Shown: one piece after another, positions 1 to 43,754 of the stretch
Layout of the letters: the number at the start of each line of letters is the position of its first letter
How positions within the stretch are numbered: position 1 is the stretch's first letter
NCBI GenBank assembly: GCA_902801425.1
Contig: CADCIQ010000011.1
Coordinates: forward strand, 1-43,754
Source: an uncultured Bacteroidales bacterium
Lineage (GTDB): Bacteria; Bacteroidota; Bacteroidia; Bacteroidales; Bacteroidaceae
Length of the DNA stretch: 43,754 bases
Direction: 5' to 3'
Made by a program: the position numbers and the translations under genes
Notes under the pieces: generated by a model
Databases searched by the model: none
What the model saw: the letters and a program-made list of their open reading frames with translations, nothing else
Told to the model about the DNA's origin: nothing

Positions 1-77
1 AGCGCTCCTTTAATCACGCATCTATAGAATAACAGCCCTTACGGACTGCCCTATTAGGTGTCGGGCTTTCAGCCCTC

Positions 78-111
78 GCAGTCTTGAATTCGTCGAACTG
101 ACGTTAAAATA
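78..111. repeat. Fragment of dispersed intergenic element (ACGTGAGTTCGA family)
   Basis: The stretch CGTCGAACTGACGTTAAAAT, preceded by GTCTTGAATT, recurs with small changes at 19665-19711 (GTCTTGAATT..., CGTCGAACTCACGTAAAAT) and in reverse complement at 6630-6645 (ATTTTAACGTGAGTTCGA). It is non-coding in all three places. This copy seems to be one edge of the element. Confidence 0.5.
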
Positions 112-250
112 TACTTATTTCTAAATTCTACTATCCTTCCACTATGGATTTCTATATATCCAATAAACGAAAAAGATATATTATATGATATAATATGATA
201 GAATAGATGTTTTTGTGTACGCAAAGGCTTAAAATCCATATAAATGAGGA

Positions 251-281
251 TTGTGAGGTTGAGGAAAAAGATGTAACTTTG
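251..281 (+). promoter_or_regulatory. Bacteroidota-type promoter of the hem operon
   Basis: TAACTTTG at 274-281 fits the Bacteroidota -7 element TAnnTTTG, and a TTG at 251-253 lies 20 bases upstream, the right spacing for the -33 element. Transcription would start near 288, giving a leader of about 110 nt before hemE that contains a heptad repeat pair. The element is inferred from consensus only. The rest of 1-250 holds no gene; it has a copy of a dispersed repeat ending near 111. Confidence 0.6.
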
Positions 282-293
282 CACACGAAAATT

Positions 294-391
294 GAAAAGT
301 AAAAGTGAAAAGCGGCAAATTACGATGATTCGTATAAAGTGGAATTGTGAAGCTGATGAACTTGCGAATAATTATACTTTTACTTTATAAG
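294..391. repeat. Heptad-period inverted repeat pair in the hemE leader
   Basis: Left arm: GAAAAGT, AAAAGTG, AAAAGCG in tandem 7-bp steps (294-314). Right arm: the approximate complement TATACTTTTACTTTATAAG (374-391). The 59-nt centre has no coding signal. It sits in the presumed 5' leader of the heme operon, 9 bp before hemE, so if transcribed it could fold over the start region. It belongs to the heptad arrays seen at many junctions in this window. Confidence 0.55.
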
Positions 392-399
392 TAAGCATT

Positions 400-1419
400 A
401 TGGATAGTATATTTCTGAATACATTACTCGGCAAGGAGTGCCAGCGTCCACCTATATGGCTAATGCGTCAGGCAGGGCGAATATTACCAAGCTACCAGCG
501 ACTGAGAGAGAAGTATTCTTTCTCGGAACTTATGTCAACGCCTGAACTGGCAGCAAAGGTGACTCTTCTGCCTGTGAGGGACTTAGGCGTGGATGCCGCA
601 ATCCTGTTCAGCGACATTCTCACTATACCGATGGCAATGGGTATGGAGATGGAATGGACTGAGCGTGGGCCTCGGTTTCCACATCCGCTTACCTCATATA
701 AGCACCCGTTGAAGCATCTGAATGTGCAGCCTGAAAAACTTGATTTTGTTTATAAAGCCATTGATGAGGTAGTGAAGCAGAGTGAGGTTCCGCTCATAGG
801 TTTCTGTGGTGCACCTCTCACTACGCTTTGTTATATGCTTCAGGGCATAAGTACGAAATTGGCATTCCCGGAGGCAAAGAAATTCTTCTTTGAGCGTAGA
901 GATGAGGCAAAGCATCTGATAGATGAAGTCACAGACCTGTCTATCGACTATGCCGCAAAGCAGATAGAACACGGTATAGATGCGTTTCAGTTATTCGAGA
1001 GTCACGCAGGATTGTTGCCTACGGAAATGTATGTAGAAATGTTCTTGCCAGCCGTATGTCGCATAACGGAGGCTGTGCGCTCAAAAGGCATTCCTCTGAT
1101 TTTCTTCCCAAAGGGACTGGGTAGTGGTCTGAGACACATCACTCCTGATGTCTGTGACTTTGTTAGCATTGACTGGCAGACGTCACTCACGGAGGCACGG
1201 GAAATGGTGCATCCAGAGGTAGGACTACAAGGCAACATAGACCCACATCTGCTATTTGCTCCTCAGAAAGAGATAGCTCGCATTCTGGAAGCCTACAAAC
1301 AATTCTTCAGAAAGAATCCTCGCTGGATAGTGAATTTAGGACATGGCGTGCTTGCCGATAGCCCTTTGGAGAATGTGCAGTTCTTAATCGATTGGATTAA
1401 AAACACAAAATGGAAATGA
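400..1419 (+). CDS. hemE: Uroporphyrinogen III decarboxylase
   Basis: 339 residues, the usual HemE length. It decarboxylates the four acetate side chains of uroporphyrinogen III to give coproporphyrinogen III in the cytoplasm. Both family signatures are present: PPIWLMRQAGRILPSY near residues 17-32, with the arginines that bind the substrate carboxylates, and GFCGAPLTTLCYML around 134-147; the catalytic aspartate motif ILFSDIL is near 68-74. It is the first gene of the operon, behind a TAnnTTTG promoter. Its stop TGA overlaps an ATG of the next gene as ATGA (1416-1419), or by 10 nt if the upstream ATG at 1410 is used, which implies translational coupling. Placing the last enzyme of the set first in the operon is unusual relative to pathway order but has no clear consequence. 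Confidence 0.96.
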   Translation: MDSIFLNTLLGKECQRPPIWLMRQAGRILPSYQRLREKYSFSELMSTPELAAKVTLLPVRDLGVDAAILFSDILTIPMAMGMEMEWTERGPRFPHPLTSYKHPLKHLNVQPEKLDFVYKAIDEVVKQSEVPLIGFCGAPLTTLCYMLQGISTKLAFPEAKKFFFERRDEAKHLIDEVTDLSIDYAAKQIEHGIDAFQLFESHAGLLPTEMYVEMFLPAVCRITEAVRSKGIPLIFFPKGLGSGLRHITPDVCDFVSIDWQTSLTEAREMVHPEVGLQGNIDPHLLFAPQKEIARILEAYKQFFRKNPRWIVNLGHGVLADSPLENVQFLIDWIKNTKWK

Positions 1420-2942
1420 TACAATATAAATCAATAAATCATCAGGATACATCGCTGGCTGAACGTGAGGAATACTTTAAGCATTTAGAGCATAAGGAAG
1501 ACGATTCAGCTGTACTCTTGCAAACGTGCAACCGCGTAGAACTATACTATGGCAACGGTGATGTTCCCGACGAGGTGGCACGACATCTGTTCAGAGTGGC
1601 TTGCGGTCTGGAGTCTGCTATAATAGGCGAGCAGGCTGTGCAAGGACAGATTAAGGAGGCTTATATGACAGCAAAGCGCACCAAGAAGTTGTCGGCTGGT
1701 ATGCACAAGCTGTTTGAGAGTGCATTACAGATTGGCAAGCGCGTGCGTAGCGAGACACAGATAAGTCATGGAGCGGTGAGCCACTCGCTTGCAGCCATCG
1801 AAATAATTGAACAGGAAAAGATAGACCTTCGCAATGCCCGTATTACCATCATTGGCGTGAACAAGTTGACAGAGGAGATTATCAAGTTCCTGCTCAACAA
1901 GAAAGCGGAACTCGTATTTCTCGCCAACCGCACAGAGGAAAAGGCAAGACGTATGGCTGAGCCTTACGGCATTGACATCTTCCGACTGAAGGATAAGCAG
2001 AAGTTCCTGAAGGACATTGACATCCTTATTAGTGCTACATCTGCTCCTGATGCCATAATACATCCATCCGACCTGACTCCTGGACGTCCACTTCTTGCCA
2101 TTGACCTTGCCTTCCCACGCGACATTGACCCGGAAGTGGCAAATATGCAGGGCGTGACGCTATATAATCTGCATGATGTAGAGCAGAAGGTGAAGGCTAA
2201 TATATCTGTTCGTGAGGATGAGGTGAAAAAGGCTGAGCAGATGATTGAAGAGGCTATAACGGAACTGCACGAGACTCTGGAGCGTCGCAAGCAATACAAG
2301 AAAGCTATCCGCATAACGGCTCGTAGCAGTCGATTGTCGCAGATTCAGGTAAACGAGGTTCTAAAGCGTTTCCCTGACCTTTCATATCAGTTGGTTACAC
2401 GCCGCTCGTATGGAGATAAACACATGAAAATCTCTCTATTGAATGGCGAGGCACCTGACGATATGTTCACTCGCGAACTTGACATGGCTTTACTTTCTGG
2501 CAAGGCCGACATAGCCATACACTCGGCTAAGGATTTACCGGAGAAACTGCATCCTGACTTGGAGGTAATAGCACTCTACGAAGCCTTCGACAAGACCGAT
2601 TCTTTGGTTAGCCGTGACCATATATCCCTTGCAGACCTTCCAGAAGGCAGCACCATAGGCACCAGTTCACCACTACGCAAGAAGGAACTGGAGAGCATTC
2701 GACCTGACTTAAAGGTAGTGGGCATACGCGGCTGCATAGAAGAGCGCGTTGAACAGGTTCGTGACGGCAAGATAGATGCCGTGATTGTTGCTACGTGCGC
2801 TCTGAAGCGTCTGGGTATGGAAGATGAGATAACCGAAGTTCTCAACTTCGAAACACACCCAATGCAAGGGCGACTGGCGATAACCGCACTAAAGGGGCGC
2901 AATGACCTAAAAGCCGTTTTCGCAGAAGGAAGCATTATTTAA
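1410..2942 (+). CDS. hemA: Fusion of glutamyl-tRNA reductase and hydroxymethylbilane synthase, both C-terminally shortened
   Basis: 510 residues. Residues 1-295 are GluTR: the thioester cysteine is Cys40 in TCNRVE, the conserved histidine is His59 in RHLFRV, and GEQAVQGQIK (73-82) matches the family. The NADPH domain keeps LANRTEEKA (171-179), but the glycine-rich turn reads IIGVNKLTEE instead of GAGE. About 40 residues normally lying between CNRTE and HLFRV are absent. The spinal helix (269-297) runs straight into HMBS at RITARSSRLSQIQ (301-313), so the GluTR dimerisation domain is missing. The HMBS part has the catalytic Asp375 in HSAKDLP, SSPLRKKEL (419-427) and RGC (440-442), but stops at residue 510, before domain 3 and its dipyrromethane-carrying cysteine. 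Known roles are glutamyl-tRNA to glutamate-1-semialdehyde and four porphobilinogens to hydroxymethylbilane. The start may be 1416 instead (ATGA overlap). Identity is clear; activity of the HMBS half is uncertain. Confidence 0.9.
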   Translation: MEMIQYKSINHQDTSLAEREEYFKHLEHKEDDSAVLLQTCNRVELYYGNGDVPDEVARHLFRVACGLESAIIGEQAVQGQIKEAYMTAKRTKKLSAGMHKLFESALQIGKRVRSETQISHGAVSHSLAAIEIIEQEKIDLRNARITIIGVNKLTEEIIKFLLNKKAELVFLANRTEEKARRMAEPYGIDIFRLKDKQKFLKDIDILISATSAPDAIIHPSDLTPGRPLLAIDLAFPRDIDPEVANMQGVTLYNLHDVEQKVKANISVREDEVKKAEQMIEEAITELHETLERRKQYKKAIRITARSSRLSQIQVNEVLKRFPDLSYQLVTRRSYGDKHMKISLLNGEAPDDMFTRELDMALLSGKADIAIHSAKDLPEKLHPDLEVIALYEAFDKTDSLVSRDHISLADLPEGSTIGTSSPLRKKELESIRPDLKVVGIRGCIEERVEQVRDGKIDAVIVATCALKRLGMEDEITEVLNFETHPMQGRLAITALKGRNDLKAVFAEGSII

Positions 2943-2960
2943 ATGAAAAAATTATAGAAG

Positions 2961-3106
2961 TAAAAATAAAAAGTAAAAAGTATAAATTAAAAAGTATGAT
3001 TACCATGTGCAGTGAAGAGTTATAAGCGACAATACTAATCATACTTTTTATTTTTTAATTTCTAATTTTTACTTAAACCAGATTTTTCACTTTTCATTTT
3101 TCATTT
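2961..3106. repeat. Heptad-period inverted repeat pair between hemA-hemC and hemD
   Basis: Left arm 2961-3002 is six 7-bp units (TAAAAAT, AAAAAGT, AAAAAGT, ATAAATT, AAAAAGT, ATGATTA). Right arm 3036-3077 mirrors it (TAATCAT, ACTTTTT, ATTTTTT, AATTTCT, AATTTTT, ACTTAAA), followed by TTCACTT, TTCATTT, TTCATTT to 3106. The 33-nt loop resembles that of the element before ftsZ at 23436-23546; both are bounded by TGATTAC and TACTAATCATAC. The element fills the whole 169-bp gap, and no domain 3 of HMBS is hidden here. Confidence 0.7.
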
Positions 3107-3111
3107 AAACT

Positions 3112-3708
3112 ATGCCAACACTCTACACGGGCTTGACTTCGCCTGATGCCAACTACATCCACACACCGTTGATTGAAATTGTGCCTGTGGATGATGACAC
3201 GCAACTTCGCCGTGCCATTGCCGATATTGACAGCTATGACTATGTGCTGTTTACTTCGCGATATGCTGCGAAATATGTAGGGGCATTGTCAGTAAGGCAT
3301 ACGCGGATAGTTTCCATAGGGCGCACCACAACTAAAGCTTTGCATCAGATAGGTGTTGAGGAGGTTTATGAAGTGGAAGAAGACAACTCGTATGGTGTCG
3401 TCTCATGGTTCAGTAGCCAGCCTCATGGACGTGTACTCATACCACGCTCCAACCTTGCATTGCCAATAATTCCCGAAGGACTCAGGCAACTGGGCTTTGA
3501 GGTTGATTGCATCACGGCATACAATAACCGTATGCCAGAGCATCCAAAGAAGGTGAATCTGGATGAAATAGACCGTATAGTGTTCACCTCACCTTCAACC
3601 ATAGACAATTTCATCCGTCTTTATGGAGCATTACCAGAAAAGAAGGAACTGGTTACGCGAGGTCCTATTACCGAACAATATTTACAAACAATATTAAAAC
3701 AAAGATAA
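3112..3708 (+). CDS. hemD: Compact uroporphyrinogen III synthase
   Basis: 198 residues against roughly 240-260 for common HemD proteins. It would close hydroxymethylbilane with inversion of ring D to give uroporphyrinogen III. HemD is poorly conserved; recognition rests on YDYVLFTSRYAAKYV (42-56) near the N-terminal lobe, the pair VSIGRTTTKAL (68-78), the second-lobe DRIVFTSPSTIDNF (154-167), and its place between hemC and hemB. The C-terminal TRGPITEQYLQ resembles the family ending GPxTxxxL. It lies 2 bp before hemB, so the two are surely cotranscribed. The short length fits the shrinkage of the neighbouring fusion protein. The annotated ATG at 3112 follows the heptad repeat directly, and no better start exists upstream. 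Confidence 0.88.
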   Translation: MPTLYTGLTSPDANYIHTPLIEIVPVDDDTQLRRAIADIDSYDYVLFTSRYAAKYVGALSVRHTRIVSIGRTTTKALHQIGVEEVYEVEEDNSYGVVSWFSSQPHGRVLIPRSNLALPIIPEGLRQLGFEVDCITAYNNRMPEHPKKVNLDEIDRIVFTSPSTIDNFIRLYGALPEKKELVTRGPITEQYLQTILKQR

Positions 3709-3710
3709 TT

Positions 3711-4682
3711 ATGAAAAGATTCAGAACATACCGTACATCGCAGGAAGTACGCGATAAGTATGCTGACGTATCAGTTGATGTAAAAGATTTTATATACCCT
3801 TACTTTGTTGTAGAAGGCAAGGGCGTTCGTGATGAGATAAGCACAATGCCAGGCATCTACCGTTTCTCTATCGACACACTGGTAGAAGATGTAAAAGAGA
3901 TTTATGCCCTTGGTATAGACAAGGTGCTGCTTTTCGGTGTTATCGACGATAATCTGAAAGACGAGCGCGGTTCACTTGCATACGCAGAGGATGCACTTGT
4001 ATGTCGTGCTGTAAAGGCTATCAAGGCTGCTCAGCCAGAGGTATGCGTAATAACAGACGTTTGCCTTTGCGAATATACAAGTCACGGTCATTGCGGACTT
4101 CTCCACAACCACGATGTAGAGAACGACTCAACATTGCCTCTGCTTGCAGAAATGGCATACGTTCATGCAAAGGCAGGTGCTGATTTCGTGGCACCTTCTG
4201 CAATGATGGACGGTCAGATTGAGGCTCTGCATAATCGCTTGGTAGAGGCAGGCTTGCGCGACAAGTGTAAGATTCTGGCATATTCTGCCAAGTATGCTTC
4301 TGCTTTCTATGGACCTTTCCGTGATGCTGCTGATTCTGCCCCTTCATTCGGTGATCGTAAGACATACCAGATGGACTATCGCACACACGATCAGGGACTT
4401 GAAGAGATTGCTGCTGATATTGAAGAGGGAGCAGACTGGACAATGGTAAAGCCTGCTATGCCATATCTCGATATGATAGCGCGTGGCGTTGAGCGATTCC
4501 CACAGGTGCCTATGGTGGCATATCAGGTAAGTGGTGAATACTCTATGCTGAAGGCTGCTGCAAAGCTCGGCTATCTGGATGAGCAGCGTGTGGTGTTCGA
4601 GAGCCTTATCGCTATAAAGCGTGCTGGCGCTCAGTATATTATTTCATATTACGCTAAGGAATACATGCAGAAATGGGCATAA
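3711..4682 (+). CDS. hemB: Delta-aminolevulinic acid dehydratase (porphobilinogen synthase)
   Basis: 323 residues, standard length. It condenses two 5-aminolevulinate molecules to porphobilinogen in the cytoplasm. The zinc-type metal site is present: Cys118, Cys120 and Cys128 in DVCLCEYTSHGHCG. The two Schiff-base lysines are Lys194 in AYSAKYASAFYGPFRDA and Lys247 in MVKPAMPYLD. PSAMMDGQI (162-170) is the usual family motif. It starts 2 bp after the hemD stop, and its last 10 bases overlap the start of hemL in another frame, so translation of the two is probably coupled. Nothing in it is truncated, in contrast to the fusion gene upstream. Confidence 0.97.
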   Translation: MKRFRTYRTSQEVRDKYADVSVDVKDFIYPYFVVEGKGVRDEISTMPGIYRFSIDTLVEDVKEIYALGIDKVLLFGVIDDNLKDERGSLAYAEDALVCRAVKAIKAAQPEVCVITDVCLCEYTSHGHCGLLHNHDVENDSTLPLLAEMAYVHAKAGADFVAPSAMMDGQIEALHNRLVEAGLRDKCKILAYSAKYASAFYGPFRDAADSAPSFGDRKTYQMDYRTHDQGLEEIAADIEEGADWTMVKPAMPYLDMIARGVERFPQVPMVAYQVSGEYSMLKAAAKLGYLDEQRVVFESLIAIKRAGAQYIISYYAKEYMQKWA

Positions 4683-5953
4683 ATGAACGTATCAAGTCTG
4701 CTGCTGCTTTCGAGCAGGCACAGAAGGTCATTCCTGGAGGAGTGAACAGTCCTGTAAGGGCTTTGAAGAGCGTAGGCACAACACCTCTCTTTGTGCGCGA
4801 GGCAAAGGGTGCATACTTTACGGATATTGATGATAACCGCATCATTGACTTCTGTATGTCGTGGGGCGTGTTTATTCTTGGTCATAACAACGCAAAGGTT
4901 AGTCAAGCTGCCGTTGACGCTGTGAATCGTGGCAGTAGCTACGGCATTCCTACCCTTGCCGAGACAACTTTGGCAGAAAAAGTGCGTGAGGCAATTCCGT
5001 CAATGGAGCGGCTGCGCTTTGTTAATAGTGGTACGGAGGCTACTATGTCGGCTATCCGTGTGGCTCGTGGCTATACAGGTCGTGATATTCTTGTTAAGTT
5101 TGAGGGCAACTATCACGGACATGCTGATCACCTCCTTGTATCTGCAGGTTCTGGTGTTGCAAATATATCCAATGCCTCATCAGCAGGTGTGCCAAGGGAT
5201 TTCGTTAAGCATACCGCCGTATTACCTTATAACGATGTAGAGGCTCTGCGCAGTTACTTTGCAGAGAATGGCGACAAGGTGGCAGCTCTTATCCTTGAGC
5301 CTGTTGCTTGCAATATGGGTGTTGTTGTGCCTACTGAGGAGTTCTTGAAAACTGCCCGTGAGGTTACGGAGAAATGTGGTGCAATACTTATCTTTGACGA
5401 GGTAATAACAGGCTTCCGCTTGTCTCGTGGTGGTGCTCAGCAGCGTTTCGGCATTACTCCAGATATGACCACCGTGGGCAAGATTGTAGGTGGTGGTTTC
5501 CCAGCCGCTGCATTCGGAGGTCGTGCGGATATTATGAAGGTTCTTGCTCCGGAAGGTCCTGTATATCAGGCTGGTACTCTCAGCGGAAACCCTGTGGCTA
5601 TGGCAGCAGGTATAGAGACACTTACCCAGCTATCCCGTCCTGGATTCTACGAGGAACTTGAGGCAAAGAGCGATGCATTCATTGCAAAGTTAGAGAAGAT
5701 AATTGAAGGCAAGGGAATACAGCTAAACCGGTGCGGCTCAATGTTCACTATGTTCTTCAACGATAAGCCTGTACGCAATTTCCAAGACACTAAGCGTAGC
5801 GATCAGGAACGCTTTGCACGTTATTTCCGTAATATGCTTAGCCGTGGCATCTATGTAAGTCCTTCGCAGTTCGAGGGTAACTTCATTTCAGAGACACATA
5901 CCCCCGAGATTCTCGACTACGTACTTGAAAGCATAGCTGAAAGTATAGATTAA
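4673..5953 (+). CDS. hemL: Glutamate-1-semialdehyde 2,1-aminomutase
   Basis: 426 residues, usual length for this PLP enzyme of aminotransferase class III. It turns glutamate-1-semialdehyde, the product of the GluTR half of the fusion encoded upstream, into 5-aminolevulinate. Visible marks are PGGVNSPVRA (21-30), NSGTEATMSAIR (118-129), the cofactor aspartate in IFDEVITGFR (240-249) and the PLP lysine Lys270 in TVGKIVGGGFP. The GTLSGNP motif follows. The ATG at 4673 overlaps the hemB end by 10 nt and gives the normal N-terminus. It is the last gene of the heme operon; a heptad inverted repeat follows its stop. Confidence 0.97.
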   Translation: MGINERIKSAAAFEQAQKVIPGGVNSPVRALKSVGTTPLFVREAKGAYFTDIDDNRIIDFCMSWGVFILGHNNAKVSQAAVDAVNRGSSYGIPTLAETTLAEKVREAIPSMERLRFVNSGTEATMSAIRVARGYTGRDILVKFEGNYHGHADHLLVSAGSGVANISNASSAGVPRDFVKHTAVLPYNDVEALRSYFAENGDKVAALILEPVACNMGVVVPTEEFLKTAREVTEKCGAILIFDEVITGFRLSRGGAQQRFGITPDMTTVGKIVGGGFPAAAFGGRADIMKVLAPEGPVYQAGTLSGNPVAMAAGIETLTQLSRPGFYEELEAKSDAFIAKLEKIIEGKGIQLNRCGSMFTMFFNDKPVRNFQDTKRSDQERFARYFRNMLSRGIYVSPSQFEGNFISETHTPEILDYVLESIAESID

Positions 5954-5956
5954 TTA

Positions 5957-6078
5957 AGTGAAGAGTTAAGAGTGAATAGTGAAGAATTTAAGTTTGTATT
6001 GCATATCATAATCGGTAATCACCTTTTCGCAATAAAAGGTAATCCAAATTCTTCACTCTTCACTTTTCACTCTTCGTT
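5957..6078. repeat. Heptad-period inverted repeat pair between hemL and gpx
   Basis: Left arm: AGTGAAG, AGTTAAG, AGTGAAT, AGTGAAG in exact 7-bp steps (5957-5984). Right arm: CTTCACT, CTTCACT, TTTCACT, CTTCGTT (6051-6078). The 66-nt centre has its own small hairpin, ACCTTTT-cgcaat-AAAAGGT (about 6021-6040). A longer reading frame through this element in front of gpx is open by chance and is not taken as coding. Confidence 0.7.
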
Positions 6079-6106
6079 TTTGAATAAATTAAAACCTAAT
6101 GCAACT

Positions 6107-6628
6107 ATGAAAAAGATTATTATTTCCTGTTTCTTATTAGTCGTTTGTCTTCTTACGGCATCAGCACAGAGTGTGTATGATTTCAAGGTAAAGAATGACG
6201 AGGGTAATGATGTGTCGCTTGCTGACTATAAGGGAAAGCTGTTACTGATAGTGAACACGGCTACCCGATGTGGTTTCACGCCACAGTATAAGGAGCTTGA
6301 GGCTATGTATGAGAAGTTTTGCGTTGAGGGCCTGGAAATTCTCGATTTCCCTTGTAACCAGTTCGGACAACAGGCTCCCGGTTCTATTGAGGAGATACAT
6401 CAGTTCTGCACAGCCAACTTCAACATTCAGTTTCCTCAGTTTGATAAGATTGAGGTGAATGGAGAGGGCACTCATCCGCTCTATGCTTGGCTGAAGAACG
6501 GAGAGGACATAAAGTGGAACTTTACCAAGTTCCTTGTTTCGCGTGACGGTAAGGTGTTGCGTCGTTATGAGCCGAGGGATAAGGTTTGCGACATAGAGGC
6601 TGACATACAGCAGGAGCTGAAACGATAG
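6107..6628 (+). CDS. Exported glutathione-peroxidase-like thiol peroxidase
   Basis: 173 residues from the ATG at 6107. Residues 1-20 form a signal peptide (MKK, then a hydrophobic core ending ASA-Q), so the enzyme acts in the periplasm. The peroxidatic residue is cysteine, Cys55 in NTATRCGFT, not selenocysteine. The second motif FPCNQFGQQ (81-89) and the WNFTKFLV motif near the end place it in the glutathione peroxidase family; many bacterial members use thioredoxin rather than glutathione. It would reduce peroxides; its position behind the heme operon may be functional or chance. The upstream in-frame ATG at 5972 is rejected because it would read through the heptad repeat and bury the signal peptide. 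Confidence 0.92.
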   Translation: MKKIIISCFLLVVCLLTASAQSVYDFKVKNDEGNDVSLADYKGKLLLIVNTATRCGFTPQYKELEAMYEKFCVEGLEILDFPCNQFGQQAPGSIEEIHQFCTANFNIQFPQFDKIEVNGEGTHPLYAWLKNGEDIKWNFTKFLVSRDGKVLRRYEPRDKVCDIEADIQQELKR

Positions 6629-6629
6629 A

Positions 6630-6775
6630 ATTTTAACGTGAGTTCGATGAATTGTTTGTTGGGCTTTGGCTTTCCCTTCGGCCGCCGACCTCTTCGACGT
6701 TAAGCCCGCCGTACCGACAAATAATTCATCGAGATTTGTCGCAGACCCACTTTATTTCATCGAATTTACGTTTAC
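6630..6775. repeat. Dispersed intergenic element, longest copy
   Basis: Starts with ATTTTAACGTGAGTTCGATG and has an inverted pair TTCGATGAATTGTTTGTTGG (6641-6660) and CCGACAAATAATTCATCGA (about 6713-6731). The word CTTCGACGTTAAGCCC (6693-6708) is repeated at 19637-19652. A second ACG-type edge, TTCATCGAATTTACG, lies at about 6756-6770. No reading frame in it is convincing. Shares edges with 78-111, 19637-19711 and, more weakly, 9772-9845. Confidence 0.55.
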
Positions 6776-6815
6776 TCACGACATTAACATAATTTTTTTC
6801 AAAAGTTTTTTGAGA

Positions 6816-7028
6816 GGGGGTTACACCCATACCCGATTTTGGGGCTTAACGCTCTGACAATCAGCGAGTAATAAGTGGTGTAACCCCCTCGAAAAAGGTG
6901 TCACCCATTTTATAGGGGGTTACACCCATTATAAAATACTGATAATCAATATATAAAGCCCGATTTTTTGCCTTTGGTGTAACCCCCTTCGCAAAAACTT
7001 TTTATTTTTTATCTCGACCGTTACACCA
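6816..7028. repeat. Cluster of GGTGTAACCCCC words in both orientations
   Basis: GGGGGTTACACCCAT occurs at 6816-6830 and 6915-6929; its complement GGTGTAACCCCCT occurs at 6877-6889 and 6976-6988; partial copies are GGTGTCACCCAT (6897-6908) and CGTTACACCAAA (7018-7029). CCCGATTTT precedes or follows two of them (6832, 6960). Spacing is irregular (about 20-60 bp), the words alternate strand, and there are no conserved spacers, so it is not a CRISPR array. No gene overlaps it. Confidence 0.6.
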
Positions 7029-7076
7029 AAGCATTTTCTGATAGTTTTGCCCTACAAGCATCCCTGCCTTCGCTCT

Positions 7077-7182
7077 AAGTCCGTTATACCTCCGTTATAA
7101 GTCCGTTTTAAGTCCGTTCCTAAGAATAGGCGAAAAATGGGACTTACAAGGGACTTGCATAGGAGTTGCTTGGGACTTGTAT
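7077..7182. repeat. 11-bp-period inverted tandem array (4+4 units), AAGTCC word
   Basis: Left arm, exact 11-bp steps: AAGTCCGTTAT (7077), ACCTCCGTTAT (7088), AAGTCCGTTTT (7099), AAGTCCGTTCC (7110). After an 18-nt loop, right arm, exact 11-bp steps: GGGACTTACAA (7139), GGGACTTGCAT (7150), AGGAGTTGCTT (7161), GGGACTTGTAT (7172). In a hairpin each AAGTCC pairs with GGACTT, leaving 5-nt internal loops. The deviant left unit 2 (CCTCC) faces the deviant right unit 3 (GGAGT), a compensatory change. Confidence 0.75.
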
Positions 7183-7201
7183 AAAGCACCCAACCTGCGG
7201 T

Positions 7202-7335
7202 CATTTTGGTCATGGTCATTTTGGTCAAAATGATTTTGAGTTGTCGATATCCTCCACTATATATAAATATTAAATATTTATATATAGTGAGTAAATGACA
7301 CAATCCGAAAATGAAAATGACCATTTTGACCCCTT
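7202..7335. repeat. Nested palindrome with perfect AT-rich core
   Basis: The core 7255-7289 is a perfect inverted repeat: CACTATATATAAATATT on the left and its complement on the right with almost no loop. It is flanked by GGTCATTTTGGTCA-type words on the left (7207-7231) and by AAAATGACCATTTTGACC on the right (about 7313-7331), so the whole 134 bp is roughly symmetrical. It is non-coding and lies between two repeat clusters and the HNH remnant. Such a core could extrude as a cruciform; function unknown. Confidence 0.6.
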
Positions 7336-7350
7336 TTTTATAGTTGTGTG

Positions 7351-7377
7351 GATTAGTCCGTGAAACACGGACTAATC
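7351..7377. terminator. Perfect hairpin downstream of the HNH remnant
   Basis: GATTAGTCCGTG (7351-7362), loop AAA, CACGGACTAATC (7366-7377): a 12-bp perfect stem. It lies 27 bp past the second stop of the minus-strand HNH remnant, where a transcript from the T5orf172 gene would end. No clear T-run follows on either strand, so its role as a terminator is tentative. Confidence 0.5.
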
Positions 7378-7403
7378 TATTCTGCTGGGCACAAAAGAAT
7401 AAA

Positions 7404-7514
7404 TTACCTTGCTCCCTTCCGACGATTACATTCTCTACAAAGCATTTGACAATTTTCTTCTATTGTACGACCATGCTCACGCCACGGTGTAATATGATCG
7501 CCTTTCATAAACTT
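7404..7514 (-). pseudogene. HNH endonuclease C-terminal remnant, in frame behind a stop codon
   Basis: Reading on past the TAA (7515-7517) of the T5orf172 gene in the same frame gives 36 codons, with [17 protein letters not shown] followed by [16 protein letters not shown], then TAA at 7404-7406. DHITPW, N-Q-LC and the CxxCN ending are the second half of a McrA-like HNH nuclease domain (catalytic His, Asn, zinc cysteines). The first CxxC pair of the usual domain is not recognisable upstream. An internal ATG (7506-7508) exists, but 34 residues would not make a nuclease. It is either a nonsense-truncated HNH tail of the gene upstream or a fragment of a separate lost gene. Confidence 0.7.
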
Positions 7515-9602
7515 TTATTGATACAGCATATCCTGATGATTATGCCTAAACATACATTCTCTATATTGGAATGCATCGGGTTCATCTACAAATTTTGCAT
7601 CAACACCTCGCTCAGCTAAAGCCTTTTTTATTTCATCCAATGTTACATGGAAATATTCTTTGCGATTGTTGATAAAGTTCACTTTTTTATTATCAAAAAT
7701 CCTATGTAACTCAGCTTCTAAGGCTGGAGCATCTTCGCTATATATGAATGTATGAACATCAAACGGGAAAGGAACACTGGCATTGCTTAACTCGAAAACT
7801 CGCTCCATAGGATCAAGCCTTCGTGTCATGCCTATCTTATAAACATCCTTTCCAAAAGAACCTATGTTAGAAATAACATAGACATAGCCAATTTTTGTTT
7901 GCTGTGCCATACTCATAGCCCTTTCCCTCATTTCCTGTGCTTCGACAAGTGCCTTCTCCAAACCTTGTATCTGCTCTTGTAATTTTAGAATCTTTTCCTG
8001 AGTCTGTGTTTCTGCCATTTCTCTCTTTTTCCTTTCAAGAGCTTCTTGGGCTTTTTCTTCGTCTTTTAAGGCTTTTTTGATAGCTTGTTCGTATTCACGC
8101 TGAGCTTCACGTTCTTCTCTCGCTTTCTCTCTTTCAATCTCTTGTTTCTGTATAGAAATATATTTAGCTTCCATAACATTATATAAAGACTGAAAATAAT
8201 ACTTACTTATAGAATACCCATGATCTCGTAACAAAGATTCTACAACCTTAATCATAGAACCAATGTTTAATTTCACAGATTCCCAGTCAGAAGATTTCAT
8301 ATCCTTAGTTATCTTATCCTTATTAAGCTGAATAAACTCGTTACAGAACGACTTCAAACTCCATAATATCCATCCTCCTTGGGTAATACATCCATTCATA
8401 ACAATTGCCTTATCATTCCTTGTGATATCATGTAATGTTGTTAAACTAATTTCATCTATATTTTCTCTCATTTCTTTTAACTTACTATCCTCACATGAAG
8501 TAAATCTTTGGTAAATCTCATGCATCATTTCAAAGCGCATCTTATCCTTATGACTTTTTAAATAGTCATCAATATCTCTTTTTATTTCATTGAGCTCATT
8601 AGTATAGATAGAAATCTCTTCTTTAATTACTTTCATTTCATTAGTATAGGATAAATCTCTATTCTTAACTGATTCTTCATGTAGAAGAATCAACTCATTT
8701 TTTGCTTCTTTAATTTTTTCATCTATTGCTTGTAATTCCTTCTCTTTCAAAGAATTTCCTTTTTTGAGACTATAATATTTGGACAACTCTTGAAAATCCT
8801 CATCGTCAATAGAAATCAAATATTTATCAGATAACTGAAACTTATGCAAATTTGCCAATGTACAAAGTATAGATGAAGGAACACCTCTTACTTTATGCGT
8901 TGAAATATTTAATTTATCAGTAAGTTTTTCATATGCATCTTCAAGTTTTTTTAGTTCCTTTTTCTCCTTTTCTTTGTCTCGTTTCAAATTATATAGTTCG
9001 TCCTTATGAGTTGTCACACGCTTTTCCAACTTATCAATTTGATTCGTTAGTTCATTTTTCCGTGATTCTTCAGTAGACACCTGCTGCTGCAACATATCAA
9101 CTTTCTGTTGTAATGTCGCATTCATTTCGTCTTGAACCTTTATAGAATTTTCTATTTTATGCAATTCTTTTTCATATACTTTCTTTTGCTCACTTAAAGA
9201 TTCGTTTTCTCTCTTTAATTCATAAAAAGAGGATAACTCATTGAAATCATTTTCATCAAGAGCAACTAAATATTTATAATTAAAATTTATCAACATACCA
9301 TCTGACGTAGAGTGCAGACTTCTTATTTTCGTTGTAGAAGCCTGCAATAAAGACAAGAGATTATCATATGCAATTTGCTTGTCATCAATATCCTTCTTGA
9401 TTCTCTCTTTTTGAATATCTAAATCTTTGATTTCTTTTTCTCTTTCGCAGATTTGATTATTCAAAATTTGAACTTGAGATTGAAGATCTTCTTTCTTCTT
9501 TTCTTCAGAGGCCACTTCTTCCTCCAAAGAAATAAGTTGTTGCTGTAGTGTGAAAGCTTTATGCTTTAAATCTCTAGATTTAAAAAGGTTAAACCATGCC
9601 AT
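7515..9602 (-). CDS. DUF4041-like coiled-coil protein with C-terminal T5orf172 (GIY-YIG-like) domain
   Basis: 695 residues from the ATG at 9602 (MAWFNLFKS); 12 further codons upstream are open but unlikely. Almost all of residues 1-560 is heptad-rich coiled coil, interrupted by two related globular inserts of about 45 residues: KYLVALDENDFNELSSFYEL (near 112) and KYLISIDDEDFQELSKYYSL (near 270), an internal duplication. The C-terminus has the T5orf172/MUG113 nuclease-like fold: GYVYVISN, DVYKIGMTRRLDP, then ALEAELHRIF and NNRKEYF. Proteins of this DUF4041 plus T5orf172 layout occur in phages and accessory regions; the biochemical role is unknown. The gene is AT-rich against its neighbours and flanked by repeats, which suggests transfer. 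An HNH remnant follows in frame after its stop. Two overlapping TATTTTTG promoter boxes lie upstream. Confidence 0.85.
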   Translation of the reverse strand: MAWFNLFKSRDLKHKAFTLQQQLISLEEEVASEEKKKEDLQSQVQILNNQICEREKEIKDLDIQKERIKKDIDDKQIAYDNLLSLLQASTTKIRSLHSTSDGMLINFNYKYLVALDENDFNELSSFYELKRENESLSEQKKVYEKELHKIENSIKVQDEMNATLQQKVDMLQQQVSTEESRKNELTNQIDKLEKRVTTHKDELYNLKRDKEKEKKELKKLEDAYEKLTDKLNISTHKVRGVPSSILCTLANLHKFQLSDKYLISIDDEDFQELSKYYSLKKGNSLKEKELQAIDEKIKEAKNELILLHEESVKNRDLSYTNEMKVIKEEISIYTNELNEIKRDIDDYLKSHKDKMRFEMMHEIYQRFTSCEDSKLKEMRENIDEISLTTLHDITRNDKAIVMNGCITQGGWILWSLKSFCNEFIQLNKDKITKDMKSSDWESVKLNIGSMIKVVESLLRDHGYSISKYYFQSLYNVMEAKYISIQKQEIEREKAREEREAQREYEQAIKKALKDEEKAQEALERKKREMAETQTQEKILKLQEQIQGLEKALVEAQEMRERAMSMAQQTKIGYVYVISNIGSFGKDVYKIGMTRRLDPMERVFELSNASVPFPFDVHTFIYSEDAPALEAELHRIFDNKKVNFINNRKEYFHVTLDEIKKALAERGVDAKFVDEPDAFQYRECMFRHNHQDMLYQ

Positions 9603-9627
9603 AACGATATTTTTTATAATTATGCCA

Positions 9628-9643
9628 CAAAAATACAAAAATA
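9628..9643 (-). promoter_or_regulatory. Tandem -7-like boxes upstream of the T5orf172 gene
   Basis: CAAAAATA occurs at 9628-9635 and again at 9636-9643, reading TATTTTTG on the minus strand, a match to TAnnTTTG. They sit 26-41 bp before the ATG at 9602. No clear -33 TTTG is seen at the right distance, so strength is doubtful. Confidence 0.4.
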
Positions 9644-9771
9644 AAATTAATTTATTGCTTTTTTGCTATGTTTTCTCTAAAATAACATGTTTTTTCTTCA
9701 AAACAACACTTTTATCATGACATATACAATTATTTAAGCCATAAAAATTCCCAATCAAAAGCAATATTACG

Positions 9772-9845
9772 TGGATTCGACAAATTAAAGGCTGCGAGAG
9801 CTAAACCTTTCAAAGCAAAGTGCAAGCGTTTTTAATTTTCATCGA
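9772..9845. repeat. Degenerate copy of the dispersed intergenic element
   Basis: ACGTGGATTCGACAAATT (about 9770-9787) and AATTTTCATCGAAC (about 9833-9846) resemble the edges of the element at 6630-6775, with an unrelated centre. The rest of 9644-9960 is AT-rich and shows no gene. Confidence 0.35.
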
Positions 9846-9969
9846 ACTATTGTTATTTTATTGCTCATAGATTATAGTTTTTACCTCTTTTTCCTGTAAT
9901 CTTTTCTGTTTTGACGAAAAATTACATAAATTTGATGGAAAAATACATATAAATGTGTGAGAAATACAC

Positions 9970-10080
9970 TAATTTTGCACCCGAAAGATTGAAACGCGCA
10001 CCGGCTTATGGCCGACGTCCACTATCTTTCGTGTGCGAGGATGCTTCGCACGTTGTCACCCGAAAGATAAAGAGTTTAGC
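9970..10080 (+). promoter_or_regulatory. Promoter and structured leader of the lipase gene
   Basis: TAATTTTG at 9970-9977 fits the -7 element; no good -33 is visible. The leader of about 180 nt has CCCGAAAGAT at about 9980 and 10060, its complement ATCTTTCG at about 10024, a GTGCGAGG-atg-CTTCGCAC hairpin near 10033-10051, and CCGGC-ttat-GGCCG near 10003. The three related words could form alternative pairings. No known riboswitch is recognised. Confidence 0.45.
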
Positions 10081-10161
10081 GTTTTATGCTCTACATTAAT
10101 CGCTAATCATTAATCACTAAACAAATAACATACATCATATTATAACTAAAAAAAACTATTT

Positions 10162-11478
10162 ATGAAGAAAAATGCATTAATTGTATGCGCTTTTTTGGCT
10201 GGTATGTTCTCTTCATGTTCAAATGAGGATGTACAGGAGCAGAGTGTTGCTAACAATCAGGAGGTTGTTGCAGCAAAGTGTTTCACGGTTGTTGATGAGA
10301 ATGAGGTTTCTGAAGAACAGTTCTTCAATGATGCCGTAATGGGTATCACTGGTAAGGCTGATGCTTCTCAGCTTTCAGAACTCAACGCTTCTTTCAAGGA
10401 GTCATTCTCTAAGCTTGAAGACGAGAGTACTACCCGTGGTCTTGTGCCTGCAATCTACAAGACAGTTCATGTGACCTATCAGACTCTCGATGAGGCTAAC
10501 AAGCCTGTTACTGCTTCTGCGCTCATCGTCTATCCTCTTTTCAAGAAGATCAAGAATGTGATGCTTATCAACCACGGCACTCAGATTGGTGCAATGATGA
10601 TACCTTCAAACTATACCTCTGTTGAGGCTGTTATGGCGGCTACAGGCTCTCTCTGTATCCTTCCTGACTATATCGGACTTGGCTCTTCTTCTTCTCATCC
10701 TGACCTCTATCTCAATTCAGAGGTACACGGTCGTACAAGTGTGGATGCTCTTCTCACTCTTCTTGACTATGCTCAGCAGAAGAAACTCTCTCTTGACAGC
10801 AATTACAAGACATATATCCTTGGCTATTCACAGGGTGGTGCTGTTTCTCTCGCTTCTCTGAGAAGAGTTCAGCAGTTGGATGCCTATACCCAGAGCCGCT
10901 TGCACTTGCAGAAGGTATATTGCGGTGATGGTCCTTATGACCTCCGTCTTACTTTTGAGACATATCTTCAGGATCTTGAGAACGGTAAGGACATGGCTCT
11001 CGGAACTGTTATTCCTACTGTTATCAACAGTATGTTCAACAGCTATCCTGCAGAGATGGCAGGTATCAATTATGAGGATTACTTCACAGCATGGGCTTTG
11101 AAGACTGGTGTGCCACAGGCTATCCGTCAGAATAAGGAGAATATCGCAGATATGATTATCAAGTGGAACGGTGCTCCTCTCAACAAGATTCTTAACTTCG
11201 ACTATCTCAACGCTCATCCAGAGCATCTTGACCGTCTGCTTATGGTTATGGATCGTCAGAATCTCTGCAAGGGCTGGATGCCTAAATATCGTTTGAAGCT
11301 CATCCACTCTAATCCTGACGGCGTTGTGCCATTTGCTAACTTTGAGGAGGCTTACGCAAACCTCAAGAACAACTATGTGGAAGAGCCTACAATCATCACT
11401 CCTAAGACAAGCAACGCACTTCTACAGCATATCAATGGTATGCTCGTGATGATAGAGGAGGTGTTTAAGGAGATATAA
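10162..11478 (+). CDS. Lipoprotein alpha/beta hydrolase (secretory-lipase-like)
   Basis: 438 residues. A lipoprotein signal peptide ends at FSSC, making Cys19 the lipidated residue; the following SNEDV fits a surface-exposed Bacteroidota lipoprotein. The hydrolase fold begins near 100: oxyanion-hole motif NHGT (137-140), PDYIGLGSS (168-176), nucleophile Ser223 in GYSQGG, probable acid Asp386 in NPDGVVPF, probable base His423 in LQHINGM. The PDY-G-G motif and the cap-like helices at 240-340 resemble fungal and bacterial secretory lipases, so an ester or acylglycerol substrate is likely, but the exact one cannot be told. It is a single gene with its own promoter and a strong hairpin 17 bp after its stop. 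Confidence 0.85.
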   Translation: MKKNALIVCAFLAGMFSSCSNEDVQEQSVANNQEVVAAKCFTVVDENEVSEEQFFNDAVMGITGKADASQLSELNASFKESFSKLEDESTTRGLVPAIYKTVHVTYQTLDEANKPVTASALIVYPLFKKIKNVMLINHGTQIGAMMIPSNYTSVEAVMAATGSLCILPDYIGLGSSSSHPDLYLNSEVHGRTSVDALLTLLDYAQQKKLSLDSNYKTYILGYSQGGAVSLASLRRVQQLDAYTQSRLHLQKVYCGDGPYDLRLTFETYLQDLENGKDMALGTVIPTVINSMFNSYPAEMAGINYEDYFTAWALKTGVPQAIRQNKENIADMIIKWNGAPLNKILNFDYLNAHPEHLDRLLMVMDRQNLCKGWMPKYRLKLIHSNPDGVVPFANFEEAYANLKNNYVEEPTIITPKTSNALLQHINGMLVMIEEVFKEI

Positions 11479-11494
11479 GCCTAAACCAACAAAC

Positions 11495-11529
11495 AGCCCC
11501 TCACCTGCCCGTAGGGCAGGTGAGGGGCT
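11495..11529. terminator. Bidirectional hairpin between convergent genes
   Basis: AGCCCCTCACCTGCCC, loop GTA, then the perfect 16-base complement. A further GGTGAGGGGCTGCT follows at 11532-11545. The outer sequence is the same as the arm tips of the type B palindromes elsewhere in the window, so this looks like a collapsed type B element that now separates the lipase gene from the minus-strand HhH gene. Confidence 0.7.
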
Positions 11530-11562
11530 ACTGGTGAGGGGCTGCTGGGTTTAAGGGGTTGT

Positions 11563-12465
11563 TTACTCAAAACTAATATAAGGCTTCAGCCTTTCAATCT
11601 CTTCATCAGTAAAAGAAGGCAGGCGGCGAAGGTCGTCTGCTTTTTTTATTGGGCCACGTAATCGGCGGAAGTTCATAATCTCTTTTGCCTGAACATATCT
11701 GATATAAGGGTGGCGAGAGAGAGCGTTGAGGTCAAGATGATTGATTCTAATCTTGGTGATGGGTGGTAGGTGTTGCGTGTTGGTGGATTCCCCTACGCTC
11801 ATATACTTTAGAGAAGACTCTGGGAAGCCCTGTATCTCCAATAGCTGATGCACGTTGGCAATGCCACCTAAACGCTGTCTGAAAGATACTATGCGCTTGG
11901 CATAGTATGAGCCTATGCCAGGTATTCGCTTTAGTTCGCTTGTATCTGCCAAGTTAATGTCAATGTGCTCTCCTTCCTTTATCTTGACAGGGTAGGCGAT
12001 AAGCGCAGAATCTTTCTTTATCGGCTTTTCATCGTCTGATTTCTTATACACATCAGCCGCCATAACCTCCTTCTCAATCTTGATATAAGGCTCTAAACGC
12101 TTGTATTGCTTGAGAGTGAGACCATACAGGCGAGCGAGGTCAGTAGGCTTGCGGTATCTGCCACCTGCTGCACGATATTTGTATATGTTGCGCACCTGCC
12201 ACGGCTGCAAGCCGAGGCGCAACAGTTGTGTACTGTCGGCTGTGTTAGGGTCAAAGTAGAATAGTTCGTATTCTTTTTCCGGAACTTTATAGTATTGAGG
12301 TTTCTTTCGTGAGTTCTTGTTTTGCTTCTCTGCATATTCCGTCTTGTTTGGCACATTCCTATCTTCCTCTGAACATTTCACCAGAGGAAATACCACCAAG
12401 CCAATGATGATAACGATAAGCAATATGATGATTGCGTCTTTGTCGGATTTATGGAGAGGTTTCAT
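11563..12465 (-). CDS. ComEA-like helix-hairpin-helix membrane-anchored protein
   Basis: 300 residues. An N-terminal membrane segment (about 11-29, IIILLIVIIIGLVVFPLV) is followed by a charged linker and three helix-hairpin-helix modules: FDPNTADSTQLLRLGL (about 71-86), INLADTSELKRIPGIGSYYAKRIV (from about 170, the classic ComEA-type LxxIPGIG) and LDLNALSRHPYIRYVQAKEI (from about 248). HhH domains bind DNA without sequence preference. Family members are exported DNA-binding proteins of competence systems, but Bacteroidota homologues with three modules are not proven to take up DNA. It lies downstream of nothing obvious and is separated from the symporter gene by a heptad repeat pair. Confidence 0.85.
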   Translation of the reverse strand: MKPLHKSDKDAIIILLIVIIIGLVVFPLVKCSEEDRNVPNKTEYAEKQNKNSRKKPQYYKVPEKEYELFYFDPNTADSTQLLRLGLQPWQVRNIYKYRAAGGRYRKPTDLARLYGLTLKQYKRLEPYIKIEKEVMAADVYKKSDDEKPIKKDSALIAYPVKIKEGEHIDINLADTSELKRIPGIGSYYAKRIVSFRQRLGGIANVHQLLEIQGFPESSLKYMSVGESTNTQHLPPITKIRINHLDLNALSRHPYIRYVQAKEIMNFRRLRGPIKKADDLRRLPSFTDEEIERLKPYISFE

Positions 12466-12470
12466 CTTAT

Positions 12471-12578
12471 AATTACTAATTACAAATTACGAATTAGCTG
12501 GTTACTATAAGCAATCACGAATTTCCTATTAGCGAATTATGGTAACTTGGTAATTCGTAATTAGTCATTCGTAATTCG
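12471..12578. repeat. Heptad-period inverted repeat pair, AATTAC word
   Basis: Left arm: AATTACT, AATTACA, AATTACG, AATTAGC (12471-12498). Right arm: TAATTCG, TAATTAG, TCATTCG, TAATTCG (12551-12578). Both arms keep an exact 7-bp step over four units. It fills the gap between the HhH start and the symporter stop. Confidence 0.7.
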
Positions 12579-12587
12579 AAACTTGAG

Positions 12588-13943
12588 TTATATCACTCCA
12601 AACTGATTCAGGAAAATAATCACGATTCCTACAGGGCAGATAATTCGTATTGTCCAGATGAACAGGCTGAAGAGATTAGTGCAGACGGTGCCATAATTCG
12701 TGAATTCATCGCGGATAACATTCACTGGAACTACCCAACCTACAATCATAGCTGTGAGGAAACCGCCGATTGGTAGCATGATCTGACCCGTGAGGAAGTC
12801 AAAGCAGTCAAAGAGACTCTTTCCTGCTACGGCTATCTCTGGCATAGCACCGAGTGACCATGAGCAGAGAACACCGAAGATGCTGCATAAGACGGTGATT
12901 GCTATTGAACTTTTCTTACGTGTAATGTGCACCTCTTCTGAAAGAAATGCCGTGCCTATCTCGTGCATGGATATAGTAGAAGTGAGGGCTGCAAGGGCAA
13001 GGAGTGCATAGAAGAGTATTCCGATGATGTAACCCACTATCGGCATACTTCCGAATGCCTGTTGGAACACGTTTGGCAAGGTGATGAAAATGAGCGAAGG
13101 GCCACTATCAGGATTGACACCTACTGAGAATGCAGCAGGGAATATCATCAAGCCAGAAAGTACTGCTATGAATATATCAATAAACGCTATCTGTGCAGCA
13201 GAGGTTACAAGATTTGTCTGACGTGTGAAATAGCTTGCGTATGTGCAGAGACAAGCAGTTCCGAGACTAAGGGAGAAGAATGCCTGTCCCATAGCATCAA
13301 GTACCACCCTGCTTGTCACCTTCGAGAAATCAGGCTTCAGAAGGAACTCTACGCCCTTCATTGCTCCTGGTAGCGTACAGCTTGCAATAACGAGAATGAT
13401 AAGTAGGATGAAGAGCAAAGGCATGAGTATATTTGCAGCTTTCTCTATTCCTCCCTTCACTCCGCGTACCACCACAAGATGCGTGAGTACTATGAACACA
13501 ACCGACATAATTGCCGGTTTTATCGGGTCTGAGCATAGGTTTGTAAAGAACTCGCTGACATACTGCGCATCGCCAAGCACTTGTCCTGCTATGCTTGCAA
13601 AGAGGTAATACACGCACCAGCCTGCCACTACTGAATAGAAGCCGAGAATCATAGAGGAGCACAATACGCCCATTGCCCCTACAAAACCCCACCACTTCTT
13701 TCCTGTGATGTGCGAGTAGGCACGAAGGGCATTAGAAGCGCCATGACGACCAACGATGAACTCTGCTATCATGCCCGGTATGCCGAGCATCAGGGTGCAT
13801 ACGAGATACAGGATTATGAAGGCAGAACCACCATCCTGTCCCGCCATAGTGGGGAATCGCCATATATTACCCAATCCCACGGCAGATCCCGCTGTTGCGA
13901 GGATAATTCCTATCTTACTACCGAAGCTGACTCTGTTTTGCAT
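12588..13943 (-). CDS. Sodium-dependent symporter of the SNF/NSS family
   Basis: 451 residues with about 11 hydrophobic segments, typical for bacterial NSS proteins. The first membrane segment has the family signature SKIGIILATAGSAVGLGNIWRFP, where the unwound GSAVGLGN stretch binds sodium and substrate; the PGMIAEF motif (54-60 region) follows. It would import an amino acid or related compound with sodium across the inner membrane; the substrate cannot be read from the sequence. The intracellular gate region GGSAF (38-42) is intact. No partner gene is adjacent; it is divergent from the VanZ-like gene and separated from it by a repeat-bearing 270-bp gap. Confidence 0.92.
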   Translation of the reverse strand: MQNRVSFGSKIGIILATAGSAVGLGNIWRFPTMAGQDGGSAFIILYLVCTLMLGIPGMIAEFIVGRHGASNALRAYSHITGKKWWGFVGAMGVLCSSMILGFYSVVAGWCVYYLFASIAGQVLGDAQYVSEFFTNLCSDPIKPAIMSVVFIVLTHLVVVRGVKGGIEKAANILMPLLFILLIILVIASCTLPGAMKGVEFLLKPDFSKVTSRVVLDAMGQAFFSLSLGTACLCTYASYFTRQTNLVTSAAQIAFIDIFIAVLSGLMIFPAAFSVGVNPDSGPSLIFITLPNVFQQAFGSMPIVGYIIGILFYALLALAALTSTISMHEIGTAFLSEEVHITRKKSSIAITVLCSIFGVLCSWSLGAMPEIAVAGKSLFDCFDFLTGQIMLPIGGFLTAMIVGWVVPVNVIRDEFTNYGTVCTNLFSLFIWTIRIICPVGIVIIFLNQFGVI

Positions 13944-13983
13944 AAGCTGAAAGGTGTTATAGGAAAGACCTGCTTACGCAGGA

Positions 13984-14105
13984 AATATCTTTTAGGAAAG
14001 TAAATTGTCAGTAAATTATAACCAGTAAATTATAAGCGACATTCGTCGCAGGAAATTTTAATTTACTGATTTAATTTATTTATAATTTACTTTCTAAAAA
14101 AATAT
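13984..14105. repeat. Inverted repeat with AGTAAATTAT words
   Basis: Outer arms ATATCTTTTAGGAAAGTAAATT and AATTTACTTTCTAAAAAAATAT are near complements. Inside, AGTAAATT recurs at 11- and 14-bp steps on the left, and AATTTA at 13- and 11-bp steps on the right; the loop has GCGACATTCGTCGC, a small hairpin. It resembles the other array elements but with mixed period. Confidence 0.5.
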
Positions 14106-14158
14106 CAGCACCGTCAGGCGCTTTTCTTCGATCCTTTGTTTGTTAAATTAACGATTTG

Positions 14159-14190
14159 TTTGCAAAAGTAAGTATTTTTTCTTAATTTTG
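14159..14190 (+). promoter_or_regulatory. Promoter of the VanZ-like gene
   Basis: TTTG at 14159-14162, a 20-bp spacer and TAATTTTG at 14183-14190 match the Bacteroidota sigma consensus closely. The ATG lies 22 bp after the box, giving a very short leader. Confidence 0.65.
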
Positions 14191-14212
14191 TACCGAATTT
14201 CGGTAAAAGATT

Positions 14213-14728
14213 ATGTTCATAGCAAAAAAAATAAAGAATTATCCATTGTCATCACTATTGGTGGTGGCTATCTGGGTGGTGTGTTTGATTCCTGTTCCTG
14301 AGACTCCGCTCAACGATGTATGTTTTATTGATAAGTGGACGCATTTCGTTATGTATGGGTCGCTTACAACGGTAATTTGGTTTGAGTACTTGTGGAAGAA
14401 GAGGCCCCTCACCCGTCACTGCGTGACACCCTCTCCCCAAGGGGCGAGGGGGGAAGTATGTAATGGACCTTTAACGAAAAACAATGAGCAAGAAATGGTA
14501 ACTTCTTCCTCGCCCCTTGGGGAGAGGATGCCCAAAGGGCAGGTGAGGGGCCACTTACTTCTCGGCGGTGTCCTCTGTCCTATCATTATGGGCGGTCTCA
14601 TCGAGCTTGCACAGGCTTATCTCACTACCTGCCGCTCTGGTGACTTCTTTGATTTTGTATGCAACTCCATGGGAGTACTTTTAGGCTGCTTGGTAGGTCT
14701 TATCTTGAAAGCCATACTTCGGGGTTAA
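14213..14728 (+). CDS. VanZ-like membrane protein carrying an in-frame palindromic repeat insertion
   Basis: 171 residues, against about 120 expected for Bacteroidota VanZ-like proteins. Four membrane segments are visible (about 13-27, 43-59, 116-134, 151-168), with DKWTHFVMYGSLT (40-52) and AQAYLTTCRSGDFFDFVCNSMG (from 133) as the family core. Residues about 65-114 (PLTRHCVTPSPQGARGE ... PLGERMPKGQVRGH) are encoded by a 150-bp type B repeat lying between segments 2 and 3. The repeat is exactly 50 codons, so the frame is kept; it should form a charged loop at the membrane face. The function of this VanZ subgroup is unknown; the namesake gives low-level teicoplanin resistance. Its 3' end overlaps the convergent M23 gene by 29 bp. 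Confidence 0.8.
   Translation: MFIAKKIKNYPLSSLLVVAIWVVCLIPVPETPLNDVCFIDKWTHFVMYGSLTTVIWFEYLWKKRPLTRHCVTPSPQGARGEVCNGPLTKNNEQEMVTSSSPLGERMPKGQVRGHLLLGGVLCPIIMGGLIELAQAYLTTCRSGDFFDFVCNSMGVLLGCLVGLILKAILRG
14403..14552. repeat. Type B paired palindrome inside the VanZ-like gene
   Basis: Left arm 14403-14457 begins GGCCCCTCACCCGTCACT, holds a GTCACTGCGTGAC hairpin and CTCTCCCCAAGGGGCGAG. Right arm 14501-14552 is its inverted partner, ending GGCAGGTGAGGGGCC. The 43-bp centre is unrelated to other copies. Other members are at 26237-26384 and 40993-41202, solo arms at 38434-38485 and 11495-11545. Length is 150 bp, a multiple of three. Confidence 0.75.
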
Positions 14729-16376
14729 GTTTGTCACGCTCCCTACGTAACTGGAACTGAAGAATATTATCTCGTCCAACCGTGCCAAGTGTCTGGCGGG
14801 TTGATACCTTCTGTCCCTTTGATACGCTTACACTCTTCAGATTACAATAAACAGAAATATATGCACCGTGGCGCACAAGTACGCCCATGGTGCCTCCTGC
14901 ATCAAATACTGCTGAAACCTCACCGTCATAGATTGCACGTGCGGCACAACCCTGTGAGCCGAGTATGTTGATACCCTTATTGTCAAGTACTACGCCAGGA
15001 AGTCCCTCTACGCCGTGTTGTCCGAAATGACTTACAATCCTACCACCTGCAACTGGTGAAGGCAGACGACCCTTGTTTGCCTCAAAGCCACCGCTTACAA
15101 GTCGGTCAGCACTACTCAGGCGTACAGCCTCTTCTGACTCTTTCTTAGCCTTTGCAACCTCCATGTTGGCACGTTCCTTATCTACAACAGCCTTACGTTC
15201 TGCGGCAATACGTGCAGCCTCTGCCTCGCGAGCACGTTGCTCAGCCACTTCCCTTGCCCTTGCATTGCGAGCTGCCACGGCATCAGCCTTTGCCTTTTGT
15301 TCAGCAGCCTTTGCCTCTTCAATCCTACGTTGGTTTTCACGTTCCGCAGCCTCTGCCTCTGCCTTCTTACGAGCAAGAGCCTCCGCCTTACGCTTGGCTG
15401 CCTCTTCCTCCTCCGCTTTCTTCTTAGCCTCGGCAATGGCACGCTGACGAGCACGCTCCACTTCCTCTGCAACCAACTGGTCAATCTTAGCGTTGAGGGC
15501 AGCGTCTTTCTTTTTCTGCTCGTCAATAATGTTCTGTATGGTCTTCTGCTGTTTCTGAAGTGAGGTAACAACCTTCTGTTGTTCTTCCTTCTGACCTTCA
15601 AGTGCAGCATGTTCTTTCTTACCCTTCCAAAGAAGGTTAGACTTCACGCCACGTGCAGCCTTCAACTGCTCATTCTTCTCATTCACACGTTGTTGCTGTT
15701 CCTGAACAGCCTTACCCTGAGTACGCTGATATGCAGCATACTCACGCATGAAGCGCATACGGCGGTATATCTGGCTAAAGTCGTTGCCTGAGAACACGAA
15801 CATCATCTGACTCTGTATGCTGCGACGCTTTGCCATATAGCGCATTGACTTGACATACTGCGCCTTACGAGCCTCCAGCTGTGCATTGAGCGTGTTGAGC
15901 TGTGAGTTGAGTATGCCGATGTCACCGTCAAGCAGATGTATGTCGTGATTGATTGAGTCAATGCTATGGCGACGGCGATCCATCTCTCCATTGATCACCA
16001 TAAGGTCTTTGAGCTTCTTCTCTACCTGCGCCTTGTTAGCACGCAGAGCCTTCTCCTGCTTTGCGATGTTCTTCTTGATCTCATCACGCTGTTTCTTCAG
16101 GCTATTGATGCTATTGCTCTCGCTATTCTTCTTTGAGGATGCCTTCTTGCCAGTTGTAACCTTACCTGTATTTGCCTTTCCCGATGATTTCTTTTTGGTA
16201 GTCACCGCTGTCTTCTGCGCTGATTTCTTCTGCTTAGACTGAGAGTAAACCGAAGGGGTGAAGAGGAGGAGGGCAAAGAATAGGAGAATGACCATCAACA
16301 GCGGCCTCTCCCCCCGCCCTCCCCCGTAGGGAGGGAGCCGGAATGCCCATGAGAGAATATTGAATGTTTTATTCAT
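14700..16376 (-). CDS. EnvC-like M23-family protein with long coiled coil, probable amidase activator
   Basis: 558 residues from the ATG at 16376 (574 from 16424, 531 from 16295). A signal sequence (hydrophobic VILLFFALLLFTPSVYSQ) precedes a Lys-rich linker, a coiled coil of about 300 residues rich in Ala, Glu and Lys, and a C-terminal M23 (LytM) domain. The domain lacks the zinc ligands of active enzymes: GINILGS replaces HxGxD, VYCNL replaces YxHL and LQFQLR replaces LHFEL. Such degenerate LytM proteins (EnvC in E. coli) activate cell-wall amidases at division. It is third in an operon with TPR and DUF4292 genes. The start region lies in a type A repeat, which adds [14 protein letters not shown] before the hydrophobic core, so the true start is uncertain. 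Its 3' end overlaps the VanZ-like gene by 29 bp. Confidence 0.88.
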   Translation of the reverse strand: MNKTFNILSWAFRLPPYGGGRGERPLLMVILLFFALLLFTPSVYSQSKQKKSAQKTAVTTKKKSSGKANTGKVTTGKKASSKKNSESNSINSLKKQRDEIKKNIAKQEKALRANKAQVEKKLKDLMVINGEMDRRRHSIDSINHDIHLLDGDIGILNSQLNTLNAQLEARKAQYVKSMRYMAKRRSIQSQMMFVFSGNDFSQIYRRMRFMREYAAYQRTQGKAVQEQQQRVNEKNEQLKAARGVKSNLLWKGKKEHAALEGQKEEQQKVVTSLQKQQKTIQNIIDEQKKKDAALNAKIDQLVAEEVERARQRAIAEAKKKAEEEEAAKRKAEALARKKAEAEAAERENQRRIEEAKAAEQKAKADAVAARNARAREVAEQRAREAEAARIAAERKAVVDKERANMEVAKAKKESEEAVRLSSADRLVSGGFEANKGRLPSPVAGGRIVSHFGQHGVEGLPGVVLDNKGINILGSQGCAARAIYDGEVSAVFDAGGTMGVLVRHGAYISVYCNLKSVSVSKGQKVSTRQTLGTVGRDNILQFQLRRERDKLNPEVWLSR

Positions 16377-16515
16377 TATTACAATAAAAGCCTTTTCCTT
16401 GTTAGAAGATAAAAGGCGAAGCAATTATTCTTGTGTTATTATATTAGTTACTTAATTATGATTAGCCTTTCGCGCTCCGGCTTCCTCCCTACGGGGGAGG
16501 GCGGGGGGAGAGGCC
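16303..16515. repeat. Type A paired palindrome at the 5' end of the M23 gene
   Basis: Left arm starts GGCCTCTCCCCCCGCC with an internal CCCTCCC-ccgta-GGGAGGG hairpin and ends GCCGGAATGCCCA; right arm (to 16515) is its inverted partner with inner edge GCCTTTCGCGCTCCGGC. The two inner edges differ from each other, so the element has an orientation; here it is opposite to the copies at 20441-20576 and 27768-27900. The 120-bp centre is longer than in those (under 45 bp) and contains two candidate start codons of the M23 gene. Confidence 0.75.
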
Positions 16516-16528
16516 ACCGTAGGGTGGG

Positions 16529-17395
16529 TCAGAACTGCATTATCTTCTTTAGTGCCTCTTCCGCGCTCACCTTTGTATATTTGTCAGACACGGTAGAGTG
16601 AGCTTCCCACTTAGAGTCGGTGGTGAGTTTCTTCATCCTGACGTTCACCTTCATCGTAGAGTTAGACTTAACAGCCTTGCTCGCAAAAGAGATAGTCTGG
16701 TTGGCAGGGAATATCTTTGAGCCTAAGGTAGAGAAGGTGTCATACTTCCAGGAGGCATTTGAGGCGTTGGCAGTTCCTATGCCGTAGGTCACGTTAGCAG
16801 CGTCTATGCGGCCTGTGGCAGATGTGGTGTCCCATTCAAAATTGAGACCGCCCGATTTCACCGTCACCTTACGTTTCGCACCTGATGATATTTCCGCATC
16901 AAAATTATCCAGTTGCTTGTCCGTCAGCTTGTCTGTACCTGGAAGGAAAAGCTCATTCCAGAAAAGAGCCTGGAGAGAGTAGAAGTTTAGTCCGTTGTTC
17001 TTCAGGAAAGAGAGGTCGTTATATGTAGCCTTCACATACTGCTTGTGCATACGGTCAATCACGAGCACATAGTCAGGCGTAAACTCCAGTCGTCCTACCT
17101 CCATAATGCCGAAAGGTGCGAGCACAATGCGAATCACCTCATCCTTACGCATGTAGAGCTTTCCGTCAACGGATATGTTTTTGCCCATTCCATCGATGGT
17201 GAAGTCAATCTTAGATACGAGGTTCTTGGAGTCTGTGGCGTTGCTATACACCTTGCGCACATAGTCCAGTTTCTTTAGTGTTGATGTATCCACGCTTTTA
17301 GTCGCAGAGCCTGACGCGTCAAGGTTCTTCTTCGATCCGCAGGCAACCATAATCATGGCTACGGCAAGTAGTGCGATGTATCTTGCTATCTTCAT
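16529..17395 (-). CDS. DUF4292 outer-membrane-type lipoprotein
   Basis: 288 residues. The signal peptide ends AMIMVACGSKK, with Cys19 as lipidation site. The rest matches DUF4292, a Bacteroidota family with a LolA/LolB-like beta fold: SKIDFTIDGMGKNISVDGKLYMRKDEVIRI (from about 62), the turn PFGIMEVGRLEFTPDYVLVIDR (from about 93) and KQYVKATYNDL. Such proteins are thought to handle lipids or lipoproteins in the periplasm, but no member known to me has a proven role. It starts 6 bp after the TPR gene and is followed by the EnvC-like gene across a type A repeat; the three-gene set recurs in Bacteroidales, which hints at a shared envelope job. Confidence 0.88.
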   Translation of the reverse strand: MKIARYIALLAVAMIMVACGSKKNLDASGSATKSVDTSTLKKLDYVRKVYSNATDSKNLVSKIDFTIDGMGKNISVDGKLYMRKDEVIRIVLAPFGIMEVGRLEFTPDYVLVIDRMHKQYVKATYNDLSFLKNNGLNFYSLQALFWNELFLPGTDKLTDKQLDNFDAEISSGAKRKVTVKSGGLNFEWDTTSATGRIDAANVTYGIGTANASNASWKYDTFSTLGSKIFPANQTISFASKAVKSNSTMKVNVRMKKLTTDSKWEAHSTVSDKYTKVSAEEALKKIMQF

Positions 17396-17401
17396 TTTTT
17401 T

Positions 17402-19150
17402 CTATTTCCTTGTCTTTTCAATCTTTTTCCTTATCTCCGTTGCGTTATCCGCTCCTGAATCAATCGCCTTCTGCCAGTAGTTGCTGGCATCCGACTTTAG
17501 GCCGAGACGTATGTAGATATCACCCGCGTGCTCCCAGATAACGCTGGAAGTCTGCGTTGAGTCATTCTTCAGAGCCTGATCAATATAGATACGAGCCTCC
17601 TCATAACGCTTCTGCATATACAGAATCCATGCGTAGGTGTCAAGATACGTAGTGTTCTCAGGCTCAGCCTTGATTGTCTTATAACTCATCTGCTCCGCGC
17701 GTTTCAGGTCGCGGTTCTCCTCAGAGAGATAGTACGCATAGTTATTCAGACACGAAATCTCGTTAGGGTTAATGTTCAGACAACTGTCGTATGCGGCGTA
17801 TGCCTCCTCTGCCTTGTTCATTGAGTGGAGAATGTCGCCCGAAATCATGTATATCCTTGACGAAATCTCAATAGGAGTATCATCCTTTATCGTGGTAGCA
17901 CCCTTGCGCAAAGCCTTCAGCGCACCTGCATCGTCCTTGTTCAGATACTTCGCAAGACCGAGGTAGTAATAGAGTGCTGTTTCCTCCGGGGTATAGTCGA
18001 TAGCCTTCTCACATTCGGCTATTACATTCTCGTCAATAGTGTCACGCCACATAATATCGAGTCTCTGCAAGCGTGCCCCGATGTTCTCTGGGTTGATGGC
18101 AAGCACCTTGTTCAGACCAGACAGGATTGAGTCCTGCGGCATGTGCTTGAAGTTCATGTATGCCACCTGCATCTCTGCCATCTCGCTTGTGTTCTGAGGA
18201 AGAGACAGTATGCGTGAGAAGATGTTGAGGATGCGTGTAGAGTCACCGCCGCTCTGCTCATTGTCTGCTACTACCTGACGCATCAGCGTCACGCGAGTCT
18301 GCGCCTCCGTGTTTGGGTTCTCCAGAATCTGATACAGCAGCGTGTCTGCCTCTGATGTGTTGCCTATGGTGCGATAGAAATCCATGAGCGACATCTGCGC
18401 CTGCGCGTTGTCAGGCTCATCCTTCAGCACCGCCTTATACGCTTTCAGAGCCTCCTCCTTCTTGCCGTTGGCAAGAAGCCAGTTGCCCATCATCACTTTG
18501 TAGTTGAGGTCGTTAGGGTGGCTCTTCACCAGTCGTGACAGCTCTCCGTAAGCACCCTTCTCGTCGCCCATGCTTGAATACACCTGCATCTTGCTCAGCG
18601 TGAGGTTCTCGCTCTGTCCCTCAGCCACCTCAAGGCGGTTTAGCGTTTCAAGCATCTTTGGATAGTCCTTCTTGTATTGATAGATGCGTATGAGGATGTC
18701 GAGGAAGTCAGAGCGGTCATGGCACATATCCGCCAGACGCTCATACACGGCAGTTCCCTCGTTGATCATGTTCTGCGAGAGATAGTACTGTCCCAGACGC
18801 TCTGCGAACTCATCGTTCTCAGGATCAAGGCTGTTGGCTCTCTTCAGATGCCACAACGCGAGTGAGTCCTTGTTGATAGATGAATAGAAGCCAGAAATGG
18901 CATAGTGCGTCTCTGATGCCAGCGAGTCAATCTCAAGGCAATGGCGATACAGGTCAAAGGCTTCCGGATAGTTGCCCAGTCCCTCCTGTCTGATAGCCTC
19001 CAGATAGAAATACTGGTATCTGCGCATATCATTATCACTCAGACGCTGTTCCTGTTTAGGAGTGGTCGCCTGAGACTTCTTCTCTTTCTTCTTTCCGTTG
19101 GTAGGAAGAAGAGTACAAATTATGAGTGATATTAAGAGTAGTCTTTTCAT
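17402..19150 (-). CDS. Exported tetratricopeptide repeat protein
   Basis: 582 residues. A short signal sequence (MKRLLLISLIICTLLPTNG) is followed by a Lys-rich stretch and about 11-12 TPR units from residue 43 to the end; clear ones start at YQYFYLEAIRQEGLGNYPEAF (46), AISGFYSSINKDSLALWHL (84) and NYAYYLSEENRDLKRAEQM (near 466). TPR solenoids are protein-binding scaffolds. Being first in a unit with a DUF4292 lipoprotein and an EnvC-like protein, it probably works in envelope assembly. The TPR closest to the C-terminus (SVIWEHAGDIYIRLGLKSDA) is a typical final repeat. A TATTTTTG box lies 12 bp upstream. The partner it binds is unknown. Confidence 0.87.
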   Translation of the reverse strand: MKRLLLISLIICTLLPTNGKKKEKKSQATTPKQEQRLSDNDMRRYQYFYLEAIRQEGLGNYPEAFDLYRHCLEIDSLASETHYAISGFYSSINKDSLALWHLKRANSLDPENDEFAERLGQYYLSQNMINEGTAVYERLADMCHDRSDFLDILIRIYQYKKDYPKMLETLNRLEVAEGQSENLTLSKMQVYSSMGDEKGAYGELSRLVKSHPNDLNYKVMMGNWLLANGKKEEALKAYKAVLKDEPDNAQAQMSLMDFYRTIGNTSEADTLLYQILENPNTEAQTRVTLMRQVVADNEQSGGDSTRILNIFSRILSLPQNTSEMAEMQVAYMNFKHMPQDSILSGLNKVLAINPENIGARLQRLDIMWRDTIDENVIAECEKAIDYTPEETALYYYLGLAKYLNKDDAGALKALRKGATTIKDDTPIEISSRIYMISGDILHSMNKAEEAYAAYDSCLNINPNEISCLNNYAYYLSEENRDLKRAEQMSYKTIKAEPENTTYLDTYAWILYMQKRYEEARIYIDQALKNDSTQTSSVIWEHAGDIYIRLGLKSDASNYWQKAIDSGADNATEIRKKIEKTRK

Positions 19151-19161
19151 TTATTAAAGTG

Positions 19162-19192
19162 CAAAAATAAGAAAAAAAAGCGGAAATGCCAA
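19162..19192 (-). promoter_or_regulatory. Probable promoter of the TPR operon
   Basis: CAAAAATA at 19162-19169 reads TATTTTTG on the minus strand, and CCAA at 19189-19192 (TTGG) lies 19 bp further, near the -33 position. The start codon is 12 bp from the box, so the leader would be almost absent. Tentative. Confidence 0.4.
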
Positions 19193-19322
19193 GAAAATGC
19201 CTCAAAAAGACAAAAAAAACTCAGAAAAAACGAGTTACCTTGCTAAAGGCAAGAAAAAAAGGGCTTTTCCTTGGTGAAGTTCTCCCTCTGTTTTCAGTCG
19301 TGAAACAGAAGGGGGCTTTCAT

Positions 19323-19344
19323 GGGACTTGGATAGGATTTGCAA
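19323..19344. repeat. Two-unit remnant of the 7077-7182 array
   Basis: GGGACTTGGAT (19323-19333) and AGGATTTGCAA (19334-19344) are two adjacent 11-bp units close to the right-arm units at 7150-7171 (GGGACTTGCAT, AGGAGTTGCTT). This shows that the locus-1 word is dispersed. The surrounding 19200-19470 holds no gene; 19430-19470 is pyrimidine-rich. Confidence 0.5.
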
Positions 19345-19473
19345 AGTAGAAAGTGCTTGGTTCTTGGCTTGCCTCTGCCTTTAGACACTTTGCCTTTAGT
19401 GCTGGGAGAAGGGGATTTCTCTATGCTTTAGGTCTGTTCTTCCACCTATGCTCCTCTAGTTTTCCTCCATTCA

Positions 19474-19584
19474 TAATACCATTATAATACCATTATATTA
19501 CCATTATAATACCATAATAATACCATAAACTATGGTAATTTAATGGTATCTTAATGGTGTTATTATTGAAATTTAATGGTATTT
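19474..19584. repeat. 11-bp-period inverted tandem array (5+5 units), TACCATTA word
   Basis: Left arm in exact 11-bp steps from 19474: TAATACCATTA, TAATACCATTA, TATTACCATTA, TAATACCATAA, TAATACCATAA. One base, then right arm in 11-bp steps from 19530: CTATGGTAATT, TAATGGTATCT, TAATGGTGTTA, TTATTGAAATT (decayed), TAATGGTATTT. The innermost pair matches specifically (ACCATA with TATGGT), the outer pair over 10 bases. Non-coding gap between the dut and TPR operons. Confidence 0.75.
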
Positions 19585-19636
19585 ATATGAGACGAAGAAA
19601 GGAGCTACAACGAATGTTTTGAGGTTGCAGGTTCTT

Positions 19637-19711
19637 GCCTTCGACGTTAAGCCCTCGTTGTCTTGAATTTTTCGCAAAGCTCAACAAGCTAAAGCAAGTC
19701 GTCGAACTCAC
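19637..19711. repeat. Copy of the dispersed intergenic element
   Basis: CTTCGACGTTAAGCCC (19637-19652) repeats the word at 6693-6708, and GTCTTGAATT...CGTCGAACTCACGTAAAAT (19659-19711) repeats the edge at 88-111. Between them GCTCAACAAGCTAAAGCAAG has small internal symmetry. No coding. Confidence 0.55.
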
Positions 19712-19763
19712 GTAAAATAATTCTGTATATTTACTTATAGTCAAAAAAATTACCGGACAGCAA

Positions 19764-19875
19764 TAATCGGAGATATAAGCCTCATGATAGTGATGAGATT
19801 TTCGGAGAAGTGAAGACAATGGTGATAAAGGTGAGCCTTGGTTCATGGGTAAGGATGTGAATAGTCAAACATTTT
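19764..19875 (+). pseudogene. Relic of a BRO-N/phage antirepressor gene
   Basis: One frame gives PHDSDEIFGEVKTM (about 19777-19820) and the next gives EDNGDKGEPWFMGKDVN (about 19811-19862). Joined by a one-base shift they read as the start of a BRO-N domain (FGEVRT...GEPWFVGKDV). Nothing of the rest of the domain follows. It is too decayed to be functional and may mark an old prophage or satellite scar. Recognition is by motif only. Confidence 0.5.
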
Positions 19876-19913
19876 TACGGACACCCCTCATGGGAGATTA
19901 AGGGATAAAAATT

Positions 19914-19954
19914 AAACGCAAAGATACAGAGCTTTGTCTTGTACCTTTGCGTTT
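19914..19954 (-). terminator. Hairpin downstream of dut
   Basis: AAACGCAAAG (19914-19923) and CTTTGCGTTT (19945-19954) are perfect complements around a 21-nt loop. Read on the minus strand it is followed by AATTTTTAT, so it could end the long division/cell-wall transcript after dut (stop at 19993). Confidence 0.5.
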
Positions 19955-19992
19955 TGCATTTTTGCGTATGTATTTAGTATCATTAATAATCT

Positions 19993-20430
19993 TTACTTTG
20001 TGCCTGTATGTCCATAGCCACCTGCACCACGCTCTGTCTCGTCGAGTTCCTCTACTATTTGGAAATCTACTTGCTCATGACGTGCAACGACCATTTGGGC
20101 GATGCGTTCTCCTGCGTTTATTATAAAATCCTCCTGTGAGAGATTAATGAGCAATACCATAACCTCACCACGATAGTCTGCATCCACGGTGCCAGGAGTA
20201 TTGAGTACGGTGATTCCGTGCTTGAGCGCAATACCGCTTCGAGGGCGTATCTGTGCCTCGTAGCCTACAGGAAGGGCGATATAGAGGCCTGTTGGGATAA
20301 GCTTGCGTTCAAGCGGATGAAGGGTTATTGGTTCTTCGATGTTTGCACGGAGATCCATGCCTGCACTCTGTGGTGTGGCATATTGTGGAAGAGGCTGAGA
20401 GCCTTTGTTGATGACTTTGACTGTTAGCAT
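19993..20430 (-). CDS. dut: Deoxyuridine 5'-triphosphate nucleotidohydrolase (dUTPase)
   Basis: 145 residues from ATG 20430 ([10 protein letters not shown]), the usual trimeric dUTPase length. All five motifs are there: [39 protein letters not shown] and the flexible C-terminal [12 protein letters not shown], whose usual phenylalanine is tyrosine. It hydrolyses dUTP to dUMP and pyrophosphate, keeping uracil out of DNA. A longer open frame to 20493 exists, but its extra residues ([13 protein letters not shown]) are the translation of a type A repeat arm, so the shorter start is chosen. It lies downstream of dgt, another nucleotide-pool enzyme, across the repeat. Confidence 0.95.
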
Positions 20431-20440
20431 AATGGGAATC

Positions 20441-20576
20441 GGCCTCTCCCCCCGCCCTCCCCCGTAGGGAGGGAGCCGGAGCGCGACAGGCATACTATTG
20501 GTTACTAATTAGTTTTTATGAATTGGCTTTGGGCATTCCGGCTCCCTCCCTACGGGGGAGGGCGGGGGGAGAGGCC
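20441..20576. repeat. Type A paired palindrome between dgt and dut
   Basis: Left arm GGCCTCTCCCCCCGCC ... GCCGGAGCGCGACAGGCAT; right arm GGGCATTCCGG ... GGGGGGAGAGGCC. The centre is about 40 bp and AT-rich. It fills the gap almost completely: 10 bp from the dut ATG and 3 bp from the dgt stop. Confidence 0.8.
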
Positions 20577-20579
20577 GCT

Positions 20580-21917
20580 TTATACTATCGGCAAACTCGT
20601 GCCGTTAATCTTCTGATAGAAATCGAGGGCAAAGACATCGGTCATGCCGCTGACGAAATCAATGACAGCCATGAGGCGAGTTTCGAGATTGTCGGAGTGG
20701 ATGTCGTACTGGCTGCTGACACGACAGAGGAGCTGCTTGGAGTAGAAACGCTCTGGGTGAACGGCTGCCTCGGTCATCTGCTCCATAAGGGTGTTGATGA
20801 TGCGATAACCTGCAAGCTCAATGTCGATAACAGGCTTGCTGTGGTATATCTTCTTATAGGCAGTCTCGGTGCAACGCTTGTAAGCCTCGCGTTCACGATC
20901 CGTTACATAGTCGATGAGCTCGCCTTGGAAAGTACCGTCAAGAATTTCCTGTTCATGCTTTAGGAAAGCCTCTGCGCATACGTTTTCCAGCTTGCCAATG
21001 GCACAGGCACGCATATATACCACCTGTTCATTTTCGTCTGTGAGTTCCTCGTCTGTGATGCGTTTTATGATACTTTTCTGAATTTCTTCCTCGAAGAAGC
21101 CGAGGAGCAGTTGCTTTGTCTCCTCAAAAGTGAGGATTTTCAGCTTGTGAGCGTCCTCAATGTCCATTATCTCATAGCAGATATCATCGGCAGCCTCTAC
21201 GAGATATACGAGCGGATGGCGTGCGTATTTGAGGGGTTCTCCCTCATCGCTGAGTCGTTTCATGCCAAGTTCCTCAGCCACACGACGGAAATAGCCAGCC
21301 TCAGAGTTGAAGAATCCGAACTTGCCGTGATTGCCAGCGCATGATGAAGAGAATGGATACTTGACGATAGAGGCAAGCATGGTGTAGGTCATCACGAAAC
21401 CACCCTTGCGACGACCGCAGAAGCGATGTGTGAGGAGTCGGAAGGCGTTGGCATTACCTTCAAAATGCGTGATGTCGTCCCAGAAATCGCGGTTGAGCAA
21501 CGGCTTTAGCTCTTTTCCCTTGCCTTCAGTAAAGAAGGTCTGGAGAGCCTTTTCGCCAGAGTGTCCAAAAGGAGGGTTGCCCATGTCGTGTGCGAGACAG
21601 GCGGTAGAGACGATAGTGCCGAGTTCCTCAATGAGAGTTCCTGCAAGTTCAGGATTGCGTCGGATGATATCCTTGGCAACATCATTACCAAGTGACATAC
21701 CTACGCTTGCCACCTCAAGGGAGTGCGTGAGGCGGTTGTGCACGAAGACGCTTCCTGGAAGAGGGAACACCTGTGTCTTGTTCTGCATGCGACGGAAGGG
21801 TGCAGAGAATATCAGACGATCATAGTCGCGCTTGAACTCTGAGCGTGCATCATGTCGCTCAATATGGCGATTCTCCTGTCCGAAACGCTTGGTTGAGATG
21901 AGTTGTTGCCAGTTCAT
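20580..21917 (-). CDS. dgt: dGTP triphosphohydrolase (HD superfamily)
   Basis: 445 residues. It cleaves dGTP, or other dNTPs in this family, to the nucleoside and triphosphate. The HD metal site reads RLTHSLEVA (first His), CLAHDMGNPPFGHSGE (His-Asp pair and the following histidine), with the partner aspartate in EAADDICYEI. The N-terminal FKRDYDRLIFSAPFRRMQNKTQVF is the family signature that holds nucleotide. It is cotranscribed with dut and follows ftsZ; linking nucleotide-pool enzymes to the division cluster is seen in other Bacteroidales. The function is sure at family level; the preferred dNTP is not known. Confidence 0.93.
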   Translation of the reverse strand: MNWQQLISTKRFGQENRHIERHDARSEFKRDYDRLIFSAPFRRMQNKTQVFPLPGSVFVHNRLTHSLEVASVGMSLGNDVAKDIIRRNPELAGTLIEELGTIVSTACLAHDMGNPPFGHSGEKALQTFFTEGKGKELKPLLNRDFWDDITHFEGNANAFRLLTHRFCGRRKGGFVMTYTMLASIVKYPFSSSCAGNHGKFGFFNSEAGYFRRVAEELGMKRLSDEGEPLKYARHPLVYLVEAADDICYEIMDIEDAHKLKILTFEETKQLLLGFFEEEIQKSIIKRITDEELTDENEQVVYMRACAIGKLENVCAEAFLKHEQEILDGTFQGELIDYVTDREREAYKRCTETAYKKIYHSKPVIDIELAGYRIINTLMEQMTEAAVHPERFYSKQLLCRVSSQYDIHSDNLETRLMAVIDFVSGMTDVFALDFYQKINGTSLPIV

Positions 21918-21920
21918 AGA

Positions 21921-22092
21921 AGACCCACCCCCTTACCCCTCCCATAAGGGGAGGGGAGTAGTTACTACTATTTGTTAGCGGGGGGTACGCATTTTTACGG
22001 ATTATTTTCAGTTTATATTTCAGACCTACCTTTTTAGATAGAAGTACTATCTACTCCCCTCCCTTTATGGGAGGGGTAAGGGGGTGGGTCTT
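21921..22092. repeat. Type C paired palindrome between ftsZ and dgt
   Basis: Left arm 21921-21961 starts AGACCCACCCCCTTACCCC and holds CCCCTCCCATAAGGGGAGGGG; right arm 22051-22092 is its near-exact inverted partner. The 89-bp centre is AT-rich apart from a GGGGGG run. The element starts 3 bp after the dgt ATG side and ends 2 bp before the ftsZ stop. Only one copy of this type is in the window. Confidence 0.75.
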
Positions 22093-22094
22093 CT

Positions 22095-23432
22095 TTACTC
22101 AAACCTAATCACCCCAGGAGCTGCAGATGTATCGGCAGGGGTTTCCTGCTCCTCTGGTGTATTCTGAGTGCCGTGAGAGAGGCGGCGGAGTTCCTCAAGC
22201 TGCTGACGAGTGCGCTTGCATGTAGGAGTGTTCTCTACTTGCATGATGATGTCTTCGTTGTCGAGATCCTCACTATTGAAGAGATAGATCTGTGGACGGT
22301 TCTTGTACTGGGCATTGTTGCCAGTCTGGCCATAGTAGTGTTCCATACGCTCACGGCGCACGGCACGGCGCTCTTCCTCTGCTGCCTGCTTTGCAATCTC
22401 CTCCTGAGTTTGGTGAGCACGGCGGTGTTTAGCCATTCCGTCAACATCATCAATGCCGAAACCTGTTGCGAGGATAGTAACCTTCACCTTATCGCCGAGG
22501 GTAGGGTCAAGGGCAAGTCCCCACTTGATTTCGAAGTCGCTGCCGAACTTATCCATGAAGTCATTGACATCATTCATCTCGTCCATCATCAGACCAGAGC
22601 AATCTTTATCCTTGCTGTGGAATGAGATAGAGAGGAGGATGCGCTGGGCATTGAACACGTCATTATCGTTGAGCAGAGGTGAATTGAGGGCATCCTCAAT
22701 AGCGTGCTTCACACGACCTTCACCTTCGCCATAGCCAGTACTCATGATAGCTACACCACCATCCTTGAGAACTGTCTTAACATCATTGAAGTCAAGGTTG
22801 ATGAGTCCGTGTACGGTGATAATCTCGGCAATGCTCTTAGCAGCTACGCTGAGAGTGTCATCTGCCTTGCCGAAAGCCTTGAGTACAGGGAGTTCACCGT
22901 AAATCTGACGCAGACGCTCATTGTTGATAACAAGAAGTGCATCCACGTTCTTTGCCATCTCCTCTACGCCGTCAAGAGCCTGATCAATCTTCTTGCGACC
23001 CTCAAAGCGGAATGGGATAGTGACGATACCCACGGTAAGGATACCCATGTTTTTAGACTCACGCGCGATGATAGGAGCAGCACCAGTACCTGTACCACCA
23101 CCCATACCTGCGGTGATAAATGCCATGCGAGTACCGTCGTTGAGCATACGGCGAACATCCTCGATGCTCTCTTCCGCAGCCTCACGAGCCTTTGCAGGGC
23201 GGTTTCCTGCACCGAGACCTTCCTTACCCAACTGGAGGTGGATAGGCACAGGAGAATCGTTGAGTGCCTGATTATCTGTGTTACAGAGTACGAAGGTAAC
23301 ATCGTGGATACCCTCACGATACATGTGATTAACGGCATTGCCACCGCCACCACCTACACCGATGACCTTGATGATGCTATTCTCTTTGCCAACTTCACCG
23401 AAGTCGAGTATGTTGTTGTTGAAATCTTCCAT
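22095..23432 (-). CDS. ftsZ: Cell division GTPase FtsZ
   Basis: 445 residues. The tubulin-like GTPase assembles into the Z ring at midcell. Visible are the N-terminal GVGGGGGNAVNHM (25-37), the tubulin signature GGGTGTGAAPIIA (about 116-128), and the T7 loop NLDFNDVKTVL (about 213-223). The C-terminal part (about 330-445) is a long charged linker with QTQEEIAKQAAEEERRAVRRERMEH and ends GVIRFE; a classical C-terminal peptide that FtsA would bind is not obvious to me. It sits at the usual end of the cluster after ftsA, with a heptad repeat between them. Confidence 0.97.
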   Translation of the reverse strand: MEDFNNNILDFGEVGKENSIIKVIGVGGGGGNAVNHMYREGIHDVTFVLCNTDNQALNDSPVPIHLQLGKEGLGAGNRPAKAREAAEESIEDVRRMLNDGTRMAFITAGMGGGTGTGAAPIIARESKNMGILTVGIVTIPFRFEGRKKIDQALDGVEEMAKNVDALLVINNERLRQIYGELPVLKAFGKADDTLSVAAKSIAEIITVHGLINLDFNDVKTVLKDGGVAIMSTGYGEGEGRVKHAIEDALNSPLLNDNDVFNAQRILLSISFHSKDKDCSGLMMDEMNDVNDFMDKFGSDFEIKWGLALDPTLGDKVKVTILATGFGIDDVDGMAKHRRAHQTQEEIAKQAAEEERRAVRRERMEHYYGQTGNNAQYKNRPQIYLFNSEDLDNEDIIMQVENTPTCKRTRQQLEELRRLSHGTQNTPEEQETPADTSAAPGVIRFE

Positions 23433-23435
23433 AAG

Positions 23436-23546
23436 AACTTAAAGTAAAAAGTGAAAAGTATAAAGTAAAAAGTGTGATTACATTTGATGTGCTGCGTATT
23501 AGCGTCAGTACTAATCATACTTTTTCCTTTTTATTTTTTATTTTAA
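23436..23546. repeat. Heptad-period inverted repeat pair between ftsA and ftsZ
   Basis: Left arm from 23436: AACTTAA, AGTAAAA, AGTGAAA, AGTATAA, AGTAAAA, AGTGTGA. Right arm from 23512: TAATCAT, ACTTTTT, CCTTTTT, ATTTTTT, ATTTTAA. The loop and inner edges resemble those at 2961-3077, so the two are copies of one family. It fills the whole gap of 116 bp. Confidence 0.75.
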
Positions 23547-23548
23547 TA

Positions 23549-24991
23549 TTACTCATCAGGCTCTGTGAATGTGCCGAGCCACTTCATAAGACGAGAGGTG
23601 AGGGATGGTCCCTTAGGCTTTTCCTGTTCCTTACGCTTACGCTCTTCTTCCTCTTCTTCCTTGCGCTTGCGTTCCTCTTCTTCAGCCTTCTTACGTTCCT
23701 CCTCAGCCTCGCGAGCCTTCTCTTCGGCAGTCTTGACCTTACCAGAGCCAGTAGTAGGCTCTACTGTGCGTGGTTTTGGCTCGGCCTCAGACTCTTTCTC
23801 CGGAGCTTTTGGTGCGAAGATATCCTGCTGTTCAACGATATTCTCGCCAGCGCAGTTAATCTCGCCCTTGGCAAGCAAGCCGAGGATAGTGTTCATCATG
23901 CCATTGTGAGCCATGATATCATTGTTAGAAGAATGAATATTGTAGTTCACAAACTTGGCAATACGAACCTTAGACACATGTGTGTGGTTCTTGAATGCTA
24001 CATCTATATTCTTCAGGTTGCTACCACCACCAGTTATGATGATACCTCCAACGAGCTTGTCTGTAAGTTCAACAGGAACCTGATACCACGCATTCTGTAC
24101 AATCTCCTGTACACGAGCCTCAATAAGTTCAATGAACTTTCGGCTTTCAATAATGCGCTCACTGTCAATGTTGTAAGATAAAGTGCCATCAATCTCGTTA
24201 GGGTCTGTATATGCAGAAGCATAACGAAGCTTCATCTTCTCAGCATCAGCCTCCTCCATCTGGAGAGAGACAATATCCTTTGTGATATTGTTGCTACCCA
24301 GTGGTATTACGGCAAGATGACGGAGAATGTTCTTGTGGAATACCTGGATAGTTGTTGTTTCAGAACCGAAGTCAACCAGCATACAGCCACTTCGCTTCTC
24401 AGAGTCAGTAAGAACCGCATCAGCAAGTGCGATTGGTGCAAGATACATTTCTGCAATAGCCACTCCTGCACGGTCGAAGCAGTTGTTGAGGTTATGATAG
24501 TATCTCTTGCGCTGAAGGATGTTGAGGAAGTTACCTTCTAGATGGTTACACTCAATGCCGGCAGGTTCAAGCTGGAACTGGTTATCCACCTTATATTCTT
24601 GGGTTACGACATCAAGAATCTCAAAGTCCTTATAGTCCATGGCACGGTTAGTATCCATGAGTGCATTAACCAAATCCTGAGTAACCTGCTGAGAGTCGGC
24701 AAGATCCTTCACCAGTACGTTACGCACAGAGTGAATGGACTGACCGCCCACGCCAACATAGACTTGAGCAATCTCTGTCTTCATGCTTGCCTTCAGGCGG
24801 TTGATGATATTGGTTATACACTGCACGGTCTTGTCTGCGTTATAGACCACACCCTTGCGGATGCAGGCAGTGGAGTCTTCCCTAACCACAGCATTGACAG
24901 TGAAACTGCCGTCATGATTCTTCTGACCGGCAACACCAGTAATTTTTGTTGAGCCAAGTTCAATGGCTACGATGAAATTCTTTGATGGCAT
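23549..24991 (-). CDS. ftsA: Actin-like cell division protein FtsA
   Basis: 480 residues. FtsA anchors FtsZ filaments to the inner membrane. The actin fold shows the phosphate-1 loop AIELGSTKITG (about 10-20), the second loop in MLVDFGSETTTIQVF (about 219-233) and the adenosine motif GGIIITGGGSNLKNI (about 313-327). After residue 395 follows an acidic and basic stretch of EEERKKAEEEERKRKEEE type, about 50 residues, and then the C-terminal amphipathic helix SLTSRLMKWLGTF that should insert in the membrane. The charged spacer is longer than in the E. coli protein but is common in Bacteroidota. It starts 30 bp after ftsQ. Confidence 0.96.
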   Translation of the reverse strand: MPSKNFIVAIELGSTKITGVAGQKNHDGSFTVNAVVREDSTACIRKGVVYNADKTVQCITNIINRLKASMKTEIAQVYVGVGGQSIHSVRNVLVKDLADSQQVTQDLVNALMDTNRAMDYKDFEILDVVTQEYKVDNQFQLEPAGIECNHLEGNFLNILQRKRYYHNLNNCFDRAGVAIAEMYLAPIALADAVLTDSEKRSGCMLVDFGSETTTIQVFHKNILRHLAVIPLGSNNITKDIVSLQMEEADAEKMKLRYASAYTDPNEIDGTLSYNIDSERIIESRKFIELIEARVQEIVQNAWYQVPVELTDKLVGGIIITGGGSNLKNIDVAFKNHTHVSKVRIAKFVNYNIHSSNNDIMAHNGMMNTILGLLAKGEINCAGENIVEQQDIFAPKAPEKESEAEPKPRTVEPTTGSGKVKTAEEKAREAEEERKKAEEEERKRKEEEEEERKRKEQEKPKGPSLTSRLMKWLGTFTEPDE

Positions 24992-25021
24992 ATATGCTGA
25001 TTATTTATTGTTTTTACTACT

Positions 25022-26218
25022 TTATTGCTTTTTCCCTTTTGAAGTCTTGTCTGTTGCTTTTGGCTTACTATCCTTCTTGGGGGAATTGTCCTTTTTAGGT
25101 GTGCTCTCTTTTTTAGAGGAATTCTCCTTCTTTGGAGTATTGTCCTTCTTCGGAGTGCTATCCTTCTTCGGAGTGTTATCTTTCTTAGGAGCAGTATCCT
25201 TTTTGGGAGTTTCCTTTGTTTTGGCTTTGTCCTCCTTCTTAGGCTGGCTGTCCTTCTTTTCTTCCTTCTTGGCAGTTTCCTGCTTCTTAGGTTGTTCCTC
25301 CACTTTATTCTTTCCGCTTTCCGCTTTACTCTTTTCTTCAGGAGTAGCTTCTGTGGCAGTAGCGTTTTCAGGTTGAGGAGTTGGTGGTGCAACGGCGATA
25401 GGCTTTACTATCTGATGCTTCTGTCCGTCGCGGTTAGTACAGATTACCTGATTGGCAAATTCAACAGAAATGTATGAATACTTATTCCAGCCAGCCTCAG
25501 AGAGACCATATTTATAGAATAGTTCTATACGGTGAAGCTGTTTCTGTACGAACTCTGTTACTATTTTCTTTCTTTTTTCCGGATATCGGCTGTTTGGCAG
25601 CATGCCTATGTTGATGACATGATCACCCACGCGAGGTACAATTTCTATTGTCCTATCCTTGAGCACGTTGATCTGCTCAATCTGGTTGCGCCATAAGTCG
25701 TCGTCCATTATTGTAGATGCGAGTATGCTGATGTATTTACAGGCATATTGCTTGTTTAGCAGGCCTGTAACGATGATCATGTCAGAGGTGTATTGTGAGT
25801 TAGGCATCACACCTCCGTTGTCATCAAGATAGTAGTCCTCGCCATTCTCAGCTTTCACTCTGACGATAGGAGTGCGCTGGGTAAGGCTTAGCTTAACGTG
25901 TCCCTCAGTTGTCACATAGCACTGGGCTGTGTTTACAAAGGCAGTCTTTAGGAGTATGTTCTCTATTTCTCGGGTGTTTATCTCGTCAATCCTCTTGTTG
26001 AGAGGGTATAGCGATTTCTTCTCAAGAAGCGTCTTTACCTCCGCTGTCTTGAGGAAGCCGTTCTCATTCTCATCCTCGATATTTATCTCCACCTTATTGC
26101 ATAGGCGGGGTGTCTCGTCGGGTTTATTCCACGAGGTCATAGCGAAGACGAGGTAAACGGCAATCACCAAGTCAAAGACTATCAGAGCACAATATTTCCA
26201 GTTTATTCTGAGTTTCAT
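25022..26218 (-). CDS. ftsQ: Cell division protein FtsQ with a long lysine-proline repeat tail
   Basis: 398 residues, about 120 longer than the conserved part. A single membrane helix (about 10-28) leads to a POTRA-like region and beta domain in the periplasm (about 40-265), as in FtsQ/DivIB, the bridge between cytosolic and periplasmic division proteins. Identity rests mainly on position between murC and ftsA and on this layout. From residue 275 the sequence turns low-complexity: PPTPQPENATATE, then Lys/Glu-rich, then hexads of TPKKDN/TPKKDS type (about 337-383), ending SKGKKQ. The tail should be periplasmic and strongly basic. The codon pattern repeats every 18 bp, so it probably grew by repeat slippage. 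Whether the tail is needed is unknown. Confidence 0.9.
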   Translation of the reverse strand: MKLRINWKYCALIVFDLVIAVYLVFAMTSWNKPDETPRLCNKVEINIEDENENGFLKTAEVKTLLEKKSLYPLNKRIDEINTREIENILLKTAFVNTAQCYVTTEGHVKLSLTQRTPIVRVKAENGEDYYLDDNGGVMPNSQYTSDMIIVTGLLNKQYACKYISILASTIMDDDLWRNQIEQINVLKDRTIEIVPRVGDHVINIGMLPNSRYPEKRKKIVTEFVQKQLHRIELFYKYGLSEAGWNKYSYISVEFANQVICTNRDGQKHQIVKPIAVAPPTPQPENATATEATPEEKSKAESGKNKVEEQPKKQETAKKEEKKDSQPKKEDKAKTKETPKKDTAPKKDNTPKKDSTPKKDNTPKKENSSKKESTPKKDNSPKKDSKPKATDKTSKGKKQ

Positions 26219-26236
26219 AAAATAAGCCAGCCCAGC

Positions 26237-26384
26237 AGCCCCTCACTTGCCCTTCGGGCATCCTCTCCCCAAGGGGCGAGGAAAAAGTTACATTTATTGC
26301 TATTGGAACTTTCTTTAGAGGGTTCTTTACTAATATATCCCTCGCCCCTTGGGGAGAGGGTGCCCATAGGGCGGGTGAGGGGCT
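26237..26384. repeat. Type B paired palindrome between murC and ftsQ
   Basis: Left arm begins AGCCCCTCACTTGCCCTTCG, with CTCTCCCCAAGGGGCGAGG; right arm CTCGCCCCTTGGGGAGAGG ... GGGTGAGGGGCT ends 2 bp from the murC stop. The left edge is 19 bp from the ftsQ start. The centre is about 50 bp. Confidence 0.8.
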
Positions 26385-26385
26385 T

Positions 26386-27759
26386 TTACTCTTTATTCTT
26401 AATAATTTCTGCGAGTTCAGCCATATAGTTGTCCAAGTCGCCTGCACCAAGGATGATGAGGACATCGAAATCGCGATTCTTAACGAGTTCAGGGACATCC
26501 TCCTTGTGAACCATGCTCTTCTCAATGCCAGGACGCAGGTTGTCATAGATGAGCTTTGACGTCACGCCTTCGATAGGAAGTTCGCGGGCAGGGTAGATAT
26601 CACAGAGTATCACCTCGTCAAGCTGTGACAGCGCATCTGCAAAGTCCTTGTAGAAATCGCGTGTGCGAGTGTAGAGATGAGGTTGGAAGATAGCGGTGAT
26701 GTGGCGGTTCTTATACACCTCACGCATTGAGCGTGCACTCTCGAAAATCTCCTTTGGATGGTGAGCATAGTCAGAGAGCAGAACGTGCTTGTCATTACGA
26801 ATGCGGAAGTCGAAACGACGATCCACACCACGATAGGTCTTCATACCATAACGCAGTTCTTCAGCTGTACAACCGTTGAGTTGTGCCATTGCCATTGCTG
26901 CAATACCGTTCTCAATGTTGATAGGTACAGGCTGACCGAGTTCAATACCCTTCACGTTCTCGATAGGAGATACGAGGTCGAAGGAAATCTCACCATTCTC
27001 TATGCGGATATTCTCTGCGTGGAAATCACCTTCAGTCTTTGAGTAGGTATAAACCTTTACACCCTCCTGTACATTAGGCTTAACCTCAAGACCAGTATGG
27101 ATGATGAGCGCACCACCTGGCTGAATGAGAGTGGTATAGTGACGGAAAGACTCAAGATAAGCCTCCTTTGTTCCGTAGATGTCGAGGTGGTCAGGGTCGG
27201 TCGCTGTGATTACAGACATCCAAGGGCTGAGCCAATGGAATGAGCGGTCGAACTCATCAGCCTCAATCACAACGTATGGACTTTCGTTAGAGAGAATATA
27301 GTTCGTACCATAGTTCTTGGAGATACCGCCGAGGAAGGCATTACAATCCATAGAACTCTGGTGCATGATATGAGCGCACATTGTTGAAGTTGTTGTCTTG
27401 CCGTGTGTTCCGGCAAAACATAGTCCCTTGAGCGACTTGGTAAGTGTTCCAAGTACCTGAGCACGTTTTTGAATTTCAAAGCCTCCATTGCGGAAGTACT
27501 GAAGCTCAGCGTGTTCATTTGGGATAGCAGGAGTGTAGATAACAAGACAATGCTCCTTGTCACGGCAAGCAAGAGGAATCTGCTCTACATCCTCCTCATA
27601 GTGAATGAGCATACCTTCCTTTTCCAACTGAAGAGTGAGGGCAGATGGAGTCTTGTCATAGCCTGCAACAACAAGACCACGATTAATGAAATAGCGAGCG
27701 ATAGCACTCATTCCAATGCCACCAGCACCAACGAAATATACAGCTTTTATATCTTGCAT
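26386..27759 (-). CDS. murC: UDP-N-acetylmuramate--L-alanine ligase
   Basis: 457 residues. It adds L-alanine to UDP-MurNAc with ATP, the first peptide step of peptidoglycan synthesis. The N-terminal FVGAGGIGMSAIARYF (9-24) binds the UDP-sugar; the ATP loop is FAGTHGKTTTSTMCA (about 114-128); EADEFDRSF and the SDYAHHPKEI motif (about 330-339) belong to Mur ligases, with DYAHHP specific to MurC-type members. It follows murG across a type A repeat. Length and motifs are complete. Confidence 0.96.
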   Translation of the reverse strand: MQDIKAVYFVGAGGIGMSAIARYFINRGLVVAGYDKTPSALTLQLEKEGMLIHYEEDVEQIPLACRDKEHCLVIYTPAIPNEHAELQYFRNGGFEIQKRAQVLGTLTKSLKGLCFAGTHGKTTTSTMCAHIMHQSSMDCNAFLGGISKNYGTNYILSNESPYVVIEADEFDRSFHWLSPWMSVITATDPDHLDIYGTKEAYLESFRHYTTLIQPGGALIIHTGLEVKPNVQEGVKVYTYSKTEGDFHAENIRIENGEISFDLVSPIENVKGIELGQPVPINIENGIAAMAMAQLNGCTAEELRYGMKTYRGVDRRFDFRIRNDKHVLLSDYAHHPKEIFESARSMREVYKNRHITAIFQPHLYTRTRDFYKDFADALSQLDEVILCDIYPARELPIEGVTSKLIYDNLRPGIEKSMVHKEDVPELVKNRDFDVLIILGAGDLDNYMAELAEIIKNKE

Positions 27760-27767
27760 AGAAATAT

Positions 27768-27900
27768 GGCCTCTCCCCCCGCCCTCCCCCGTAGGGAGGG
27801 AGCCGGAGCGCGATAGGCATGTTATATTGTTAATTATTCATTATTATTACTTTTGGGCATTCCGGCTCCCTCCCTACGGGGGAGGGCGGGGGGAGAGGCC
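27768..27900. repeat. Type A paired palindrome between murG and murC
   Basis: Left arm GGCCTCTCCCCCCGCC ... GCCGGAGCGCGATAGGCAT, centre of about 35 bp, right arm GGGCATTCCGG ... GGGGGGAGAGGCC. Same orientation and nearly the same arms as 20441-20576. It lies 8 bp from the murC ATG and 7 bp from the murG stop. Confidence 0.8.
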
Positions 27901-27907
27901 ACTGTTT

Positions 27908-29011
27908 TTATCTTTCCGCTAATTTTATCACTTCTTTTGCGATAACTTCAGCAGAATTGTGATATGCGAGTTTCTTGACCTCTGTTTCCAGAGAGGCAAT
28001 ACGTGCCTTATCGCTAACGAGCTTGATAGCTTCGTCAACAAGTTGCGCTCTTGCATCCTTGTCGGCAACGAAGATAGCAGCGTTCTTGTCGGAGAGTGCA
28101 CGTGCATTTTTTGTCTGGTGATCTTCTGCCACATTAGGAGAAGGAACAAGGATAGAAGCCTTGCCCAAGAGGCATAGCTCACTTATAGAAGAAGCTCCTG
28201 CACGACTGATCACGATATCAGCAGCACGATAGGCAGTTGCCATATCAGAGATGAATGCCTGAGCTTTGACGAATTTAGAGCCTTCAGCCTTACGCTCGCA
28301 TTCCTTAGCATAGTACTTACCAGTCTGCCATACAACTTGTATGCCAGCATTGTCAAATCTCTCTATGCCACCAGCGATAGAGTCATTTACGGTACGGGCA
28401 CCAAGAGAACCGCCAATAACGAGGATGATAGGCTTTTCGGGATCAAGTCCCATAGCCTTGCAAGCTTCCTCCTTAGACATTGTATTGTCAAGGAGAGCCT
28501 GACGCACAGGGTTTCCTGTCTTCATTATGCGGTCAGCAGGGAAGAAACGCTCCATACCATCGTATGCCACGCATATCTTCTCAGCCTTTTTGGCGAGAGA
28601 CTTGTTAGTCACTCCAGCATAGGAGTTCTGTTCCTGTATCAGACAAGGGATTCCCATTGCGTATGCTGCATTAAGGGTAGGTGCAGAGGCATATCCACCA
28701 ACTCCCACAGCTACCTGTGGACGGAATTCACGAATGATACTCTTCACCATGCTGCGACTCTTGATGAAGTCGAGCATCACACTTATATTCTTAGGACTCC
28801 AGAGAGGGCGGATAAGACCGCGGACAGGAAGTCCCTTAATTTCGTAACCAGCAGCAGGAACACGTTCCATCTCCATTCGTCCGTTAGCCCCGACGAATAG
28901 GATTTTTGCATCAGGACGCATGGCCTTGATTGCGTTGGCTATAGACACAGCAGGGAAGATATGGCCACCTGTGCCACCTCCGCTTACTATTACTCTAAGT
29001 TCCTTATCCAT
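27908..29011 (-). CDS. murG: Lipid II synthase MurG (UDP-GlcNAc transferase)
   Basis: 367 residues. It transfers GlcNAc to lipid I on the inner face of the membrane, giving lipid II. The GT-B fold shows SGGGTGGHIFPAV (9-21), VGVGGYASAPTL (about 101-112), the donor-site IGGSLGARTVNDSI (about 197-210) and SRAGASSISELCLLGKASILVP (from about 270), plus the later DHQTKNA. It starts 24 bp after ftsW. All hallmarks are intact. Confidence 0.97.
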   Translation of the reverse strand: MDKELRVIVSGGGTGGHIFPAVSIANAIKAMRPDAKILFVGANGRMEMERVPAAGYEIKGLPVRGLIRPLWSPKNISVMLDFIKSRSMVKSIIREFRPQVAVGVGGYASAPTLNAAYAMGIPCLIQEQNSYAGVTNKSLAKKAEKICVAYDGMERFFPADRIMKTGNPVRQALLDNTMSKEEACKAMGLDPEKPIILVIGGSLGARTVNDSIAGGIERFDNAGIQVVWQTGKYYAKECERKAEGSKFVKAQAFISDMATAYRAADIVISRAGASSISELCLLGKASILVPSPNVAEDHQTKNARALSDKNAAIFVADKDARAQLVDEAIKLVSDKARIASLETEVKKLAYHNSAEVIAKEVIKLAER

Positions 29012-29035
29012 TCTTAATTGTCAATTTTCAATTAA

Positions 29036-30340
29036 TTAATTATCTATTAAGACTGCATCTTCTCTTCTTGCGGCTGTTCTGCTGATACTGAGTATCACGC
29101 CGATATAAAGGCAGTTGATAATGCTTGAAGTACCACCCTTACTTATAAGTGGTAGAGGCTGTCCGGTGACAGGAGCAAGTCCTACTGCTACCATCATATT
29201 GAACAAAGCCTGTGTTACCATCAGTAGTGCCAGTCCCATTGCGAGATATGCAGGGAATGGGTTCTTGCACCTTCTGGCTATGATGCCTGTTCTGAAAAGC
29301 AATACCACATATAGGAATGCCACGAAGAAGGCTCCTACGATGCCTAATTCTTCAATGACTATTGCATAGATGAAGTCTGAGAATGCCTGTGAGAGAAAAT
29401 CACGCTCTACTGAATTACCCGGTCCACATCCCTTTATGTTACTTGAGACAATAGCAATTCTTGCGTGGCCTACCTGACCGTTCTTGTCAAGGTCATATTT
29501 CTCTGGTGGTACCTCCTCTTTATTGGTAAACTCCATGATACGACCTTTCCAAGTGTCGAAACGGTGGCCTATTTTTTGTATGCCTGTAAGTTCGGGTTTC
29601 TTCTCGTTCTTTGCTTTTATAGCAACAGGAATACCATCTTCAGTCTCTTTTATCTCCTCTGTAAGGTGCATTTTCTCCTTATCAGTAAGACTGTTGTCTG
29701 GTGCCTTACCAAAGGCGAGGATAGAGCCTATTCCAAGTCCGACAAGCAGAACGCAGATTGTCACGAGATAGCCTATCTGTTTCAGAGGCACTCGTCCGAT
29801 AATCATCATCAGGAAGACCACCAATGATAGCATAGCCGCTGTTGACAGGTTCTCAGGAGCAATAGGAAGTATCAGGAATGCGCCTGTTATAAGTACATAC
29901 TTCATAGCCTTTGGAGCCGCGCCATCTGCTGTTTGCATAGCACTAAGTATCTGTGCCGTGGCAAGAATCATAGCACCTTTGGCAATCTCTGACGGCTGTA
30001 TCGGGATAAATCCTATCTTCAGCCATCGGGCGGCATCGTTCTCTTTCGTTCCACAAACAAATACAAGAATCAGCATCACGAAGGCTAAAGGTACGAGAAT
30101 AGGCGTGGCAAGTTTGAAGAACTTACACTTGATGTTAAGTGTCATCACCATCACACCCACTCCTATCAATAGAAGGAACGAGTGATAGGTGGCAGCCTTC
30201 CAATAGTTGCCAGACTTATATCCCAAGCTTGATGAGGCAGAATAGACTTCTACAACGCTCACTATACAGAGCAAGAAGAAAACTACCCAAATCACCTTAT
30301 CACCTTTGAAGATGTTGTTTATTTGCTTTAGTGAATCCAC
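29036..30340 (-). CDS. ftsW: SEDS glycosyltransferase FtsW
   Basis: 434 residues with about ten membrane segments. FtsW polymerises lipid II at the septum together with the PBP encoded by ftsI in this cluster. Motifs: IPIQPSEIAKGAMI (about 110-123), NNxKGCGPGNSVERDFLSQA-type loop (from about 303) and GQPLPLISKGGTSSI (about 392-406). The extracytoplasmic loop of about 90 residues (about 215-300), rich in Lys and Glu, holds the catalytic-side region and is longer than in E. coli, as usual in Bacteroidota. It lies between murD and murG. Confidence 0.95.
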   Translation of the reverse strand: MDSLKQINNIFKGDKVIWVVFFLLCIVSVVEVYSASSSLGYKSGNYWKAATYHSFLLLIGVGVMVMTLNIKCKFFKLATPILVPLAFVMLILVFVCGTKENDAARWLKIGFIPIQPSEIAKGAMILATAQILSAMQTADGAAPKAMKYVLITGAFLILPIAPENLSTAAMLSLVVFLMMIIGRVPLKQIGYLVTICVLLVGLGIGSILAFGKAPDNSLTDKEKMHLTEEIKETEDGIPVAIKAKNEKKPELTGIQKIGHRFDTWKGRIMEFTNKEEVPPEKYDLDKNGQVGHARIAIVSSNIKGCGPGNSVERDFLSQAFSDFIYAIVIEELGIVGAFFVAFLYVVLLFRTGIIARRCKNPFPAYLAMGLALLMVTQALFNMMVAVGLAPVTGQPLPLISKGGTSSIINCLYIGVILSISRTAARREDAVLIDN

Positions 30341-30363
30341 TTACTTTAATTTTTAAATTAAGA

Positions 30364-30442
30364 AATGAACAATGAAAAATTATAAAATACAGATTACTTA
30401 TGAAAAGCGTAACTTGTATTTTTCATTTTTCACTTTTCATTT
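30364..30442. repeat. Heptad-period inverted repeat pair overlapping the murD 3' end
   Basis: Left arm: AATGAAC, AATGAAA, AATTATA, AAATACA (30364-30391). Right arm: TGTATTT, TTCATTT, TTCACTT, TTCATTT (30415-30442). The last two right-arm units encode the end of MurD (NEK and stop TGA), so the array and the gene end are shared. Confidence 0.7.
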
Positions 30443-31746
30443 ACTAATGCTCTGAACTGCTCGCCTCTGTCCTCCATATTCTTGAAGAGGTCGAAGCTTG
30501 CACAGCAAGGAGACAGTAGTACGGCATCACCCGGTTTTGCCATCTTCACGCATGCTGCTACGCAATCCTTCATACTATGAGTATCAGCGATTGGCATATT
30601 GAGGTCGTCAAAGGCCTCATGAAGTTTCTTGTTGTCTGCACCGAGATAAACAATACCAGCACACTTACGAGCTACGAGTTCGTGGATAGTGCTATAATCA
30701 TTACCCTTATCCTTACCTCCTACGATGAGGATAGTCGGGCGATCCATAGCTTCAAGAGCCACATTGCAGGCATCTACGTTTGTTGCCTTTGAGTCGTTGA
30801 TGAAAAGAACCCCATTCTTCTCTGCAACACGCTCCAGACGATGTTCCACACCAGGGAAGTCCTTCAAACACTCGCGGATGATATTCTCGTCAACACCTAC
30901 CTGTTTGGTTGCAAGATATGCTGCAAGGGCATTGCGCTTGTTGTGCTGACCCATCTGAGAGAACTCAAGACCATATTTCTCGAAATCAGTATCAACGAAA
31001 CCGCATAGGGTAGGGTGACCTGCCTTTACAGCCTGACTTGAAGGTGTTGGCTTTGGAGCATAGCCGTTTTCGCGCTTTGCCAGTTCCTCTTCGATATGCT
31101 CATCCTGCTTCCAGTAAACGAAAGCATCATTTGCTGTCTGATTCTGTATGATGCGCATCTTTGAGTCTGTGTAGTTCTGCATCTCAAACTCATATCTATC
31201 GAGGTGGTCCGGAGTAATGTTCATCAGAACACTCACATCTGCACGGAAGTCGAACATATTGTCAAGCTGGAATGAGCTAATCTCAAGAACATACCACTCA
31301 TGATCTTCCTGTGCAACCTGAAGGGCGAATGAACGTCCGATGTTACCTGCAAGACCTACATCCTTACCCGCCTTCTGCATAATATAATATATGAGGGAGG
31401 TAGTGGTAGTCTTACCATTACTGCCTGTGATGCAGATGCACTTACCCTTGCTATAACGCTTTGCAAACTCAAGTTCGCTGAGGATAGGAGTATTCTGTTC
31501 TATGAGTTTCTTAACCATAGGAGCGGTATCAGGAATACCCGGACTCTTAACGACCTCTGTAGCAGAAAGAATCTCAGCCTCAGTATGCTGACCTTCTTCC
31601 CAGCGGATGTTATGATCGTCAAGTACCTTTTTGTACTTGTCCTTTATCTGTCCCATATCAGATACGAAAACCTCGTATCCCTGTTTCTGTGCCAGAATTG
31701 CGGTTCCTGCACCACTTTCTCCAGCTCCAAGTATTACTAATTTCAT
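30430..31746 (-). CDS. murD: UDP-N-acetylmuramoyl-L-alanine--D-glutamate ligase
   Basis: 438 residues from ATG 31746 (MKLVILGAGESG), preferred over the ATG 12 bp upstream because family proteins start there. It adds D-glutamate to UDP-MurNAc-L-Ala. The N-terminal LGAGESGAG binds the UDP part; the ATP loop is CITGSNGKTTTTSLI (about 108-122); NITPDHLDRY and FINDSKATNVDA (about 314-325) are MurD hallmarks. The last three codons and stop lie in a heptad repeat arm. It follows mraY after 45 bp that contain three more 7-bp units (ACTCTAA, ACTCTAA, ACATTCA, 31764-31784). Confidence 0.96.
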   Translation of the reverse strand: MKLVILGAGESGAGTAILAQKQGYEVFVSDMGQIKDKYKKVLDDHNIRWEEGQHTEAEILSATEVVKSPGIPDTAPMVKKLIEQNTPILSELEFAKRYSKGKCICITGSNGKTTTTSLIYYIMQKAGKDVGLAGNIGRSFALQVAQEDHEWYVLEISSFQLDNMFDFRADVSVLMNITPDHLDRYEFEMQNYTDSKMRIIQNQTANDAFVYWKQDEHIEEELAKRENGYAPKPTPSSQAVKAGHPTLCGFVDTDFEKYGLEFSQMGQHNKRNALAAYLATKQVGVDENIIRECLKDFPGVEHRLERVAEKNGVLFINDSKATNVDACNVALEAMDRPTILIVGGKDKGNDYSTIHELVARKCAGIVYLGADNKKLHEAFDDLNMPIADTHSMKDCVAACVKMAKPGDAVLLSPCCASFDLFKNMEDRGEQFRALVNEK

Positions 31747-31791
31747 ATGTCTAATCAAGCTTTACTCTAAACTCTAAACATTCAAGTCACT

Positions 31792-33054
31792 TTATCTTAT
31801 CTTTAATGTAATGATAGCCAAAGCTGCAAGCAGGATTGTGATAATCCAGAAACGAGTCGTAATCTTCGACTCCAACCAGCATCCTCTTGGCCAGTTAAGC
31901 ATCACCTTTACATCTGGAGCCAACTGACCTGGCTTGATACGGAAGGCATCATGAATAGGTGCACGTTTGAAAAGGCGAAGCTTCTTGTTACGTTTGTTGC
32001 CATATTTTGCAACTTGCACCTGTGTCATCACGCTTATGCTCTCCATAAAGAACACGAAGCAGAGGATAGGGATTAGCAACTCCTTGTGGATGATGATAGC
32101 CGTAACAGCAATGATACCACCGATAGCCAATGAACCAGTATCGCCCATAAACACCTGAGCAGGGTAGGCATTATACCAGAGGAAACCTATGAGAGCACCC
32201 ATAAATGCACATAGGAAGATTACAAGTTCCTGTGATTCTGGTATGTACATTATGTTGAAGTATGAGGCATATCCAATGTGCGAAGACACGTATGCAAGTA
32301 TTCCTAATGCCACGCATATCACAGCTGAGTTGCCGGCACACATGCCATCCATACCATCATTGAGATTACTTCCGTTACTTACTGCCATTACCACGAAGGT
32401 GGTGAGAAGAACGAAGAAAATCCATGTAGCTGCGCTCTTGTATCGTCCCAGCCAAGTGAACATGCTTGAATAGTCAAGGTTGTTGTTCTTAACGAAAGGA
32501 ATAGTCGTTACCGTTGACTTTACAGGCTCACTCTTATATACTATGCTCTCTGTTCCGTGACGTTGCTGTGACACGTTCTCGCGGATTACGGCATCAGGAC
32601 TTGCCCAAAGCGTGAGTCCGACGATAAGACCGAGAGCTGCCTGACCTAACAGTTTGTAGATAGGGCGAAGACCGTCTTTCGTTATCTTCATCTTGATGTA
32701 GTCATCGGCAAAACCGATAGCTCCAAGCCATACGGTAGTGACGAGCATCAAAATCATATAGATGTTACGAAGTCTGCCAAAGAGAAGACAAGGCACGATA
32801 GTTGCGATGAGAATGATGACACCACCCATCGTAGGCACCCCCTTCTTCTCTACTCCGTATGGGTCAATGCTCTTATCGCGCTGAGCCTCAGTAGCATTGT
32901 GACGCTTCATCCATTTGATGAAATACTCACCAAACCAGATGGAGATAATAAGTGAGAGTATCAATGCCAGCAAAGCACGGAAGGAGATATAACTCCACAT
33001 ACCAGAACCTGGAATGTCCCACTTCTCAAGAAAGCGAAAGAAATAATATAACAT
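31792..33054 (-). CDS. mraY: Phospho-N-acetylmuramoyl-pentapeptide transferase
   Basis: 420 residues with ten membrane segments. It links the UDP-MurNAc-pentapeptide to undecaprenyl phosphate, making lipid I. Motifs: GVPTMGGVIIL (about 74-84), the aspartates GFADDYIKMK (about 113-122), SNGSNLNDGMDGMCAG (about 229-244) and FMGDTGSLAIGG (about 301-312); the histidine-rich PIHDAFR follows (about 363). An insertion of about 60 residues (about 150-205) carries periplasmic sequence and is typical of Bacteroidota. The gap to murE is one heptad array. Confidence 0.97.
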   Translation of the reverse strand: MLYYFFRFLEKWDIPGSGMWSYISFRALLALILSLIISIWFGEYFIKWMKRHNATEAQRDKSIDPYGVEKKGVPTMGGVIILIATIVPCLLFGRLRNIYMILMLVTTVWLGAIGFADDYIKMKITKDGLRPIYKLLGQAALGLIVGLTLWASPDAVIRENVSQQRHGTESIVYKSEPVKSTVTTIPFVKNNNLDYSSMFTWLGRYKSAATWIFFVLLTTFVVMAVSNGSNLNDGMDGMCAGNSAVICVALGILAYVSSHIGYASYFNIMYIPESQELVIFLCAFMGALIGFLWYNAYPAQVFMGDTGSLAIGGIIAVTAIIIHKELLIPILCFVFFMESISVMTQVQVAKYGNKRNKKLRLFKRAPIHDAFRIKPGQLAPDVKVMLNWPRGCWLESKITTRFWIITILLAALAIITLKIR

Positions 33055-33063
33055 CTTTTAATG

Positions 33064-33098
33064 TACAATTTACCATTTACGATTTACTAAATACTAAG
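33064..33098. repeat. Single heptad array between murE and mraY
   Basis: TACAATT, TACCATT, TACGATT, TACTAAA, TACTAAG in exact 7-bp steps. The last unit includes the murE stop codon TAG on the minus strand. No inverted partner is found nearby. Confidence 0.6.
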
Positions 33099-34548
33099 CT
33101 CCGAAGGCTTTTCTCACTTCTTCCCTATCGTCGAAGTGGTGTTTTGTACCCTTGACATCCTGATAGTCCTCGTGACCCTTACCTGCGATGAGGATAACAT
33201 CACCCTTTTCTGCCATCATGACGGCTGTCTTGATAGCCTCGCGACGATCCACAATGCTGACTACTGTTTTCATCTGCTGTGCGTTAAGTCCTGCAAGCAT
33301 ATCGTTGATGATATCCTGTGGCTCTTCGAAGCGAGGGTTGTCTGAAGTGATGATAACACGATCACTCTGCTTTACAGCTTCCTGTGCCATAAGTGGACGC
33401 TTGCCCTTGTCACGGTTTCCACCTGCACCACATACGGTAATAATCTTACCCGACTTACCTTCCATAACCTCGTGGATAGCGTTGAGAACATTCTCAAGGG
33501 CATCAGGAGTATGGGCATAGTCAACAAGGGCGGTAACACCTTCTGCTGAGCGAATTGGCTCAAGTCTGCCTGCAACGCTCTTCAAGGTGCTGAGTGTAAC
33601 GAGAATATCCTCTGGATCCTTACCGAGCATAACGGCTGCACCATAAACAGCGAGGAGGTTGCTGACATTGAACTTTCCGATAAACTGCACGCCTACTTCC
33701 TTGCCGTTCACCTCAAGATACATACCTTCGAAATGGCACTCTATAATCTTGGCATGGAAATCTGCCATAGTGCGGATAGAGTATGTCTTAACGGTAGCCT
33801 TGGTGTTCTGAACCATCACCATACCGTTCTTGTCATCGGCATTAGTGATTGCGAAGGCATTCTTAGGCATATCGTCGAAGAACTTCTTCTTTGCATCACG
33901 ATAGTTCTCAATGGTCTTGTGATAGTCAAGGTGATCGCGTGTGAGGTTGGTGAAGATACCACCAGCGAAGGTCAGGCCACCAATACGCTTCTGGGCGATA
34001 GCATGACTTGAGCATTCCATAAACGCATACTCACAACCTGCATCTACCATCTTGCCAAGCAACTCGTTCAGTTCGATAGGGTCTGGAGTAGTGTGGTCTG
34101 TTGGATATGCCTCACCCTCCACATAGTTGCAGACGGTTGAGAGCAAACCACATTTATGTCCCATCTTACGGAACATATTATATAATAATGTGGCGATGGT
34201 AGTCTTACCGTTAGTACCGGTCACGCCAACCAGTTTCAGTTTTGATGTAGGATTGCCATAGAAAGTAGTAGCCACCTGACCAACGACATCCTCGGTATTT
34301 GCCACCTGAACGTATGTCACGCCTTCCTTCTTCTCCTCTGGAATCTGTTCACAGAGAATAGCGGCTGCACCCAGTTCCTCAGCCTTTGGAATGAACTTAT
34401 GTCCATCCACCTGAGTTCCGCGCATAGCGATGAAGAGATGGCCGTCAGCCACTTTTCTGGAATCAATATTGACTCCCTTGATGTCACACTCAGCATCACC
34501 TATAATGCTGATAGTAACTATATTCTTAAGCAAATCACTCAGTTTCAT
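33094..34548 (-). CDS. murE: UDP-MurNAc-L-Ala-D-Glu--meso-diaminopimelate ligase
   Basis: 484 residues. It adds the third residue of the stem peptide. The motif [10 protein letters not shown] (about 399-408) with DNPR points to meso-diaminopimelate rather than lysine. The ATP loop is [15 protein letters not shown] (about 108-122), followed by STVCNY, TTPDP and [15 protein letters not shown]. The N-terminal [11 protein letters not shown] binds UDP. It lies downstream of ftsI with a single heptad array (ATTACGA, ATTATAA, ATTACTA, 34554-34574) before its ATG and a CCTTCCCTTTGGGAAGG hairpin (34642-34658) near the ftsI stop. Confidence 0.97.
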
Positions 34549-34553
34549 AATAT

Positions 34554-34660
34554 ATTACGAATTATAAATTACTAATTACCTGTTTGGGTTGTATGTACAA
34601 TGAATATGCACAGCTCCCATAAGGAGAAATACTATCTAACATCCTTCCCTTTGGGAAGGC
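34554..34660. repeat. Heptad array plus solo hairpin between ftsI and murE
   Basis: Three to four 7-bp units (ATTACGA, ATTATAA, ATTACTA, ATTACC-) lie just before the murE ATG; CCTTCCCTTTGGGAAGG (34642-34658) is a 7-bp-stem hairpin 15 bp from the ftsI stop. No paired second arms are seen, so both look like solo forms. Confidence 0.5.
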
Positions 34661-34672
34661 TTGGTTAGGCTT

Positions 34673-36877
34673 TTAATTCAATATCAATTCCACCTTTTGT
34701 CCTCGCTTGAAAGGCTTGCCATGAGCAAGACTCTGTTGCATCACACGGCCTCTGCCTCTGATAGTCACTTTCATTCCGCGACTCTCAAGTATATACACGG
34801 CATCACGAGCACCCATACCAATTACATCAGGCATCTGGTTCTTAGGAGTTGCCGCTACTTTTTCAAGCTTAACTTCCTTATCATCGCTCTTTGCTGTGCC
34901 CCAGATCGGATTTCCTGTTACATAGCTGCCATTCCATCCGCCGTTGGTCTTCATGCCGAGCTTTGAGAGAACATAATCAGCAGCAAGGATGTTTCCTCTC
35001 TTAACATCAGGAACAAAGCGTGAAAGCTCATCCTTTGCAGCCTTACTTGGGTATCTTATGTTCTTTGCCATTATACCCTCGGCAATATCGTGGAACACCT
35101 GACCGCTCATCAGACCACCAGATGCTGGCAAACCAGACTTCTGAATACATACTATACAACTGTACTTTGGCTTCTCTGAAGGGAAATATCCGCAGAAACT
35201 AAGCAAGTAATCCACAGTACCGCTCTTGTATGAACCATTGTGTGCCTTCTGGGCAGTACCAGTCTTACCCGATACATCGAAAGCCCTCGAACCTGCGGTC
35301 TTACCCAGACCTACGTGTACCACCTTAAACAGAATGTCCTGTATTACGCCTAATGCTGCATTACTGCATATATGTTCCTTGATAACCTCTACTGGGTATT
35401 CCCTTACCACCTCTCCGTCTTTCTCCACACGGGTGACGAAGCGAGGTCTTACCATCTTACCACCATTGGCAATGGCATTATAGAAGGTGAGGGTAGAGAT
35501 AGGAGGCACCTGGGTCTCGTAGCCGATACTCATCCACGGAAGAGCCGTCTTACTCCAGTTTGACCAGTATTTGCCAGTCTTGTCCTTCTTTGGGAAACGG
35601 ATTCGTGGCGCACTATATTCTGGGAAAGGCAGCTTTAAGTCTGTTGCGAGTCCCAGACGATGAATGCCTTCAACGAATTTCTCTGGGTTCTGACCATAGA
35701 ACTTATCTATAAGAACGCTGACACCTATGTTTGAACTCACCTGAAGGATGCGCGATACATTGATAATTCCATAACCTCCATTATGCCAGTTGTGGTCACG
35801 CATCTTTGCTCCGTGCATTTCCAGAATACCATAGCCTGTATCTACCTTACAGTTGGCTGTATCTGGGATAAAGCCATCCTCAAGGGCGGTAAGGATGCTT
35901 GCTGTCTTGAACACAGAACCCGGCTCAAGCAAGTCGGCAATAGCGTGGTTACGACCTTCGTAATAGTTGCCGAGAGAGTCGCGGTCAAGGTTCACCATAG
36001 CCTTAATATCGCCCGTAGCCACCTCCATAACGATAGCCACACCTGTATAGGCATTATCCTTGATAAGCTCTTTCTTCAAAGATCGCTCTGCAAGGTCCTG
36101 GATGCTGACATCAATCGTCGTTACAATATCCTCGCCGTCAACGGCTGCCGTATCACTTATATTGATGAACTTATTCAGCACCTTACGCCTGTGCTTGATA
36201 CCCGGAGTTCCGGCAAGTACTGTGTCGTAGGCAAGCTCAAGTCCTGCGTATGCCTTACCTGTCTCCTTATAGGCAGAACCAACTATTGATGCAGCCATAG
36301 GACCGTAAGGGCGGTTTCTCACCATGAACTTCTGGGCATAGAATCCGCTCAATCCCTGACGAAGCTTGAAGATAGGCAGTTTCTTCACCTCTGTATATTT
36401 TATATATGGAATACGTTGCTTCCATACAGGCCATGCCCTGTGATGCTTGCCTGTTACGGCTGATTTCCACGCATAGCCGTCTTCGAGATTCTGAAGGAAA
36501 TCGGCTGCTGATCGTGAAGGGAATATCTTGTGAAGCCCGTTGCAGAGTGCCTTTAGCTCCTTGGTAGGTTTTCCCTGAGCATCATGCCAGAGTGTATCGC
36601 ACTTGGATTCTCGTATAGCCTCGAAATCCATGTAGATACGATATTCTGGAAGGTTACATGCCAACTGCTGACCACCAGCGCTAAGGATGTTTCCTCTCGT
36701 TGGCTCAATGATGACACTATCCCTCTTTACCTGAGCGGCTACAGCAAGCCAGTATGATCTTTCGGCTGTCATGACATAGAATGCACGACCCAATACTGCA
36801 ACGGCGATGAAGGTCATCACTACTGCAATAAGGGAATAGCGCGTCATGGACTTGCTGTTGTCGAACTGCTGTTTCAT
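34673..36877 (-). CDS. ftsI: Septal penicillin-binding protein with C-terminal PASTA domain
   Basis: 734 residues, longer than E. coli FtsI mainly by the PASTA domain. The transpeptidase crosslinks septal peptidoglycan with FtsW as partner. One N-terminal membrane helix (about 14-32) precedes the pedestal domain; the active-site serine is in LLEPGSVFKTAS (SxxK), then SSNIGV (SxN) and SGKTGTAQK (KTG). The PASTA domain at about 680-734 (MPDVIGMGARDAVYILESRG to KVELILN) may bind muropeptide or beta-lactam-like ligands. Its start abuts the FtsL-like gene stop with no gap, so translation is coupled. Confidence 0.95.
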   Translation of the reverse strand: MKQQFDNSKSMTRYSLIAVVMTFIAVAVLGRAFYVMTAERSYWLAVAAQVKRDSVIIEPTRGNILSAGGQQLACNLPEYRIYMDFEAIRESKCDTLWHDAQGKPTKELKALCNGLHKIFPSRSAADFLQNLEDGYAWKSAVTGKHHRAWPVWKQRIPYIKYTEVKKLPIFKLRQGLSGFYAQKFMVRNRPYGPMAASIVGSAYKETGKAYAGLELAYDTVLAGTPGIKHRRKVLNKFINISDTAAVDGEDIVTTIDVSIQDLAERSLKKELIKDNAYTGVAIVMEVATGDIKAMVNLDRDSLGNYYEGRNHAIADLLEPGSVFKTASILTALEDGFIPDTANCKVDTGYGILEMHGAKMRDHNWHNGGYGIINVSRILQVSSNIGVSVLIDKFYGQNPEKFVEGIHRLGLATDLKLPFPEYSAPRIRFPKKDKTGKYWSNWSKTALPWMSIGYETQVPPISTLTFYNAIANGGKMVRPRFVTRVEKDGEVVREYPVEVIKEHICSNAALGVIQDILFKVVHVGLGKTAGSRAFDVSGKTGTAQKAHNGSYKSGTVDYLLSFCGYFPSEKPKYSCIVCIQKSGLPASGGLMSGQVFHDIAEGIMAKNIRYPSKAAKDELSRFVPDVKRGNILAADYVLSKLGMKTNGGWNGSYVTGNPIWGTAKSDDKEVKLEKVAATPKNQMPDVIGMGARDAVYILESRGMKVTIRGRGRVMQQSLAHGKPFKRGQKVELILN

Positions 36878-37411
36878 TTACTCAGGTACGTTAATTTTAT
36901 ATGGAGGATCCTTTGGAATCTGCAAGGTACTGTCGCCCTTCTGTTCCAGCATATCCATAATGTTACTTTCTCGGCTCTTCTCCGTCAGGAAGCTTGTCAC
37001 CACGGTGGCCTTGTATCTTATGGCCGTAAGCTGTTGCTCCATACGGTCTATCTCCACCATCTTCTGCTGACATTGATAACGGCACGTTATATATATAATA
37101 AGGAAGAAGGTTATGAGCAGAACCAGTTTTATCTGACTCTGGATGACATGTGCAAGGATAGCACCTCCAAGTGTTCTGCTAAGCGAGAAACTTGAAGGTG
37201 GCTGTGTCTCCGACTCATGCGCCTCTTCTTCCATGATGTCCTCAAGGGTCTTGGCAGTAGGGTCTTTACTCTCTGCTTCTTCCTCGACATTCTCTGAAAG
37301 ATCCTTGTCGATATTCTCCTCTACTGAGGCAGACGCAAGTTCTTCCTGCACCACAGTTTCTTCTGCTGGTGTAGGATCAATAGTAAGTTTTGTGTCCTTA
37401 TCGTCTTGCAT
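36878..37411 (-). CDS. FtsL-like cell division protein
   Basis: 177 residues. A cytosolic acidic region (about 1-75, many Glu and Ser) leads to one membrane helix (about 96-112, IKLVLLITFFLIIYITC) and a periplasmic coiled coil (MVEIDRMEQQLTAIRYKATVVTSFLTEKSRESNI). This is the layout of the Bacteroidota FtsL-like family, which occupies the ftsL position between rsmH and ftsI. It would join FtsQ and a FtsB-type partner to activate FtsWI. Sequence alone would not identify it; position does. The acidic N-terminus is longer than in E. coli FtsL. It lies 5 bp after rsmH and abuts ftsI. Confidence 0.85.
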   Translation of the reverse strand: MQDDKDTKLTIDPTPAEETVVQEELASASVEENIDKDLSENVEEEAESKDPTAKTLEDIMEEEAHESETQPPSSFSLSRTLGGAILAHVIQSQIKLVLLITFFLIIYITCRYQCQQKMVEIDRMEQQLTAIRYKATVVTSFLTEKSRESNIMDMLEQKGDSTLQIPKDPPYKINVPE

Positions 37412-37416
37412 CTTTA

Positions 37417-38337
37417 TTAATCCTTATCGTTTGCTATCTTAACGGCTATCCTCAACTTGGCACTTCTTGAACGAGGGTTCTCCTTCTGTTCATCGTCATT
37501 AGGCACGATGACCTTGTTGTTTACCGCCTTATATGGAGTTTCCACTCTTCCGTAGAAGTCTTCGTTTCGCTTGCCTTCTGCGTTACCTGTCTTGATGATA
37601 TTCTTCACGATCCTGTCCTCAAGACTATGATAGGTTATCACAGAGAGCCTGCCATCCTCTCCAAGCCACTCGGTAGCGGCATAGAGCATTTCACGCAGAG
37701 CATCCATCTCGTGGTTTACCTCAATACGTAATGCCTGGAAGAGCTTAGCCATATCTTTCTTCTCGCGTTCTCGCTTGAAGAAAGGCTCTACCGCCTTCAG
37801 AAAATCCTGAGTGGTCTGTATCTTTTCTTGCTGACGATACTTCACCAAGGCAGAGGCAATCTTTCGTGAGTTCTTCATCTCTCCGTAGAGATAGAAGATA
37901 TCAGCCAGTCGCTCTTCCTCGTATGTGTTCACAATATCTGCGGCTGTCATTCCTGCACGCTTGTTCATCCTCATATCCAGAGGAGCGTCAAAGCGGAAAG
38001 AGAAACCGCGTGTCTCATCGTCAAAGTGGTGTGAAGATACTCCGAGGTCAGCCAACAGACCGTCTATGTGATCCACACCGTAGTATCTCATCCAGTTGTT
38101 GAGGTATCTGAAGTTACTCCTCACGAATGTGAAATTCTCCGGAGCCTCCCCTATGTTCTGCTCAGCGTCAGCATCCTGGTCGAAACTGAAGAGCCGTCCT
38201 GTACCATTCAGTCTGCGAAGTATCTCACGGCTGTGTCCACCTCCTCCAAAGGTCACATCCACATAGATGCCACCCGGACGGATGTCCAAACCATCGATGC
38301 TCTCATTCAGCAAAACTGGTATATGATACATAATCAC
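37417..38337 (-). CDS. rsmH: 16S rRNA (cytosine-1402-N4)-methyltransferase
   Basis: 306 residues, known also as MraW. It methylates N4 of C1402 in 16S rRNA. The SAM site is VDVTFGGGGHSREIL (about 28-42), then FDQDADA; the later LLADLGVSSHHFDDETRGFSFRFDAPLDMRMN (from about 97) and YHSLEDRIVKN (about 248-258) are family signatures. ATGs at 38337 and 38331 are both possible (MIMYHIPVLL); homologues begin with YHIPVLL-type sequence. It is second in the cluster after mraZ, with a heptad array and a solo type B arm in the gap. Confidence 0.96.
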   Translation of the reverse strand: MIMYHIPVLLNESIDGLDIRPGGIYVDVTFGGGGHSREILRRLNGTGRLFSFDQDADAEQNIGEAPENFTFVRSNFRYLNNWMRYYGVDHIDGLLADLGVSSHHFDDETRGFSFRFDAPLDMRMNKRAGMTAADIVNTYEEERLADIFYLYGEMKNSRKIASALVKYRQQEKIQTTQDFLKAVEPFFKREREKKDMAKLFQALRIEVNHEMDALREMLYAATEWLGEDGRLSVITYHSLEDRIVKNIIKTGNAEGKRNEDFYGRVETPYKAVNNKVIVPNDDEQKENPRSRSAKLRIAVKIANDKD

Positions 38338-38344
38338 GAAGTTC

Positions 38345-38372
38345 TAATTACAAATTACGAATTACTAATTAC
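38345..38372. repeat. Single heptad array before rsmH
   Basis: TAATTAC, AAATTAC, GAATTAC, TAATTAC: four exact 7-bp units, the same word as in the left arm at 12471-12498. It lies 8 bp upstream of the rsmH ATG on the minus strand. Confidence 0.65.
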
Positions 38373-38433
38373 CACGTTACTTTAGTCGCAAGTGAAACTT
38401 TTAGTTGCAAATCCTTTTAAGCGTTTTTACTAT

Positions 38434-38485
38434 CCCCTTGCCCCTTTATGGGGAAAGGGTGTCCGAAGGACGGGAAAGGGGTTGT
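38434..38485. repeat. Solo type B arm overlapping the mraZ 3' end
   Basis: In minus orientation it reads AACCCCTTTCCCGTCCTTCG, then GGACACCCTTTCCCC-ataa-GGGGCAAGGGG, the same layout as type B left arms. Its outer part encodes the last residues of MraZ (PLSRPSDTLSP and stop). No partner arm is found within 200 bp. Confidence 0.6.
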
Positions 38486-38940
38486 GTGGGAATGGGTTGT
38501 TCTTCCATCAACTCCTCCAACGCTTTTCCGAAGTCCTCAGCATCCATGAACGGCTTGCTTTCCTTACCGCCAGCCCAGATCTCGATGGTGTCACCTACAC
38601 CGAGGAAGCGAACCTCCTGTGTTATGCCCACCAATTGCTGGTATCGTCTAGGGATCAGCATTCGTCCGCTTGCGTCAAGGTTTACCAACTCAACATCCGA
38701 CACGAACTGACGATAAATCTGCTGGTGCTGCTTGTTCCAGCGATTGAGCTTTGAGCGAAGCATATCCACCTGCTCATTCCATACGCTTTCGGGGTATAGC
38801 ACGAGACAATCCTGGAACACATCCTTGCGCATGACAATCTGGTCTTCGCCTGATGCCTGGAGCACCTTGCGGAAACCAGCAGGAAGAAACACACGTCCCT
38901 TACTGTCTGCCTTTGCCTCTATGTTGCCTAAGAATCTCAT
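38446..38940 (-). CDS. mraZ: Transcriptional regulator MraZ
   Basis: 164 residues. MraZ is a ring-forming DNA-binding protein with two SpoVT/AbrB-like modules, here around RFLGNIEAKADSKGRVFLPAGFRK (2-25) and VELVNLDASGRMLIPRRYQQLVG (about 83-105), each with the DxxGRxxxP core. It heads the division and cell-wall cluster and in other bacteria controls it by binding short repeats at its own promoter; four such repeats are visible 50-95 bp upstream here. The last dozen residues (PLSRPSDTLSP) are encoded by a type B repeat arm and are probably not functional. Confidence 0.95.
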   Translation of the reverse strand: MRFLGNIEAKADSKGRVFLPAGFRKVLQASGEDQIVMRKDVFQDCLVLYPESVWNEQVDMLRSKLNRWNKQHQQIYRQFVSDVELVNLDASGRMLIPRRYQQLVGITQEVRFLGVGDTIEIWAGGKESKPFMDAEDFGKALEELMEEQPIPTQPLSRPSDTLSP

Positions 38941-38989
38941 TTATAGCTATATAATAACGCGCACGTTTATTTTATATGAAATTTGCGTT

Positions 38990-39035
38990 CAAAATTACAC
39001 ATTTTCCCCCACTTTACACCACTTTTCTCCACTTT
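38990..39035 (-). promoter_or_regulatory. mraZ promoter overlapped by a four-box MraZ operator
   Basis: On the minus strand: AAAGTGG (39035-39029), N3, AAAGTGG (39025-39019), N3, AAAGTGG (39015-39009), N3, AAAATGT (39005-38999), then the -7 box TAATTTTG (38997-38990). The 10-bp period and AAAGTG(T/G) word match the MraZ boxes described in Mollicutes. The boxes cover the -33 region, so MraZ would contact or block the polymerase there; repression or activation cannot be told. Confidence 0.7.
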
Positions 39036-39223
39036 TTTTTTGATTTTTATGTTTTTTTTATTTTCGGGCAAGAATTTTCCGTTTTTATGCAAAAGTCAAC
39101 AACCTGTTTTCGACTGACAGAAATTGTTATTTGCCAATACTCATCAGGCAAAAGCAAATCATGAAATTCGTGCTTTTCAAGGAATTTTTTCTTGCTCTTG
39201 AAATACCGCAGTTTTTCATAAGA

Positions 39224-39313
39224 TAATCCATCAGTAATCCATCGATAATCCATCGATTGTCCATCGTTTCGATGGAGTAACGATGGACTAACGATGGAGT
39301 AGCGATGGAGTAA
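39224..39313. repeat. 11-bp-period inverted tandem array (4+4 units), TCCATCG word
   Basis: Left arm, exact 11-bp steps from 39224: TAATCCATCAG, TAATCCATCGA, TAATCCATCGA, TTGTCCATCGT. Two bases, then from 39270: CGATGGAGTAA, CGATGGACTAA, CGATGGAGTAG, CGATGGAGTAA. TCCATCG pairs with CGATGGA; 4-nt unpaired spacers stay between. Followed by a purine-rich tract (39319-39380). It lies between the divergent mraZ and GH3 promoters; the rest of 39036-39510 shows no gene. Confidence 0.75.
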
Positions 39314-39514
39314 CTTCGGACAAGAAGAGGAAGAAAAGAGCAAGAGAAAAGGAACAGGGGAGGATTGGGAGAGAGGAAATCACAAAGATAAATTTCGTTT
39401 GTTTCGTGATTTCCGTGTTCAAAATTCATCTCTGCGTCTTAGCATTTTCGCGTTTGTTTTTGTGCTTAGATATGATGGTTGGGTGGGACGTAATGTCAAA
39501 AAATGTTATGATAT

Positions 39515-39545
39515 TTTGTTTTCTGAGAGTAATTTCGTAATTTTG
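39515..39545 (+). promoter_or_regulatory. Promoter of the GH3-type gene
   Basis: TTTG (39515-39518), 19-bp spacer, TAATTTTG (39538-39545): a near-ideal Bacteroidota promoter. The ATG at 39573 follows after 27 bp, preceded by AAATAAGGTAG, a plausible ribosome site. This supports 39573 as the original start of the gene. Confidence 0.7.
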
Positions 39546-39572
39546 CAAGATTAATTAGCAAATAAGGTAGAA

Positions 39573-39671
39573 ATGAGCATAACATCCATAGCAAGACTAT
39601 ACTTCCTAAAGAGACAGAAAGAGCTTGAGCATCTTCAACATGACGAAATCTTACGAGGATTTCGCCCATAA
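39573..39671 (+). pseudogene. Out-of-frame N-terminal piece of the GH3-type gene
   Basis: From the well-placed ATG, 32 codons begin MSITSIARLYFLKRQKE, the usual start of Bacteroidota GH3-like proteins, then run into TAA at 39669. The conserved remainder continues in the +1 frame from 39625. About 35 residues usual between these parts (the region ending TEWG-K-YG) are missing, so a deletion of about 100 bp that is not a multiple of three is likely. Confidence 0.65.
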
Positions 39672-40992
39672 TGTGCCTGTGAATACCTATGAGGAACTTA
39701 AAGGCGATATTGACCGTATGCGTCATGGTGATAAGGATGTGCTATGGCCTGGAACGGTGAAGTGGTATGCCAAGTCTTCAGGCACTACTAATGATAAGTC
39801 AAAGTTCATTCCTGTTAGTGTCGATGGATTGAAACATATTCATTATCAGGGAGGTAACGATGCTGTGGCTATGTATCTCCAGAATAATCCAAAGAGCCGT
39901 TTGTTTGACGGACGCTCTCTCATTCTTGGAGGTTCTCATTCGCCAAACTATAACGTGGCTGGTTCACTTGTTGGCGACCTTAGTGCCATACTTATCGAGA
40001 ATATTAACCCACTCGTGAATCTTGTACGAGTGCCAGACAAGAAGACTGCCTTGATCTCTGATTTCGAGGTTAAGCGTGATCGTATAGCCCATCTCTGTCT
40101 TGACAAGGATGTAACAAATATCTCAGGTGTTCCCTCATGGATGATGTCTGTCCTTATGCGAGTAATGGAACTATCAGGAAAACAGCATCTTGAGGAGGTT
40201 TGGCCAAACCTTGAGGTATTCTTCCACGGAGGTATAGCCTTTACTCCTTATCGCAGTCAGTATGAGCAACTTATCACTTCTCCGAAGATGCACTATATGG
40301 AGACTTATAATGCCTCTGAGGGATTCTTCGGATTGCAGAATGATCCTAACGATAAGTCTATGCTCCTCATGCTCGACTATGATGTGTTCTACGAGTTCTT
40401 GCCAATGGATGAGTTTGGAAAGGAGAATCCGAACATTGTGCCGCTTGAGGGCGTTGAAACCGGCAAAAACTACGCTATGCTTATAAGTACGAGTTGTGGT
40501 CTTTGGCGATATATGATAGGCGATACCGTTATCTTCACCTCAAGGAATCCTTATAAGTTCTATATCTCTGGTCGTACAAAGCATTTCATTAATGCCTTTG
40601 GTGAGGAACTTATTGTGGATAATGCGGAGAAAGGCTTGAAGTTCGCCTGTCAGAAATGTAATGCTCAGGTTCGTGAATATACTGCTGCTCCAGTCTTTAG
40701 AAGTGAGGGCGTTGTTCCTCATCATCAATGGGTTATAGAGTTCTCTAAAGAACCAGAAGATCTGGATGAATTTGCTGATGCTCTTGACTCTAAGCTTCAG
40801 GAACTCAATTCTGACTATGAGGCAAAGCGTTATAAGGACATCAACATGGTTTGTCTGAAGATAGTCAAGGCTCGCCCGGGTCTCTTTGAGCAATGGATGA
40901 AGAGCAGAGGCAAGCTCGGTGGTCAGAATAAAGTGCCAAGACTCTCCAATTCAAGGGATTATGTTGAGGCGTTGATAGAGATGAATAGGTAA
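39625..40992 (+). CDS. GH3-family acyl-adenylate-type protein, N-terminally damaged
   Basis: 455 residues from a TTG at 39625, or 450 from ATG 39640; family members have about 500. GH3 proteins belong to the adenylate-forming superfamily; plant members join amino acids to auxin or jasmonate, but the bacterial role is unknown. Visible are SYEDFAHNVPV near the start, the nucleotide loop WYAKSSGTTNDKSKFIPVS, GGSHSPNYNVAGSLVGDLSA, YNASEGFFGLQND and the hinge GLWRYMIGDTVIF with SGRTKHFINAFGEEL. All core motifs are intact; only the N-terminus is broken (see 39573-39671). The protein may still be made by internal start, or the gene may be dying, or the break may be a sequencing or assembly error. 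Confidence 0.8.
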   Translation: MSIFNMTKSYEDFAHNVPVNTYEELKGDIDRMRHGDKDVLWPGTVKWYAKSSGTTNDKSKFIPVSVDGLKHIHYQGGNDAVAMYLQNNPKSRLFDGRSLILGGSHSPNYNVAGSLVGDLSAILIENINPLVNLVRVPDKKTALISDFEVKRDRIAHLCLDKDVTNISGVPSWMMSVLMRVMELSGKQHLEEVWPNLEVFFHGGIAFTPYRSQYEQLITSPKMHYMETYNASEGFFGLQNDPNDKSMLLMLDYDVFYEFLPMDEFGKENPNIVPLEGVETGKNYAMLISTSCGLWRYMIGDTVIFTSRNPYKFYISGRTKHFINAFGEELIVDNAEKGLKFACQKCNAQVREYTAAPVFRSEGVVPHHQWVIEFSKEPEDLDEFADALDSKLQELNSDYEAKRYKDINMVCLKIVKARPGLFEQWMKSRGKLGGQNKVPRLSNSRDYVEALIEMNR

Positions 40993-41202
40993 AGCCCCTC
41001 ACCCGCCCTTCGGGTACCCTCTCCCCAAGGGGCGAGGGGGAAGTTAGTAATTTCTGATAATAAAAATCATTGATTTGGTATTGATCCAAAAGGATAGCAA
41101 CAAAAAGAAAATTGTGAATAATCGATTCCTACATAGCGTTAAAAACTATCTTTTCCCTCGCCCTAAGGGGAGAGGGTGTCACGTAGTGACGGGTGAGGGG
41201 CC
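40993..41202. repeat. Type B paired palindrome at the 5' end of the Ig-like lipoprotein gene
   Basis: Left arm 40993-41043 starts AGCCCCTCACCCGCCCTTCG; right arm 41155-41202 has CTCGCCCTAAGGGGAGAGG, GTCACGTAGTGAC and GGGTGAGGGGCC. The centre is about 110 bp. The first base lies next to the GH3 stop and the last next to codons for the hydrophobic core of the lipoprotein signal peptide, so all candidate start codons of that gene are inside the element. Confidence 0.75.
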
Positions 41203-43189
41203 GCTGTTCTTTTTTCTTGCCTTTCTCCTTCTCTTCACTTCCTGTGCTCGTATGGGCAATCCTGATGGCGGCTGGTTTGACGAGACTCCTCCGCGTGTTG
41301 TGAGTGCCTCTCCTGTTGATAAAGGCACAAACTGCAAGAGCAGCAAGGTGATAATCAATTTTGATGAGTATATCAAACTTGAGAATGCGAGTGAGAAGGT
41401 TGTTGTCTCTCCTCCTCAGCATGAACAGCCAGAGATAAAGGCGGCTGGAAAGAGAATCATCGTTGAACTAAAGGATTCACTCAAGGAAAACACTACCTAT
41501 ACCGTGGATTTCTCGGATGCTATTACCGATAACAACGAGGGAAATCCTCTTGGCAACTACACTTATAGTTTCTCCACAGGTGATCAGATTGATACGCTTG
41601 AGGTTTCAGGTACGGTACTCACAGCCGATAATCTTGAGCCTGTCAAGGGAACGCTCGTTGGTCTCTATCGCCTTACAGAGAGTCAGTTGGAAGGTTTTGC
41701 CATCGGTATGCCTGTCAATTCTTTTGATTCTATATTCGTTAAAGAGCCATTTGTACGTGTGGCAAGAACTGACTCACGAGGCAGGTTCGTTATCCGTGGT
41801 ATTGCCCCAGGCTCATATCGTGTCGTAGCTCTTACTGATATGGACGGTAATTTCATGTATTCACAGGCGGCAGAGGCTTTTGCATATAACTATGACTTGA
41901 TAGTGCCAAGTTGTGCGCCTGATCTGCGACAGGATACTATCTGGGCAGATACTATCCATATTCGTGACATCAGACAAGTGCCTTACACACACTTCCGTCC
42001 AGACAATATCGTGCTCCGTCAGTTTGTCAAGGAACAGGTTGATCGCTTTTTCCTGAAGGTAGAGAGAAAAGAGGCTAATATGTTCCAGATTTTCTTTAGT
42101 GGTCCAAGCACTTTGATGCCTCAGATCAAGGGACAAAACTTCGATGAAACCGATGCTTTTGTAGTGGAACATACTCCAAAACTCGACACTCTTACCTATT
42201 GGATAAAGGATTCTGCTCTTATTGATAATGATACGCTTAGGATTGATCTGACATACGATGCTACTGATAGTCTCGGTAATCTTGTGGTTCGGACAGACTC
42301 CGCTGTTGAAATCCTCTCAAAGCAGCCATACGAAAAGCGTATGAAGCAGTTGAAGAAGGATATAGAGGAATGGGAAAAGAAACTGGCAAAGAAACGTAGG
42401 CGTGGCGAGGAGGTAACAGATACCATCTTCCCGGCAAAGCCTCTTGAACCTAAGTATGAGATCAGCCAGCAGATGGCACCTGATCAGAGCATATATATCA
42501 ATATGCCGACTCCTATTCAAAGGATTGATACAGCAGCTATTCATCTCTATATAAAGCAAGACGATAAATGGTATAATGACCGTTTCGTGCTTCGTCAAAG
42601 ACAGTCGGAGAACGCTACCTCTCGCAATCTTGAGATAATAGCTGAATGGCGTGAGGGGGCAGAGTATAGTTTCGAGGTTGATACCCTTGCCTTTGAGGAT
42701 ATTTATGGAAGGAAGTCTCACCCTTACAAGACTGGTATCAAGGTTAGGGGAACAGATGAGTTCAGTTCACTTTTCGTTAAGCCTCACTATCCTGGATCTG
42801 ACACCCTTGCTATTGTCGTGCAGATGCTTGACAAGAGCGAAAAGGTGTTGAAACAAGCCCTTACGGTCGATGGAACCGCAGAATTTTACTATGTAAAGCC
42901 AGGTGATTATTACCTTCGTGCATTCATAGACAAAAACAAGAATGGCAAGTGGGATACAGGTAATTTTGACGAAGACCTGCAACCAGAAGAGGTGTATTAT
43001 TATCATGAGAAGGTTACCTGTCGCGAGAAGTGGGATGTCACACGCGACTGGAATCTCCTTTCTCGTCCTCTCGACAAGCAGAAGCCAAGCGAGATCGTCA
43101 AGCAGAAGGCTGATAAGGCAAAGACTATCAAGCAACGTAATGCTGAGCGTGCTCGTGAAAAGGGTATCAGGGCACCAGAAAGCTATTAA
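41075..43189 (+). CDS. SbsA-type Ig-like domain lipoprotein
   Basis: 704 residues from a TTG at 41075; GTG 41186 would give 667. The lipobox FLLLFTSC makes residue 57 of the long form (20 of the short form) the lipidated cysteine. An Ig-like (Big_5) domain follows: DETPPRVVSASPVDKGTNC ... IINFDEYIKLEN ... TTYTVDFSDAITDNNEGN. A carboxypeptidase-regulatory-like domain comes next (VSGTVLTADNLEPVKGTLVGLY, GRFVIRGIAPGSYRVVALTD), and a second such stretch near the end (YVKPGDYYLRAFIDKNKNGKWDTG). A Lys/Glu-rich helix lies at about 425-450. Probably an outer-membrane or surface protein; role unknown. Its start lies inside a type B repeat, and the n-region YLFPRPKGRG comes from the repeat. It is followed by a DUF3108 gene, a pairing common in Bacteroidales. 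Confidence 0.85.
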   Translation: MVLIQKDSNKKKIVNNRFLHSVKNYLFPRPKGRGCHVVTGEGPLFFFLAFLLLFTSCARMGNPDGGWFDETPPRVVSASPVDKGTNCKSSKVIINFDEYIKLENASEKVVVSPPQHEQPEIKAAGKRIIVELKDSLKENTTYTVDFSDAITDNNEGNPLGNYTYSFSTGDQIDTLEVSGTVLTADNLEPVKGTLVGLYRLTESQLEGFAIGMPVNSFDSIFVKEPFVRVARTDSRGRFVIRGIAPGSYRVVALTDMDGNFMYSQAAEAFAYNYDLIVPSCAPDLRQDTIWADTIHIRDIRQVPYTHFRPDNIVLRQFVKEQVDRFFLKVERKEANMFQIFFSGPSTLMPQIKGQNFDETDAFVVEHTPKLDTLTYWIKDSALIDNDTLRIDLTYDATDSLGNLVVRTDSAVEILSKQPYEKRMKQLKKDIEEWEKKLAKKRRRGEEVTDTIFPAKPLEPKYEISQQMAPDQSIYINMPTPIQRIDTAAIHLYIKQDDKWYNDRFVLRQRQSENATSRNLEIIAEWREGAEYSFEVDTLAFEDIYGRKSHPYKTGIKVRGTDEFSSLFVKPHYPGSDTLAIVVQMLDKSEKVLKQALTVDGTAEFYYVKPGDYYLRAFIDKNKNGKWDTGNFDEDLQPEEVYYYHEKVTCREKWDVTRDWNLLSRPLDKQKPSEIVKQKADKAKTIKQRNAERAREKGIRAPESY

Positions 43190-43194
43190 ATATT

Positions 43195-43261
43195 AAAATG
43201 GAAAATGAAAAATACGAGTTAAACGAGATATTAGCAATCCGTATTTTTCATTTTTCATTTA
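43195..43261. repeat. Heptad-period inverted repeat pair after the Ig-like lipoprotein gene
   Basis: AAAATGG, AAAATGA, AAAATAC (43195-43215) and GTATTTT, TCATTTT, TCATTTA (43241-43261) around a 25-nt loop. It starts 5 bp after the stop codon, so it could end transcription or protect the 3' end. Confidence 0.65.
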
Positions 43262-43322
43262 TTATAGGGAAAATCCCCTGCGATATAGGGAAAAAGGAGT
43301 AGGGGAGTTTATGGAAAAACAT

Positions 43323-43330
43323 TACCTTTG
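43323..43330 (+). promoter_or_regulatory. -7 box of the DUF3108 gene
   Basis: TACCTTTG matches TAnnTTTG; the ATG follows after 22 bp. No clear -33 is found. Modest confidence. Confidence 0.4.
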
Positions 43331-43352
43331 CCTTCAGAAACTTAAAAACAGA

Positions 43353-43754
43353 ATGACTATGTACAAGAAATTAACAACTCTACTCATATTCTTCTCTATG
43401 CTCATTAGCTCTCAGGCAAATGCGCAATGCACTTTCCGCAACACAGCCCTCACAGGCAACGAGAAGATAAACTATAACCTTTACTTCAACTGGAAGTTCA
43501 TCTGGGTTAAGGCTGGTACGGCAAATATGTCAACGGTTTATAGCACATTCAACGGTACACCATCGTTTAAGTGCAGCCTGACAACTGCCACTTCATCGAG
43601 GGTGGATAAGTTCTTCAGAATGCGTGATACCTTGCTCGTACATTGCTCTCGTGATATTGCTCCTCTCTATTACAAGAAGGTGGCACATGAAGGAAAACGA
43701 TACTATGTTGACGAGGCTGCATATAGCTATCCAAACGGTAAATGTGCTGTCTCT
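43353..43754 (+). CDS. DUF3108 family exported protein (5' part, cut by the window end)
   Basis: 134 codons are present with no stop before the edge. The start is ATG 43353 (MTMYKK) or ATG 43359. A signal peptide (LTTLLIFFSMLISSQANAQ) is followed by EKINYNLYFNWKFIWVKAGTA, the opening of DUF3108, whose members adopt a barrel-like fold and are exported in Bacteroidota. Next come CSLTTATSSRVDKFFRMRDTL and a segment with YYKKVAHEGKRYYVDEAAY. Function unknown. It lies behind the Ig-like lipoprotein gene but has its own -7 box. Confidence 0.85.
   Translation, partial: MTMYKKLTTLLIFFSMLISSQANAQCTFRNTALTGNEKINYNLYFNWKFIWVKAGTANMSTVYSTFNGTPSFKCSLTTATSSRVDKFFRMRDTLLVHCSRDIAPLYYKKVAHEGKRYYVDEAAYSYPNGKCAVS

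Follow-up and report, generated by a model that had tools for sequence, protein, structure and literature searches.

An in-frame paired palindrome, probably tolerated as a translated loop, in a VanZ-like gene of an uncultured Bacteroidales bacterium

The window analysed here, a stretch of 43,754 nt, is the whole of contig C11 of the draft genome of a Bacteroidales bacterium related to Prevotella (G000; 3.93 Mb in 185 contigs, 86.5% complete with 6% contamination). An open reading frame of 171 amino acids on its forward strand matched the Pfam family VanZ (PF04892) with an E value of 2e-6 and 28.9 bits, just under the 30.1 cut-off. This frame contains a 150-nt paired palindrome, called type B here (GGCCCCTCACCC...GGTGAGGGGCC), which is read as residues 64 to 114 or thereabouts. 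The gene, the parts of the palindrome and the other type B elements of the window are as follows.

14213..14728, + strand: VanZ-like membrane protein ORF, 171 aa, with the palindrome in frame
14403..14552, + strand: type B paired palindrome, 150 nt, 50 codons, between EYLWKK and LLLGGVLCP
14403..14413, + strand: left half of the outer stem (11 bp), pairing with 14542-14552 in the RNA fold
14415..14427, + strand: left-arm hairpin of the RNA fold; its stem sequence differs among copies
14430..14454, + strand: left half of the central stem (25 bp), pairing with 14503-14527; holds the arm core CCTCTCCCCAAGGGGCGAGG
14455..14502, + strand: inter-arm spacer, which varies among the copies of the genome
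14529..14541, + strand: right-arm hairpin of the RNA fold
26237..26384, unstranded: second type B element, outside recognised genes
40993..41199, unstranded: third type B element, degenerate; its right arm enters the N-terminus of a lipoprotein-like ORF (41051-43189)

A first-pass annotation of this DNA had claimed that the palindrome lies in frame and adds 50 residues to the protein, and this was borne out: among the six frames of the 150-nt copy, the used frame alone is free of stops. It had also claimed that the protein would have about 121 residues without the insert, the normal size. The length of 121 aa stands, and it is slightly short rather than normal, as most relatives have 127-144 aa (lengths that rest on our own choice of ORF starts) and the sister with an empty site has 130 aa. 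A few residues of the native loop have probably gone as well. The placement of the insert between membrane segments 2 and 3 was upheld in part. Only three hydrophobic segments were above the cut-off (residues 10-28, 115-133 and 151-169), and a second membrane segment is assumed by analogy with the family.

Several neighbouring features of the window were recorded. The ORF at 14700-16424 on the reverse strand overlaps the end of the VanZ-like gene and has a type A-like stretch of 24 residues in its N-terminal region, followed by a signal-like stretch. In the lipoprotein-like ORF at 41051-43189 (+ strand), the signal peptide starts directly after the type B arm (CHVVTGEGPLFFFLAFLLLFTSC), and similar-looking ORFs were found by eye elsewhere in the genome (C54:24082, C27:5057 and C20:42070). 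A 35-nt near-perfect palindrome at 11495-11529 (AGCCCCTCACCTGCCCGTAGGGCAGGTGAGGGGCT) resembles the joined ends of a collapsed type B element.

The RNA fold of the window copy consists of an 11-bp outer stem, one hairpin per arm and a 25-bp central stem. Its minimum free energy was -90.4 kcal/mol, compared with a mean of -52.4 for shuffled sequences (z -9.46), and none of 200 shuffles folded as well. When 30 copies were written out, the ends and the arm hairpins were common to nearly all of them and the spacer was not. The arms are about 48 nt each, form two stem-loops and mostly end in GCCCCTCACC, which was present at the left end in 28 of the 30 copies; CGTC occurs within many left arms and is not terminal. 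The element has the features of the REPIN type, namely an inverted pair of short palindromes, a variable spacer and a high copy number.

Arm cores were found 82 times in forward and 80 times in reverse orientation in the genome when up to 3 mismatches were allowed (control, 0), which corresponds to a copy number of about 80. The stretches fetched around the listed matches held 68 complete pairs and 17 single arms; the 68 complete copies are those among the matches listed, in which later contigs are under-represented. A further 400 kb of the genome was made up of stretches without listed type B matches, a biased sample from which no density was derived. The identity of each type B copy to its best paralogue had a median of 84% and a maximum of 92%. 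The notion that type B copies might lack stops in all frames, which the first-pass annotation had raised, failed: 61 of 408 frames were open over the 68 copies, and 27 copies had no open frame at all.

Palindromes were also observed at gene ends and within one another. At C12:15217, C60:11666 and C31:9661, type B begins at the end of a gene and supplies a short C-terminal tail (e.g., RPLTRPTDTLSPKGEG), and type A tails of 12 residues are present on Maf-like and CbiD-like ORFs, both named by eye. A nested hairpin of 31-33 nt (AGTCCGATGTTGATAACATCGGAGTATGTG, up to 5 substitutions) occurred 16 times in the examined loci, two of these being one place in overlapping loci. It was always inside a type A or type B arm, at a near-constant point, and its loci include C4, C12, C18, C41 and C59 of this genome and L107, L241, L247 and L252. 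In the RluA-like gene, the nested hairpin is in frame in the sister genome G145; the sister G144 has, in the opposite arm, a variant that keeps the tail and differs in the stem.

Eight of the 68 complete type B copies lie inside or join recognised ORFs with long protein on both sides, and all eight are in frame and open, having been picked by openness in this genome, a choice that makes in-frame copies easier to spot than disrupting ones. The other 60 are not inside a recognised ORF that continues on both sides. The eight genes are the following.

VanZ-like
MurF-Alr: Mur ligase and Ala racemase domains found
Fkp, 960 aa: end-to-end match to the solved FKP structure 5yys
RsmF-like: type A inserts too; N-terminal domain matched in two stretches
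RluA-like: more inserts present; synthase domain matched in two stretches
GSCFA
CobU-CobT: genes fused through the element
GT1-GT2: genes fused through the element; second arm within GT2

In Fkp and GSCFA, the gain in length over the relative or profile was smaller than the element, which suggests a loss of native residues there too. A ninth open type B copy (C7:26681) has 88 and 86 codons on its two sides and no recognised protein. Another 16 same-strand rows showed a frame change or a stop within the element; 13 of them were read, and none showed one gene split in two. One type B copy seemingly truncates the end of a gene that we take to be of the 4-alpha-glucanotransferase-like family. Open frames were inspected because a coding-signal score in 90-nt windows beside the 68 copies was too weak; a self-BLAST scan for inverted repeats, which missed known elements, was dropped. 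For types A and C, 186 and 46 candidates were counted at first look and 40 of each were scored; examination of 24 places for type A and 19 for type C revealed no clear internal in-frame insertion in a recognised protein. The type A and C inserts that were counted are those in RsmF, TatD and RluA. An unidentified open frame surrounds one type A place (C40:1975) with 213 and 48 codons, and a RimM-like protein (named by eye) has a type C arm in its N-terminus.

The VanZ-like gene was present in 31 of 60 genomes, including this one. A short loop was found at the insertion site in 28 of the 29 other aligned loci (27 from the same genus, 2 from the same order); the exception, G027, has a different insert at the same place, made of 21-28-nt tandem repeats. 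Five more genomes were reached through loci of metagenome-assembled genomes (MAGs), and the VanZ-like gene was recovered from four of them. G148 (RUG12352) and G144 (RUG14400) carry the same type B element in frame, G147 carries a diverged palindrome in frame, and the site of G145 is empty. Counted from the same start, the proteins have 174 aa in G148, 175 aa in G144, 174 aa in G147 and 130 aa in G145, compared with 171 aa in the genome studied here. G148 is very likely the same genome as G095 of the genus, the coordinates being identical. In the sister G144, an AT-rich palindrome-like insertion (L238, 1635-1764) alters the C-terminus of the VanZ-like protein.

The first-pass annotation had suggested that orthologues be compared for an empty site with a target duplication, and had regarded the same loop in all relatives as evidence against insertion. 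Empty sites were indeed found, and the loop is not common to all relatives: 28 of the 29 aligned loci and one of the four sister genomes are without it. The expected target duplication was not found at the VanZ site, where the diverged junction of the empty sister leaves none to be read. Elsewhere, near-clean empty counterparts were found for two insertions, one of type A and the other of type C, with no clear common duplication; by eye, one type C insertion had TATA on both sides and one type A insertion had no clear duplication.

Other genic sites also differed between species. CobU-CobT is one ORF in G145 as well, and G144, G147 and G148 have a CobU ORF that ends unfused. At site 3 of RsmF, five genomes have, by translation, a type B element, a type A element, another type A element, a longer type B element and an unrelated sequence, and none of these is present in G001 and G021. 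Where the MurF gene of the genome studied here holds one element nested within the ends of a second, that of RUG14400 has a short in-frame scar (ACAGGTGAGGGGCT). In a sister, two non-genic copies were reduced to about one arm. The elements therefore also shrink by deletion between the arms.

Flank-to-flank lengths of the elements were compared between this genome and its relatives. For seven genic copies the differences were multiples of three in 18 of 18 comparisons, versus 7 of 19 for non-genic copies (Fisher p 3.7e-5); comparisons within the same gene are not independent, and among distinct non-zero differences the figures were 12 of 12 and 5 of 17 (p 1.2e-4). The test left out L237 (a duplicate of L238), three sisters with an unfused CobU (differences of 2, -3 and -27) and two signal-peptide cases (12 and -34). 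Pooled dN/dS was 0.85 in the inserts (382 codons, 8 pairs; 10.5 synonymous and 26.5 non-synonymous changes) as against 0.13 over 3449 codons of the host genes; the insert value is a point estimate and comes mainly from two VanZ pairs (23.5 of the 26.5 non-synonymous changes). GSCFA is absent from this count, its orthologue having been missed by the motif. Judged from these sequence comparisons, the reading frame is under selection and the added peptide apparently is not.

We consider it probable (about 0.85) that the window copy is a high-copy, REPIN/MITE-like, non-autonomous paired palindrome that is tolerated as a translated loop. The element came to sit in the loop between membrane segments two and three of the VanZ-like protein, presumably carried there at the DNA level by a trans-acting transposase, and it would be translated as about 50 hydrophilic, probably unstructured residues. 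The positive-inside rule would place this loop in the cytoplasm. The mRNA would remain unprocessed and the VanZ-like protein functional. Surviving genic copies would be those whose length and frame allow the ribosome to read through, and selection would keep the frame open and be indifferent to the added peptide, the element being tolerated and not used by the protein.

An element that is excised after transcription, as an intron is, or skipped by the ribosome would leave the protein normal and be silent itself. The RNA fold is very stable and might hinder the ribosome, and bypassed hairpin elements exist in some mitochondria. Removal would, however, free the element from keeping the frame and avoiding stops, yet all 18 genic length differences were multiples of three and the eight genic copies have no stops in the used frame, which makes removal or skipping very unlikely. 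It is also rather unlikely, if somewhat less so, that the loop has been adopted and that its residues serve the protein in binding, regulation or topology. The same loops have been refilled in several species, sometimes with unrelated sequence (VanZ in G147 and G027, RsmF site 3 in five genomes), as an adopted loop might be; refilling is equally expected of a loop that is merely permissive, and the insert dN/dS of about 0.85, the different peptides of the orthologues and the close sister without an insert speak against a role for the residues. An artefact of assembly or binning would come to mind for a draft in 185 contigs, repeats being hard for assemblers. The insertions are nevertheless found at orthologous places in separately named assemblies, several of them with a locus-specific spacer, and we regard an artefact as extremely improbable. 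Toleration of a translated element remains our preferred reading.

The inserts differed far less between species than the genes around them, with a dS of 0.037 compared with 0.524 for the host genes. The insert, spacer included, was 98.6-100% identical between species in six of nine ortholog pairs, a count that left out the diverged palindrome of G147 and the nested 33-nt hairpin. These pairs are RluA-like (two sisters; e.g., 138/138 nt), CobU-CobT (144/146), Fkp and RsmF site 1 (two sisters), and in the four pairs read base by base the flanking gene sequence was back to its normal frequency of mismatches within about 25 bp outside the insert. Identity was lower in VanZ (135/148 and 128/148) and GSCFA (128/146), showing that the effect is not uniform. 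Non-genic copies ranged from identical (C6:36978, 175/175, with the left flank also identical over 92 bp) to clearly diverged. The presence of inserts was in conflict between genes: G145 has the RluA and CobU-CobT inserts in common with G000 and is empty at VanZ, and G148 shares the VanZ insert and neither the RluA nor the CobU-CobT insert. Homing-like transfer between co-resident species or a strong constraint at the DNA level would explain near-identical inserts in diverged genes, and replacement of the flanks by recombination may be added to these candidates. It is a tentative and rather doubtful idea that something beyond simple descent might hold palindromes at particular protein loops.

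Within the genus, the arm core (up to 2 mismatches) was present in 15 of 120 genomes including this one; it was dense in G000, less frequent in G095 and of a variant form in G028. A scan of named genomes returned at least 111 stretches, and 80 loci were used for comparison, for the length test and for reading insertions. Five MAGs account for 33 of the 80 listed loci: RUG14400, RUG12352, RUG14644 and two metaWRAP bins, all with a Bacteroidales or Prevotellaceae label. Matches of at least 250 bases between MAG loci and stretches of this genome numbered 50, the long ones having about 80-95% identity. The remaining 47 listed loci are from many phyla. Outside the five MAGs, a GGTGAGGGGC-like end followed 43 of 49 cores (core CCTCGCCCCTTGGGGAGAGG), an inverted partner lay within 260 nt of 3 of the 49, and the inner hairpin was often absent or different; single-arm examples were found in Desulfobacterales, Pseudomonas, Variovorax, Enterobacter and Monoglobus records. 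The single-arm design is widespread, and dense pairing with in-frame copies was seen in the one lineage examined for them. Some single arms among L103-L182 are in long open frames, such as those of L103 (Phenylobacterium) and L173 (Gastranaerophilales). A scan of a viral collection gave a single arm core, on one contig (L062, 3599-3619 of 13,062 bases).

A Y1 transposase was sought as the mobiliser and was found in 7 of 8 genomes searched, two of which are probably one genome. It could not be linked to the element: no type A or B arms were present in the fetched stretches beside the nine distinct Y1_Tnp loci, in genomes that are mostly drafts and from which the gene may be missing. At one Y1 locus (L259), a type C-like core is about 330 bp from the gene. 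The sole Y1 transposase found in the genome studied here (L061, on C159) is flanked by inverted GTACACAAAAGGGACGGTTCC repeats and not by the palindromes described here. The search of Y1 transposases identified no insertion sequence with the ends of the element (GGCCCCTCACC).

The closest parallel is with the Rickettsia palindromic elements (RPEs). In the excerpts available of the review PMC10969869 and of PMC3733652, these are palindromes of about 150 bp that are in frame in unrelated genes, the host proteins apparently still being made. The element described here is likewise a palindrome of roughly 100-150 bp inserted in frame in unrelated genes, as in 8 of the 68 type B copies. It differs from the RPEs of those excerpts in that most copies are outside recognised genes, two gene fusions run through the element and several palindromes occur in one gene. 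The host differs too: it belongs to the Bacteroidota and has about 4 Mb of DNA in its genome, and its sister genomes are labelled Bacteroidales or Prevotellaceae, not Rickettsiales. RPE-like persistence inside genes, which had been proposed from the letters of the window, gained support from the eight in-frame copies, the filled and empty orthologous sites and the conservation of frame between species. By this analogy, the view that the element works like an RPE is supported; the likeness is one of behaviour.

Excerpts of other papers describe further families with which the element has traits in common. GTAG/CGTC REPs are given there as palindromic units of 20-40 bp with a terminal GTAG or CGTC, often dimeric and intragenic in several species, with CGTC repeats from Bacteroidetes (PMC3733652). 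The element resembles them as far as palindromic repeats inside genes are concerned; no GTAG or CGTC tetranucleotide terminating a 20-40-bp unit was found, the left end being GCCCCTCACC in 28 of 30 copies. REPINs are described in the excerpted text as REP doublets that form hairpins, are extragenic and are linked to an adjacent RAYT gene (PMC3116915). Two inverted repeats with a spacer, dispersal, a single-hairpin fold and lack of autonomy are shared with that description, whereas no type A or B arm was beside the nine Y1-transposase loci examined. With neither RAYT linkage nor the terminal tetranucleotide found, the element is filed under neither REPIN/RAYT nor GTAG/CGTC REPs. Bacterial MITEs, as far as the available parts of PMC10969869 and PMC2229807 describe them, are non-autonomous, have inverted repeats and are sometimes fused in frame with genes. 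The element shares with them the lack of autonomy, the inverted ends and the in-frame gene fusions; it differs from that account in that no insertion sequence with the same ends was among the Y1 transposases searched and that there was no clear target duplication. Since intragenic REPs are known in several groups according to the excerpt of PMC3733652, the element is a variation on a known theme. No paper on in-frame palindromes in Prevotella was found among the open-licence PMC papers searched.

These observations place translated palindromic loops in the core enzymes of a non-Rickettsiales bacterium, backed by filled and empty sites and by the frame test. They indicate that palindromes can fuse neighbouring genes into one reading frame and that the fillings of the same loop differ between species. 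Annotators should be aware that some of the unusual loops and tails of this lineage's proteins are repeat DNA. The question raised by Rickettsia, whether such elements create new parts of proteins, can now be tested in many more genomes.
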